Shown here piece by piece: positions 1-50,012 of a stretch of DNA of 50,012 nucleotides. Position numbers and translations under genes: made by a program. The stretch covers positions 2,401 through 52,412 of the forward strand of contig PGXT01000018.1 of assembly GCA_002839285.1 (NCBI GenBank), in the 5' to 3' direction. The notes below the pieces were generated by a model. It ran no database searches. It saw only the letters and a list, made by a program, of their open reading frames with translations, and was not told the origin of the DNA. Origin of the DNA: Spirochaetae bacterium HGW-Spirochaetae-5 (GTDB taxonomy: Bacteria; Spirochaetota; UBA4802; UBA5550). Position 1 is the stretch's first letter; the number at the start of each line of letters is the position of its first letter.

Positions 1-142
1 AATAAACCTGCAGAATTATTATTGACACTCATAGATTAAGAATTCTAATACCCATATACTGCCCGTAACCTGTAGATTTCAATTCTTACCAACTGACCGG
101 ACAGTTAAATTACAATAAAATAGATCAGGTAAACACAACATA

Positions 143-1408
143 ATGAATATTTTTGCGCAGGCTAAAAAAGGAATAATTACAGATGAAGTCCGGACAATAT
201 CACAGGTCGAATCGATCCCGGCAGATGAGTTATTAAAGGATTTTGCCGCCGGTAAAATCTCGATAATGAAGAACAGCTTAAGAAACATTACACCCGTGGC
301 AGTGGGCAAAGGTCTGAAAACCAAGGTAAATGCCAATATAGGAACATCACCCGATCTTTTCGACATGGATACAGAACTTGCAAAACTCGATGCGGCGGTT
401 AAAGCCGGAGCAGATGCTGTAATGGATCTGAGCACAGGGGGCGACCTTTCGCACTTCAGAAAAAAAATCCTGGAAAGATCCCCCATTCCGCTGGGGACTG
501 TTCCTATTTACGAAACAGCAGTCAGAATGGTTGCGCAGAAGAAAGCTATGACTGCAATGACAATCGATGACTTTATGGATGTAATAAGGACGCAGGCCGA
601 AGAGGGCGTGGACTTTATGACAATTCATTCCGGTGTAACACTTGCATCCGTGCAGTCTCTGCATACGCAGAAACGGATTACAGGTATAACAAGCCGCGGC
701 GGCGCCATACTCGCCGAGTGGATGAAATTCAACAGACGTGAAAATCCACTCTTTGAACACTACGATGAAGTACTGGATATACTGGCACAGTACAATGTAA
801 TAATAAGTCTCGGCGACGGTCTCAGACCCGGTTCAATTCATGACGCAAACGACAGGGGACAGCTCCACGAAATGATTGTACTTGGAGATCTGGCAAGAAG
901 AGCGCGGGAAAAAAATGTACAGGTTATTATCGAGGGTCCCGGACATATGCCTCTTGATATGGTTGCTGACAATATACGACTTGAAAAAAGACTCTGTGAC
1001 GACGCGCCCTATTATGTACTGGGGCCGCTTGTAACAGATATAGCTCCCGGTTATGACCATATAACAGGTGCGATTGGTGGAGCCATTGCCGCTGCCGCAG
1101 GGGCTGACTTTTTATGCTATGTTACTCCGGCAGAACATCTCAGACTACCAGATGTAAATGATGTTAAAGAAGGTGTAATTGCTTCAAAAATCGCCGCTCA
1201 CGCCGGGGATATTGTTAAATACGGGGCAAAAGCATCAGTTCGTGATAACGAAATGTCTCAGGCACGAAAAGACAGAGACTGGCCTGCAATGTATAGTCTG
1301 GCGCTTGACAGAGAAAAAGCCGAAAAATATAGAGAAGGTGCCCCGTCACATGAAAAGGATCAGTGTACAATGTGCGGAGAATTCTGCTCAATGAAAAGAG
1401 ACTATTAA
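143..1408 (+). CDS. thiC: Phosphomethylpyrimidine synthase ThiC (or a ThiC-family paralogue)
   Basis: ThiC is a cytosolic radical-SAM-type 4Fe-4S enzyme that rearranges aminoimidazole ribotide into the hydroxymethylpyrimidine phosphate of thiamine. The 421-residue protein is the short form without the N-terminal extension of enterobacterial ThiC. Family segments include DLSTGGD near residue 95, IEGPGHMPLDM near 275 and the C-terminal cysteine cluster C408-C411-C415. The cluster reads CX2CX3C, one residue shorter than the CX2CX4C usually quoted for the family. The ThiC paralogue BzaF, which makes the 5-hydroxybenzimidazole of cobamides, is similar in length and cannot be excluded by eye. No TPP-riboswitch core is visible in the 142 bases upstream. 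The ribosome-binding site is weak. A glycosyltransferase gene follows 13 bp downstream, so the two are probably co-transcribed. Confidence 0.9.
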   Translation: MNIFAQAKKGIITDEVRTISQVESIPADELLKDFAAGKISIMKNSLRNITPVAVGKGLKTKVNANIGTSPDLFDMDTELAKLDAAVKAGADAVMDLSTGGDLSHFRKKILERSPIPLGTVPIYETAVRMVAQKKAMTAMTIDDFMDVIRTQAEEGVDFMTIHSGVTLASVQSLHTQKRITGITSRGGAILAEWMKFNRRENPLFEHYDEVLDILAQYNVIISLGDGLRPGSIHDANDRGQLHEMIVLGDLARRAREKNVQVIIEGPGHMPLDMVADNIRLEKRLCDDAPYYVLGPLVTDIAPGYDHITGAIGGAIAAAAGADFLCYVTPAEHLRLPDVNDVKEGVIASKIAAHAGDIVKYGAKASVRDNEMSQARKDRDWPAMYSLALDREKAEKYREGAPSHEKDQCTMCGEFCSMKRDY

Positions 1409-1421
1409 CAGGAGGAATTAA

Positions 1422-2240
1422 ATGTCTGAAGATTCCCATTATTATAATTCTTATAAAGAAGAGAGAGATATCATCCTTGAATACAACCAGATCTCTCTTG
1501 AAGATGCATCGATTGTAAACATCCTCAATGTCGGTATTGACAATCTTACCAGACAGCAGGCTGTTTACAGAGTCCTTAAAATGATAGAAGACAAGGGTGT
1601 ACACCATGTAATTACCCTAAATCCATATAAACTGTCACGGATAAAATCCAATAACGACCTGAGACTTATTTCCGACAAAGCGGACATGCACCTTGCATCC
1701 GGTGCCGGCATTCAATGGGCCGCGCGGATGCTGAAAAATCCGATAAAGGAACGTGTAGCAATCTTAAGTTTTCTCATGGAGATTGTCCGTCTTGCCGAGA
1801 TCAAGGAGTACAGCATTTTCCTTGTGGGAGGAAAACCGGAAACGGCTGAAAGAGCTTTCTCCAACATAAAAAAATCATTCCCTGATATACGCATTGTGGG
1901 ACGTCACGGGGGATTTTTTAATGCCGACAGGGAAAAATCTGTAATAGAAGCTATCAGAAAATCTGAAGCCAATATTGTGCTTGTGGGACTCGGCTTTCCG
2001 AAAGAGGACAAATGGATTTATAAGATTAAAAATGAATTTAAAAATACTGTTTTTATAAGTGTAGGCGGGAGTCTTGATACCATTTCCGGTGAAGTTAAAA
2101 AAGCGCCGCCATGGTTCATGGAGAACGGACTCGACTGGTTCTACAGAATTATTACAAATCCGCTGAGATTCGGAAGATTGTTCAGACTTGCTTTCTTTTT
2201 TCTAAGCGTAATATTTAAAAGAATATTTAAAACCAAATAA
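1422..2240 (+). CDS. WecG/TagA/CpsF-family glycosyltransferase
   Basis: Members of this family (GT26) transfer a sugar, typically N-acetylmannosamine or its uronic acid, from a UDP donor to an undecaprenyl-linked acceptor at the inner face of the cytoplasmic membrane. After a 30-residue N-terminal extension the 272-residue protein shows family features: a VITLNPYKL-like segment in place of the usual N-x-D/N-x region, LFLVGGKPETAERA-like spacing near residue 130, RIVGRHGGFF near 155, VLVGLGFPKEDKWI near 187, and a basic, aromatic C-terminal tail from about 230 that probably associates with the membrane. AGGAGG lies immediately before the ATG. It follows thiC but has no metabolic link to it. 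The transcript ends at the strong hairpin at 2255-2300. Sugar specificity cannot be read from the sequence. Confidence 0.88.
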   Translation: MSEDSHYYNSYKEERDIILEYNQISLEDASIVNILNVGIDNLTRQQAVYRVLKMIEDKGVHHVITLNPYKLSRIKSNNDLRLISDKADMHLASGAGIQWAARMLKNPIKERVAILSFLMEIVRLAEIKEYSIFLVGGKPETAERAFSNIKKSFPDIRIVGRHGGFFNADREKSVIEAIRKSEANIVLVGLGFPKEDKWIYKIKNEFKNTVFISVGGSLDTISGEVKKAPPWFMENGLDWFYRIITNPLRFGRLFRLAFFFLSVIFKRIFKTK

Positions 2241-2254
2241 CTCCGCATTACATA

Positions 2255-2300
2255 ATTATAAATAATAATACCCGCTCAGGCGGGTATTATTATTTATAAT
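2255..2300. terminator. Bidirectional intrinsic terminator
   Basis: A perfect 21-bp stem (2255-2275 paired with 2280-2300) closes a TCAG loop. The GC core GCGGG is flanked by A/T runs on both sides, so it can act as a terminator in either direction. It lies exactly between the convergent ends of the glycosyltransferase gene and the zinc-ribbon gene. Confidence 0.92.
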
Positions 2301-2301
2301 G

Positions 2302-2517
2302 CTACTTTTCAAACTCATTCACGCCGGCTGAAGTGTTCCTGGCAATATCAAGTTCTTTCTTCGTAACCTGGCATCTTCCAAGGGTAAAACCATTAAGTTC
2401 GGTGCTGTTTCCGCATGTCCGGCAATGAACCAGCGCAGAACCGCTCTTCCACTCCTTAATTTCCACATACCTGGAACCGCACCTTCTACAGAATATTACT
2501 GAAACGAATTCACTCAT
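2302..2517 (-). CDS. Small zinc-ribbon protein of unknown function
   Basis: This 71-residue protein has two CXXC knuckles, CRRCG near residue 10 and CRTCG near 33, about 20 residues apart. That spacing fits a single treble-clef or zinc-ribbon fold binding one zinc ion. The C-terminal half is charged and could form a helix. There is no signal peptide, so it is presumably cytosolic. It starts 9 bp after the stop of the GAF/pseudophosphatase gene, with AAGG upstream of the ATG, so the two are likely translated from one transcript. I do not recognise a specific function. Nucleic-acid or protein binding is the usual role of such ribbons, but this is inference. Confidence 0.75.
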   Translation of the reverse strand: MSEFVSVIFCRRCGSRYVEIKEWKSGSALVHCRTCGNSTELNGFTLGRCQVTKKELDIARNTSAGVNEFEK

Positions 2518-2526
2518 AGTTTACCT

Positions 2527-3819
2527 TTATTTTACAGTGAAAGAGACAACCGAAAGATCTTTTCGTCTCTCCACTCCGCCTGTATAATTATACGCATAAT
2601 CCAGTAACGAATCAACAATTTCCCCTCTGGAACCGGTTCTTTTTTCAATAAAACGGACAATCCCCGATAAACCAAGAGGTTTTCCTCCTGTATTTCGAAG
2701 CTCCGGCAGACTGCTTGAAAAAACAACAAAGCTGTCATGGTGATGCAGATCCAGCTCGACCTTCCCTGCTATAAAATTCTCACCGCCGGGATATCCGCAT
2801 GACCGTTTAAGAAAACGGAGATAAGCTGCCTTGTTATCCCTTATGAGGATCGGATAGGCATCCCCTGAATTTACAAATCTTATTTTCATATTGTTCAAGT
2901 CGATAAGACTGATAAATAATGAAAAACCGGTACTGCAGCCGATCTCCTCGTGACAATGATTATTAATCATATCTATAATAACGTCAGGTTCGCGGATATC
3001 AAGTTCATACATCGCCCTTATTAAACCCGCAATTGTTGAAGCCCTGATAGCTCCCGGAATCCCTTTAACATTCAGATTACCCAGAGTAAAAAGGTAAATC
3101 CCCTTTTCAAACTCTCTGAAAAAATGAAAAGCTCCCCCTACTTCACGGGCTGAAAGGGAACGCGCTGCAATATCTAAATTATCGCTTATAAAATCTATCG
3201 AAGGGGTAAGAGAGTCCTGGATTATTTTTGCCGACTGAAGCTCTCCATCGAGACGTTCCTCTTCAATTGCCTTCTGAAAGAATATTGCGTTCTGAACAGC
3301 AAGTGCCGCCTGATTGGAGAAAACACGAAAGAGACCGATATCGTTTTCATCAAAACCCTCCTTATCCAGGGGATTAATAGCCTGAATTACGCCAAGAAGC
3401 TTCCCTTTAAAGAGAAGAGGGGCGCAGAGGATTGACTTTGTGGTAAATCCTGTATTCTTGTCGTACATCGGATCGAATCTGGGGTCTTCATATGCATCAT
3501 TTACAAGGAGATTTTTTCTATTCTGAGCTACCCATCCGGCTATACCCTGCCCTAACTTTACCCGGTATTTCTCCCTGAGCTCATCGCCGGCTTCGCCGAG
3601 GGCAACTTTAAAAACAAGCTCTTCACTGTCATCATCGTAAAGTAAAAGAGAGCTGGTTTCCGTCTCCATAATATCCTTTATCATCTCCATAATAATGGAC
3701 AAAAGACGGTTAATGTTCAGGGTAGAGTTGATAATACCATTTATTTCAACGAGCTTTGAGAGATTTGACACCTGTCTCTCAAGGGCTTCAAGTTTATCGA
3801 GATTTATTGTTTCATTCAT
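2527..3819 (-). CDS. GAF domain plus degenerate SpoIIE/PP2C phosphatase domain
   Basis: The 430-residue protein has a short N-terminal coiled coil (about 5-30), a GAF domain (about 25-180, with GQGIAGWVAQ and APLLFKGKLLGVIQ) and a C-terminal domain aligned to SpoIIE/RsbU PP2C phosphatases (about 195-430). In active members metal-binding aspartates occupy GGDF, GDVxGKG, TDG and DD-T. Here those motifs read GGAF (A230), GNLNVKG (N248), SSSLPE (368-373) and RKDLSVV (419-425). At least three ligands are therefore lost while the fold landmarks remain (GIPGAIRAS; NSGDAYPILI). It is best read as a sensor coupled to a pseudophosphatase, perhaps a binding partner in anti-sigma-type signalling. It precedes the zinc-ribbon gene in the same transcript. 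Confidence 0.85.
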   Translation of the reverse strand: MNETINLDKLEALERQVSNLSKLVEINGIINSTLNINRLLSIIMEMIKDIMETETSSLLLYDDDSEELVFKVALGEAGDELREKYRVKLGQGIAGWVAQNRKNLLVNDAYEDPRFDPMYDKNTGFTTKSILCAPLLFKGKLLGVIQAINPLDKEGFDENDIGLFRVFSNQAALAVQNAIFFQKAIEEERLDGELQSAKIIQDSLTPSIDFISDNLDIAARSLSAREVGGAFHFFREFEKGIYLFTLGNLNVKGIPGAIRASTIAGLIRAMYELDIREPDVIIDMINNHCHEEIGCSTGFSLFISLIDLNNMKIRFVNSGDAYPILIRDNKAAYLRFLKRSCGYPGGENFIAGKVELDLHHHDSFVVFSSSLPELRNTGGKPLGLSGIVRFIEKRTGSRGEIVDSLLDYAYNYTGGVERRKDLSVVSFTVK

Positions 3820-3957
3820 TTCTGAATAATGGACAGGTTAATTCATTCTGTCAATTATAATTCTTTTCAATCAGAAACTTACAATCGATAGCGGTTTATT
3901 TTCGGGGGCACAGCGCTCGGAGAATACGCCTGAAAATAATTTGCTACCCTTACTGTG

Positions 3958-5625
<1,668 letters not shown>

Positions 5626-5740
5626 TTAAATAAGAGAAATTATGTCGCCATTATATCTCACAAAGGTAAACTGTAAACTAAAAATAGCAAATTTATAATA
5701 TTTCGAATTATACAATCATGTAAACTTTTCACATGTTAAA

Positions 5741-5805
5741 AAAGGTTCGAATATCCCCGCCGCTGAAGGCGGGGATATATAATTTTGTTTTAACACTGGA
5801 AATTA
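5741..5805. repeat. Copy 1 of the roughly 70-bp hairpin repeat
   Basis: An 11-bp perfect stem (5751-5761 with 5768-5778) is preceded by an AAAAAAG run and followed by TATAATTTTGTTTTAACACT. The same arrangement, stem plus both flanks, recurs around 30249-30316 and 49541-49605. The conservation of the AT-rich flanks shows this is a dispersed element and not just a terminator. Confidence 0.75.
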
Positions 5806-5810
5806 TGTTC

Positions 5811-5904
5811 ATGAACGCGTATGCTTCGCATAGGCGTTCATGGGGGTTACGGGGGCGTTGCCCCCGCAACCCCCACTTCAGGCACAGCGCGAAGCGCTGT
5901 GCCT
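5811..5904. repeat. Three-hairpin composite repeat, order C-B-A
   Basis: Three adjacent palindromes occur here. C: 5811-5824 with 5828-5841, one mismatch, core GCGTATGC/GCATACGC-like. B: about 5841-5876, core TTACGGGGGC/GCCCCCG. A: 5880-5890 with 5894-5904, GGCACAGCGC/GCGCTGTGCC. The same three modules occur in the opposite order at 19926-20015. Together with copy 1 of the other repeat they fill most of the 439-bp gap between pyrG and the PilZ gene. Confidence 0.85.
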
Positions 5905-5962
5905 CTGAAAATAGATTACTGGCATCAGTTACTTAAAAAGTACTCCCTTGATAAAACATGAC

Positions 5963-5991
5963 TTGACATTAAACTATATTAAAGGCATAAT
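5963..5991 (+). promoter_or_regulatory. Sigma70-type promoter of the PilZ gene
   Basis: TTGACA (5963-5968) and CATAAT (5986-5991) are separated by 17 bp. The start codon of the PilZ gene lies 35 bp further on, with a GGGGGA Shine-Dalgarno sequence between them. Confidence 0.7.
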
Positions 5992-6025
5992 ATTATCTGC
6001 CTTTTAAGCATTACGGGGGATTTAT

Positions 6026-6409
6026 ATGAGTGATTCGGATAAGAGAAAATTTACAAGGTATGCATCTTCGATAAAGACAAAATTCGACTATTTTGTGGGT
6101 AATCCTGATGAAATTGACATTAATTTAACAATACCTAAAAAAGGGAAAGGGGTAATAATCGATATAAGCTGCGGAGGAGTTTTCATTGCAAGCGACGCAA
6201 GAGTCCCTGCAGGTATGCCTGTAATTCTTAATTTTACCCTTAATAAGCAGAAAATAACCGTTCAGGGACAGATTGTCCGGACAGGTCTTCTTCAGAATAA
6301 TCCCTCACCGGCAGCAAGAAAATTCTCCATGTTTTCATCTAAAGGAGATTCATACATTGCCGTGGAATTCAACACTCCGATTAAAGAATTTAACTGTTCA
6401 GATCTTTAA
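6026..6409 (+). CDS. PilZ-domain c-di-GMP-binding protein
   Basis: PilZ domains bind cyclic di-GMP and alter the behaviour of a partner, commonly in motility or envelope functions. This 127-residue single-domain protein has both binding motifs: R7-K-F-T-R11 (RxxxR) near the N terminus and D46-I-S-C-G-G51 ([D/N]xSxxG). Beta-strand-like segments follow, ending in GDSYIAVEF. It is cytosolic, with no signal or membrane segment. The start is supported by GGGGGA about 7 nt upstream and by the promoter at 5963-5991. The next gene begins 4 bp after its stop, so the two are co-transcribed and probably functionally linked. Confidence 0.88.
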   Translation: MSDSDKRKFTRYASSIKTKFDYFVGNPDEIDINLTIPKKGKGVIIDISCGGVFIASDARVPAGMPVILNFTLNKQKITVQGQIVRTGLLQNNPSPAARKFSMFSSKGDSYIAVEFNTPIKEFNCSDL

Positions 6410-6413
6410 TATA

Positions 6414-7277
6414 ATGAAAAAACGTATAATAAGAATAAATGATGTGAGTCAGATCGATACCGCCAGAGTATCGGTTTACGATCTCAATAACAGATATATC
6501 GACCCGCTGGGGAATATTTTCGGATTAAGATACAACAAAGATGATAGAAAAGTCGAAATCATCAAACTTGAAAGATTTCATTCAGGTGAAAGCCGTGTAT
6601 TTCAGCAGATTGCAAACCGCCAGAAAGAGGATAAATTTTCAAATGAGACAATACCCGACTTCAGTAAATCCGGAGACAATCATTACAAAGCTGAAGAATA
6701 TGAAGATACATCAATAGAACCTGAAATTTTCATCGAAGAGGTTATCAACAACGCCGAAACTCACAAAGAGAGAATATCGGGACTTATAAAAAACATCTAT
6801 GACTCGGACATTTTCCCTAAAGAGAATAAACATGAGTCAACTGAATTTGATGACATTGTAAGAAGTCTTGAAATAGATGGTATTCAGCAGCTTGAAAAAC
6901 TTGAAACATACTACAGGGAGCTTACAAACTATCCCAGATCAATAACCTATTATCAGGCAAAAATAGATAATACAGGCAAACAGGTTTTCGACAAACTCTC
7001 CGGGAACAAGGAACTGACTATGCGTTTTATATTTATATACGAAATGTCTGCCAGTATAAAACGGATATACACCAACCTGAAAAAACATATCGTGCGGATT
7101 GATGAATTTACATCGGGTAAAAATATTGATGACAGACAGAATATGACAAAACATCAGAAACAGTCCTTCATCGACGCAAGAACTTCAATCGGAAACACCA
7201 TCCAGGATATTGAAGGTATACTCAGGCAGAATGCCACTCTCTACTCCTACGCCTGCAATGTAGCAAACTATCAGTAA
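6414..7277 (+). CDS. Uncharacterised 287-residue protein downstream of PilZ
   Basis: I do not recognise this protein. The open frame extends further upstream, but that part overlaps the PilZ gene in another frame. The ATG at 6414, 4 bp after the PilZ stop, is the plausible start (MKKRIIRINDV). The protein has no signal peptide or membrane segment. It is rich in Lys, Glu, Asp, Asn and Ile, with a beta-like N terminus (1-60), an acidic middle (about 75-140) and a predicted helical C-terminal half (about 140-287). Its 3' end overlaps the convergent barrel gene by 7 bp. Tight coupling to a PilZ gene suggests it may be the effector or client of that c-di-GMP receptor, which is inference. Confidence 0.7.
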   Translation: MKKRIIRINDVSQIDTARVSVYDLNNRYIDPLGNIFGLRYNKDDRKVEIIKLERFHSGESRVFQQIANRQKEDKFSNETIPDFSKSGDNHYKAEEYEDTSIEPEIFIEEVINNAETHKERISGLIKNIYDSDIFPKENKHESTEFDDIVRSLEIDGIQQLEKLETYYRELTNYPRSITYYQAKIDNTGKQVFDKLSGNKELTMRFIFIYEMSASIKRIYTNLKKHIVRIDEFTSGKNIDDRQNMTKHQKQSFIDARTSIGNTIQDIEGILRQNATLYSYACNVANYQ

Positions 7278-8689
7278 ACCGCAGCCGCCGAAAACATCAG
7301 TATCCCTTTTTTAAACGAATCACCGGTATCATAAAGATATAAGGCCTCCAGTCTGATTTTACCTGAAGTGTAAAACAGTTTAGCACCTGCAGCAGAGACA
7401 TTCTCATGGGGATCAAAAGTGGAACCTGTGCCGTATATCCCCCATTTGAAAACCGGCGCAAAATAGAGAGTTCTCTTGAAAACTTCGTAATTAAGATCGA
7501 TCCCTGAAATATTTCTCCACGATGCCGATGTATAATCATCTGTTCTGCATGGTATGAGATTATCAAAGACATAAACATGAGAAAACCTTTCATCATCTGT
7601 AGTATAAAAAATATGCCCGTTCAGAGAGATAAAAATCCCGGTGAATAGCGAAAAGTTAATCATATAATCTGCCGTAAGTCTTGAAGAAAATCTCTCTTCA
7701 ATATTATTCCAGCCCGATGAAAATCCGGCCTCACCGGTAGTAATATCATCATACCTGATTTTATAGGGGCTGTCGTTATAACTCAGCTTTATCTGCATGC
7801 CGTAAAATGAAGCTCCGCCATTCTCGCGGGGATAATCATCCAGTTTATCAAATGTCCCGGCAAGAAACAGCCCCATCGCCGCAGCGCCGGAAACCCATGT
7901 ATAACCGGCTTTCGGCGAGAGAGATTTATGTCTGTAAATCAGATCATCACTATTATCATATGAATCTTTTTTATCAAAAACATCAGCGGAAAACGAAAAG
8001 TATGAATTACCCGGCTCATTATCCGAATTAAAAAAAACAGCACCGCGGCTGTAGGACCTGTCAGTCTGATTAAAAGATGATTCACCGGATACACCTGCAA
8101 GTATCCCCCCTGTACGTAGCCGGTAGGCAAGTGCCGGCCTTACTCCGTAGACCGGGCTGCCGTATACCGCCGTATCCAGTTCGTGAATATTTTCAGCAGT
8201 CACTGCCGACAGAACAATATTCCCGTCCCCGCCCCTTTTTACGGTGACATTCAGCCGCTTCAGATTAAATCTCTTTCTGGTTAAAGAAATGTTCTCCTTT
8301 AAAATAAACTCGTTAAAAAGTTCACCCTTGGTGAAAATTGACTCCGCCGCATCGCCCTCTCTCTCACCCATACCGGAGACCTTTATTTCCGAAACGACGG
8401 CCTCTTTAAAAATAATATCCGCCGTACCGTCACTATTCATTACGGCTTTTTCAATATAAAAAGCGGTGTAACCCCGATCGTGATATCTTCCGGTTATATC
8501 GGCGCATATCTTTTTTATATCACTCTCCGACAGGGTTCCGCTTTTCCGCGAAAGTATATCACTTATATCCACGGCGGAACTGCTGCCGGTTATCCGGATC
8601 TCAGTCCGGCCCTCTGCTGATTCCGCAGGAGAGATAATAAACATACTCAGCAGTATTAAAAAAGATATAATGTATTTTCTAACGTTCAT
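7271..8689 (-). CDS. Outer-membrane POTRA plus beta-barrel protein (ShlB/FhaC- or BamA-like)
   Basis: The 472-residue protein has a Sec signal peptide (about 1-24, ending SPAESA), then one or two POTRA-like domains (about 33-170). The first has the helix-strand pattern ADITGRYHDRGYTAFYIEKA, followed by strands ending in KEAVVSEIKVSG. From about 170 onward come alternating aromatic and polar strands typical of a beta barrel, with a terminal aromatic strand ending in AAAVY. Such proteins act in the outer membrane as two-partner secretion translocators or assembly factors. The barrel is smaller than in typical ShlB proteins (about 550 residues), so the exact class is uncertain. It overlaps the upstream LolA-like gene by 11 bp, so the pair is translationally coupled. 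Confidence 0.72.
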   Translation of the reverse strand: MNVRKYIISFLILLSMFIISPAESAEGRTEIRITGSSSAVDISDILSRKSGTLSESDIKKICADITGRYHDRGYTAFYIEKAVMNSDGTADIIFKEAVVSEIKVSGMGEREGDAAESIFTKGELFNEFILKENISLTRKRFNLKRLNVTVKRGGDGNIVLSAVTAENIHELDTAVYGSPVYGVRPALAYRLRTGGILAGVSGESSFNQTDRSYSRGAVFFNSDNEPGNSYFSFSADVFDKKDSYDNSDDLIYRHKSLSPKAGYTWVSGAAAMGLFLAGTFDKLDDYPRENGGASFYGMQIKLSYNDSPYKIRYDDITTGEAGFSSGWNNIEERFSSRLTADYMINFSLFTGIFISLNGHIFYTTDDERFSHVYVFDNLIPCRTDDYTSASWRNISGIDLNYEVFKRTLYFAPVFKWGIYGTGSTFDPHENVSAAGAKLFYTSGKIRLEALYLYDTGDSFKKGILMFSAAAVY

Positions 8690-9425
8690 TGATCATCCGC
8701 ACTTTCATTTCGGGAGTAATTTTAAATTCAAACATATCTTTATCAATCGGGCCGTTTAGAACTATACTTCCGTATTCAGTTATAGTCTGCATAACACCGG
8801 AGGCGGTCCGCGCTGTCAATTCGATTCTTGAAGGTATATAAACCCCATTAATAAATGCATGAGCTTTATACTCCTCCCTGATCATCTCTCTGCCTGAATC
8901 ATCAATAATTATTTTACGCTTTATAATCCGGGCTGCCGGGTCAACCCAGAGTGTCATTGTGGTTTTATTTTTTCCGGAAGTAATTGAGTAGACATCAGCC
9001 ATTTTAAAGAGTGAATAAAATCGCATCCCCTCTTTTGCAACTACAATGCCTTTAAGACTCTCTGCCGGTATTACATTCATGAGAAGCGGTATTGAACTGT
9101 TCCCGCCGCTCTTTTTCCCGGATTGGAAAAGCAGCTTTCTGTCTGTATAATACCAGTATAAACCGGAATCATTTACAACGACAGTCTGTCTTTCCGGTTT
9201 GAGATATTCAATTCTTATTAATCCCTTCGATGCAGCAAAGTAATGACCGCTGAAAATTTCAGTGGAGCCATCCTCGGGATAAATATGCTGTGTAATTGAA
9301 GCTTTTATCGTAGTCACAGAGAGATAATCTTCAATAATTTTCTTAAAGACAGCTTCATCTGCAGAAACTGATGATGTGAATAATCCGGCAAAAACAACAA
9401 ATAACGATATACAGCCTTTCTTCAC
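8679..9425 (-). CDS. LolA-like periplasmic lipoprotein carrier
   Basis: LolA proteins ferry lipoproteins from the inner to the outer membrane through the periplasm. The 248-residue protein begins with a signal peptide (about 1-22, cut near SVSA-DE). Family features include an N-terminal helix (FKKIIEDYLSVTTIKASITQ), GHYFAASKGLIRIEYLKPERQTVVVNDSGLYWYY, and a late segment TTMTLWVDPAARIIKRKIIID. It is the first gene of a two-gene unit with the POTRA-barrel gene and overlaps it by 11 bp. This pairing suggests a dedicated carrier for one outer-membrane system, not necessarily the housekeeping LolA. A second, shorter LolA-like protein lies at 16832-17437. Its upstream region is occupied by a MITE-like element. 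Confidence 0.82.
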   Translation of the reverse strand: MKKGCISLFVVFAGLFTSSVSADEAVFKKIIEDYLSVTTIKASITQHIYPEDGSTEIFSGHYFAASKGLIRIEYLKPERQTVVVNDSGLYWYYTDRKLLFQSGKKSGGNSSIPLLMNVIPAESLKGIVVAKEGMRFYSLFKMADVYSITSGKNKTTMTLWVDPAARIIKRKIIIDDSGREMIREEYKAHAFINGVYIPSRIELTARTASGVMQTITEYGSIVLNGPIDKDMFEFKITPEMKVRMINER

Positions 9426-9449
9426 AGTAATCTCCCCAGTTATTAAACT

Positions 9450-9630
9450 GACTTGTACCCAAATTTCAACAGCCCCCTAAATCCCCCGGAGGTGGACTTT
9501 ACATACTTTGGTGATCTGACTTTTGAATTCATAATTATACTATTTATTATAGGTATTTTTTTGTAAAGCAATCTTAAAGTCCAACGACCGGGGATTTAGG
9601 GGAATACACAGAGAAATGTGAGTACAAGTC
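9450..9630. repeat. MITE-like element with nested inverted repeats
   Basis: Outer inverted repeats GACTTGTAC (9450-9458) and GTACAAGTC (9622-9630) enclose inner ones: CCCCCTAAATCCCCCGG near 9473 facing CCGGGGATTTAGGGG near 9588, each followed inward by GGACTTT/AAAGTCC. No coding capacity. The core is closely related to the element at 34615-34738. In the rest of the 501-bp gap (9631-9926), before mfd, I see only AT-rich sequence and a 12-bp CCCGGATCCGGG palindrome at 9849-9860. Confidence 0.75.
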
Positions 9631-9926
9631 ATTTTAATTAAAGAGAGATGTTGAGCGATACGAAATTCCCTGCATAATCACATGGTTACACAATAGTTAA
9701 TATTACCTTCAAAAACGTTAAATATATCAACTCTTAATATATTTTTCTTGAAAAATACCGCCGGTTTTCAGCACCTATTCATTAACAGTTCCAGGCGGGG
9801 CGCAAGGTTACAACAGTTCCTTTTGATTTATAAAAAATATTTTTTCTTCCCGGATCCGGGGTAAAACCAACTGAAAAAAGCCTCTCCGCATGGATCGTCT
9901 GAATATATTTAAATGGTAGATAAAAA

Positions 9927-12900
9927 ATGATACTAAAAGAGATCTGCAGCAGAATAATCTCTTCCAGTGAATTTAAAGATCTGGATCTGAATAAGTTTGA
10001 AACCCAGTCTGTCGAAGGTATATCTCCGGCATCGTATCCATTTATAATTTCATCTATATTCCAGGCAAAAAAAAATCAGACCTTCATCGTAACCGAAAAT
10101 ATCCAGCAGATGAATGATCTCTATCTCGATCTGACATGCTTTATCGATGAACAGTATCTGTATAAATTTCCACAATGGGAAACTCTCCCTTATGAATTCA
10201 TGTCCCCTCCGGAATCTATTGAAAGAGACAGGATAAAAACAATATATAAAATATTATCCGGCACACCCGCTGTTATTATTGCCACTGCCGATTCAGTAAT
10301 CCGTAAACTCCCGGCAGGAAGCTTCTTTATTAAAAAAGGATTAACACTTACGGCAGATGAAGAGTACCCCTTTGATGATATTATAACGACGCTGGTGCAG
10401 TACGGCTACACAAGGGAAACAAGGGTCGATTCATTCGGCCAGTTCTCCGTCAAGGGGAGTATTATAGACATCCACCTCTCTTCATTTGAAAATCCTCTGC
10501 GGCTCGATTTTTTCGGAGACACTCTTGAGTCGGTCAGAGAGTTTGACATAGAGACACAGCTCTCCGCCGGACTTGACAGACATGATGAAGTTACAATCTA
10601 TCCCAGAAGGGAACTTGTATTTTTTTCGAAAGAGATGAATGAGCTGAGAGATAAACTCAGGACAAAATTCAGCGATTCAATGGATCTCCCCGAAGAGTTC
10701 CGCAAATGGCTCAATAACGAAAATCATCCGGAAAGAATTCCGGGGCTGGAGGATCTTTTCAGTGAAATTACAGACTCATGCTCAATTGTCGACTATCTCG
10801 ACAGCAATGCATCATTGATACTGCTCGACTGGCCCGGGCTCATCTCAAGAGAGAACAGAACAGTAAAAAATTATGAAGAACTATACAGCCGGAAAAGCAG
10901 AGAGATCTACTGCATAGCACCGGAGATTCTCCTTGATCATGAAGTAATGGAAAAAGTCCGTAAAGAAGCTATATCTCTTCAGACATTTACAGCAAGTTCA
11001 GGCGCATTCAACTGGAGTATGAAGAGCATAAAAAACTATCAGGGTAAAATTAAATCTGTCCGTGACGACATAGAAGAGAGAGTTTCAGAGGGATGGAAAA
11101 TAATATTAACAACATCATTTGAAGGTCAGGCAAGGAGGCTGAGCGATCTCTTCGGAGAATTAAATCCCGACAGTGATTTCGAAAACTATAACGCCGAAGC
11201 ATCAGTGAATATAGTAATATCCCCATTAAGCACCGGAGTTGAGCTTGGCGAAATAAAGACTCTGGTTATAACCGATCATGAAATATTCGGGAAAAGCTAC
11301 CGCAAGAGAAAACATTTCAAAAACAAATCCTCCCGCCCCATCGAGACATTTCTGGATCTGAAACCGGGAGATTATGTTGTACATATCAACCACGGAATCG
11401 GAATATTCAGAAGCATCGAAAGAATGACTGCCGGAGGGGTGGAACGGGATTTCATTCTTATCGAATATGCGGGTGAGGATAAACTTTACGTGTCTCTGGA
11501 CCAGATAACATATGTCCAGAAATATATCGGAACAGAGGGACGCAAGCCCCGCATAGACGCCCTTGGACGACAATCTGCATGGAACAAAATTAAGCAGCGT
11601 GTAAAGGAATCTGTTGAAGATATAGCGCGGGATCTTATTAAAATATATTCCAAACGGAGCGCGCTTCAGGGCTTCCGTTTCCCGCCGGACACACAGTGGC
11701 AGGAGGAGTTCGAATCTCTCTTTGAATATGAAGAGACTCCCGATCAGATCACGGCAATTGAAGATGTTAAAGATGACATGGAGACCGACAAACCCATGGA
11801 CAGGCTCGTATGCGGAGATGTGGGATTCGGCAAAACCGAAGTAGCCATAAGAGCATCATTCAAAGCTGTAATGGCAGGGAAACAGGTCGCGATTCTTGTT
11901 CCAACGACAATCCTTGCTATGCAGCATTATGAAACATTCAAAAAAAGATTCAGCAGTTACCCTATAACAGTTGATATGATTTCACGATTCAGAACAAAGG
12001 GTGAAATTATAAAGATAAAGAGTAAACTGGCAAGTGCAGAGATCGATATTATAATCGGAACACACGCTATCCTTACGGCGGGTATTAATATTAAAAACCT
12101 GGGTCTTCTTATAATCGATGAGGAACAGCGCTTCGGTGTAAAACATAAAGAGGAACTTAAAAAATTCAGAACAATAGTTGATGTTCTTACTCTCTCGGCA
12201 ACACCGATCCCCAGGACTCTTCATATATCAATGGCCGGAATCAGGGATTTAACTATAATTGCCACACCGCCTGAAAGCCGGCAGGCCATAGAGACATATG
12301 TAATGGAAGAGAATCCCGACATTTTGAGAGAGGCGATCCTTAATGAAATCGCCCGGGGAGGCCAGGTCTTTTACGTTTACAACCGTGTACAGTCGATAGA
12401 GACACAGATGATACTTCTAAAGAATCTTGTCCCCGAAGCGTCTTTCTGTATAGGTCACGGGCAGATGCACGAACATGAACTTGAAGATATAATGATAGAT
12501 TTCATGAATAAAAAATACGATGTTCTTATCAGTACTACAATAATTGAATCGGGGCTTGACATCCCTAATGTCAACACAATCATCATAAACCGGGCTGACA
12601 CCTTCGGTCTTTCACAGCTCTACCAGCTGAAAGGGAGAGTGGGAAGATCAACAAGACAGGCCTACGCATATCTATTCTACCCGAGACATGCTTCGCTTAC
12701 CGAGGATGCGCAGAAACGCCTTCAGGTTATTGCCGAGTATTCAGAGCTTGGAAGCGGATTTAAAATAGCCATGAAAGATCTAGAAATACGCGGAGCCGGA
12801 AATATTATAGGACATGAACAGTCGGGAAGTATAATGGATGTGGGATTCGATCTCTACTGCCAGATGCTTGAAGATGAAATAAAACTTCTGAAAGGTGAGG

Positions 12901-13352
12901 AGATAAAGGAATATTTCCGGACTTCCCTTTTTATAAAAACAGATTTTTTCATACCAGATACTTATATGAATGATGATAAGCAGAAAATAGAATTCTATAA
13001 AAGATTCGAATCCTGCGAAACAGCAGAAGAGGTTGACCGGCTTGAAACTGAATTAATTGACCGCTTCGGAACACCGCCAACCGAGGTTAACACTCTGATT
13101 GAGCTCGAGAGGATAAGGGCCATTTCATCCTCTCTTAAAATCAGTGAACTCCTTGAAGAGGGTGATAAAATCAAGATCAGAATTTCATCACTATGTGTAA
13201 TATCTGGTGAAAAACTTGGCGCTGCAGTATCAAAAGATAAAAGGCTCTCCCTCGACCCCAATGACCCTGAGCTTATCGTCATGAAATACAATGAAAAATC
13301 CCAGGAAAAAAAGTTATACGAATTAAAAAAATGGTTGCAACAATTTATGTAA
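9927..13352 (+). CDS. mfd: Transcription-repair coupling factor Mfd
   Basis: Mfd is a DNA translocase that removes RNA polymerase stalled at lesions and recruits UvrA. The 1141-residue protein has the full domain set. These are a UvrB-like N-terminal module (about 1-330), a CarD-like RNA-polymerase-interaction domain near residue 477 (LKPGDYVVHINHGIGIF), and RecG-like helicase motors with Walker A GDVGFGKTE near 630 and DEEQ near 730. They are followed by motifs TLSATPIPRTLH and GRVGRS, and a C-terminal TRCF domain (about 1000-1110). No truncation or odd residues were seen. The start ATG has only a weak ribosome-binding site. It has its own transcript; the flanking lipoprotein gene starts 165 bp downstream. 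Confidence 0.97.
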   Translation: MILKEICSRIISSSEFKDLDLNKFETQSVEGISPASYPFIISSIFQAKKNQTFIVTENIQQMNDLYLDLTCFIDEQYLYKFPQWETLPYEFMSPPESIERDRIKTIYKILSGTPAVIIATADSVIRKLPAGSFFIKKGLTLTADEEYPFDDIITTLVQYGYTRETRVDSFGQFSVKGSIIDIHLSSFENPLRLDFFGDTLESVREFDIETQLSAGLDRHDEVTIYPRRELVFFSKEMNELRDKLRTKFSDSMDLPEEFRKWLNNENHPERIPGLEDLFSEITDSCSIVDYLDSNASLILLDWPGLISRENRTVKNYEELYSRKSREIYCIAPEILLDHEVMEKVRKEAISLQTFTASSGAFNWSMKSIKNYQGKIKSVRDDIEERVSEGWKIILTTSFEGQARRLSDLFGELNPDSDFENYNAEASVNIVISPLSTGVELGEIKTLVITDHEIFGKSYRKRKHFKNKSSRPIETFLDLKPGDYVVHINHGIGIFRSIERMTAGGVERDFILIEYAGEDKLYVSLDQITYVQKYIGTEGRKPRIDALGRQSAWNKIKQRVKESVEDIARDLIKIYSKRSALQGFRFPPDTQWQEEFESLFEYEETPDQITAIEDVKDDMETDKPMDRLVCGDVGFGKTEVAIRASFKAVMAGKQVAILVPTTILAMQHYETFKKRFSSYPITVDMISRFRTKGEIIKIKSKLASAEIDIIIGTHAILTAGINIKNLGLLIIDEEQRFGVKHKEELKKFRTIVDVLTLSATPIPRTLHISMAGIRDLTIIATPPESRQAIETYVMEENPDILREAILNEIARGGQVFYVYNRVQSIETQMILLKNLVPEASFCIGHGQMHEHELEDIMIDFMNKKYDVLISTTIIESGLDIPNVNTIIINRADTFGLSQLYQLKGRVGRSTRQAYAYLFYPRHASLTEDAQKRLQVIAEYSELGSGFKIAMKDLEIRGAGNIIGHEQSGSIMDVGFDLYCQMLEDEIKLLKGEEIKEYFRTSLFIKTDFFIPDTYMNDDKQKIEFYKRFESCETAEEVDRLETELIDRFGTPPTEVNTLIELERIRAISSSLKISELLEEGDKIKIRISSLCVISGEKLGAAVSKDKRLSLDPNDPELIVMKYNEKSQEKKLYELKKWLQQFM

Positions 13353-13517
13353 CTAAATTGATAATTAGATACTTACTAACCATAACTTCAAAAATATGTA
13401 ACTGCTGATTTAATATTGGTTATACTTTCTGCCTCAAATAAACGGGCGGGGGTCTGTTTAAATACTTTAATTAAGCAAGTGCATGGAAATTTTATTAAAA
13501 AAAACTAAGGACGAAAT

Positions 13518-14132
13518 ATGAAAATTAAACACCTCTTAACAATTTTAATTATAACTATGCTGATTATTCCTCAGATTTCATGTAAAAAAGAATGGGCCGC
13601 AAAAGTAGACGGCGAAACTATTTCTATGGAAGATTTTAACAAGTTTTATTATCTCCAGAGCAAAATGATGGCAAATGTAGAGACAAATGAAGAAGTTGAC
13701 AAACTTGCTGAAAACCCGGCTTACGCAAATCATCCGCTTTTAAGCAAGGCCGGCTTCCTCGACCATATAATAGCCCAGAAACTCCTCTACAAAAAAGCTA
13801 TGAATGATAAATCAATAGATAAAGATGAACTTAAAACTGTAATAGAGATGATAAAAATCCAGACTGCAGCACAGTATTATCTTGGTAAAAAACTGAAAGA
13901 TAAAATAACCGTTTCGGATGAAGAAGTAACAGCTGTTTACAATCAGAATAAATCAAAATTTGCAGGAAGAACTGCTGATGAAGCAACTGCATATATCAAA
14001 CAGCAGATTTTTACACAAAAATCAAGACAGGAAACAAATAAGTACATAATGGAGCTTATTGCTGAAAGCAAAGTTGAAAAAGACGGATTTAAAGACTCTG
14101 TAAAAACTCCTGCTGAAACAAAAGCTGAATAA
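13518..14132 (+). CDS. SurA-N-like periplasmic chaperone lipoprotein without a PPIase domain
   Basis: The 204-residue protein has a hydrophobic signal ending at PQISC with Cys22 as the probable lipidated residue. The mature part resembles the N-terminal chaperone region of SurA and trigger-factor-like peptidyl-prolyl isomerases. It begins with AKVDGETISMEDFNKFY (the VNGxxIxxxDF-type hallmark), followed by long helices including LLSKAGFLDHIIAQKLLYKKA and a C-terminal helix with KSRQETNKYIMELI. The parvulin catalytic domain is absent, so it would act as a holdase, not an isomerase. The gene lies between mfd and the strong terminator at 14171-14212 and is probably monocistronic. Confidence 0.78.
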   Translation: MKIKHLLTILIITMLIIPQISCKKEWAAKVDGETISMEDFNKFYYLQSKMMANVETNEEVDKLAENPAYANHPLLSKAGFLDHIIAQKLLYKKAMNDKSIDKDELKTVIEMIKIQTAAQYYLGKKLKDKITVSDEEVTAVYNQNKSKFAGRTADEATAYIKQQIFTQKSRQETNKYIMELIAESKVEKDGFKDSVKTPAETKAE

Positions 14133-14170
14133 AAACATAATCTAATGCCCTGAATCGTGGTAATCAATAA

Positions 14171-14212
14171 TGTATAAAAATGCCGGGATATATCTCCCGG
14201 CATTTTTATACA
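14171..14212. terminator. Intrinsic terminator after the SurA-N-like gene
   Basis: A perfect 18-bp stem (14171-14188 with 14195-14212) has a GC core TGCCGGGA and runs of A and T on either side, so it could work in both directions. It lies 38 bp after the stop codon at 14132. Confidence 0.9.
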
Positions 14213-14292
14213 TTCACTATCCTTAATTATCCAGACCGATGGATTTCGCCCCCTGTAAAAGAATAAATTAAAAAAAAATAAAAAATTTAATA

Positions 14293-14322
14293 TTGACTAA
14301 TATATTGTTTTAATGATATATA
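14293..14322 (+). promoter_or_regulatory. Possible promoter for the lipoprotein pair at 14355
   Basis: TTGACT (14293-14298) and TATATA (14317-14322) are separated by 18 bp, with GAGG upstream of the 14355 start. The region is very AT-rich, so chance matches are likely. Confidence 0.4.
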
Positions 14323-14354
14323 TTAAATTCAAATATTTTAAATGAGGTAGCTAA

Positions 14355-14924
14355 ATGACATCGGTAAGCCATTTAAAAAAAATAGTCATTTTCATTTTAA
14401 CTTCTATTTTTATAGTATCCTGCAGTTCAAAAAAGGGGCTGATACACTCTTCTGCTAAACTCTCCCCCAATTCTAAAATTGCAGTTATAATCGATTCAGA
14501 AAATAATATCAAAAATGCCGTACTGATCACATTCCTGAAGCAGGGATTCAGAGTAAAAGCGGTTAACGCTTCCGATTTATACACCATGAAAGATGTTTAT
14601 GATATCTCTGACCTGAAAAAACTCTCGTACAACATGTCTGATGACACAGTTTCCACAGTTCAAAAAACCTATGATAATGTTTACAAACTTCACGTGTATA
14701 ATTTTGAGCTTAATAAAGCTGAAACACTGAAGCAGATCAGAACAGAATGGGATGTTGAATACATTGTACTCATTGATCTCAAAAATTGGGAAAAAGTCAG
14801 CTGGGCAAGAGTTATAAATCTAAGAACATTTGAGATTGACTTTATTGAAAATTACCCCACAGCATATAATGACAATGTGCAGACAATTACTGAGCATTTT
14901 ATACAAAACATAACCGGTAAATAA
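14355..14924 (+). CDS. Uncharacterised lipoprotein sharing a domain with the next gene
   Basis: The 189-residue protein has a typical lipoprotein signal (hydrophobic 10-22, lipobox IVSC with Cys23). I recognise no named family. The mature part (about 38-185) matches the C-terminal half of the next gene product by eye. Shared landmarks include SK[IL] followed by a short beta strand, FxKxG[FY]R, an [S/D]LY turn, a second strand-rich block (YIVLIDL against YLIIIGF) and WARVINLRTFEI against WVRCINIKNNKL. GAGG precedes the ATG. The gene after it starts 4 bp downstream at TTG. The two probably arose by domain duplication and act together in the envelope. Confidence 0.75.
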   Translation: MTSVSHLKKIVIFILTSIFIVSCSSKKGLIHSSAKLSPNSKIAVIIDSENNIKNAVLITFLKQGFRVKAVNASDLYTMKDVYDISDLKKLSYNMSDDTVSTVQKTYDNVYKLHVYNFELNKAETLKQIRTEWDVEYIVLIDLKNWEKVSWARVINLRTFEIDFIENYPTAYNDNVQTITEHFIQNITGK

Positions 14925-14928
14925 GAAA

Positions 14929-15966
14929 TTGAAGTACCTGTTTATAAATATTGTCTTTAGCGCTGCCGTTGTTTTACTAAGCGGAACTGCAGCATATTCA
15001 GAAAGTGCAGCATTCGGTTTTTTTGTTAACGAAAGCGGTAACGAGAGTTTCAACTATCTTGAAAAGATTTTACCCAATTCATTTGCCGGCACTTTAAAAA
15101 ACAGGCACAACTTTGATATAATAAAACCGGCACAGATTCCTTCTCTCACATTCGAAGAGGACAACAATTTTAAAACCGAGCTCAGGGAGAGGGATCTTAA
15201 GAACGTCACAGATAATGTCAGTGCGGATTATTTCATATACGGGACTTTTAAATCTCTTGATAACAACAGAATCCTTCTTAAGGTAAATGTTTATAAAAAA
15301 GGAACATCTAGTGTATTTTACTTCGAAGAGATCGGATACCTCGAAACTGAAATATTCAAACTTGTAGATAATATTGCTCTGCAGATCAGCAGCATAGCCA
15401 GCGAATCAGCAATTTACAAAAACGAAAAAATAACACCCAAATCTAAACTGTCAATCCTTACAAATATTGACGGCCCGGATCTTAACTCTCTCTATTATGA
15501 ATTTATGAAAGGCGGATACAGACTATCCGCCACGCAGGGGAACAGTCTTTACGGTTTAATTGATGATGAGCAGATAAACAGATTTTATCACATCAGCGGA
15601 GTCAACGCATCATTTCACCGGATACACGATCCGAAGGAGATTGAACTGATGTATGGCACCTGGTCCGGTGCTGATTATTATAAAAGCATTACTGAACAGA
15701 AAAATTCTTATGACAAATACGCCTTCAATTATATTAAAACAAAAAATGATGTTCTTCAGAAATTCAGAGAATCAGGTACTGATAATTCAGATTATCTGAT
15801 AATTATCGGATTTGACTGCGGCAGGTCAACTGCATGGGTAAGATGCATCAACATTAAAAACAATAAACTGATAATTACAGAGAGCGGAATTAAAGGTTCA
15901 TCCGTTCCGGAAATTACAAAGAATATAATATCCAGCCTTACAACCGGACTCCCCGGTACAAAATAG
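14929..15966 (+). CDS. Exported two-domain protein (CsgG/LpoB-like N terminus plus repeated domain)
   Basis: Translation most likely starts at TTG 14929, giving MKYLF and a clear signal peptide (1-22, cut near TAAYS). The first domain (about 25-155) looks like CsgG, TolB-N or LpoB folds: FGFFVNESGNES, a helix YLEKILPNSFAGTLKNRHNF, then ADYFIYGTF and alternating strands. The second domain (about 170-340) is the same unrecognised domain that makes up the preceding lipoprotein. There is no lipobox, so the mature protein is likely periplasmic. Spacing of 4 bp to the preceding gene indicates one operon. It ends 3 bp from the convergent TPR gene with no terminator between them. Confidence 0.72.
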   Translation: MKYLFINIVFSAAVVLLSGTAAYSESAAFGFFVNESGNESFNYLEKILPNSFAGTLKNRHNFDIIKPAQIPSLTFEEDNNFKTELRERDLKNVTDNVSADYFIYGTFKSLDNNRILLKVNVYKKGTSSVFYFEEIGYLETEIFKLVDNIALQISSIASESAIYKNEKITPKSKLSILTNIDGPDLNSLYYEFMKGGYRLSATQGNSLYGLIDDEQINRFYHISGVNASFHRIHDPKEIELMYGTWSGADYYKSITEQKNSYDKYAFNYIKTKNDVLQKFRESGTDNSDYLIIIGFDCGRSTAWVRCINIKNNKLIITESGIKGSSVPEITKNIISSLTTGLPGTK

Positions 15967-15969
15967 CTT

Positions 15970-16674
15970 TTACCTGCTTCTCAGGAGTATTTCAGCTTCT
16001 TTGTATGATCCCGACTTCCGGTATGAGTCTATTAAAGCTTTTTTATAGATCTGATTATAACGGTCTGATTCATAGGCATATTTTATATAACCGGCAGCTT
16101 CCTGAAGTTTACCTTTTTTTTCAAGATTAAGTCCTAAATAAAATGATAACTCAGGCAGCATAAAAGTGTGATTCTTTACATAATTAAGCATAGCCAGCGA
16201 CTCATCATATCTCCCCTTTTTATATAATGATACGCCGTAATAAAGAGCAGTATTAACATTTTTGAGCATAATACCCTTTTCGTAAAAGAATATCAGATCA
16301 CCATAATGCCCATCATTGTAGAGGTTTTTTAACATTTCTTCAAGAATCCGGTTATCCTCCATGGATTCAACTGGAATTCCGGCAAAAATCTCTGCCCCTT
16401 TTAAAGTATTACCCTGCTGGAGATAATTGAAAGCTGCGATTTTTTTAAAATCGATATTTTCAGGATAAATAATCAAAAGCGGTTCTAAAAATTTTTCAGT
16501 CCCGATATAATTCTTTTCATCATACATCTTCCGGGCCTTATCAGCTAAATCCTTTCCTTTATAAAATTTATTATAGTAAATTCTAAGATAATTGATATAC
16601 ACCCGCTCGCTATATTTAAAAGAAACGAAACCGGTAACCGAAAAGAGTAAAATAATCACTATAAATTTCTTCAT
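15970..16674 (-). CDS. TPR-repeat protein with N-terminal signal or anchor
   Basis: The 234-residue protein begins with a hydrophobic segment (about 4-20, no cysteine), so it is exported or anchored with the rest in the periplasm. Helical repeats run through the mature part. The clearest TPR units are ALYYGVSLYKKGRYDESLAM (about 140-165) and PELSFYLGLNLEKKGKLQEA (about 175-200), and a last helix pair ends in YKEAEILL. TPR arrays mediate protein-protein contacts; no enzymatic domain is present. It is transcribed divergently from the LolA-like gene at 16832 across 157 bp of very AT-rich sequence. No specific partner can be named. Confidence 0.8.
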   Translation of the reverse strand: MKKFIVIILLFSVTGFVSFKYSERVYINYLRIYYNKFYKGKDLADKARKMYDEKNYIGTEKFLEPLLIIYPENIDFKKIAAFNYLQQGNTLKGAEIFAGIPVESMEDNRILEEMLKNLYNDGHYGDLIFFYEKGIMLKNVNTALYYGVSLYKKGRYDESLAMLNYVKNHTFMLPELSFYLGLNLEKKGKLQEAAGYIKYAYESDRYNQIYKKALIDSYRKSGSYKEAEILLRSR

Positions 16675-16831
16675 TCTATTAAAAACCTCAAATTACAGTT
16701 TATGATTAGTTACCCAAAAAACAATATTTAATTCTTGAAATATATCAATATAAAAAATAATTTAACAAAAAATGAAAAAAAATTTAAATTAATACTCTTC
16801 CAGACGTATTAATAATTAAGGAAATAGAGAA

Positions 16832-17437
16832 ATGAAGAGAGCAATTTTTATAATCACTATTATGTTTGTTTCAATATATGATTATTCATTCGCCCTGACC
16901 GGCGATGAAGCATTAGCAAATTTCAGAGGAAGGATGAACAGTATAGGGAAACTCACGGGTATTATCGCCTGGTCACATTCATCGGGAGAATCCTATACCG
17001 GAAGTTTTAAATATATGAGTCCCGGTAAAATTTATATTAAATTCAGCAACCCTTCAGGGAAAACCATTGTATCAAACGGGAGAAGTCTCTGGGTTTATTC
17101 TCCGGGAAGCAATATCTGCGGAGTCCAGGATCTCGGCGGCGGCGGTTCAGGCGGTATAGCAGCACTTACAAGCGGATACTTTGCCATAGTAACAGCTCAG
17201 GGACCGGGCGGATACACCATCAAACTTAAAAGCAGTGATAAGTCATTTTCTGAAATTATTCTTATGGTGGATTCAACTTTTTTTCTTAAGAAAGCAATGC
17301 TTAAGTCAAAGAGCGGGGGAACCTACAATTTTTCAATATCAAATATAAACAGCGACGCCTCTGTAATATCAAGTATTTTTGATTTTAATGTACCATCAAG
17401 CGCTCAGGTTGTTAAAAATCCCCTTAACATAAAATGA
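16832..17437 (+). CDS. Second LolA-like outer-membrane lipoprotein carrier
   Basis: The 201-residue protein has a signal peptide (1-21, ending YSFA) and a LolA-like mature part. A short N-terminal helix is followed by strands ITGIIAWSHSSGESYTGSF and KIYIKFSNPSGKTIVSNGRSLW, a Gly-rich loop (about 108-114), and closing strands with IILMVDSTFFLKKAMLKS. The length is close to classical LolA (about 200 residues), so this is the better candidate for the housekeeping carrier. The next gene, a small outer-membrane barrel, starts 10 bp downstream at TTG, and a ComEC-like gene overlaps that one, suggesting a three-gene transcript. Confidence 0.82.
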   Translation: MKRAIFIITIMFVSIYDYSFALTGDEALANFRGRMNSIGKLTGIIAWSHSSGESYTGSFKYMSPGKIYIKFSNPSGKTIVSNGRSLWVYSPGSNICGVQDLGGGGSGGIAALTSGYFAIVTAQGPGGYTIKLKSSDKSFSEIILMVDSTFFLKKAMLKSKSGGTYNFSISNINSDASVISSIFDFNVPSSAQVVKNPLNIK

Positions 17438-17447
17438 GGACCAGAAA

Positions 17448-18026
17448 TTGAAAAGGACAAAAATAGCATCAGCAATTATTACAGTTCTTCTCTTCACATC
17501 TTTTCTTTATCCTCAGGAGATAAGGGAGGAGGAGAGCCTGAATTATACCTATATTGGTCCTTCGGTTTCATATGCATATAACAAAGCTGAATACACCGAC
17601 TGGTTTGAGACATCAACAGAGACAAGATCAATGTCTGGAAGCACCCTCTCCGGCGGAGCCTCGATTAATATTTTTACCGATAATTTATGCGGTGAATTCC
17701 AGTTTAAATATGCCTACAGTAAATTCGACTTTATCCTGACAAATCTGGACTTCAGCATTTCCGGTAAATACTATTATGCTTTGAACAGTACGGTATCTAT
17801 TGGAGCTGGACCTGGATTGTATTTCGAATCACCGCCATCTAACAGGAAGCATAACGGCAGCGCCGGGTTACAGATTCCTGTTTCACTGCTTTTGAACACC
17901 ACTGCAGATTCTAAACTATTTTTTGATCTATTCTCCAGATATGGATCTTTCGGAATTGGAGAGAACACTAAATCAATCTCAGCAGGAGTTAATGTCGGAT
18001 TCATCTACAAAGTCGGACGGATATAG
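17448..18026 (+). CDS. Small outer-membrane beta-barrel protein
   Basis: The start is TTG 17448, supported by GAGG 8-11 nt upstream. The 192-residue protein has a signal peptide (about 1-22, ending SFLYPQ) and a mature region of alternating strands. Examples are YIGPSVSYAYNKAEY, LSGGASINIFTDNLCGEFQF, LNSTVSIGAGPGLYF and a terminal SAGVNVGFIYKVGRI strand, typical of 8-stranded OmpA/OmpX/OmpW-like barrels. It lies directly behind a LolA-like gene. Its last 35 bp overlap the presumed start of the ComEC-like gene. No ligand or enzyme motif is seen; function is unknown. Confidence 0.75.
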   Translation: MKRTKIASAIITVLLFTSFLYPQEIREEESLNYTYIGPSVSYAYNKAEYTDWFETSTETRSMSGSTLSGGASINIFTDNLCGEFQFKYAYSKFDFILTNLDFSISGKYYYALNSTVSIGAGPGLYFESPPSNRKHNGSAGLQIPVSLLLNTTADSKLFFDLFSRYGSFGIGENTKSISAGVNVGFIYKVGRI

Positions 18027-19890
18027 CAGGTTATTACAGAGCGCGGCTGTTCCGTCCACTCCGTTCTTCTGCTATATAGTTCTGGTAATATTAATTTCAT
18101 ACAGTAATATTACCGGTCTATATGGTCTTATATTCACGTCGGCATCCGCAGTTCTGTTTTTTCTCTCTCTGACTTTAACAGCTTTCAGATACAGGAACTA
18201 TTTTAATAACAGGATAACTGTTATATCCCATGTTCTATTTTTTCTAACGGTTTCCGCAATTATCTGCGTCTATCTGACCGGGCGAATTAAAGAGCTGACA
18301 TCTGATAAAAATCTGCCCGATTTTATCAGCAATGTCTCTGTAAAAATAGATAAGGTGAAATATAAACGCTATTCATCTGAATTGCACTTCAGCACACAAA
18401 ATGATTCAGGAAAAATATTACATGGAATCATTTATTTCCAGGGGGACAGGATTCCAGATAGAGGTGATTCCATATTTATACACAAAAAGATATACAGGGT
18501 TAAGCTTCTCAATAATTACTTCAGCTCTTATCTTATTTCCCGGGGTATTCATTACACTTCGGGAGCATCCGACAATGATATTACTTTTCTGCATCAAAAT
18601 AAGATATCATCGGATACAGTTTCTGCCGGAAGCATTATGCAGAATAATCTGCTCATCAGAGTCGATTCTATTTTCCGCCAGCCCGCCGCTGGAGTCATCA
18701 AAGCCCTCCTATCCGGAAATCAGAATTATGTTGATAAAAATGTAATACTTTCATATCGAAATTCAGGCGTACTCCATACACTGGCAGCCTCAGGAATGCA
18801 TGTGGGAATTTTTGCAGCGATACCTGCTTTTCTGCTTCTCCCGTTCTTCCGTAAAAACATTGCACTGCTGGGATCATTTTTATCAGTTCTATTATATCTT
18901 TATATCACAGATTTGCCAGTTTCACTAATTCGAGCGGTTATAATGTTCGGATTCTTTTATCTTCAGTCTATACTATTCCGGAACAGGAACGTATTCAATT
19001 ATCTGATGCTTACAGGTTCAATTATTCTTGTAATTTCACCATGGGAAATATTCAGCCCGGGATTTCAGCTCAGTTTCGGTGCAACAGCCAGCATTATAAT
19101 GTTCTACAAACAGTATTTAAAATCCCTTAAAAATATCCCATCCTTCATCGCCGGCACAACTGCTGTAACATTCTCTGCTCAGATTTTTACTATACCGATA
19201 ATTATTTTCCACATGAATCAGCTCAATACTGCCGGTATAGTTTCCAATATTCTGATAATACCATTAATATCAATAATTATGGGGACTTCACTCTTCTCTA
19301 TTCTTGTCTCTTTTATTTCGATTTCTGCAGCTATTTTAGCCGGCCTGATTCCTGAATATATTTTCAGACTATCTTTTCTTATTACCGGATTTATCTCGGA
19401 TTTAAAACTGAACTTCTTTGTTTATAACATAACACTCCCCCTTTTTCTTCTGATGATCTTAAGTTTAGCACCTTTATTGAACTATCACAAATTCCAAAAA
19501 ATGAAATTTTATCCGGTTCTACTGTCAATCATTCTCTGTACACTATACATGAAAAAAAATTACAGCGGCAATGGTAAAGAGTTTCAAATAAAATGGGGAA
19601 ATTCAAAAGCCGAAATTAAAACTGAAGAAAAAAAACAGATTTTAAAAATTGATTTAGAAGAATCTGCAGATACCGAAAAAATTATATCTGAAATTAAGAT
19701 AAAAAATCCGGATATTAAAATCATTGAATTAACAAAAATAAACAATTCCGGACTTCTTCTCTCAAGAAAAATACTGAACGATTATGCCATAGAGGAATAC
19801 AGATTTTCAGATATACCTCATATAAATCCCATGTTTAAAAAAATGATCTATCAGCTTGAAAAAGATAATGTAGTTGTAAAATTTATTTAA
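17992..19890 (+). CDS. comEC: ComEC/Rec2-like competence channel protein without a recognisable metallo-beta-lactamase domain
   Basis: ComEC forms the inner-membrane channel for single-stranded DNA uptake. The chosen ATG at 17992 has AGGAG 3 nt upstream and overlaps the barrel gene by 35 bp; an earlier TTG at 17923 is possible but less likely. The 632-residue protein has N-terminal membrane helices, a periplasmic OB-like segment (about 100-190) and the competence domain with the hallmark HTLAASGMHVGIFAAIP followed by several helices. Bacterial ComEC usually ends in a metallo-beta-lactamase domain with HxHxDH. Here only about 110 residues follow the last helix and no such motif is present. That makes it a short form; role in competence is inferred. 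Confidence 0.82.
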   Translation: MSDSSTKSDGYSRLLQSAAVPSTPFFCYIVLVILISYSNITGLYGLIFTSASAVLFFLSLTLTAFRYRNYFNNRITVISHVLFFLTVSAIICVYLTGRIKELTSDKNLPDFISNVSVKIDKVKYKRYSSELHFSTQNDSGKILHGIIYFQGDRIPDRGDSIFIHKKIYRVKLLNNYFSSYLISRGIHYTSGASDNDITFLHQNKISSDTVSAGSIMQNNLLIRVDSIFRQPAAGVIKALLSGNQNYVDKNVILSYRNSGVLHTLAASGMHVGIFAAIPAFLLLPFFRKNIALLGSFLSVLLYLYITDLPVSLIRAVIMFGFFYLQSILFRNRNVFNYLMLTGSIILVISPWEIFSPGFQLSFGATASIIMFYKQYLKSLKNIPSFIAGTTAVTFSAQIFTIPIIIFHMNQLNTAGIVSNILIIPLISIIMGTSLFSILVSFISISAAILAGLIPEYIFRLSFLITGFISDLKLNFFVYNITLPLFLLMILSLAPLLNYHKFQKMKFYPVLLSIILCTLYMKKNYSGNGKEFQIKWGNSKAEIKTEEKKQILKIDLEESADTEKIISEIKIKNPDIKIIELTKINNSGLLLSRKILNDYAIEEYRFSDIPHINPMFKKMIYQLEKDNVVVKFI

Positions 19891-19925
19891 AATAAAATAT
19901 ATTAAGGCAGCTGTTTATATTTGAG

Positions 19926-20015
19926 GGCACAGCGCTTCGCGCTGTGCCTGAAATAGGGGATTACGGGGGCAGCGCCCCCGTAATCCCCTATTTCCAGCGT
20001 ATGCAAAGCATACGC
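19926..20015. repeat. Three-hairpin composite repeat, order A-B-C
   Basis: Hairpin A: 19926-19935 with 19939-19948 (GGCACAGCGC/GCGCTGTGCC). Hairpin B: a perfect 20-bp stem, 19951-19970 with 19974-19993. Hairpin C: 19997-20004 with 20008-20015 (GCGTATGC/GCATACGC). The module order is the reverse of that at 5811-5904. Downstream in the same 280-bp gap lies a further palindrome, 20060-20084 (TTGCCGCC-ACC-GGCGGCAG core), whose left arm and flank recur at about 25875-25892. Confidence 0.88.
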
Positions 20016-20170
20016 ACATCTAAAGATAATTCGCTGCCTATATTTAGGGATAATTACACATCCATTGCCGCCACCGGCGGCAGTGGATCATATTTTTTAT
20101 TCTGGAATTAAATTGTTGTATCGTTTATTTACCCTGAATCGCCGATAATTACTTATATATAGTTAAAAAT

Positions 20171-21661
20171 ATGATAATTACAGATAATAAAAAATACGCG
20201 GAAAAAATTCTCAATGGTGAAGAAGTATCTTTCTCCTTCCGCTTCATTGACGAAAAATCTCTTATTCTGATTAATACTCTTATCCTGAAAATTTTAGCGT
20301 CACAGGGTAACGTCTTTCTCCTTGAAACATTAATTACAATTATCCGGGAAATAATTTTCAATGCATTCAAGGCAAATCTGAAGAGAATATATTTTGATAA
20401 GGCCGGAATAGATATAAACGACAGTACTCAATACGATCTGGCAATGAAGAATTTCAAAGAGGATTATTTATACAATCTAGACGGGATTGAATCTGAAGTT
20501 GCCACAAACCAGAATTATTATATACAGATTACCTTTGAGCTGAAAAATGAGCTTTTGAATATATCAGTTTTTAACAATGTCCGTATTGTTAAAGAGGAAT
20601 TTGAACGGATTATGTCCAGGATTCAACAATCAAAAATATCTCATAATCTGGCCGATGCCTACAATGATGTATACGACCCTACGGAAGGTGCAGGCCTTGG
20701 ACTTGTACTCATGGTTTTCCTCCTGAAAAATTCAGGAATAGGTGCTGACAATCTTTCTATCGATCATAATTCCAAAGGTATAACTGTCAGTATAAAAGTA
20801 CCAAAACAGCTGAAAGAAGAGATAATCATTTCTGACGTAAAAGAAAAAATATTGAAGGATGTGGAATCACTCCCCACTTTCCCTGAAAATATAATTGAGC
20901 TTCAGCAGCTTTGTAATAAAAAAGAATCTTCAATCGATATAATCTCAGATCGTATTTCAAGAGATCCGGCACTTACTGCTGACGTGATAAAACTGTCAAA
21001 TTCTGCCGGCTTTGTTCCCGGGAAAAAAATTTCAACAATCAAAGACGCTGTTAAAATAATAGGTCTTAAAAATTTATACTTTATTCTTACAGCAAGTACC
21101 GCAAAAAAAATTCTTGGTAATAAATATAAAAAATTTGAGATTATATGGGAACACTGCATCCGTGTTGCTTTTTACTCAAGACAGATTGCAAAACTGAAGA
21201 AGCTCAGCATTATCGCGGATACTGCATTTATAACCGGGCTTCTTCATGATATAGGAAAAATTGTTCTTCTCTCAGCAGATGATAATATTATAAATATAAT
21301 ATCAGAAATTACGAAAAACAAACAGCTCCGTTCATCATCAATTCTCGAAGAGATCTCTGTTGGAATAAGTCATGCCGAAATCGGAGGACTTATTGCGGCG
21401 AAATGGAACTTTCCCGATGACCTGAAAATGTCTATAACAAACCACCACTCCCCTCTTAATAGCTTACCGGAATATAAGAATCTGACTTATATTGTGTACT
21501 TTGCTAACATGCTCTGCGGAATTGAAGTTAATAAGTATAACTATTATTACATAGAAACTGATGTCCTTAACTTCTTTAAAATCGATACAATAGAACAGCT
21601 GCAGGATTTTCATCAGAAAATCAAAAACAGTTATAATGACTATCAGAAGCTGCCGGGATAA
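20171..21661 (+). CDS. HATPase-like plus HDOD/HD domain signalling protein
   Basis: The 496-residue protein combines two modules. Residues about 45-215 resemble a GHKL ATPase: N-box-like EIIFNAFKAN (60-69) and G2-like TEGAGLGL (171-178). The G1 DxGxG position reads FNNVRI, so ATP binding may be impaired. Residues about 230-440 form an HDOD domain starting LPTFPENIIELQQL. Unusually it keeps a complete HD-type set: H328, H359-D360 in HDIGK, H401 and H424/H425. Such proteins regulate flagella, chemotaxis or second-messenger pathways. It starts a run of co-directional genes (7 bp to the next), the next being a Maf-type flagellin-modification candidate. No clear Shine-Dalgarno sequence is visible. 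Confidence 0.82.
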   Translation: MIITDNKKYAEKILNGEEVSFSFRFIDEKSLILINTLILKILASQGNVFLLETLITIIREIIFNAFKANLKRIYFDKAGIDINDSTQYDLAMKNFKEDYLYNLDGIESEVATNQNYYIQITFELKNELLNISVFNNVRIVKEEFERIMSRIQQSKISHNLADAYNDVYDPTEGAGLGLVLMVFLLKNSGIGADNLSIDHNSKGITVSIKVPKQLKEEIIISDVKEKILKDVESLPTFPENIIELQQLCNKKESSIDIISDRISRDPALTADVIKLSNSAGFVPGKKISTIKDAVKIIGLKNLYFILTASTAKKILGNKYKKFEIIWEHCIRVAFYSRQIAKLKKLSIIADTAFITGLLHDIGKIVLLSADDNIINIISEITKNKQLRSSSILEEISVGISHAEIGGLIAAKWNFPDDLKMSITNHHSPLNSLPEYKNLTYIVYFANMLCGIEVNKYNYYYIETDVLNFFKIDTIEQLQDFHQKIKNSYNDYQKLPG

Positions 21662-21667
21662 CAGGTA

Positions 21668-23374
21668 ATGCCGGAGTATTTGATCACTGATTCCAGAAAT
21701 GGTTTTAAAACCCTATCTATTATAGATAATAAAACCGGAAAAGAAATTAAACTTCACTCTTCTTATGACCCTGTCAAAGAAGCAGAACGGAGTATTGATG
21801 CATTTGAGAAAGGGAGATCATCAATAATTGCAGTTTCCGGTATTGCACTGGGATATCACCTGATTGAGCTGAAGAAGAAATACCCCGATACTAAAATAAT
21901 CGCCATTGAAAATGATACCGAAATTACTGATCTTTGCCGTAAAATATCCCCGGCATCGCTAGAAAGTATTCAAATTATAGCTCCGGGCACTGACCCTGAT
22001 ATTGTTTTCGAGGGTATAGATCTATCCGGTTTCAAAGGAATTTCACATTATATACATAAACCATCTTATCAGCTTAATCCGGAATTTTATGATAAAGCAA
22101 TGAACGCTATAAAACTCCATATATCCTCCAGGATAAGCGATCTTCTCACAAGATTTGAATTTGAAGAAAAATGGCTGCAGAACATCTTCCGGAATCTGAA
22201 ACATATGGAAAATTCCGACAGTGTTTCAAAACTTTTCGGAAAGTTTCGAGGACTTCCGGGTATAATAGTATCTGCAGGACCTTCGTTAAAACACAGCATT
22301 GAAGATTTAAAAAAGATCCGGAATAAAGCTGTAATAGTTGCAGTTGACACTTCGTTAAAAATACTTGATAAACATAATATCACCCCGCATTTTGTTCTCA
22401 CACTTGATGCTCAGAAATACAGTGTAAAACATTTTACAGGTGTTAAGACCGATAAAACAATACTCATCGCGGACATGGTAAGCTGCCCCTCTATAATGAA
22501 CACATTCACAGGGAGAAAAATTATCAGCACCACTTCCAAATATTACCAGAATTCCCAAGGAGATATAGTCCGGGAAACCACTCCGGGGATAGACTGGATA
22601 GAAAAGAAAACCGGTCCGCTGGGGGATATCCAATCGGGAGGATCAGTTGCTACCAGTGCTTTTGACCTGCTTCTTAACATGGGATGTGACCCTATTATAC
22701 TCACAGGTCAGGATCTTGCCTATTCAGGGAGAGAGTATCACTGCAGCGGAACATATCATAATGACGACTGGATCCCGCGCATCAGCAGATTCAGCAATCT
22801 TGATACAATTAATCAGAATGTGATACGAAAAAGAAAAATAAAATATGTAAGAAGATACGGGAATCGTAATACTATAATTTCAGATTTTGTATTTGACTTA
22901 TACAGATCGTGGTTTGAAGATTCAGCCGGAAGAATATCCGCATCAGTAATCAATGCCACGGGTGACGGATCAAAAATTAATAATACTAAAGAAATGAATC
23001 TTGTTGATGCGGTAAAGACCGGCACCAGCAAATCCGATCCTCAGTCAATAATAGATGGAATAATTTCCGTAAATACTCATAACGACATAGCAGAAATCAG
23101 AAAATCTATTATACACGAATTTCAGAAAATAGAGAATCTCATTGATTTGACTGATTCTGAGGAACCTGATGAAAGTACAATTGAAGAAATTAATAACCTT
23201 CTTGAAGATGATGATACTCATTCTTTACTAAAGCCTCTTATGAGAAGGTCTCAGTTTTATATTTCAAGGCATACTTTTGAAACAGACAAAGCCAGAGATA
23301 TTATTTATAATGACGTTAAAATGTCAGTACGCAAAATGAAAGAAATTTTAAAAGGATCGGGGATGATGGAGTAG
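21668..23374 (+). CDS. DUF115/Maf-type motility-associated glycosyltransferase
   Basis: Maf proteins (DUF115, 6-hydroxymethylpterin pyrophosphokinase MptE-like fold) transfer nonulosonic acids such as pseudaminic acid onto flagellin in other bacteria. The 568-residue protein carries the family core at about 195-360: GLPGIIVSAGPSLKHSIEDL, AVIVAVDTSLKIL, HFVLTLDAQ and GGSVATSAFDLLLNMGCDPIILTGQDLAY. An N-terminal Rossmann-like region (about 50-110) includes IIAVSGIALGYHL, and a helical C terminus (about 470-568) follows. It is cytosolic. It starts 7 bp after the HDOD gene and ends 7 bp before the next gene, so it is inside an operon. The donor sugar is unknown; flagellin as target is inferred from the family and the flagellar locus in this window. 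Confidence 0.85.
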   Translation: MPEYLITDSRNGFKTLSIIDNKTGKEIKLHSSYDPVKEAERSIDAFEKGRSSIIAVSGIALGYHLIELKKKYPDTKIIAIENDTEITDLCRKISPASLESIQIIAPGTDPDIVFEGIDLSGFKGISHYIHKPSYQLNPEFYDKAMNAIKLHISSRISDLLTRFEFEEKWLQNIFRNLKHMENSDSVSKLFGKFRGLPGIIVSAGPSLKHSIEDLKKIRNKAVIVAVDTSLKILDKHNITPHFVLTLDAQKYSVKHFTGVKTDKTILIADMVSCPSIMNTFTGRKIISTTSKYYQNSQGDIVRETTPGIDWIEKKTGPLGDIQSGGSVATSAFDLLLNMGCDPIILTGQDLAYSGREYHCSGTYHNDDWIPRISRFSNLDTINQNVIRKRKIKYVRRYGNRNTIISDFVFDLYRSWFEDSAGRISASVINATGDGSKINNTKEMNLVDAVKTGTSKSDPQSIIDGIISVNTHNDIAEIRKSIIHEFQKIENLIDLTDSEEPDESTIEEINNLLEDDDTHSLLKPLMRRSQFYISRHTFETDKARDIIYNDVKMSVRKMKEILKGSGMME

Positions 23375-23380
23375 TTTAAT

Positions 23381-24202
23381 ATGAAAAAAATAAATCTTTA
23401 TTTAATTATATTTTCAGTGATAATGCTTAACTCATTTTATGGATATTCAGCTGCCCGTATAGACTGGATCAACGGAAGCATAGTATCGACCGGAAGCAGC
23501 AGCATGGCTATTGATGAACATGGCTCACCCGTTGACATGGAAACAGGTAAACAAGTGTCAATTTCTGATGCAAGAACCATATCATATGAAAGAGCAAAAG
23601 AAAAAGCATTATCGGAAGCAATCAGTTTAATCGGAGAAATCCAGGTTGATAATGAGAAAAAATTAAAGGAACTTGTACTTAATGATCCGGCAGTCCGGAA
23701 GAACATTCCTGAAGTGATGGAGGTTTACTCCCGTTACAAAGAAAAACCTTCGGGCTACCTGACCTCTTCATGTGAACTTAATTTCAGTTTAGGTTATCTC
23801 TTAACCGCTATAAACTACAGTTTTCCCGGTGACAGCTTCCCGGAAAGAAATGATATTGATATATCAACTCTATATACATCTTTAATCATAGATGTCAGGG
23901 GACTTGGAATAAAACCGATGCTGCTCCCTTCCATTATTAATGAAAATGGTCTTGAGATATACAATAAAAACTTTATCAATCCCTCAGATGCTGTTAAGTA
24001 TAACACCGTATCATACGTTTATTCAGAAAAAGATGCGCTTAAGCATAAAAAAGCGGGTAAACATCCATTTATATCCGCCGCTTTAAGAAATTTAAACGGT
24101 AATCCTGTGGTATCCGATAATGATTTAAAAAAGATATTCAGTAATAAAAAAAACATTGAATATTTAAACAAATGCAGGGTAATATTCATAATAGACAGGT
24201 GA
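23381..24202 (+). CDS. Exported protein with LPP20/FlgT-N-like fold
   Basis: The 273-residue protein has a signal peptide (1-23, ending GYSA) followed by ARIDWINGSIVSTGSSSM. A long helix, SISDARTISYERAKEKALSEAISLI, comes next. This strand-Gly-helix pattern with many Ala residues is typical of LPP20 and FlgT/FlgO-type envelope proteins. The second half (about 160-273) contains TSLIIDVRGLGIKPMLLPSI and NPVVSDNDLKKIF, a block I cannot assign. There is no lipobox. GGAG lies upstream of the ATG; spacing to neighbours is 6 and 4 bp. Its place behind a Maf-type gene fits an envelope role related to motility, but this is inference. Confidence 0.68.
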   Translation: MKKINLYLIIFSVIMLNSFYGYSAARIDWINGSIVSTGSSSMAIDEHGSPVDMETGKQVSISDARTISYERAKEKALSEAISLIGEIQVDNEKKLKELVLNDPAVRKNIPEVMEVYSRYKEKPSGYLTSSCELNFSLGYLLTAINYSFPGDSFPERNDIDISTLYTSLIIDVRGLGIKPMLLPSIINENGLEIYNKNFINPSDAVKYNTVSYVYSEKDALKHKKAGKHPFISAALRNLNGNPVVSDNDLKKIFSNKKNIEYLNKCRVIFIIDR

Positions 24203-24206
24203 AAAT

Positions 24207-24863
24207 ATGAATCCGGTTCTGAAAATACTAACGTCAGCTATTATATCAATAAATAGGCTCATTGATTCGATGAGCCTTAAAACAATTGAAACGGTCAGAA
24301 GAACATTCTTTTTTGTTATGTTTCTTTTCTGCATGATAGGGCTGTTTATTGGATATAATATGGGCACCAAATCGGCTAAGATTAAAAGTGACCCCCTTGC
24401 AGAATTTGTTAATGATACATTTAAAATTGATATAAACAAAGAGAAAGCTGATGGCGATTTTTCAAGTCTTCTTGAAAGTGAAATCATCAATGAATCGACT
24501 ATGAATAACTTCAGCAAATCGGAATTCCCTACACGTGAGAATCTTAATCCTGAATTGAGCAAAGGGGTAATCGAGTCTGAAAACAGGATTCCTGAACCTG
24601 ATATTATGAATAAACCGTTTAAACCGGAAACTCCGATTGAAGAACAATACAATACAAACCGTCTTCAGAATGAACAATCAGTAAAAATACTTGAAAAATC
24701 TTTCCCGGAGAATAAAACGGAAACCATAATAACTGACAAAAGTGAAAAGAAAATTTCAATTCCGGAAAAACAGAGCGATAATAAAAATATAATCCAGATT
24801 CTTGAAAAAGGTAAAACTGTTACGCCGGAACCTATAAATGAGGATACCGGAATTATAAAATGA
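24207..24863 (+). CDS. Single-pass membrane protein with long disordered periplasmic tail
   Basis: I do not recognise this 218-residue protein. It has one membrane segment (about 32-52, TFFFVMFLFCMIGLFIGY) preceded by a short basic N terminus, predicting an N-in topology. The tail of about 165 residues is rich in Glu, Asn, Lys, Pro and Ser with no obvious fold. Its stop overlaps the start of the next gene by 4 bp (ATGA), implying translational coupling with a periplasmic TPR protein. The arrangement, a membrane anchor with a flexible tail next to a TPR protein, suggests an envelope scaffold, as in TolA or TonB-like systems; no sequence motif of those families is present. Confidence 0.68.
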   Translation: MNPVLKILTSAIISINRLIDSMSLKTIETVRRTFFFVMFLFCMIGLFIGYNMGTKSAKIKSDPLAEFVNDTFKIDINKEKADGDFSSLLESEIINESTMNNFSKSEFPTRENLNPELSKGVIESENRIPEPDIMNKPFKPETPIEEQYNTNRLQNEQSVKILEKSFPENKTETIITDKSEKKISIPEKQSDNKNIIQILEKGKTVTPEPINEDTGIIK

Positions 24864-25729
24864 AAAAACTCACTGCTGTTTTAATTATATTTATATTTAC
24901 TTCTGGCTATTCAAAAGATTATCATAAAACTGAAGAGATGATAAACAGTATTCTAGCTGAAGAAGCCGGTACTGCCGGTAAAAAAACGGAACCAGAAACA
25001 GCTGCACCTGACGATAAACAGGATAAAATAAATAACCCCGATAAAACAGCTGATGAAGAGAGTAAAAACAAAAATAACGCCATGTCGGGAAAAGATGAAG
25101 TTCTTCTGAAAACAGGCATTCAGCTTTATGAAAGCGGTCTCCTTGATCACTCAATTTTAAGGTTTAATGATCTTATAAAAAATTATCCATCAAGCCCCTT
25201 TATGAATAATGCACGGATGTGGGCAGGCAAAATACATTTAAAAAAATATCAGTATGATGAAGCTATAAAGCAGTTTGATGAGATTAAAGAACAATCGGGA
25301 GAATACCCCGCTTCACTTTACTATAAATCTGAAGCTTACAAATCAAAAGGAGACATTATAAATGCCATAGAGCATTATCAGAAACTTTCATCGTCTTACC
25401 CGGATCACGAGCTTGCCGATAATGCTATTCTTTCATCTGGAAGACTTTACCTTAACAGCAATAAAGGTTACCAGGCCCTGGAGTCAGCAATTAAAATTAT
25501 CAATAATTACAAAGAGAGAGAAACAGTTGATGACGCGTACTATCTCATAGCAAAAATATATGAAAAAGATCCGATCCTGAAAGACCTTGAGATGTCCCGA
25601 AAATTCTATAAAACTTTTATCCGGAAATCCGAACAGAGTGTTAAACATTTTTCTGATTCCCCTCTCATACCTGCCGTTAAAAATGATCTGAATCATCTTG
25701 AAAAAACATATTTTAAATTTGAAAAGTAA
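24860..25729 (+). CDS. Periplasmic TPR protein (YbgF/CpoB- or BamD-like)
   Basis: The 289-residue protein has a signal peptide (1-18, ending SGYS), a low-complexity acidic linker (about 35-75) and then a run of TPR units from about 85. One reads KTGIQLYESGLLDHSILRFN. It continues with LIKNYPSSPFMNNARMWAG, which is the YPxSxxAxxA-type spacing of CpoB/YbgF and BamD, and SSYPDHELADNAILSSGRLY. Such proteins bridge envelope complexes. It is the last gene of the 20171-25729 run and is coupled by ATGA overlap to the membrane protein upstream. No terminator was found in the next 280 bases. Confidence 0.8.
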   Translation: MKKLTAVLIIFIFTSGYSKDYHKTEEMINSILAEEAGTAGKKTEPETAAPDDKQDKINNPDKTADEESKNKNNAMSGKDEVLLKTGIQLYESGLLDHSILRFNDLIKNYPSSPFMNNARMWAGKIHLKKYQYDEAIKQFDEIKEQSGEYPASLYYKSEAYKSKGDIINAIEHYQKLSSSYPDHELADNAILSSGRLYLNSNKGYQALESAIKIINNYKERETVDDAYYLIAKIYEKDPILKDLEMSRKFYKTFIRKSEQSVKHFSDSPLIPAVKNDLNHLEKTYFKFEK

Positions 25730-25839
25730 ATTCTGCTGAGGATGGGTTGTAACCACTGATTAGCGCAGAGATATTTAGTTACCACCGGGCTAATTTCTCA
25801 ACAGAATTTTTTTTGACGCCATCGGCAGCAATTCATAAC

Positions 25840-25905
25840 AGGTGTATGCGAAGCATAATTATCCCTTGAAATAATTCTCTGCCGCCACCGGTTTACGGAT
25901 TGATT
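25840..25905. repeat. Degenerate fragment of the composite palindromic repeat
   Basis: GTATGCGAAGCATA (hairpin C-like) is followed by AATTCTCTGCCGCCACCGG, which matches the flank of the composite element after 20020. It appears to be a decayed copy lying between the TPR gene and the DtxR-family gene. Confidence 0.55.
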
Positions 25906-25923
25906 ATCTTTTTTCCTTGACAG

Positions 25924-25951
25924 TTGCCATTCCGCAGTATTCTTTTATATT
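25924..25951 (+). promoter_or_regulatory. Possible promoter of the DtxR-family regulator
   Basis: TTGCCA (25924-25929) and TATATT (25946-25951) are separated by 16 bp and lie about 65 bp before the start codon at 26018. No clear dyad operator was recognised. Confidence 0.4.
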
Positions 25952-26017
25952 ATATCAGTAATAATTCCTGAGCATTTTCTATATTATTTACCGGAGGAGT
26001 TTTTTAAATAACCTATA

Positions 26018-26479
26018 ATGATTGATATTTATTCACTAGACATTGAAAAACTCTACGCCAGCACCGATTTGTCTCCTCATATGGAAGATTACATTGAGAC
26101 TATTGCCATACTGGCTGAAAACAATAAAGTGGTCAGAGTTAAAGATATTGCCGCCCTGCTGAAAATAAAGATGCCCAGCGTAACATCCGCGCTTAACAAG
26201 CTGAAAGAACTGGAATTGATCGATTATGAAAAATACGGCTACATCGAACTTACAGAAAAAGGGAGAGTTATTTCCAACCGGGTATTGAGCAGACATCTCT
26301 GCCTTAAAGAATTCTTCAGTAGAGTATTAAACATGCCGGAGAGTCAGTCTGAAGCCGAAGCATGTAAAATAGAACACCATATAAATCCGGAAACATGTAA
26401 AAGAATACATAAACTCCTGATCTACATAAATTCTGAAGAATCCAGGAAAGAGGAATGGCTTAAGTATCTGAACAGATAA
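26018..26479 (+). CDS. DtxR/MntR-family metal-dependent transcriptional repressor
   Basis: DtxR/MntR proteins sense Fe2+ or Mn2+ and repress metal-uptake genes. The 153-residue protein has the family pattern: MEDYIETIAIL (about 22), a winged helix with VRVKDIAALLKIKMPSVTSALNKL (about 39-62) and YGYIELTEKG. A metal-binding and dimer region follows, with HLCLKEFF and EAEACKIEHHI (about 107-128), supplying the conserved His, Cys, Glu and His ligands. It lacks the C-terminal SH3/FeoA domain of full-length DtxR, so it is MntR-sized. The strong GGAGGAG lies about 18 nt before the ATG, an unusually long distance, and no in-frame start is available closer to it. No metal transporter adjoins it, so its regulon is elsewhere. 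Confidence 0.87.
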   Translation: MIDIYSLDIEKLYASTDLSPHMEDYIETIAILAENNKVVRVKDIAALLKIKMPSVTSALNKLKELELIDYEKYGYIELTEKGRVISNRVLSRHLCLKEFFSRVLNMPESQSEAEACKIEHHINPETCKRIHKLLIYINSEESRKEEWLKYLNR

Positions 26480-26520
26480 TTTTTTTATTTATTATAAATA
26501 CCAGATAATTGAGTAATTAT

Positions 26521-26558
26521 AAAAAAAAGAGACTGCTCTTCAGCAGTCTCTTTTTTTT
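26521..26558. terminator. Bidirectional terminator between the DtxR-type gene and fusA
   Basis: A perfect 17-bp stem (26521-26537 with 26542-26558) has core GAGACTGCT, a CTTC loop, eight A on the left and eight T on the right. It serves both converging genes. Confidence 0.95.
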
Positions 26559-26575
26559 CAGTATATCGCAGAAAA

Positions 26576-28651
26576 TTACTTCTTTTCGCTTTTCTTATCT
26601 TCAATTTTTTTCAGGACTTTTTCCTGAACATCTTTCGGTGATGGAACATACTTGTGGAATTCCATTGAATAGTTTGCTCTACCGCTTGATATATTACGAA
26701 GCTGTGTGGCATAACCGAACATCTCCATAAGAGGAACAAATCCATTAAGCTTCTGAGCACCTTTTCTGTATCTTCTCATAGACTCAATCTTGCCTCTTCT
26801 ACGGTTGATATCTCCTATTACGTCCCCTATGTAATCATCGGGAGTGTTAACTTCCAGTTTCATCATCGGCTCAAGGAGGATAGGATTACACTTCAGGAAA
26901 GCCTGCTTGAATGCTATGGCGGCACAAACTCTGAAAGCCATATCTGATGAGTCTACATCATGGTACGAACCGTCAAGAAGAACTACCTTAACATCAACTA
27001 TCGGGAATCCTGCCAGAATACCCTTTGCAAGAACCGGCTCGATACCCTTCTGAACTGATGGAATAAATTCTGCCGGAATCGCTCCGCCTTTGATATGATC
27101 TACAAATTCAAAACCCTTACCATCGTTAGGTTCAACTCTTAGAACAACATGAGCGTATTGTCCCTTACCACCTGTCTGCTTAGCATGTTTGTAATTCACC
27201 TCAGACTCTGCAGTGATTGCTTCTCTAAATGCAACCGATGGCTCGCCAATAATTGCTTCAATTCCAAATTCATGTTTAAGCCTGTCTACCATGATTTCCA
27301 GATGGAGTTCACCCATACCGGAGATAATCGTTTCATTTGTCTCGTCATCATATCTCACATTGAAAGATGGATCTTCCATAGTAAGTCTTCTAAGTCCTGC
27401 TCCAAGTTTTTCATCCTCTTTTTTTGTCGGAGGAGTAATTTTCAACTCGATAACCGCCGGCGGTATAAAGATGTTTTCAAGATAAAGCGGATGAGCAGGA
27501 TCGCAAAGAGTATCTCCAGTCTTGGTGAATTTCATACCGATAAGAGCAACGATATCCCCAGGTCCGGCAACTTCTACATCCTCTCTGTCATTGGCTTTTA
27601 TTCTTAAAATACGGCCTATTCTTTCTTCTTTATCCTTTGTGGAATTGTAAACCTGCATACCGGTTCTCATTTCACCGGAATAAATCCTTACAAATGTCTG
27701 CTGACCGACATAAGTATCGTTGATCAGTTTAAAAGCAAGACCACAAAATGGATCCTTTACGTTTGGATGTCTTGTATGGGTTTTTTCAGGATTATCCATG
27801 TCAAGACCAACGGTAGATCCTACATCTATTGGAGATGGAAGATAATCAATAATAGCATCGAGCAGGAGATGAACACATTTATTTTTATAAGATGAGCCGC
27901 AGAATACCGGTGTAATCAGTGCTTTCAAAGTTACATCCCTTGCAGCTTTCTTCAGCATTTCTGTCTCTACATCTTTTCCATCAAGAAACAATTCCATAAT
28001 CTCTTCATTAAAATCTGCAATTTTCTCAATCACATAAAGCCTGGCTTCTTCAACCTGCTCTTTCAATTCTTCAGGTATATCAATTTGTTTCATTGTATAT
28101 TCTTCAAAGATATAGGCTTTTCGTTCCAAAACGTCTATTGATCCCTGAAATAATTCTTCCACACCTATCGGCACATGAAATGGAACCGGATTAGCATCAA
28201 GATATTTATCCATCTGGCTTACAGCTTCATTAAAATCAGCACCAATTCGGTCCATTTTGTTGACGAATGCAATTCTGGGAACCTTATAACGGTCTGCCTG
28301 ATTCCATACCGTTTCACTCTGAGGTTCAACACCTGAAACAGCACAGAAAAGTGCAACCATACCGTCAATTACGCGGAGAGATCGTTCCACTTCAACTGTG
28401 AAATCCACGTGACCGGGAGTATCGATAATGTTTATTGCATAATCTTTCCACTGACAGGAAATAGCAGCCGAGGCAATAGTAATTCCTCTCTCCTGCTCCT
28501 GTTTCATAAAATCCATTGTTGCAGCACCATCATGAACTTCTCCCATTTTCCTGTTTACACCGGTAAAAAAAAGAAGTCTTTCTGTAGTAGTTGTTTTTCC
28601 TGCATCGATATGCGCTGCAATACCGATATTACGAAGTTTTTGTAATGGCAT
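26576..28651 (-). CDS. fusA: Translation elongation factor G
   Basis: EF-G is the GTPase that translocates the ribosome. The 691 residues match the family. G motifs are AHIDAGKTT (13-21), DTPGH (77-81) and NKMDR (131-135). The later domains include the [17 protein letters not shown] segment, the domain IV region with [15 protein letters not shown], and a short Lys-rich tail. The switch I region reads [18 protein letters not shown], close to canonical EF-G. The gene stands alone instead of in a str operon with rpsL, rpsG and tuf, so it may be a second EF-G; spirochaetes are known to carry more than one. It is transcribed towards the DtxR-type gene and shares the terminator at 26521-26558. Confidence 0.95.
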
Positions 28652-28820
28652 ATATACCTCACCTGTTTATAATGACATAGTTATTTTAATTTATTTTTTT
28701 CCAGTGCGGCTTCAATGAATACTTACCTGTTTTAAAGCTGGACAATAATAATAAATTTTTAAATATTAGTTGAGTCAGAAAGGCATATTCGAATCAGCAT
28801 CAATATATGTCAAATTATTT

Positions 28821-29306
28821 TTAATCAGCCGAAATTTTTAATAAATCCAGCTGTATTTGCGAATTCTGCGCCGCGGCTGTACCGGGATGCGCTTCAATAA
28901 TATACTTAAAAATACCCTCAGCTTTAGCGTCGAATCCCATTTTATTATAACAGATCCCGATCTGGAAATATGCATCAATTCCCTCGTCAGTACCGCTGAA
29001 CTCCTGATATAAAGCCCTGTATGCGTCTATAGCCTTCTGGTAATTAAAATATCTGATATGAATTTCGGCAATTTTTTTCAAAGCTTCATTTCGGTGAATT
29101 CCGTCATAATAGATTTCGAGATATTCATTAAATTCATCCAGAGCACGGTTAAATTTTTCCAGTTTATAAAACTCCATCCCGTTCTGAAATTTCATATCAT
29201 CGGCTACTTTTTTTAAATTTGCAAGACCATTCGTCTCTTCTGCAGAATAGCCGCCTTGAATACTTATAATTAAAAAAAATATAATCAGAATATTAGATAT
29301 TTTCAT
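28821..29306 (-). CDS. Small periplasmic TPR protein
   Basis: The 161-residue protein has a signal peptide (1-21, ending GGYSA). It then has three TPR-like units, visible as FQNGMEFYKLEKFNRALDEF (about 40-60), RYFNYQKAIDAYRALYQEFS (about 84-104) and AYFQIGICYNKMGFDAKAEG (about 112-131). The last is followed by YIIEAHPGTAAAQNSQIQL. This arrangement resembles small CpoB or BamD-like envelope adaptors. It lies 169 bp upstream of fusA in the same direction. Its own upstream gap carries repeat elements. The partner is unknown. Confidence 0.78.
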   Translation of the reverse strand: MKISNILIIFFLIISIQGGYSAEETNGLANLKKVADDMKFQNGMEFYKLEKFNRALDEFNEYLEIYYDGIHRNEALKKIAEIHIRYFNYQKAIDAYRALYQEFSGTDEGIDAYFQIGICYNKMGFDAKAEGIFKYIIEAHPGTAAAQNSQIQLDLLKISAD

Positions 29307-29330
29307 ATACCCTCTTTCCGGTTCAAAAAA

Positions 29331-29407
29331 TCTGCGCTGTACCGGAAAAGAGGGATTACGGGGTCAGAGCCACCATAATCCTCTCCTCGTATACGAAGCA
29401 TACGCAC
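29331..29407. repeat. Degenerate three-hairpin composite repeat, order A-B-C
   Basis: Remnants of all three modules occur in order: GCGCTGTACCGG (A), AGGGATTACGGGG facing CCATAATCCT (B) and CGTATACGAAGCATACG (C). It is more diverged than the copies at 5811 and 19926. The rest of the 451-bp gap up to 29757 contains another imperfect GC-rich block (29480-29545), then AT-rich sequence with a TTGACA at 29572 that lacks a well-spaced -10. Confidence 0.65.
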
Positions 29408-29757
29408 CCCTTAAAATAAATTGTAACTTAAGGGGAGCTCTGAAAACATCATATTAAAGGGGATAAAGGATCACAGCCCCCTCATAAGCCCCAGAGGGCT
29501 CCCTTAGGTCACGAAAACGGAGTTTTTGAGACCGCCTTTAAGATATTTCATTGAAACATAACATAAGTTACTTGACAAACATTTTTTATAATGAGTTAAC
29601 TATATAATAGATGTATTCTGTAGAATTAATATGTTAAAAACTGCAGATTATCCTGAATTAAATTATTTTTTCCCCGGAATACAATAATTAATTATATTGT
29701 ATTATATAATTTCAAAATTCCGGAACATCTTAATTGATAAATTTCTTACTGGTATAA

Positions 29758-30129
29758 ATGTTAATGAAAAAAATTGCAATTATTGAAGATGACATGGTCA
29801 TACGGGAGAGTCTTAAAGAGATTCTCGAAATGAACAACTATGAAGTTTTTGCCGCAGACAGCGGAGTTGATCTGATAAAAAAATTTAACGAATTCAATCC
29901 GGATATATTAATTACAGATATTATTATGCCCGACAAAGACGGAATAGAAATAATTATTGAAGCAAAAAAACTATACCCGAATATAGTTCTTATAGCCATT
30001 TCAGGAGGGGGGAGAATAGATTCCGAAAGTTATCTGAATACTGCCAAATATCTTGGAGCCGATGCTACTTTAAAGAAACCTTTTACTCATGCTCAGCTTC
30101 TTGATCTACTGAAAAACTTTACAGAATAA
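29758..30129 (+). CDS. Single-domain response regulator (CheY-like)
   Basis: This is a stand-alone receiver domain of 123 residues (121 if the second ATG, 29764, is used). Hallmarks are present: acidic pair E-D-D near residue 11, phospho-acceptor Asp in ILITDIIMPDKDG near residue 56, Ser in IAISGG in place of the switch Thr, and Lys in LKKPF near 106. With no output domain it would act by protein-protein contact, as CheY or Spo0F do. No histidine kinase lies next to it. The ribosome-binding site is weak at either start. The 207-bp gap after it contains copy 2 of the hairpin repeat. Confidence 0.9.
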   Translation: MLMKKIAIIEDDMVIRESLKEILEMNNYEVFAADSGVDLIKKFNEFNPDILITDIIMPDKDGIEIIIEAKKLYPNIVLIAISGGGRIDSESYLNTAKYLGADATLKKPFTHAQLLDLLKNFTE

Positions 30130-30248
30130 AAAACCGCCTGTGACTGAACAATTAAACTGACCATTATTCAGATTTTAAATCTGCTATTGTTACAATCATA
30201 AAACATGACAAAAATCAATCAGTGTTTATTTATTAATTGTTCTAAAGT

Positions 30249-30316
30249 AAAAAAAGCACCATTATCCCCGTCGCCGAAGGCGGCGAAGATATATAATTTT
30301 TGTTTTTACACTATTA
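30249..30316. repeat. Copy 2 of the roughly 70-bp hairpin repeat
   Basis: AAAAAAAG is followed by ATTATCCCCGTCGCCGAAGG, then TATATAATTTTTGTTTTT and ACACTA. It aligns over its whole length with the copies at 5741 and 49541. It ends about 20 bp before the rimI start and may carry its promoter or leader. Confidence 0.75.
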
Positions 30317-30336
30317 AATATATTTGAGAATAATTA

Positions 30337-30768
30337 TTGATAATTAATATACGAAAAGCCCTTTTCACAGATATAGATCATATCCTTGAAATTGAACAGG
30401 AATCAATTAATTCATGGACTCCCACTCAGTTTATCCAGGAATTAAGTAATGAATTTTCAACTTTTCTGGTTTGTGAATATAACAACTCAATTGCCGGATA
30501 CATAATTGCATGGAAAATCGCAGATGAAATACAGCTGAATAGTATTGCCGTAAAGAGATCTTTCAGAAAACAGGGTATCGGAAGCAGACTTCTGTCAGAG
30601 ATATGTAAAGATGATTCAGGCAGATCATTCACATCGGTTTTTCTTGAAGTAAGAAGCGGAAACAGTGATGCAATCAGATTTTATACAGATAATGGCTTTA
30701 CAAAAACAGGGCTCAGAGAGAAGTATTACAATGATGACGATGCGGTTTTGATGGAGAAAAAATTATAA
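30337..30768 (+). CDS. rimI: Ribosomal-protein-alanine N-acetyltransferase RimI-like (GNAT)
   Basis: RimI acetylates the N-terminal alanine of ribosomal protein S18. The 143-residue GNAT protein starts at TTG 30337. It shows the RimI pattern: IRKALFTDIDHILEIEQESI, then SWTPTQF (RimI usually has W-s-x-x-x-f), and the acetyl-CoA loop VKRSFRKQGIGSRLL (about 75-90), followed by VFLEVRSGNSDAIRFYTDNGF. It abuts engB with no gap, as is common for small housekeeping genes. Another GNAT specificity cannot be excluded, but length and motifs favour RimI. Confidence 0.85.
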   Translation: MIINIRKALFTDIDHILEIEQESINSWTPTQFIQELSNEFSTFLVCEYNNSIAGYIIAWKIADEIQLNSIAVKRSFRKQGIGSRLLSEICKDDSGRSFTSVFLEVRSGNSDAIRFYTDNGFTKTGLREKYYNDDDAVLMEKKL

Positions 30769-31386
30769 ATGAAAATAAAGAGTGCTGAATTTCTTAAAAG
30801 CTGTACAAATCCTTCCCATTTTCCGGGATACGATTATCCTGAATTTGCATTTTTCGGAAGATCAAATGTGGGTAAATCATCTCTTCTTAATATGATACTA
30901 GGCCAGAAAGATCTTGTAAAAACAGGTGCGCGTCCCGGAGTTACGCAGACGATTAATTTTTTTGTGGTGAACGGCAGCCGTTCATTTGTGGATCTTCCCG
31001 GTTTCGGATACGCGAAACTCCCCATGTCTATCAGGAAAAAACTTTTCCCCATGGTAAAGGAATATATAGAGAAGAGAGAAAATCTCAAACTGGCATTTCT
31101 GCTTATTGATGTAAGAAGGGTTGCCGGAGATTACGAACAGGACATCATTGAGCTGCTTGCTGAAAACAATGTCCCGGTGGTGATTACTCTTACAAAATGC
31201 GACAAGCTTTCAAAAAATCAGAGAGTAAAACATATTAATGATATTCAGAAATCACTGGGAATAGATAGAGATTCAATATTCCTCACCTCTTCAGAAACTA
31301 ATGAAGGGAAAAAAGAGCTGTTGATGCTGATTGACGAATTCTCTCACTCAAAAAAACAATCTACAGCTGAGTCATCAGATACATAA
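30769..31386 (+). CDS. engB: Ribosome biogenesis GTPase EngB (YsxC/YihA)
   Basis: EngB is an essential Era-like GTPase needed for 50S subunit assembly. The 205-residue protein has G1 FGRSNVGKSS (29-38), a T in GVTQT for G2, G3 DLPGFGYAK (75-83), G4 TKCD near 144 and G5 TSSETNEG near 170, in family order and spacing. It starts directly at the base after the rimI stop. Its last 26 bp overlap the end of the convergent flbB gene, with no terminator between, so the 3' ends of both transcripts should be mutually antisense. Confidence 0.95.
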   Translation: MKIKSAEFLKSCTNPSHFPGYDYPEFAFFGRSNVGKSSLLNMILGQKDLVKTGARPGVTQTINFFVVNGSRSFVDLPGFGYAKLPMSIRKKLFPMVKEYIEKRENLKLAFLLIDVRRVAGDYEQDIIELLAENNVPVVITLTKCDKLSKNQRVKHINDIQKSLGIDRDSIFLTSSETNEGKKELLMLIDEFSHSKKQSTAESSDT

Positions 31387-31954
31387 TTCTGCTGGCTTTC
31401 TCCTTGGGGAAAAGAGTCATAAGATATGATGTAATACTCATCCTGCCTGCGTTTTCAGCATCTGCATCCATCTGACGAAGAACATCAATTATCAGCGGAT
31501 CATCCCAGTTCGACATTATCTTTACAGCATCCTCCGGCGGCATGTTTGATACTTTATTGGAAAGCACGATTACATTCTTTCTGTATCCGGAATCTTTCTT
31601 TCTGTCATTTTCGAGCTTTTTCTGCTCAAGCTCGAGTCCCTTTCTTATCTGCTCAAGCTTATCTCTTTCGGAACTTATCTCTTTCTCTTTCTCGGCCAGA
31701 AGCGCCTCTCTTTTATCAAGGTCTTCAATCCGCTCAATCAGTTTTTCCTTCTCTTTGCCGAACTCCTCTTTCTCTATAAGAGAGGGCTCATCACCTGGAG
31801 CATCAAGAGACAGAGGCTCATCGCCCTTTAATAAATTCATCTTCGGACCAAGATCGATCAGGCCGATATTATCAAGCCAGAATACACTGACCCCTGCAAG
31901 AAATATTATAAGTACAAAAAGATATATTATTTTTGATTGGTTAGAAACAGCCAT
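31361..31954 (-). CDS. flbB: Flagellar collar protein FlbB (MotE-like)
   Basis: FlbB is a spirochaete-specific collar protein that organises the periplasmic flagellar motor around the stator. The 197-residue protein has one N-terminal membrane helix (about 9-27), a Lys/Glu-rich coiled coil (about 60-120) and a C-terminal MotE/MgtE-N-like helical domain (about 138-197). That domain carries MPPEDAVKIMSNWDDPLIID and ends in EKASRIMYLMTQL. It is the last gene of the flagellar operon, 83 bp after the lytic transglycosylase gene. Its presence is the strongest single indication that the organism is a spirochaete. Confidence 0.88.
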   Translation of the reverse strand: MAVSNQSKIIYLFVLIIFLAGVSVFWLDNIGLIDLGPKMNLLKGDEPLSLDAPGDEPSLIEKEEFGKEKEKLIERIEDLDKREALLAEKEKEISSERDKLEQIRKGLELEQKKLENDRKKDSGYRKNVIVLSNKVSNMPPEDAVKIMSNWDDPLIIDVLRQMDADAENAGRMSITSYLMTLFPKEKASRIMYLMTQL

Positions 31955-32037
31955 TGTTTTTACTCCCTTCGATATTTCTTAAAACACTCTGTTTTAAAAC
32001 TAAGCACGAATATATTTCCGCACTTCAGATTTGTAAA

Positions 32038-32610
32038 TTATTTGCCGCTCTCTTCTTTATAAAGATTTATGACTTTTTTTACATATTCTTTAGTCTCTTT
32101 AAAATCAGGAATACCGCCCGCTTTATCGACATTCCCCTGCCCGGCATTATAAGCTGCAAGAGCCAGTTTAAAATTACCTTTATTATTATCAATAAGACTC
32201 TTCAGGTGTGAAACTCCTCCTTTTATATTCTCTTCAGGATTAAAAGGATTCTCAACACCCAGTCCCATTGCCGTCTCAGGCATTAGCTGCATGAGCCCCA
32301 TGGCACCCTTAGGGGAGAGAGCCTCGGGATTATAATCAGACTCAGCCTGAATAACAGACCGGACAAGAGGTGCAGGCACTCCCTTCTTCTTTGAATAATA
32401 ATTTACAATTTTATCAATATCACTCTTAGAAACAGTCCCCTCTTCATAAATACCCATATCATTATCAAGAAGACTTATTGCTTCATCCGTCATCCGGCTG
32501 AAAGCCGGATCGCTTACAGCATCGGGAGCAGCAACTTTCGACTTATTCATACCGAATCTGCTTTTAATCTCATTGATCCTTGCCATAACATTATACATAT
32601 CTTCAATCAT
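32038..32610 (-). CDS. Flagellar operon lytic transglycosylase (SLT domain)
   Basis: This enzyme should cleave peptidoglycan to let the flagellar rod pass. The 190-residue protein has an N-terminal helical region (1-60) and an SLT domain (about 65-185). The catalytic Glu91 lies in VIQAESDYNPEALS, with GAMGLMQLMPETA (102-114), AYNAG (153-157) and YVKKV. No signal peptide or membrane segment is seen. Either the flagellar type III apparatus exports it, as for FlgJ of other bacteria, or the start is misjudged. It sits between fliJ and flbB, the position where other spirochaetes carry accessory flagellar genes. Confidence 0.87.
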   Translation of the reverse strand: MIEDMYNVMARINEIKSRFGMNKSKVAAPDAVSDPAFSRMTDEAISLLDNDMGIYEEGTVSKSDIDKIVNYYSKKKGVPAPLVRSVIQAESDYNPEALSPKGAMGLMQLMPETAMGLGVENPFNPEENIKGGVSHLKSLIDNNKGNFKLALAAYNAGQGNVDKAGGIPDFKETKEYVKKVINLYKEESGK

Positions 32611-32683
32611 AAATACCTCTTATTTTGTAACGGATCACAGCCATACGGCAAATACACTCATGCACTCCTGCGGTAATAATCTC

Positions 32684-33133
32684 TTACATCAATCTCCGGT
32701 GATAAAGCTTCTGATTCATATCATCATTCTCTTTGGCAATCTCTTTATTAAACTCATATTCAAACTCTTCGTGTTTCCGCTCTTTGAGTTTCTCGACTAT
32801 TTTTTTATCTCTTGATGCGGCTACAAGTTTTTCTCTGATCCGGTCGACTTCAGGCTGATAAGATTCAATCCTTCTCTCTGCTTCGAGAATAGCCTTTCGT
32901 GCTATATCGGTGTATCTCATGATCGACATCATCTGATCTGCCTGAAACTGTCCTTTCTTTATTCTTTCACTATATTGATCTTCATATCTGCTGATTTTAA
33001 CTTTCAGTTCATCCTGAAGTATACGTTCTTTATTCTGCAGAGCGAGAACTTTCATCAGTTCATTTTTAATCTCGGTCTCTTTAGCTTCCCGCATATCAAG
33101 AAGTCTCTGCAGTTTAAATTTAAATTTTTTCAT
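32684..33133 (-). CDS. fliJ: Flagellar export chaperone FliJ
   Basis: FliJ is a coiled-coil protein that binds the FliI hexamer centre and FlhA during flagellar type III export. The 149-residue protein is almost entirely helical and highly charged. It begins KKFKFKLQRLLDMREAKE, which is the standard FliJ N terminus, and lacks proline-rich or globular segments. It starts 8 bp after fliI, the usual partner and order. Sequence divergence is normal for this family, so position and start motif carry the call. Confidence 0.9.
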   Translation of the reverse strand: MKKFKFKLQRLLDMREAKETEIKNELMKVLALQNKERILQDELKVKISRYEDQYSERIKKGQFQADQMMSIMRYTDIARKAILEAERRIESYQPEVDRIREKLVAASRDKKIVEKLKERKHEEFEYEFNKEIAKENDDMNQKLYHRRLM

Positions 33134-33141
33134 CTAAAGAC

Positions 33142-34545
33142 CTATCTCAACACCTGTGCAAAAGCAGGTGCTTTTGCTGACGCAGCCGGAGCTTTCACTT
33201 TCTTCTCTTCGGGCATCATCATGGTAATAAGCTTCTCTCTTATCTGTTCAAAATAATCCTGCTCATATATCCCCTGCTTCAGAAAAGCATTCATCTCGTT
33301 TATCAGACTGATAGCTTTATCAACTACAGGATTTGCACCCCGGACATAGCCGCCAAGATTTATCAGGTCTTCAGCTTCAGTATATGCGGCGAGAAGCTCA
33401 CGGAACTTATATGCAGCGTTAAGATGCTTTTCATCAACAACATCTTTCATACATCTCGATACCGAAGCAAGAACGTCAATAGCCGGATAATGGCCTCTGT
33501 TTGCGAATTTACGATCGAGTACGATGTGACCGTCAAGTATACCCCGGGCAGCATCGGCAATCGGTTCATTCATATCATCCCCTTCCACAAGAACACTGTA
33601 AAAACCTGTAATACTCCCCCCTGATGAGCTTGTGCCGGCCCGTTCCAGAAGCTTAGGCATCATACTGAAAACGGAAGGGGGATATCCCCTTGTTGCAGAT
33701 GGTTCGCCTGCTGCAAGACCAACTTCGCGCTGTGCCATGGCGAATCGTGTTACGGAATCCATGAGAAGATTAACAGCCATCCCCTGATCACGAAAATACT
33801 CTCCGATAGCATGAGCAAGAAAAGCACCCCGGAGCCTGATCATTGGAGGCTGATCCGACGTAGCAGCAATAACAATTGACCGTTTCAACCCATCGGGTCC
33901 TAGTTCTTTCTCCACAAAATCTTTTACTTCACGGCCCCTCTCACCTATGAGAGCAATTACGTTCACATCGGCGTCAGTGTAACGGGCGATCATCCCTATA
34001 ACAGTGGATTTGCCCACACCGGAGCCTGCAAAAATACCGATACGCTGACCACGCCCGACGGTGATGAGAGAGTCTATTGATCTTATCCCCACAGAGAGAG
34101 GTTCTGTTATTACTTTTCTATCAAGAGGGTTAATCTCTTTCCCTTCAACAGGATATTTCTGTCTTGTAAATATCTCCCCTTTGCCGTCAAGAGGCTTACC
34201 TACTCCGGAGATAACTCTGCCGAGAAGCTCTTTTCCCACAGGTACCATAAGCGAAGTCCCCACAGCGTAAACCTCTGCACCTGCGACTACACCCTTCATG
34301 TCGCCAATTGGCATGAGAATTACCCGGTTTCTATTAAAACCGACAACTTCAGCATAGAGATACTGGCTTGGACCAGTTTTGATTCTGCAAAGATCACCAT
34401 ACTTCACGGCGGGCCCCACAGATTCAATTGTAAGACCTACAATTCTTTCCACAGTCCCTGTAAATTTGATGACTTCAAGATCATCGATGAGATCTTTATA
34501 TTTCGAAAGAACATCAATCTTTTCATGTGGAAGTATATTTATCAA
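33142..34545 (-). CDS. fliI: Flagellum-specific ATPase FliI
   Basis: FliI is the F1-beta-like ATPase of the flagellar type III export apparatus at the cytoplasmic membrane. The 467 residues include the N-terminal barrel domain, Walker A GSGVGKST (174-181), the Walker B region near VNLLMDSVTRFAMAQRE and the family signature GEPSATRGYPPSVFSMMP. The C terminus extends with an Ala/Lys-rich tail (about 448-467). It is separated from fliH by 242 bp that contain a MITE-like element, whereas the other genes of the cluster are mostly close together. Confidence 0.97.
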   Translation of the reverse strand: MINILPHEKIDVLSKYKDLIDDLEVIKFTGTVERIVGLTIESVGPAVKYGDLCRIKTGPSQYLYAEVVGFNRNRVILMPIGDMKGVVAGAEVYAVGTSLMVPVGKELLGRVISGVGKPLDGKGEIFTRQKYPVEGKEINPLDRKVITEPLSVGIRSIDSLITVGRGQRIGIFAGSGVGKSTVIGMIARYTDADVNVIALIGERGREVKDFVEKELGPDGLKRSIVIAATSDQPPMIRLRGAFLAHAIGEYFRDQGMAVNLLMDSVTRFAMAQREVGLAAGEPSATRGYPPSVFSMMPKLLERAGTSSSGGSITGFYSVLVEGDDMNEPIADAARGILDGHIVLDRKFANRGHYPAIDVLASVSRCMKDVVDEKHLNAAYKFRELLAAYTEAEDLINLGGYVRGANPVVDKAISLINEMNAFLKQGIYEQDYFEQIREKLITMMMPEEKKVKAPAASAKAPAFAQVLR

Positions 34546-34614
34546 TATTATGTCTCCTTATTTTACCGAAAAACCTGAAAAAAAATTGTATTAAAACAGG
34601 AGCCGCACACCCCC

Positions 34615-34738
34615 GCCCCCTAAATCCCCCGGAGGGGGACTTGAAGATAATTTCAAAAAAAATCATTTTATGCAAAGCTTTCATTAAAGTCCCCCTCCGG
34701 GCGGTGTACTGAGCCTATCGAAGTAGGATTTAGGGGGC
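34615..34738. repeat. MITE-like element inside the flagellar operon
   Basis: Terminal inverted repeats are GCCCCCTAAATCC (34615-34627) and GGATTTAGGGGGC (34726-34738), with inner repeats GGAGGGGGACTT and AAAGTCCCCCTCC. An additional block near the right end, CTGAGCCTATCGAAGTAGG, also occurs in the unrelated elements at 42440 and 44339. No coding capacity. It fills most of the gap between fliH and fliI. Confidence 0.85.
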
Positions 34739-34787
34739 TTTACAGAATGAGCTAACCCCCTCTCACTTTTTTGCATATTAAATATAA

Positions 34788-35714
34788 TTACAACGTACTG
34801 GTATTTCTTATAGCTTCTTCTATTGCATCAAGCTGAGTTGAGATACGCGCATCAATTGCTCCAACATCTGTTTCAATGATACAGCCCCCTCTTTCAACTC
34901 TTGAATCTTCATAGATGTTGACTTTCTTAAGTGATTCCATCATCTTAATAAGTTCATCTTTATGTGCCGTTGTCATGTCAAGATCGGCGAAGTTAACACG
35001 TATGTCGATCCTATCCCGGTCTTTAACACGTTTTATCGCTTCTTTAATATTATTAATAACAACTTCCCGTCTCTCAACAATTTCATCCTTAATAACCTTA
35101 CGCGCAATCATAAGTATCATCTCGGTCATAAGCTTCTCTGATGATTTAATAATATCATCTCGTATATCAACAGCTGTTGATACGATTGTCCCGAGCCTGT
35201 CGATGAGACGCATTACCTCGGCCTGCCCCTCTTTGTAACCCTCTTCACGGCCCGCCTCGTGTCCCTTCATGTAAGCGTCATGTTCTATCTCTGATACTTT
35301 TTTCTCAGCTTCAAGAATAATCTTTTCAGCTTCAAAATTACTTCTTTCGACTTCACGTTCAGATTCAGAACTGTGCCGCTCTTTCTCTATCTTTATCTGT
35401 TCTCTTACCTTTTCAAGTTCGGAGAAAGCAATTGCTTTTCCGTCCTCTTCAATCTTGCGGGCACGCTCCCTGGCCTGCTCAAGCATAAGTTTTACTTCTT
35501 CTTCAGTTTCACGCCTGTAACGCTCTAACTCGGCCTCCATCTCTTCGATAGAGGGTCCCTGATAGATATCTATGGGATTGCCCGCTTCATCCATTTCAAA
35601 TTCATGATAATCTTCTGTATCGATGAGATTTTTCTGGTATTTAGCCGGCAGCTCAACCTGTTTAACAGTTGTTATGTGCTGGATCTCTCCAGGTTTAAAC
35701 ACTAACTTAGACAA
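34788..35714 (-). CDS. fliH: Flagellar assembly protein FliH
   Basis: FliH binds FliI and links the export ATPase to the C ring. The 308-residue protein has a long N-terminal extension, an acidic coiled coil (about 75-165, repeated Glu/Arg/Lys) and a C-terminal V-ATPase E-subunit-like domain (about 165-308). That domain includes AYMKGHEAGREEGYKEGQAE, the GxxxG-type repeat region typical of FliH, and GGCIIETDVGAIDARISTQL. Its start overlaps the end of fliG by 8 bp. The extended N terminus is longer than in enterobacteria (about 235 residues in total there). Confidence 0.93.
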   Translation of the reverse strand: MSKLVFKPGEIQHITTVKQVELPAKYQKNLIDTEDYHEFEMDEAGNPIDIYQGPSIEEMEAELERYRRETEEEVKLMLEQARERARKIEEDGKAIAFSELEKVREQIKIEKERHSSESEREVERSNFEAEKIILEAEKKVSEIEHDAYMKGHEAGREEGYKEGQAEVMRLIDRLGTIVSTAVDIRDDIIKSSEKLMTEMILMIARKVIKDEIVERREVVINNIKEAIKRVKDRDRIDIRVNFADLDMTTAHKDELIKMMESLKKVNIYEDSRVERGGCIIETDVGAIDARISTQLDAIEEAIRNTSTL

Positions 35715-36723
35715 CTAGCTCCTCCTCGCCTGTTCTGGCTACGACTATCTCACCTGCATCTTCAAGTTTTCTTATTATATTAACGATCTTCTGCTGCGCC
35801 TCTTCAACGTCACGCAGACGTATTGGACCCATAAAATCCATATCCTCACTGAGGAGCGATGCGGCCCGTTTTGACATGTTCCGGAATATCTTTTCCTGAA
35901 CTTCGTTATCAACACCCTTGAGCGCTTTTGCAAGCTCCTGCGTATCAACCTCACGAAGTACCTTCTGAATTGACCTGTCATCAAGGAGTACAATATCCTC
36001 GAATACGAACATACGTTTCTTGATCTCTTCGGCGAGTTCAGGATCCTCCTCTTCCAGAGCTTCAATAATGATCTTTTCAGTTCCCCGGTCAACATTGTTG
36101 AGAATCTCTACAACTGTATCGATACCGCCCGCCTGAGTAAAGTCCTCACTGGCAAGAGTAGAGAGTTTTCTTTCAAGAACCCGTTCGACCTCCCTGAGTA
36201 CATCCGGAGAAGTTCTCTTCATCTCTGCAATACGGCGGGCAACGTCTGCCTGCACGTTATGAGGAAGCTCGGCAAGTATCTGCGCGCTCTTCTGCGGATC
36301 AAGATAAGCCAGAATAAGCGCAATCGTCTGAGGGTGTTCACCCTGAATAAAGTTTAAAAGGTGTGAAGGATCAGTTCTTCTTATGAAGTCAAAGGGTCTT
36401 ACCTGAAGTGAAGATGTAAGCCTGTTTACAATATCTATAGCTTTCTGGGTTCCAAGGGCTCTTTCAAGAATATCCCGGGCGTAATCGATACCGCCCTGAG
36501 TGATAAACTCCTGGGCCATCATCATTTCCTGAAATTCCTGCAGAACCTTATCTTTATCATCCGGTTCTATTTTATCAAGCCGGGCAATTTCAAATGTAAG
36601 CTGTTCTATCTCGTCTTCACGGAGATGCTTAAACACCTCGGAAGAGACATCCGATCCGAGAGAAACGAGAAATACCGCAGCCTTCTGCCTTCCCGTCAGT
36701 TGAGATTTTTTAGACTGAAGCAT
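35707..36723 (-). CDS. fliG: Flagellar motor switch protein FliG
   Basis: FliG forms the upper C ring and transmits torque from the stator. The 338-residue protein has the three expected domains. These are an N-terminal FliF-binding region (TGRQKAAVFLVSLG), a middle domain with the EHPQTIALILAYL motif (about 128-140) and a C-terminal torque domain. The torque domain has FEDIVLLDDRSIQKVLREVD with charged residues, then MSKRAASLLSEDMDFMGPIR. It is preceded by a hairpin and U-run at 36740-36777 that could limit read-through from fliF. GCGGGG lies upstream of the start. Confidence 0.97.
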   Translation of the reverse strand: MLQSKKSQLTGRQKAAVFLVSLGSDVSSEVFKHLREDEIEQLTFEIARLDKIEPDDKDKVLQEFQEMMMAQEFITQGGIDYARDILERALGTQKAIDIVNRLTSSLQVRPFDFIRRTDPSHLLNFIQGEHPQTIALILAYLDPQKSAQILAELPHNVQADVARRIAEMKRTSPDVLREVERVLERKLSTLASEDFTQAGGIDTVVEILNNVDRGTEKIIIEALEEEDPELAEEIKKRMFVFEDIVLLDDRSIQKVLREVDTQELAKALKGVDNEVQEKIFRNMSKRAASLLSEDMDFMGPIRLRDVEEAQQKIVNIIRKLEDAGEIVVARTGEEELVV

Positions 36724-36739
36724 TTATTAACCCCGCAAC

Positions 36740-36777
36740 ATAAAAAGAAAAAATACAAGCCGATACTGAATATCGGC
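36740..36777 (-). terminator. Possible intra-operonic terminator or attenuator between fliF and fliG
   Basis: Read on the minus strand, a 7-bp stem GCCGATA/TATCGGC (36771-36777 and 36759-36765) with a 5-base loop is followed by a T-rich stretch, TTGTATTTTTTCTTTTTA. The stem is short, so it may only partially stop transcription. Confidence 0.5.
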
Positions 36778-36837
36778 CTGAAAGCATATTATATATTAAT
36801 ATATCGGCAGAAAACCGCCATTGTCAAATTAAAAAAA

Positions 36838-38538
36838 CTACTCTTCAGCAAGCCATGTGCGTAAAAGCTGCGCCACATCATCAGGCCGCTCCTTTGCAAG
36901 CTGAAGCGCGCTCTGCTGCAGTTCAAGTCTTGCACGCTCTTCAAGTGAGAGTTCAACATCGATCCCCTCCTCTTCGGCAGCCTTAAGAGCTGCTTCACGC
37001 ATTCTCTGCTGTTCGAGAGCAAGAGCCTCCTCCCGAGCACGTCTTCTTCTTTCGAGTTCCTTCTGTACTGCCCTAAAAAGAATAAATCCGACAAAGAGCG
37101 CCACTACACCGATAAGAGCTGCAAGAAGAAGCATTTTCATCTGCTCTTTCTTTCTATACTCCTCTCTTAATGAATTCCAGTAACCGGCTCTGTCGAACAT
37201 TATATTTTCCACAGCAACCTGATCACCACGGGCATCATCGAAATTTATCGCTTTTTTAACCATATTTTCAGCTTTTTTAAGATCCTCAGGTGTCAGAGGT
37301 GTCTGAATAGGTTTTTTCCCGGGATCAAGATCATACTCGCCGCTGGGAAGACGGGGGAGATCCTGCACTCCGTCAATGGCAATAGCCACCGATACCCGTG
37401 TGATATCATAAGGATCACGGGAGATTGATCTTGTCGTCTTATTTACAGCATTATTTTCAATATCCTCAGATTTATCATACTTTGCAAACTGATCATCGCT
37501 GGCTTTATATCCGGGAGGAGTGTTACCCTCGGTTCCGGCTGGCCCCTGCGGATTCCATCCATGCCCCTGAAAGTTCTCTTTTGTATTCTTTTTTGATACT
37601 ATAAGTGAATCCTGAATTTTACGCTCGGAGTAAGGAGTTTTAGGATCATCAGGAACCATCGTTATCGGGGTATGCTCGGTCTGCTCCTCTGTAATTTTAT
37701 CCCAGTTGAAATCCATATTCAGCCGGACTATCTGGATCCTGTCAGCGGAGTAAATACGCTCGAGACCGTCACGAATATCTTTAAGAAGTCTTATCCTGGC
37801 CTTCTCTTCTATTTTTTTCCTGAATTCAATGATTGTGTACTCTTTCTTCTCATTTTCGAAATCGTCATCAAAATCAGAGATTATTTTACCGAATTCATCG
37901 GTTACCGTTACATTCTCCGGCTTAAGTCTGGGACCGACCGCGCGGGAGACAAGAAAGGTTATACCTTTAATCTCCTTCATACTAAGCTTGTCATATCCCG
38001 GAGCAAGATGTACAGTTACTGCGGCGGTATAAGGGGTCTGCTGATCGGAGTAAATACTTTCATCAGACATTGCTATTTCAATTGAAGCTTTATCAATATT
38101 TGCAAGAGATTCTATATGACGCTGAATCTCTCCCCGAAGCGCCCGCATATATTTAACATCCAGCTCACGGTCTGTTTCGGTCCAGCTTGAAACATCGAAA
38201 AGTTTAAACCCCGGGATCCCCTTGGGGAGCATATTCTCCTGGGCAAGACGTGTAACAATTACAGGTCTCTCCACAGGTTTTACAAAAATTGAAGTGGTCC
38301 CTGAAGTTTCGTAATAGAAGCCCATCTCATCGAGCTTCTTGGTCATCTGACCGAAATCATCCGCAGGAAGATCCGCAAAAAGCAGAGCATTCGGTTCCGC
38401 GCTGGAAACAGAAAAAAGTACTGCAAAAGCAACTATTACTACGGCGATAACCACGCCGACAATTATTCTTTTTGAACGGTCAAGCTTACTGTAAATCTCC
38501 TTGACCTGCTCCATCATTTTATTGAAAAATTCGCCCAT
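36838..38538 (-). CDS. fliF: Flagellar MS-ring protein FliF
   Basis: FliF forms the MS ring in the cytoplasmic membrane, the base of the motor. The 566-residue protein has two membrane helices, one at about 25-46 (RIIVGVVIAVVIVAFAVLFS) and one at about 475-497. Between them lie the periplasmic ring-building motifs, with SIFVKPVERPVIVTRLAQEN and LRGEIQRHIESLANIDKASI. The cytosolic C terminus carries the FliG-binding tail ending LLRTWLAEE. GGAGGGGG lies directly upstream of the start. A good sigma70-type promoter occurs at 38595-38622, so fliF probably heads a second transcription unit. Confidence 0.97.
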   Translation of the reverse strand: MGEFFNKMMEQVKEIYSKLDRSKRIIVGVVIAVVIVAFAVLFSVSSAEPNALLFADLPADDFGQMTKKLDEMGFYYETSGTTSIFVKPVERPVIVTRLAQENMLPKGIPGFKLFDVSSWTETDRELDVKYMRALRGEIQRHIESLANIDKASIEIAMSDESIYSDQQTPYTAAVTVHLAPGYDKLSMKEIKGITFLVSRAVGPRLKPENVTVTDEFGKIISDFDDDFENEKKEYTIIEFRKKIEEKARIRLLKDIRDGLERIYSADRIQIVRLNMDFNWDKITEEQTEHTPITMVPDDPKTPYSERKIQDSLIVSKKNTKENFQGHGWNPQGPAGTEGNTPPGYKASDDQFAKYDKSEDIENNAVNKTTRSISRDPYDITRVSVAIAIDGVQDLPRLPSGEYDLDPGKKPIQTPLTPEDLKKAENMVKKAINFDDARGDQVAVENIMFDRAGYWNSLREEYRKKEQMKMLLLAALIGVVALFVGFILFRAVQKELERRRRAREEALALEQQRMREAALKAAEEEGIDVELSLEERARLELQQSALQLAKERPDDVAQLLRTWLAEE

Positions 38539-38594
38539 CTGCCCCCTCCGGATAAGGAACTGAAAAAAATGTAAACTAATGCGACATAATACTT

Positions 38595-38622
38595 TTTATA
38601 AAGAACATTCTAAAAATGTCAA
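38595..38622 (-). promoter_or_regulatory. Sigma70-type promoter upstream of fliF
   Basis: On the minus strand TTGACA (38617-38622) and TATAAA (38595-38600) are 16 bp apart, about 60 bp before the fliF start. In other spirochaetes the flgB operon is known to be driven by sigma70-like promoters. The rest of the 459-bp fliE-fliF gap holds an imperfect GC hairpin (38683-38711) and GC-rich sequence without a credible gene. Confidence 0.65.
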
Positions 38623-38997
38623 TTAATTTCCTGATAAATAGACAAATAATGTCGTATTTGCTCATAAATCGGTGATATTTTGTCTCCCCCGCGTCGAAAG
38701 CGCGGCGGAGAGCAATTTTACAACCTGTTTGCGAGTAGTTACATAATGTCTATTTATACCGGTAATTTTTCATTTTACTATTGAGAAAGCGGTTTTCAGG
38801 AGTATTGACGGATGAAACAGGATCAACTCCGGAAAACCGGATATATGCACCGGAAGATTATACTTCTGCAGGATAAAAACTGATGAGAAACACAGGGGAA
38901 AGGAGCCCCGCCCCTTGTCCTGCATCGAATAAAATAAACCGGATAGACCTAAACCGGGGCCCTGGCCCCGATTCAACTCTATCCGGATACTACACTG

Positions 38998-39318
38998 CTA
39001 TCTTAAATTTATCAATTCTCTATAAGCGTTAAGTGCGCCGTCTCTCACAGCTTTGGTGAGACCTAAAGAGATCTCGGCCTTCTGAGTCGCCACCATTACC
39101 TGGTGTATATCAACAGATTCCGGTTTGACAATCATCTGCTGCATAAGGGATTCGGCATCTACCTGAAGATCATTAGTTTTTGATATTGCTCCATTAAGCA
39201 TATCAGCAAAGGAACCGGCAACATCATCCTGCTCGCGCTGAATTTTAGGCTCTGCCCCGAAATGACGGGGATCTGTTGTGTTGAGCTTTACTATGTGTCC
39301 TGAAACTGAATTTATCAT
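38998..39318 (-). CDS. fliE: Flagellar hook-basal body adaptor FliE
   Basis: FliE connects the MS ring to the rod and is the first rod-type export substrate. The 106-residue protein is helical. It shows the family pattern SFADMLNGAISKTNDLQVDAE (shown here in part), followed by MIVKPESVDIHQVMVATQKAE and the end RDGALNAYRELINLR. Upstream AAGGGG supports the start. It follows a 48-residue open frame and flgC, the expected flgB-flgC-fliE order. Confidence 0.95.
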   Translation of the reverse strand: MINSVSGHIVKLNTTDPRHFGAEPKIQREQDDVAGSFADMLNGAISKTNDLQVDAESLMQQMIVKPESVDIHQVMVATQKAEISLGLTKAVRDGALNAYRELINLR

Positions 39319-39377
39319 TTTAAAACACCCCTTTATATATGTGATGAATCCTGAGAATTACATTCTTTAGAAACAGA

Positions 39378-39524
39378 TTACCCCGCGTATTTCATCTCGA
39401 CTTTTGAATCGATTGAATACTCATTTTCGATTCTGCAGATCTTTTCGGACTTTCTTGTGTTTATTCTGCCGGAAAGCTCATGTGAAATTTTTACTTCATT
39501 CAGTCTTATGTTTTCCCTAAACAT
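39378..39524 (-). CDS. Small 48-residue protein between flgC and fliE
   Basis: A short open frame on the minus strand starts at ATG 39524 and ends at TAA 39378-39380. It begins MFRENIRLNEVKISHELSG and ends SKVEMKYAG. A strong AGGAGG lies 6 nt before the ATG, in the 14-bp gap after the flgC stop, and no other gene would use it. The peptide is charged (Lys, Arg, Glu) with one Cys, no signal or membrane segment, and would be cytosolic or an export substrate. I recognise no family. Tight spacing and the ribosome-binding site make it a credible gene of the flagellar operon. Confidence 0.72.
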   Translation of the reverse strand: MFRENIRLNEVKISHELSGRINTRKSEKICRIENEYSIDSKVEMKYAG

Positions 39525-39538
39525 GATAAGCCTCCTTA

Positions 39539-40006
39539 TTACGCGCCGACTCTGCCGATCTCAAGAGCCTTTGCGAACATCGATTTTGCGTTATTTACAA
39601 TCATTACATTTGCTTCATAAGATCTTGTTGCAGAGATAAGATCTGTCATCTCTGTTACGATATTAACATTCGGCATCCGAACATAACCCTTCTCAGGCCC
39701 GGTGAGTATTGCATCGGGGTGAGACGGATCAAAAACAAGTCTGAATGGAGCGTCATCCTTCTCAATTTTTACAATTCGCACGCCTTTACCCAGACCATGT
39801 TCTATTGCCTCGGGAACAAGGGGGGACTTATAATCGGGACGAATATTAATTGGAGCAAAAATTGCCCTTTTCCTCGCGTAAGGACCATCACCCTCGGTTG
39901 TACGGGTTGTTGAGGCATTAGCTATATTATCACTTATAACATCCATTCTAAGTCTCTGTGCAGTCAGACCCGTAGATGCAATATTAAAACTGTCAAACAT
40001 TCCCAT
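39539..40006 (-). CDS. flgC: Flagellar proximal rod protein FlgC
   Basis: FlgC is a proximal rod subunit exported by the flagellar type III system. The 155-residue protein begins with the rod-protein signature FNIASTGLTAQRLRMDVISD and NIANASTTRT. It ends with the family C-terminal helix region NVNIVTEMTDLISATRSYEA and NVMIVNNAKSMFAKAL. It starts 22 bp after flgB. The 14-bp gap after its stop contains the ribosome-binding site of the next small gene. Confidence 0.96.
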   Translation of the reverse strand: MGMFDSFNIASTGLTAQRLRMDVISDNIANASTTRTTEGDGPYARKRAIFAPINIRPDYKSPLVPEAIEHGLGKGVRIVKIEKDDAPFRLVFDPSHPDAILTGPEKGYVRMPNVNIVTEMTDLISATRSYEANVMIVNNAKSMFAKALEIGRVGA

Positions 40007-40028
40007 ATTAATTCCTCTTATACACTAA

Positions 40029-40463
40029 TTAACTGGCCTTAATTGCCATTTTAATCATTTTGTAATTATGATTCAATCCGCTCACCAGAGCATTATACCT
40101 CATCAGATTTTTAGATGAATCAACCATCTCTTTCTCGATATCAACATTGTTTCCGTCATTCCTCATTGAAGAGTTATAGTCAAGATTAACTCTCGGCTCT
40201 ACTCCACGGATATCCCGCTCAAGGAAAAAGGGGATGTGTCTTTCATCAGTCATTATCGTAGGGAGTTTTATAGAGTTATCAGCATTGTTTTTCAATACTC
40301 TGTTAAGCTCGCTCTCGAAATTAACTTCCCTTCTTTTGAAATGAGGGACATCCACATTTGCAATATTATCAGAAATCACTTTTTTTCTGAGCGACTCAGC
40401 ATCGAGAGACCGCTCCAGTAAATAATTTGTTCCCATCATACCGCTTGTTTCAAACATTGCCAA
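40029..40463 (-). CDS. flgB: Flagellar proximal rod protein FlgB
   Basis: FlgB is the innermost rod subunit, polymerised on FliE. The 144-residue protein has the rod signature LLERSLDAESLRKKVISDNI and ANVDVPHFKRREVNFE, a variable middle, and a C-terminal helix with VDIEKEMVDSSKNLMRYNAL. It is the first gene of the flagellar operon. GGGG precedes the ATG. No sigma28-type promoter (TAAA/GCCGATAA) was seen in the 429-bp region before it, which is occupied by repeat-like sequence. Confidence 0.95.
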   Translation of the reverse strand: MAMFETSGMMGTNYLLERSLDAESLRKKVISDNIANVDVPHFKRREVNFESELNRVLKNNADNSIKLPTIMTDERHIPFFLERDIRGVEPRVNLDYNSSMRNDGNNVDIEKEMVDSSKNLMRYNALVSGLNHNYKMIKMAIKAS

Positions 40464-40533
40464 CCCCGCTTAAAAGTATACCTGTCTACATTCATGTTCG
40501 GTAAAATCAAAAAAACCATAAGAACTTTTTTTC

Positions 40534-40788
40534 ATGAGACATAACTTTTTTCCAGATTAAAGGCTCTGCCCCTGTTTCATCGAGGACTACCAGATGCCCA
40601 AAAGAGATGCTCTGGCCCCCTTTTGGCCTTTTTTGAGCCGATTAAGGCTCTGACCCCTGTTCTAACCTGAAAGAATATGCTTTTTAAGATTATTTAAGGG
40701 CCAGAGCTTAAAAAAAGCATAAGAATCATGCAGAGGAAGCTCTGTCCCCCGGAAATATCCTTAAAAATTTTACAGGATTATGTCTCAT
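40534..40788. repeat. MITE-like element with ATGAGACATAA ends upstream of flgB
   Basis: ATGAGACATAA (40534-40544) faces TTATGTCTCAT (40778-40788). Inside are five variants of GCTCTGNCCCC: at about 40563, 40602, 40647 and 40739, and inverted at about 40691. The element covers most of the gap between flgB and the HAD gene and has no coding capacity. Confidence 0.6.
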
Positions 40789-40855
40789 TAGTAAAGCAAA
40801 AAAATGAATTCAAACTGCAAATACTGAAAAAGTAATCAAAATGGACGAAAAATTA

Positions 40856-40889
40856 ATATTTCCCCCGCGTCAAGGCGCGGGGGAAATAT
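40856..40889 (-). terminator. Intrinsic terminator after the HAD phosphatase gene
   Basis: A perfect 14-bp stem (40856-40869 with 40876-40889), core CCCCCGCG, lies 3 bp after the HAD stop. On the minus strand it is followed by ATTAATTTTTCG. Confidence 0.85.
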
Positions 40890-40892
40890 ACT

Positions 40893-41543
40893 TTATCCGA
40901 GAAGAAGTGATGTCAGCTTTGCGGTACTTTCGATCAAATATGTAGGACGAACATCTTCAAGTTCAGATCTCTCTCCGTAGCCGTATAAAACTGCGGCAGA
41001 ATCGATACCGTGATGTCTGGCCCCTTCGATGTCGTAGCTCCGGTCCCCTATCATTATTGTGCAATTGAGTTCACCATTATCTATAAGCGGTATAATTCTT
41101 TCTATGAGATCACTCTTTGCGCTCATTGTCCCGTCCATATTGCTTCCCGATACAAAATCGAAATATTTTAAAATACCAAAATGCTCGAGTATTCGGAGTG
41201 AGTACTCCTGCGGTTTAGACGTGGCGATATATAATTTTCTGTTCTGGCGGTTCAGCTCCGGAAGCAGGTCACTTACCCCGGGATAAATTTCGTTTTCGTA
41301 CATCCCCTTCTCCGAAAAGTACTCTCTGTAATATACCACAGCCTGCTCTGCCTGATCTTTATCGAATCCGAAATATAAGTTGAACGATTCGCGCAGAGGG
41401 GGACCGATAAATTTATATAAATCTGAACGTTCCGCCTCTATTCCAAATTTCTTTAAAGAATACATTATCGAATTTGTAATTCCGAGCCCGGGATCGGTTA
41501 AAGTTCCGTCGAGATCGAATATTATATGTTTATATTTTTTCAT
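40893..41543 (-). CDS. HAD-family phosphatase (phosphoglycolate phosphatase-like)
   Basis: The internal ATG at 41543 gives KKYKHIIFDLDGTLTD at the N terminus, the normal beginning of this family. A longer frame would run into the exonuclease gene. The 216-residue protein has HAD motif I DLDGTLTD, a helical cap (about 15-85), motif II in IATSKPQ, and motif IV in IMIGDRSYDIEGARHHGI, which is the beta-phosphoglucomutase/Gph-like subgroup pattern. Likely substrates are small phospho-sugars or phosphoglycolate; specificity is not readable. It follows exonuclease III in one transcript (28 bp apart). A role in clearing phosphoglycolate from DNA repair is possible but is inference. Confidence 0.85.
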   Translation of the reverse strand: MKKYKHIIFDLDGTLTDPGLGITNSIMYSLKKFGIEAERSDLYKFIGPPLRESFNLYFGFDKDQAEQAVVYYREYFSEKGMYENEIYPGVSDLLPELNRQNRKLYIATSKPQEYSLRILEHFGILKYFDFVSGSNMDGTMSAKSDLIERIIPLIDNGELNCTIMIGDRSYDIEGARHHGIDSAAVLYGYGERSELEDVRPTYLIESTAKLTSLLLG

Positions 41544-41571
41544 TATCTCTTTATCATTCCACTTATTGTAT

Positions 41572-42333
41572 TTATAACAAGTCAGCTTCAATAACTATCG
41601 GCGCATGGTCTGACCCCATAACTGAAGGGAGAATGTAAGATTTATTAATCTCTGGCATAATTTTTTTTGATACAAGAAAATAATCGATCCGCCATCCGAT
41701 ATTCCTCTCTCTTGAATTTGCAAAATTGCTCCACCATGTATAGTGTCCTCCATCCTTTGTAAATTCGCGGAAAGTATCGACAAAGCCGGAATTTATAAGG
41801 CGATCAAATCCCTCCCGTTCCTCCGGAGTAAATCCGGCATTCTTTACATTGGTTTTCGGATTGGTAAGGTCAATCTCCTTATGAGCCACATTAAAATCTC
41901 CGCAGACCACTACAGGTTTCTTTTTCTCAAGTTTTTTTAAGTATGAGAGAAAGTCCACATCCCAACTCTTCTGACGGTAATCGAGACGCTCAAGTCCGCG
42001 CTTCGAGTTCGGCACATAGACGTTAACAAGCCAGAACTTCTTAAATTCCAGCGTCAGGACCCGTCCCTCTCCGTCATGCTCCTGCATGCCGAGTTCACGG
42101 GCAACAGATAGAGGTTCGTGTACTGAAAAAACTGCGGTTCCGGAGTAGCCCTTCTTTACAGCAGAATTCCAGTATTTATAAGGATAATCTTCAAATTCAA
42201 ACGCCACCTGCGATTCTTCAGCTTTTATCTCCTGGAGACAGATAACATCAGGCTTCTCAGTCTTAAGAAAGCTGTCAAATCCCTTGGTTATTACCGACCG
42301 TATTCCGTTTACATTCCATGATATTATTTTCAT
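41572..42333 (-). CDS. xth: Exonuclease III (AP endonuclease)
   Basis: ExoIII is a Mg2+-dependent AP endonuclease and 3'-5' exonuclease in base excision repair. The start at 42333 (MKIISWNVNGIRS) matches the family N terminus and has GGAG upstream; earlier in-frame starts add an unrelated 23 residues. The 253-residue protein has LQEIKAEE, the GYSGTAVFS segment, VVCGDFNVAHKEIDL, NIGWRIDYFLVS and the SDHAPI active-site His at the end. All catalytic motifs appear intact. It is the first gene of a two-gene unit with the HAD phosphatase. Confidence 0.95.
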   Translation of the reverse strand: MKIISWNVNGIRSVITKGFDSFLKTEKPDVICLQEIKAEESQVAFEFEDYPYKYWNSAVKKGYSGTAVFSVHEPLSVARELGMQEHDGEGRVLTLEFKKFWLVNVYVPNSKRGLERLDYRQKSWDVDFLSYLKKLEKKKPVVVCGDFNVAHKEIDLTNPKTNVKNAGFTPEEREGFDRLINSGFVDTFREFTKDGGHYTWWSNFANSRERNIGWRIDYFLVSKKIMPEINKSYILPSVMGSDHAPIVIEADLL

Positions 42334-42439
42334 TAAGACCGCTCCATAATGTATGATTATTGCTTTTTCACAATTTAGAACCTGATCTGATATGTAAATC
42401 AAAATTCATAATTGATATATAAAGCCTCAAACTTTCCGG

Positions 42440-42609
42440 ACTCACCCCCGGCCCCTTTCTTTGGAAAGAAAGAGAGGGGAGTTTAATATAGGAAATTTAT
42501 TGTGTATTTCAGGGGAATATTTTGTTTCTCGAAGCCCCTCTTTTTTTCATCAAAGAGAGGCGATGTGCTGAGCCTGCCGAAGTAGGCGCGGCATTAGCCG
42601 GGGGTGAGT
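42440..42609. mobile_element. 170-bp MITE-like element with 13-bp terminal inverted repeats
   Basis: ACTCACCCCCGGC (42440-42452) faces GCCGGGGGTGAGT (42597-42609) exactly, with AAACTTT-like sequence outside both ends. Inside, AAAGAGAGGGG and CCCCTCTTTTT form a second inverted repeat, followed by GTGCTGAGCCTGCCGAAGT. No transposase is encoded. The right 92 bp (42530-42621) recur in inverted orientation at 44329-44418. The gap between xth and the next gene (42334-42714) holds this element and the promoter at 42663. Confidence 0.85.
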
Positions 42610-42662
42610 GTAAAAAAGTTTTAATGAAAATCTATGAGATCAATGAACTATAGGATATTTTC

Positions 42663-42690
42663 TTGACTTAATAACTCCTTACCATAATAA
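42663..42690 (+). promoter_or_regulatory. Probable promoter of the transglutaminase-like/methyltransferase pair
   Basis: TTGACT (42663-42668) and TAATAA (42685-42690) with 16-bp spacing, 24 bp before the ATG at 42715. Confidence 0.5.
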
Positions 42691-42714
42691 TCAGAAAAAA
42701 CAAAAGGATTGAAC

Positions 42715-43407
42715 ATGATCGATTTAGAAAAATTCCTCACACCTACTGATATCATTGACAGCGACAGTGATGAAGTGATTGCATACATGAGAGATATCAT
42801 CGGAAATGATAACATCACATACACTGAAAAAGCGATCAGGCTCTATCTAAGGGTAAGAGATGATATAAGATACAATCCCTACCTCCCCTTTTACAAACCA
42901 GAGCACTATATGGCCAGCAACGTAATTAAAGCGGGAGAGGGTTTCTGTATTACTAAAGCCGGTCTCTTGTGCGCAGTTGCAAGAGCGGCGGGTATTCCAT
43001 CGCGGATTGGATTTGCCACTGTAAAAAATCATCTCTCGACGAGACAGCTTCTTGAGTATCTGGGATCGGATATTGTGGCGTATCACGGATATACGGAGCT
43101 ATGGCTTGAAGGGAGATGGGTTAAAGCGACTCCTGCATTTAACGCGGAGTTATGCGCTCTGCACAAAGTCCCGCCGCTTGAATTTGACGGTCTGAACGAT
43201 TCAATTTTCCAGGAATATAACTCCGACAAGTCGAGATATATGGAGTACATTGCTTACCACGGCGAGTTTTCCGATATACCCGTCGACCGCATTGTTAAAG
43301 CATGGGAAGAAGCTTACGGGAAAGATCGCGTTGCAGGATGGAAAACAATTATCGAGAATAAGGAAAAACATGGCGGACTCGACTTTATGAAGGAAGATAT
43401 AATCTGA
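42715..43407 (+). CDS. Transglutaminase-like (papain-fold) protein
   Basis: The ATG at 42715, with AAGGA 6 nt upstream, is preferred to the in-frame TTG at 42709. The 230-residue protein has the transglutaminase core order. Cys78 lies in AGEGFCITKAGLL, His124 in YHGYTELWL, and then come GRWVKATPAFN and LEFDGLNDSIF. In classical transglutaminase-like enzymes an Asp follows the His strand (VDPT); here the position reads KATP, so the third catalytic residue is changed or supplied elsewhere. It is cytosolic. The methyltransferase gene begins at the base after its stop. Activity could be proteolytic, amidating or lost; substrate unknown. Confidence 0.8.
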   Translation: MIDLEKFLTPTDIIDSDSDEVIAYMRDIIGNDNITYTEKAIRLYLRVRDDIRYNPYLPFYKPEHYMASNVIKAGEGFCITKAGLLCAVARAAGIPSRIGFATVKNHLSTRQLLEYLGSDIVAYHGYTELWLEGRWVKATPAFNAELCALHKVPPLEFDGLNDSIFQEYNSDKSRYMEYIAYHGEFSDIPVDRIVKAWEEAYGKDRVAGWKTIIENKEKHGGLDFMKEDII

Positions 43408-44289
43408 ATGTTTAAAGAACATGTACAGCATTGCCCGCTCTGCGGAAGCATTGCAATTAATAATAAATATCACATAGACAGATACAATCTGGAGTTTCAT
43501 GTGGACTGCTGCAATGACTGCGGTTTTATATTTATGAATCCGCTATTTACAGATGATGTAATTGAAAATTTCTACTCTGAGGAATATTTCAAAGGGAGAG
43601 CCGACTATTCATACATTGACGAACGTGAGATAAAAAAATACTCACAATATGTATGGAATAAGCGTATTGATGTTATCCGTGAGTATGTAAAAACCGGCAA
43701 TTTCCTTGATATAGGATGTTCTTTCGGAGGCTTACTTGAATCCGCGTCAAGATATTTCACGCCATACGGGATTGAACTGTCGGACTATGCATATTCACAC
43801 GCTTCTGAAATATTCGGGAAGAATATACATCATGGCACACTGGACAGTCACAAGTTTAAATATGATTTTTTCTCGGCTATTACTATGATTGAGCTGATCG
43901 AACATCTGGCTGATCCTGTTTCTGCGGTGAATGAATGTTTTAAACTCCTTAGACCTGAGGGAGTTCTTGTTGTTCAAACTGCAAATATGAACGGCAAACA
44001 GGCGAAAGATCTCAAAGACAAATATGAATATTTCATGCCGGGACATCTTTCATATTTTACTGCTGAAAATCTTACAATGCTGCTTAAGTCCGCAGGTTTC
44101 AGAAAAATAAAAATATATTATCCGGTTGAATTCGGACTCATACCGAAACTTCTCAAATCACGGGGGAGTTTCAAAAAAATTTCAGATTATGCTGCATGGT
44201 GGAGAATATCATCCTACCATATGAAGAGTAAAATTCATTTCGGCAATTTTGCAATGACAAGCTCAATGGTTATTTATGCTGTTAAATAA
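43408..44289 (+). CDS. SAM-dependent methyltransferase with N-terminal zinc knuckle
   Basis: The 293-residue protein starts with four cysteines C9-C12 and C35-C38 in a zinc-ribbon arrangement (HCPLCGS and CNDCGFIF). A class I methyltransferase domain of the Methyltransf_23 type follows: SAM-binding FLDIGCSFGG (99-108), a helix-strand pair with TMIELIEHLADP (the UbiG/sugar-methyltransferase-like acidic and HL region), and LRPEGVLVVQT. The C-terminal part (about 215-293) is variable. Proteins of this layout often modify sugars or polyketide-like intermediates. It abuts the transglutaminase-like gene without a gap, so the two should be translated together; no shared pathway is recognised. Confidence 0.85.
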   Translation: MFKEHVQHCPLCGSIAINNKYHIDRYNLEFHVDCCNDCGFIFMNPLFTDDVIENFYSEEYFKGRADYSYIDEREIKKYSQYVWNKRIDVIREYVKTGNFLDIGCSFGGLLESASRYFTPYGIELSDYAYSHASEIFGKNIHHGTLDSHKFKYDFFSAITMIELIEHLADPVSAVNECFKLLRPEGVLVVQTANMNGKQAKDLKDKYEYFMPGHLSYFTAENLTMLLKSAGFRKIKIYYPVEFGLIPKLLKSRGSFKKISDYAAWWRISSYHMKSKIHFGNFAMTSSMVIYAVK

Positions 44290-44328
44290 GGCAGGATTAC
44301 CTGATTTAAAGAGTACATAAAAAGCTGC

Positions 44329-44418
44329 AAACTTTTTTAACTCACCCCCGGCTCTGCCGCGCCTACTTCGACAAGCTCAGCACATCGCCTCTCTTTGATG
44401 AAAAATAGAGGGGCTTCG
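44329..44418. repeat. Inverted partial copy of the 42440 element
   Basis: This 90-bp stretch is a near match to the reverse complement of 42530-42621, including AAACTTTTTT, ACTCACCCCCGGC, GCCTACTTCGACAAGCTCAG and the AGAGGGGCTTCG end. Together the copies form inverted repeats around the two genes at 42715-44289. The rest of the gap to 44638 is AT-rich and contains the promoter and operator. Confidence 0.85.
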
Positions 44419-44532
44419 TGAAAAAAACTTTCTGTAGAGAAAAACAATACAAAATACACACCATTTATGATGCTTTCATTGAATTTCTGCAATAAAATTC
44501 GGTATAAATGTAATTAATTTTACTTTCCCGGG

Positions 44533-44560
44533 TTGACAAATTAAATTATGCGGTTATAAT
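44533..44560 (+). promoter_or_regulatory. Exact-consensus sigma70 promoter of the SCP2/transketolase operon
   Basis: TTGACA (44533-44538) and TATAAT (44555-44560), both exact, are separated by 16 bp. The predicted transcription start, about 44567, lies inside a palindromic sequence. The first gene starts 78 bp downstream of the -10 box. Confidence 0.85.
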
Positions 44561-44580
44561 ATGAGCGATTACTCACTCGT
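44561..44580. promoter_or_regulatory. Candidate TetR-type operator overlapping the transcription start
   Basis: GAGCGA (44563-44568) and TCACTC (44573-44578) form an inverted repeat with one mismatch and a TTAC spacer. Extending to ATGAGCGA/TCACTCGT gives six of eight paired positions. The size and placement directly after the -10 box suit repression by a TetR-family protein; one is encoded downstream at 49699. Confidence 0.55.
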
Positions 44581-44638
44581 AAAAACTGTTTTATCAATTA
44601 AATATTAGAGGAATAAAAAATAATCAAAAGAGGTTTTC

Positions 44639-45400
44639 ATGAACTTTAATCTTATCAAAGCTAACCTTAATCTCTACGCGGTAATCAAAAATCTTGAGGA
44701 TCTGACAGTACATGACAAAGAAATGAAAGAGCTGATAAGCAATTGGAATCTTTCAATTCAATTTATTGTCAGAAACGGGCCGCGGGCTTTTGTTGAATTC
44801 GCAACCGGGAAATGTAATGTAGGACAGGGACGGATGAAAAATCCGTCAATAATTCTATACTTCTTTTCACCTCTCCATCTTAATAAAATGTTTGATGGAA
44901 CTGCAAACCCCATACCGCTGAAGGGGATTACAAAAATCGGATTTCTCACAAAAGAGTTTCCTAAACTTACAGATCGTCTTGCATACTACCTCAAACCGGA
45001 CGATGACCTTCTTAAAAATGAGAACTATCTGAAAATCAATACCATAATGCTCATGAATACAGCAGCATTTGCAATCCCGGAAATAGCGGGTTATGATAAA
45101 ACAGGCAAAATCATAGCATCTCACATGCCTGAAGGTATTATTGAGATGAAGATTCTACCCGATTTTCACTCCGTAAACATTACATTCAGCCATGACCGGA
45201 TTACATCACAGAAAGGTAAAGCAGACAAACCATCGGCGGTAATGGCGATGAAAAATGTAAAGATAGCAAATGCCTTCCTGAACGGTAAAACAGATGCATT
45301 TACTGCCATAGCCACGGGTGATGTTGTGATAAAAGGGGTGATCCCCATGCTCGATGCGACATCCCTGCTGCTCGACAGAATTCCGGAATATATATCATGA
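44639..45400 (+). CDS. SCP2-like lipid-binding protein, first copy
   Basis: SCP2 (sterol carrier) folds bind hydrophobic molecules. The 253-residue cytosolic protein appears to hold two such domains. The first (about 30-115) runs WNLSIQFIVRNGPRAFVEF, KNPSIILYFFSPLHLNKMF and then PIPLKGITKIGFL. The second (about 155-250) runs GIIEMKILPDFHSVNITF, ends with ATGDVVIKGVIPMLDATS, and has the terminal helix typical of SCP2. It clearly resembles the protein at 48566-49342. The assignment to SCP2 is by pattern and not certain. AGAGG lies upstream of the ATG. It heads the operon; the aminotransferase gene starts 10 bp after its stop. Confidence 0.65.
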   Translation: MNFNLIKANLNLYAVIKNLEDLTVHDKEMKELISNWNLSIQFIVRNGPRAFVEFATGKCNVGQGRMKNPSIILYFFSPLHLNKMFDGTANPIPLKGITKIGFLTKEFPKLTDRLAYYLKPDDDLLKNENYLKINTIMLMNTAAFAIPEIAGYDKTGKIIASHMPEGIIEMKILPDFHSVNITFSHDRITSQKGKADKPSAVMAMKNVKIANAFLNGKTDAFTAIATGDVVIKGVIPMLDATSLLLDRIPEYIS

Positions 45401-45410
45401 GGAGAAATTG

Positions 45411-46667
45411 ATGAAAATTTATAATTATAAAAAATCCCATGCTCTGTTTAAAAAAGCGGCAGAGATTATCCCCTGCGGTATTTACGGACACTATAGCCCC
45501 TCACCGCTTGTTCCTGCGACTGCCTATCCATTCTATACAGCTAAAGCGAAGGGCTCACGCATATGGGATGTTGACGGAAACGAATTTATCGACTATATGT
45601 GTGCTTACGGTCCCATGGTTACAGGTTACGGGAATCCGAAAATTGAGGCGGCCGCGGCGAAACAGAATAAACTGGGAAACTGCACTACTGCTGTTCCGCC
45701 GATTATGGTTGAACTTGCAGAATATATGACCGACCTGATCCCATGTGCCGACTGGGCGTTCTTTGCAAAAAACGGAGGCGATGTAACGAATTACGCTGTA
45801 ATGGTTGCCCGCGCCGCAACAGGGAGAGACAAGATACTTATGATATCAGGAGGATACCACGGAGTTTCGCCATGGATGCAGACGGCGGGTCACCATGGAG
45901 TCATGGATGACGACAAGAAGAATGTTATAGCGATTAAATGGAATGATATCGCGCAGTTTGAAAAAACAGTTTCAGAGAATAAAGGTAAAATTGCATGCTT
46001 TATATCATCGCCTTACCATCACCCGGTTTTCTGCGATAATGAATACCCCGCTGATGGCTACTGGCAGTCAATCGAAAAGATATGCAGAAGAGAGGGTATC
46101 GTAATTATTACTGATGATATCCGCGCTGGATTCAGACTTGATATGCGCGGTTCGAATGAGTTCTTCGGATACAAGAGCGACCTGATCTGTTACTGTAAAG
46201 CTCTGGCTAATGGTTATCCTATTTCAGCACTTGTCGGTTCGAAAGATCTGATGAATGCGGCGTCTAAAGTTTTCTATACAGGGAGCTACTGGTTTTCAGC
46301 TGTACCCATGGCCGCAGCTCTGGCTAACCTTAAAGAGATGAAAAGAACCAATGCACCGGCATTTATGCTTAAACAGGGGGAGAAGCTTCTCAACAGTATG
46401 GTAAAGATCGCCTCAAATTACGGATACGATCTGAAAGTTTCGGGCGCACCATCGATGCCGTATCTTAGAATTACAAACGATCCGAGCCTTATGCTCCACC
46501 AGGAGTGGTGTGCCGAATGTACAAAGCGGGGCGCGTATTTTACATCTCACCACAACTGGTTTATCTCTACTGCACACGATGATAAAGATATAAAAAAGAC
46601 ATGGGATATCGTTGATGATGCATTTAAAGCGATAAAGAAAAAATTCGGAGATGAATTCCAACTATAA
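45411..46667 (+). CDS. Class III PLP-dependent aminotransferase (glutamate-1-semialdehyde aminomutase-like)
   Basis: The ATG at 45411 is preceded by GAGGAGA; longer frames overlap the SCP2-like gene. The 418-residue protein has the fold-type I, class III pattern. DVDGNEFIDYMCAYGP lies near 53, the Gly/Asn turn KNGGDVTNYAVMVARAATG (usually NSGTEA) near 120, and SGGYHG near 146. D235-D236 occur in ITDDIRAGFR, and the PLP lysine is K263 in CKALANGYPISALVG. Members include glutamate-1-semialdehyde aminomutases and omega- or sugar aminotransferases. Neighbouring transketolase subunits suggest that it aminates a ketose-like or alpha-hydroxy-ketone product. The real glutamate-1-semialdehyde enzyme would be expected with haem genes, which are absent here. 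Confidence 0.85.
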   Translation: MKIYNYKKSHALFKKAAEIIPCGIYGHYSPSPLVPATAYPFYTAKAKGSRIWDVDGNEFIDYMCAYGPMVTGYGNPKIEAAAAKQNKLGNCTTAVPPIMVELAEYMTDLIPCADWAFFAKNGGDVTNYAVMVARAATGRDKILMISGGYHGVSPWMQTAGHHGVMDDDKKNVIAIKWNDIAQFEKTVSENKGKIACFISSPYHHPVFCDNEYPADGYWQSIEKICRREGIVIITDDIRAGFRLDMRGSNEFFGYKSDLICYCKALANGYPISALVGSKDLMNAASKVFYTGSYWFSAVPMAAALANLKEMKRTNAPAFMLKQGEKLLNSMVKIASNYGYDLKVSGAPSMPYLRITNDPSLMLHQEWCAECTKRGAYFTSHHNWFISTAHDDKDIKKTWDIVDDAFKAIKKKFGDEFQL

Positions 46668-46677
46668 GGAGATTAAA

Positions 46678-47508
46678 ATGCCGATCACTGAACTTGAAAT
46701 TAAAAATCTTACAGAAACAGCTCGCAAAATCAGGCATGATATTATCGATACAACAGTCTGGGCCGGAGGCGCACATATCGGCGGAGGGCTGAGCATGGTT
46801 GAGATAATGACCCTGCTCTACTTCAAGTATCTCAACATCGACCCTGCAAAGCCGGACTGGGAAGAGAGGGACAGAGTTGTATTATCAAAGGGTCATGGAG
46901 GAGCCGGTTACGCTCCGGTTCTTGCAAACAGGGGATTCTTTGACAGAGATGAACTTAAGGATTTCAATCACTTTATGTCTAAATTCGGAATGCACCTGGA
47001 CAGTCTCAAAGTTAAAGGTGTTGATGTATCTACAGGATCACTGGGGCACGGACTATCCATGGCCGTGGGACTTGCTCTTGGCGCACGACTTCAGAAGAAA
47101 AGCTGGAAAACCTACTGCATCCTTGGTGACGGGGAGTGCAACGAAGGGAGCGTATGGGAAGCCGCAATGGCTGCTGCCCATTTTAAAGTAACCAATCTTA
47201 TAACCTTTGTAGACCGGAACAGGCTTATGATTGACGGGAAGACCGAAGAGATAATGTCAGTGGAGCCCTTTGCCGACAAATGGAGAGCTTTCGGATTTAT
47301 TGTTAAAGAGGTCAATGGCCATGACTACAAGGCGTTATCTGATGCAATTGATTTTGCTTTGGAAGAAGCAAAAACTCCGGTAATTATTATTGCCGACACA
47401 ATCAAGGGTAAAGGTGTCGATTTCATGGAGAATCAGGTAAAATGGCACTACGGAAGCATCGATTCGGAACTTGCGGAAAAAGCGCACTCATCAGTTGACC
47501 GGGGCTGA
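46678..47508 (+). CDS. Transketolase N-terminal subunit
   Basis: Two-subunit transketolases use thiamine diphosphate to transfer a two-carbon ketol group between sugars or aldehydes. AAGGAG precedes the ATG at 46678; an earlier in-frame ATG overlaps the aminotransferase end. The 276-residue protein carries H33 in GGAHIGGGLS and H72 in SKGHGGAGY. The thiamine-diphosphate motif GDGECNEG (150-157) runs through to N181 in FVDRNRLMIDG, completing the GDG-N motif. VKWHYGSI follows near the C terminus. Length and order match the N-terminal half of classical transketolase. It is 34 bp before the C-terminal subunit gene. Confidence 0.93.
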   Translation: MPITELEIKNLTETARKIRHDIIDTTVWAGGAHIGGGLSMVEIMTLLYFKYLNIDPAKPDWEERDRVVLSKGHGGAGYAPVLANRGFFDRDELKDFNHFMSKFGMHLDSLKVKGVDVSTGSLGHGLSMAVGLALGARLQKKSWKTYCILGDGECNEGSVWEAAMAAAHFKVTNLITFVDRNRLMIDGKTEEIMSVEPFADKWRAFGFIVKEVNGHDYKALSDAIDFALEEAKTPVIIIADTIKGKGVDFMENQVKWHYGSIDSELAEKAHSSVDRG

Positions 47509-47542
47509 AAAAATCAGAGCTATCTTGTGAAGGAGAAATATA

Positions 47543-48562
47543 ATGGCTAAAGAGATAACAGGAACAACATGGACAGTTTATGACGCCAATACAATGACAC
47601 AGGCAGAGATATACGGCAGCGTATTATGCGAACTTGGAGAGAAACATCCCGATATAGTTGGACTTACGGCGGATCTAGGCAAGTCCACAAAAATCGGTCT
47701 GTTCGGAGATAAATTTCCCGATAGATTTTTCAACGTGGGAATTGCCGAACAGAACATGTTCGGAATTGCAGCGGGACTTGCAAAGTCGGGACTCCTCCCC
47801 TTTGTATCGACCATGGCTGCATTTACAGCGATGCGCGGACTTGAACAGGTGAGAACAGATATATGCTATCAGAATCTTAATGTGAAGATGATCGCTACTC
47901 ACGGAGGAGTGTCATTCGGCGCTGCAGGGACAACTCACCACTGTACTGAGGATATAGCAATCATGCGCGCCCTTGCGAATATGACAGTTATAGTCCCGGC
48001 GGATGGAATCGAAACAGCAGCAGCCGTTCGGGCGTGTATAGATTATAAAGGACCGGTCTATATACGGATAGGCCGGGGATTTGAACCTACATTTTATAAA
48101 GATGAAAACTACGGATTTAAAATCGGGAAAGCAGTTACAATTCAGGACGGCACTGACATTACACTCATCTGCTGCGGAGTGACAGTGCTTCAGGCTGCAG
48201 AGGCTGCGAAGATTCTCAAAGAGAGCGACGGATTATCAGTAAGAGTAATCAACATGCATACTCTTAAACCACTCGATGAAGAAGTTATCCTTAAAGCTCT
48301 CACTGAAACAAGACGTATCATTACTTTTGAAGACCACAATATTCATGGAGGACTTGGAAGCGCAGTTGCAGATGTAATTGCACAGAGCGGAAAGGGATGC
48401 GCATTTGAGAAAGTCGGGATACCTGACTGCTACTGTGTTGTCGGATACCCGGAAGACCTTTACTGCCACTACAAACTTGACTGCGACAGTATAGTTGAAA
48501 AAGTCCGTGAAGTTATGGGGAGAGACTTTGAAGAGGATGAAAGCTGGGAGGACGAGGTATAG
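47543..48562 (+). CDS. Transketolase C-terminal subunit
   Basis: The 339-residue protein contains the pyrimidine-binding and C-terminal domains. These include GLTADLGKSTK, the catalytic Glu region FFNVGIAEQNMFGIAAGLA (E near 69), and FVSTMAAFTAMRGLEQVRTD. The loop ATHGGVSFGAAGTTHHCTED and the C-terminal transketolase fold with TFEDHNIHGGLGSAVADV follow. AAGGAGA precedes the start. It assembles with the N-terminal subunit encoded just upstream. The acidic end (EEDESWEDEV) is not typical. It lies 3 bp from the second SCP2-like gene, so the unit is coupled. The aldehyde acceptor is unknown. Confidence 0.93.
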   Translation: MAKEITGTTWTVYDANTMTQAEIYGSVLCELGEKHPDIVGLTADLGKSTKIGLFGDKFPDRFFNVGIAEQNMFGIAAGLAKSGLLPFVSTMAAFTAMRGLEQVRTDICYQNLNVKMIATHGGVSFGAAGTTHHCTEDIAIMRALANMTVIVPADGIETAAAVRACIDYKGPVYIRIGRGFEPTFYKDENYGFKIGKAVTIQDGTDITLICCGVTVLQAAEAAKILKESDGLSVRVINMHTLKPLDEEVILKALTETRRIITFEDHNIHGGLGSAVADVIAQSGKGCAFEKVGIPDCYCVVGYPEDLYCHYKLDCDSIVEKVREVMGRDFEEDESWEDEV

Positions 48563-48565
48563 TTT

Positions 48566-49342
48566 ATGGCCACCGAGAGAGAGCTTCTTACAGCAAGACT
48601 GTTTTTCAGAGCTGTATTCCCCATAATAAAAGTTATCCTCAACGATGACGAGGGGATGAAAAAGAAATTTAAAAATGTTAAAGCTGAAGTGCAGTTTGTC
48701 GCAAAAGATGAAAAAGGTCCCGTTGGAGCATGGCTGATTTTCAATAACGGGGAGTTCAACGTTGAGTACGGGATATGCCAAAAGCCTGATATAACGTTCT
48801 CTTTTAAATCAGTTAAAAAAATGAACGATATGCTTGCAGGGAAACCTGTAATTCCTTCAATAAAAGGTTTCACTAAAGTTCCGCTTCTGATAAAAATCTT
48901 ATCTCTTCTTCTTTCGCTGAAAATATTAATGCCAAATGCCCGTCCAAAAGATCCGCAGAAAAAAAGATTAAAAGTAAAACTTTCGTTTTACATGATTACA
49001 ACGGCACTCAGTCAGTACAACAAAGGCGGAGATGCGGATATGATAAAATGGACCACAAAACAGCCGGACAGAATATACCAGATTTCAGTTGAAGGTGAGG
49101 ATATTGCAGCATATTTAAGGGTCAAAGCAGGAAACAGCAAAGCTGGACGGGGATTTTATTTAAGGAAACGCCCCTTCCTGCACATGAAATTTCACGGCGT
49201 AGACGGTGCACTTGCCGTTCTCCTGAGAGATGCGGAGTTTGTCGATGCAGTAGGGAAAGGATACGTTTCCGTAGAAGGTGCACCGGAGTATGCCGCGCAG
49301 CTGAATGATTTTATGCAAAGAATACAGGCGATGCTTACCTGA
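48566..49342 (+). CDS. SCP2-like lipid-binding protein, second copy
   Basis: The 258-residue protein is a diverged paralogue of the operon's first gene product, with two SCP2-like domains. Domain one (about 24-105) has VKAEVQFVAKDEKGPVGAWL, KPDITFSFKSVKKMNDMLAG and IPSIKGFTKVPLL. Domain two (about 165-255) has YQISVEGEDIAAYLRVKAG, FLHMKFHGVDGALAVLL and VSVEGAPEYAAQLNDFMQ. Between them is a hydrophobic stretch (about 108-122, LLIKILSLLLSLKIL) that could be a membrane-facing helix. It starts 3 bp after the transketolase subunit gene and ends the operon before the strong terminator at 49361-49406. Confidence 0.68.
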   Translation: MATERELLTARLFFRAVFPIIKVILNDDEGMKKKFKNVKAEVQFVAKDEKGPVGAWLIFNNGEFNVEYGICQKPDITFSFKSVKKMNDMLAGKPVIPSIKGFTKVPLLIKILSLLLSLKILMPNARPKDPQKKRLKVKLSFYMITTALSQYNKGGDADMIKWTTKQPDRIYQISVEGEDIAAYLRVKAGNSKAGRGFYLRKRPFLHMKFHGVDGALAVLLRDAEFVDAVGKGYVSVEGAPEYAAQLNDFMQRIQAMLT

Positions 49343-49360
49343 TCAGCAATAAAGAAATTC

Positions 49361-49406
49361 TATATGCTCTGCCCCTCTGCCGCAGCGCAGAGGGGCAGAG
49401 CATATA
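49361..49406. terminator. Terminator of the SCP2/transketolase operon
   Basis: A perfect 20-bp stem (49361-49380 with 49387-49406) contains GCTCTGCCCCTCTGC; its core also occurs in the repeats upstream of flgB. ATTTACTATTTT follows. The next 130 bp are AT-rich without a gene. Confidence 0.9.
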
Positions 49407-49540
49407 ATTTACTATTTTAATAGCCACTTGAATAGAATCAGTTGACGGCCTTCCGTATATAATTGTGTACGATTATCGCAAAGAGAGATTCAGAATCACG
49501 TATATAATAAGCAGTTATAATTCTGACTATTTTGTTTTTT

Positions 49541-49605
49541 AAAAAAGCTCTATTTTCCCCGCCGCCGAAGTCGTCGGAAAGAATAGATTCTTTTTTTTAC
49601 ACTAA
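49541..49605. repeat. Copy 3 of the roughly 70-bp hairpin repeat
   Basis: AAAAAAGCTC, then TTTTCCCCGCCGCCGAAG, then TTTTTTTTACACTAAAT. The stem is damaged (TCGTCGG), but both flanks align with the copies at 5741 and 30249. Confidence 0.7.
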
Positions 49606-49698
49606 ATAATACTGATTAATAATTATTACTGTAAAATAATAGACTTTATTCAGCAGAAAATAATTATATCCAAACTCGGACATTTACAGGAATAATTA

Positions 49699-50012
49699 AT
49701 GAGAAAAGAGATTTCTAACTCAATGAAAAGTAAAAAGACAAAATCTGACAAATACCATACAGAAACTTTTGAGAAGATTCCGGAGAGTAAACGGAAATTA
49801 ATTCTTGAAGCGGCAGTTATCGAGTTTTCCTCGAAGGGTTTTAATGCGGCTAATATAAATGTTATAGCTAAAAACGCAGGCATCAGCATCGGATCGATGT
49901 ACCAGTACTTCGATTCGAAGGAGAATCTTTTCCTCACTGCCATTGACGACGGTTACAGGATTATTGAACATTCACTTTCAGAAATTGATCTTATAAATGG
50001 AACTGTTTTTGA
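49699..50012 (+). CDS. TetR/AcrR-family transcriptional regulator (partial)
   Basis: The frame runs off the end of the window after about 104 codons, so only the DNA-binding part is visible. A basic leader of about 34 residues is followed by KRKLILEAAVIEFSSKGFNA and the helix-turn-helix VIAKNAGISIGSMYQYFDSK, ending ENLFLTAI, typical of TetR regulators. AGGA lies 8 nt before the ATG. It is in the same direction as the SCP2/transketolase operon but separated from it by a terminator and 356 bp. It is a natural candidate for the protein that binds the palindrome at 44561-44580; this is inference. Its ligand domain is not in the window. Confidence 0.9.
   Translation, partial: MRKEISNSMKSKKTKSDKYHTETFEKIPESKRKLILEAAVIEFSSKGFNAANINVIAKNAGISIGSMYQYFDSKENLFLTAIDDGYRIIEHSLSEIDLINGTVF

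What the first reader, a model, noticed from the sequence alone, without database searches (positions are those of the whole stretch)
44533..50012. Undescribed SCP2 / PLP aminotransferase / split transketolase / SCP2 operon with a TetR neighbour
Five co-directional genes with 3-34 bp spacing encode an SCP2-like protein, a class III PLP aminotransferase, both halves of a transketolase and a second SCP2-like protein, behind an exact-consensus promoter and before a strong terminator. I know of no described pathway with this set. Pairing a lipid-binding fold with a C2-transfer enzyme and an aminating enzyme points to an amino-alcohol or amino-ketose that is lipid-linked or hydrophobic. The enzyme families are clear; the SCP2 calls are weaker and the pathway is inferred.
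Basis: partly seen in the sequence, partly recalled or inferred. Interest (0 to 1): 0.8.

Follow-up and report, generated by a model that had tools for sequence, protein, structure and literature searches.

The report
Five-gene operon for sphingosine-like lipids
Bacteria from at least nine phyla, most of them apparently anaerobes, share an undescribed five-gene operon whose enzymes look built to strip the amino group and then a two-carbon piece from sphingosine-like membrane lipids held by carrier proteins; this would be a new way of breaking down (or, run backwards, making) sphingoid bases.

Summary
Five genes (SCP2a, class III aminotransferase, transketolase N half, transketolase C half, SCP2b) lie 3-34 bp apart behind an exact -35/-10 match and before a strong hairpin. 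Both outer proteins are predicted, with high confidence, as tandem SCP2 folds. The set is not local: 49 of 80 aminotransferase-centred loci carry all five genes in the same order, across nine phyla, and the genes co-diverge. The genome has a separate full-length transketolase. Where the cassette is split, SCP2a stays with the aminotransferase and SCP2b with the transketolase.

The aminotransferase's closest solved relative is FumI, which removes the 2-amino group of a sphinganine-analogue toxin using pyruvate. The transketolase has alanine where ordinary ones have the aspartate whose loss opens E. coli transketolase to aliphatic aldehydes. Recurrent neighbours are alanine dehydrogenase, class 3 (fatty-type) aldehyde dehydrogenase, aldehyde ferredoxin oxidoreductase, an enoate-type reductase and one TetR family.

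Best reading: a carrier-assisted sphingoid-base pathway, most likely catabolic (deamination to a 1,3-dihydroxy-2-ketone, then C2 removal releasing a fatty aldehyde). Substrate and direction are inferred. No paper describing it was found.

The parts
44533..44560 (+). sigma-70-type promoter, TTGACA-16-TATAAT (12/12)
   Evidence: consensus match only
44639..45400 (+). SCP2a: 253-aa tandem SCP2 lipid-carrier protein, partner of the aminotransferase
   Evidence: Pfam SCP2 E 2.4e-7; AF2 pLDDT 94.5; Foldseek prob 1.00 to SCP2 domains; directly upstream of the aminotransferase in 70/80 loci
45411..46667 (+). class III PLP aminotransferase of the FumI (aminopentol aminotransferase) branch
   Evidence: profile vs PDB: 6hbs E 2.1e-123, next GSAM 8e-65; 39.6% identity to FumI, tree and residue comparison
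46678..47508 (+). transketolase N-terminal half (thiamine diphosphate-binding)
   Evidence: Pfam Transketolase_N 4.7e-44; catalytic and ThDP motifs invariant in the family
47543..48562 (+). transketolase C-terminal half; E. coli D469 equivalent is Ala (Gly in 1 of 53)
   Evidence: Pfam Transket_pyr/Transketolase_C; split TK 6yaj E 9e-100; motif table
48566..49342 (+). SCP2b: 258-aa tandem SCP2 protein, partner of the transketolase
   Evidence: Pfam 18.3 bits, below cut-off; AF2 pLDDT 93.0; Foldseek prob 1.00; directly after TK-C in 51/54 loci
49361..49406 (.). 20-bp-stem hairpin, terminator-like on both strands
49699..50012 (+). start of a TetR-family regulator (continues outside the window), orthologue of the TetR beside many cassettes
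   Evidence: Pfam TetR_N 3.9e-14; same TetR family beside 17 loci and three more

Best explanation
The operon encodes a carrier-assisted pathway for sphingoid bases or very similar long-chain 2-amino-1,3-diols, run mainly in the breakdown direction. Step 1 (inferred): SCP2a presents the long-chain amine to the FumI-like aminotransferase, which moves the 2-amino group to pyruvate, giving a 1,3-dihydroxy-2-ketone and alanine; alanine dehydrogenase can recycle the alanine. Step 2 (inferred): SCP2b presents the ketone to the split transketolase, which removes the C1-C2 ketol unit on thiamine diphosphate and passes it to an aldehyde acceptor (probably a sugar phosphate), releasing a fatty aldehyde ((2E)-hexadecenal from sphingosine, hexadecanal from sphinganine). 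Step 3 (inferred): an enoate-type flavoenzyme may saturate the enal, and a class 3 aldehyde dehydrogenase or an aldehyde ferredoxin oxidoreductase oxidises it to a fatty acid. TetR would repress the operon until a lipid inducer is present. Shown here: genes, folds, homology, conserved order, pairing of each SCP2 with one enzyme, the active-site change, and recurrent neighbours. Not shown: substrate, direction, fate of the C2 unit.
For: Closest solved structure to the aminotransferase family is FumI, 2e-123 against 8e-65 for GSAM; 72 of 85 cassette-invariant residues are kept in FumI, 48 in GSAM; FumI groups with the cassette enzymes (support 88, quick tree). FumI moves the 2-amino group of hydrolysed fumonisin to pyruvate (PMC2933618); fumonisins are sphinganine analogues (PMC7711896, listed). 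TK position D469 is Ala in 52/53 but Asp in 6yaj and human TK and in the genome's own full-length TK; D469T raises E. coli TK activity on propionaldehyde fivefold (PMC6310800). Both outer proteins are tandem SCP2 folds. Neighbours: AlaDH 36-45 bp upstream on the same strand in three loci (L082, L101, L170) and nearby in three more; class 3 ALDH in five loci; AOR in L131, L146, L147; OYE/enoate reductase in seven; one TetR family in 20. Own genome has the OYE orthologue (74%), an ALDH3 homologue and AORs. Ceramidase is commoner in cassette genomes: 10/31 vs 27/362, p 1.7e-4.
Against: No enzyme has been assayed. FumI's natural substrate lacks the 1-OH that a transketolase donor needs. Loss of the D469 aspartate may also weaken use of ordinary sugar-phosphate acceptors, so the second half-reaction is unclear. 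The window's own genome has no detectable alanine dehydrogenase and no ceramidase. The ceramidase association is weak when counted by genus (5/19 vs 15/149, p 0.055). Two Hydrogenedentota loci have a PlsC-like acyltransferase directly upstream, which fits synthesis. Most flanks are otherwise variable.
Confidence: 0.5

Rival explanations
1. Same enzymes, opposite direction: biosynthesis of a sphingoid-like 2-amino-1,3-diol lipid that does not need serine palmitoyltransferase. Transketolase joins a ketol unit to a fatty aldehyde and the aminotransferase aminates the 2-ketone with alanine.
For: The chemistry is reversible. Alanine dehydrogenase could equally supply alanine. PlsC-like acyltransferases sit 67-95 bp upstream in two Hydrogenedentota loci. 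The set has no lipid hydrolase of its own. The own genome lacks ceramidase.
Against: No acyl-CoA or acyl-ACP reductase, N-acyltransferase or head-group enzyme recurs beside the cassette, whereas aldehyde-oxidising enzymes (class 3 ALDH, AOR), an enoate-type reductase and TetR do. Distribution is patchy: 31 of 393 spirochaete genomes.
Confidence: 0.22
2. The cassette acts on another hydrophobic amino compound (for example an amino-polyol lipid, a polyketide-like amine or a lipid-linked amino sugar), for use or detoxification, with the same two reactions.
For: FumI itself acts on a polyketide-type amine rather than a sphingoid base. Extra TK-SCP2b modules occur without the aminotransferase, beside a zinc alcohol dehydrogenase and an extended SDR, so the TK substrate is not always an amine. 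The SCP2 ligand is unknown.
Against: The breadth of phyla fits a common natural lipid better than a rare toxin. Class 3 ALDH (nearest solved relatives include human fatty aldehyde dehydrogenase) and the enoate-type reductase fit the aldehydes expected from sphingoid bases.
Confidence: 0.22
3. Ordinary pentose-phosphate transketolase and glutamate-1-semialdehyde aminomutase that happen to lie between two SCP2 genes.
For: Generic family annotation gives exactly these names.
Against: A separate 665-aa transketolase with the normal GEDGPTHQP motif is in the genome. The aminotransferase is FumI-like, not GSAM-like. Order and SCP2 pairing are conserved across nine phyla.
Confidence: 0.03

Closest known systems
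FumI, aminopentol aminotransferase of Sphingopyxis sp. MTA144 (PDB 6hbs/6hbv)
   Same: Class III aminotransferase; 39.6% identity over 399 residues, far closer than GSAM; shares motifs such as MCAYGP, DWA.F.KNG and the C-terminal HN. Removes the 2-amino group of a sphinganine-like amine using pyruvate (PMC2933618).
   Different: FumI belongs to a fumonisin catabolic pathway (PMC2933618), and its product is a methyl ketone that a transketolase could not use as a ketol donor (inference).
Split transketolase of Carboxydothermus hydrogenoformans (6yaj/6yak) and small bacterial/human-type transketolases
   Same: Two-chain architecture, ThDP and catalytic histidine motifs; E 9e-100.
   Different: D469 (E. 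coli numbering) replaced by Ala, GEDGxxH changed to SFGxAGxTH, a conserved WEDEV tail, and a dedicated tandem SCP2 partner.
UbiJ / UbiT SCP2 proteins of ubiquinone biosynthesis
   Same: Small SCP2 proteins that help soluble enzymes with a very hydrophobic substrate (PMC6747719, found; general knowledge). UbiJ is among the Foldseek matches.
   Different: Here tandem SCP2 domains, two separate proteins each tied to one enzyme, no link to quinones.
Pseudomonas aeruginosa sphBCD sphingosine metabolism (PMC11893366)
   Same: Bacterial metabolism of sphingosine, phytosphingosine and sphinganine.
   Different: Periplasmic oxidoreductase and cytochrome c, with a PLP aldolase that proved dispensable; no transketolase or SCP2.
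Eukaryotic and Burkholderia sphingosine-1-phosphate lyase pathway with fatty aldehyde dehydrogenase
   Same: Also ends in a fatty aldehyde (hexadecenal) oxidised by a class 3 ALDH (general knowledge; PMC5234717 and PMC10301067 found).
   Different: Needs a kinase and a PLP lyase and gives phosphoethanolamine; here the proposed route is transamination plus C2 transfer, without phosphorylation.

Membership tests
SCP2 sterol-carrier fold (PF02036) | SCP2 fold for SCP2a | tested here: met
   Pfam 31.4 bits above cut-off; AF2 pLDDT 94.5; Foldseek prob 1.00 to SCP2 structures
SCP2 sterol-carrier fold (PF02036) | SCP2 fold for SCP2b | tested here: met
   Sequence below cut-off (18.3 vs 21.3 bits), but AF2 pLDDT 93.0 and Foldseek prob 1.00
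SCP2 sterol-carrier fold (PF02036) | Binds a lipid in the cavity | not testable with these tools
   no ligand data
FumI-type aminopentol aminotransferase | Groups with FumI rather than GSAM | tested here: met
   E 2.1e-123 vs 8e-65; SH-aLRT 88 in a quick tree, FumI branch long; 72/85 vs 48/85 invariant residues
FumI-type aminopentol aminotransferase | Removes the 2-amino group of a long-chain amine with pyruvate | not testable with these tools
   needs an assay
Glutamate-1-semialdehyde aminomutase (HemL) | Scores above the hemL equivalog cut-off | tested here: not met
   212.6 bits against 527.3 for TIGR00713
Transketolase | ThDP motif GDG...E and catalytic histidines | tested here: met
   GDGE, H33, H73, H106, H257 in the N half and H120, H132 in the C half are invariant in the alignments
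Transketolase | Aspartate that contacts the hydroxyl of sugar acceptors (E. coli D469) | tested here: not met
   Ala in 52/53, Gly in 1; Asp in 6yaj, human TK and the own-genome TK
Transketolase (housekeeping) | Only transketolase of the genome | tested here: not met
   full-length TK on contig C2
Sphingosine-1-phosphate lyase pathway | PLP lyase (Pyridoxal_deC type) in the operon | tested here: not met
   none among the five genes
P. aeruginosa SphBCD-type sphingosine metabolism | cytochrome c plus periplasmic oxidoreductase genes in the operon | tested here: not met
   none among the five genes (PMC11893366)

The most novel reading that the evidence does not exclude
A kinase-free, lyase-free and oxygen-free pathway that takes sphingoid bases apart (or builds them) by transamination followed by transketolase C2 transfer, with each enzyme served by its own tandem SCP2 lipid carrier, spread among bacteria of at least nine phyla. 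This would be the first natural transketolase known to me that works on a carrier-bound lipid.
Probability: 0.5. Interest if true: 0.9.

Novelty: categorically new. Interest (0 to 1): 0.75.

Why it matters
The P. aeruginosa work found in the searches states that the biochemical mechanism of its sphingosine metabolism is still unresolved, and no account of an oxygen-free bacterial route was found. A widely shared, compact operon with a specific chemical prediction turns that into a test that can be run with five purified proteins. It would also show a central sugar enzyme recruited to lipid chemistry through dedicated carrier proteins, and it gives a marker for sphingolipid turnover in sediments and in the gut (Oscillospiraceae and Treponema relatives carry all or part of it), as well as a natural transketolase/transaminase pair for making chiral aminodiols.

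Tried and rejected
Housekeeping TK plus GSAM: rejected. Sugar-nucleotide or capsule pathway: looked for sugar-biosynthesis genes around the cassettes; no such family recurs. Biosynthesis was my first reading; the neighbours moved me to breakdown, but it is kept as a rival. SphBCD orthology: ruled out by gene content. Ceramidase as a linked gene: not recognised in the cassette neighbourhoods examined; genome-level association significant per genome but not per genus. Literature searches for the gene set or for sphingoid/transketolase gave nothing; the library holds open-licence papers only. The careful aminotransferase tree did not finish; only the quick tree is cited.
Full report
WHAT IS THERE. 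A 12/12 TTGACA-16-TATAAT lies at 44533-44560 and a 20-bp-stem hairpin at 49361-49406. A TetR gene begins at 49699 and continues outside the window. Pfam supports SCP2a, the class III aminotransferase and both transketolase halves; SCP2b is below the SCP2 cut-off by sequence. AlphaFold2 models made from 33-sequence alignments are confident (pLDDT 94.5 and 93.0) and both show two SCP2 units in tandem; Foldseek matches solved SCP2 domains (alkylsulfatase C-termini, human SCP-2L, UbiJ, AF1534) at probability 1.00.

HOW FAR IT SPREADS. A scan of bacterial and archaeal genomes with the aminotransferase gave more than 500 relatives; the best 80 loci were read. Of these, 49 carry all five genes in the same order. 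SCP2a is directly upstream of the aminotransferase in 70 of 80, and SCP2b directly follows the C half in 51 of 54; many of the rest are cut by contig ends. Full cassettes occur in records named Spirochaetota, Desulfobacterota, Hydrogenedentota, Bacteroidota, Bacillota, Actinomycetota (Thermoleophilia), Nitrospirota, Verrucomicrobiota and Myxococcota, including cultured strains (Desulfosarcina widdelii, Desulfatibacillum alkenivorans, two Desulfoluna, Draconibacterium aestuarii, Lutispora saccharofermentans, Oceanirhabdus). Most of these named organisms are anaerobes (general knowledge). Pairwise distances of the five proteins correlate at r = 0.67-0.86 over 46 cassettes, against at most 0.25 in permutations, so the set travels together. 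In the phylum sample, 31 of 393 genomes have SCP2b, a patchy pattern; the aminotransferase tree puts a Treponema with Bacillota, which suggests transfer.

TWO MODULES. In one related family (f5) the cassette is split: SCP2a-aminotransferase at one place, transketolase-SCP2b at another. Extra transketolase-SCP2b modules occur beside a zinc alcohol dehydrogenase and an extended SDR (L144, L145, L148; L173 with the dehydrogenase and a class 3 ALDH) or beside an aldehyde ferredoxin oxidoreductase and a different class III aminotransferase (L146, L147). Each enzyme therefore has its own SCP2 partner. This is direct positional evidence; that the SCP2 proteins carry the substrate is inference, with UbiJ/UbiT as precedent (PMC6747719, and general knowledge).

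THE AMINOTRANSFERASE. Generic annotation would say glutamate-1-semialdehyde aminomutase, but it scores far below the hemL cut-off. Against solved structures the family's best match is FumI, aminopentol aminotransferase, E 2.1e-123, ahead of GSAM at 8e-65. Identity to FumI is 39.6% over 399 residues; FumI falls with the cassette enzymes (support 88 in the quick tree, on a long branch) and keeps 72 of 85 cassette-invariant residues against 48 for GSAM. FumI moves the 2-amino group of hydrolysed fumonisin B1 to pyruvate (PMC2933618); fumonisins are sphinganine analogues (PMC7711896).

THE TRANSKETOLASE. The nearest solved relative is the split enzyme of Carboxydothermus. ThDP and catalytic histidine motifs are invariant. 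The aspartate that E. coli numbers D469 is Ala in 52 of 53 cassette enzymes and Gly in one, within SFGxAGxTH instead of GEDGxxH. It is Asp in 6yaj and human TK and in the genome's own full-length transketolase. D469T raises E. coli transketolase activity on propionaldehyde fivefold (PMC6310800). The cassette enzyme is therefore expected to accept an unhydroxylated chain.

NEIGHBOURS AND DIRECTION. One TetR family sits beside 17 loci and three more. Alanine dehydrogenase is 36-45 bp upstream on the same strand in L082, L101 and L170, and nearby in L068, L071 and L157; the L170 protein passes the curated alanine dehydrogenase model. Class 3 aldehyde dehydrogenases, whose solved relatives include human fatty aldehyde dehydrogenase, adjoin L089, L093, L116, L173 and L177. 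An old-yellow-enzyme or BaiCD-like enoate reductase adjoins L064, L065, L121, L125, L129, L131 and L175. L131 reads cassette-VOC-enoate reductase-TetR-AOR on one strand. A FadL-type porin (L080) and an AMP-binding acyl ligase (L068) occur once each near the cassette. The window genome keeps an orthologue of the L064 flavoenzyme (74% identity, contig end), a class 3 ALDH homologue and AORs elsewhere, but no alanine dehydrogenase was found. Ceramidase is more frequent in cassette genomes (10/31 vs 27/362, p 1.7e-4) but not clearly so per genus (5/19 vs 15/149, p 0.055), and it is absent from the window genome.

MECHANISM. Shown: anatomy, folds, homology, conservation, pairing, active-site change, neighbours. 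Inferred: (1) aminotransferase plus SCP2a converts a sphingoid base to a 1,3-dihydroxy-2-ketone with pyruvate as acceptor; (2) transketolase plus SCP2b removes the ketol C2 unit, giving (2E)-hexadecenal or hexadecanal; (3) flavoenzyme and aldehyde oxidation give a fatty acid. The weakest points are the fate of the C2 unit (loss of the aspartate may also weaken sugar acceptors) and direction. My rough split: hydrophobic substrate about 0.85, sphingoid-like 2-amino-1,3-diol about 0.7, breakdown given that about 0.7.

NOVELTY. Each enzyme family is known; the combination, the SCP2 pairing and the predicted pathway were not found in open-licence literature. It differs from SphBCD (PMC11893366) and from the sphingosine-1-phosphate lyase route in gene content. 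I rate the system categorically new, with the caveat that its function is predicted and that most subscription literature was not searchable.

Noticed in passing
L151 7716-9342, L152, L154, L155, L156: Aminotransferase paralogues (about 42% identical to the cassette enzyme) sit next to a 123-aa VOC/glyoxalase-family protein without SCP2 or transketolase; a related VOC protein also follows SCP2b in several Bacillota and Spirochaetota cassettes. A second, related pathway seems likely.
   Followed up: partly
L144 8258-13285, L145 1298-6379, L148, L173 1252-5829: Transketolase-SCP2b modules without the aminotransferase, beside a zinc (threonine-3-dehydrogenase-like) alcohol dehydrogenase and either an extended SDR or a class 3 ALDH: perhaps the same C2 chemistry on a lipid polyol.
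   Followed up: partly
L146 3572-10854, L147: Transketolase-SCP2b module beside a tungsten-type aldehyde ferredoxin oxidoreductase, another class III aminotransferase and a TetR.
   Followed up: partly
L119, L128 (8079-8870), L122, L130: A clade of cassette-type aminotransferases without any SCP2 or transketolase; L119 and L128 have a short-chain dehydrogenase directly upstream.
   Followed up: no
window 48527-48559: The C half of the cassette transketolase ends in a conserved acidic tail (fE.d..WEDEV) beyond the ordinary transketolase end: a candidate contact for SCP2b.
   Followed up: no
window 42709-44289: Upstream of the cassette, a transglutaminase-core protein and a methyltransferase are joined end to start (43407/43408); not linked to the cassette in relatives.
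   Followed up: no
L161 300-713 (G000:C287): The TetR gene that leaves the window is interrupted by a masked run of N in the held contig, so its full reading frame could not be checked in this genome.
   Followed up: no
window 44340-44400: A GC-rich stretch (gcctacttcgacaagctcagcacatcgcc) in the AT-rich gap before the promoter looks like a dispersed repeat or a remnant of one.
   Followed up: no
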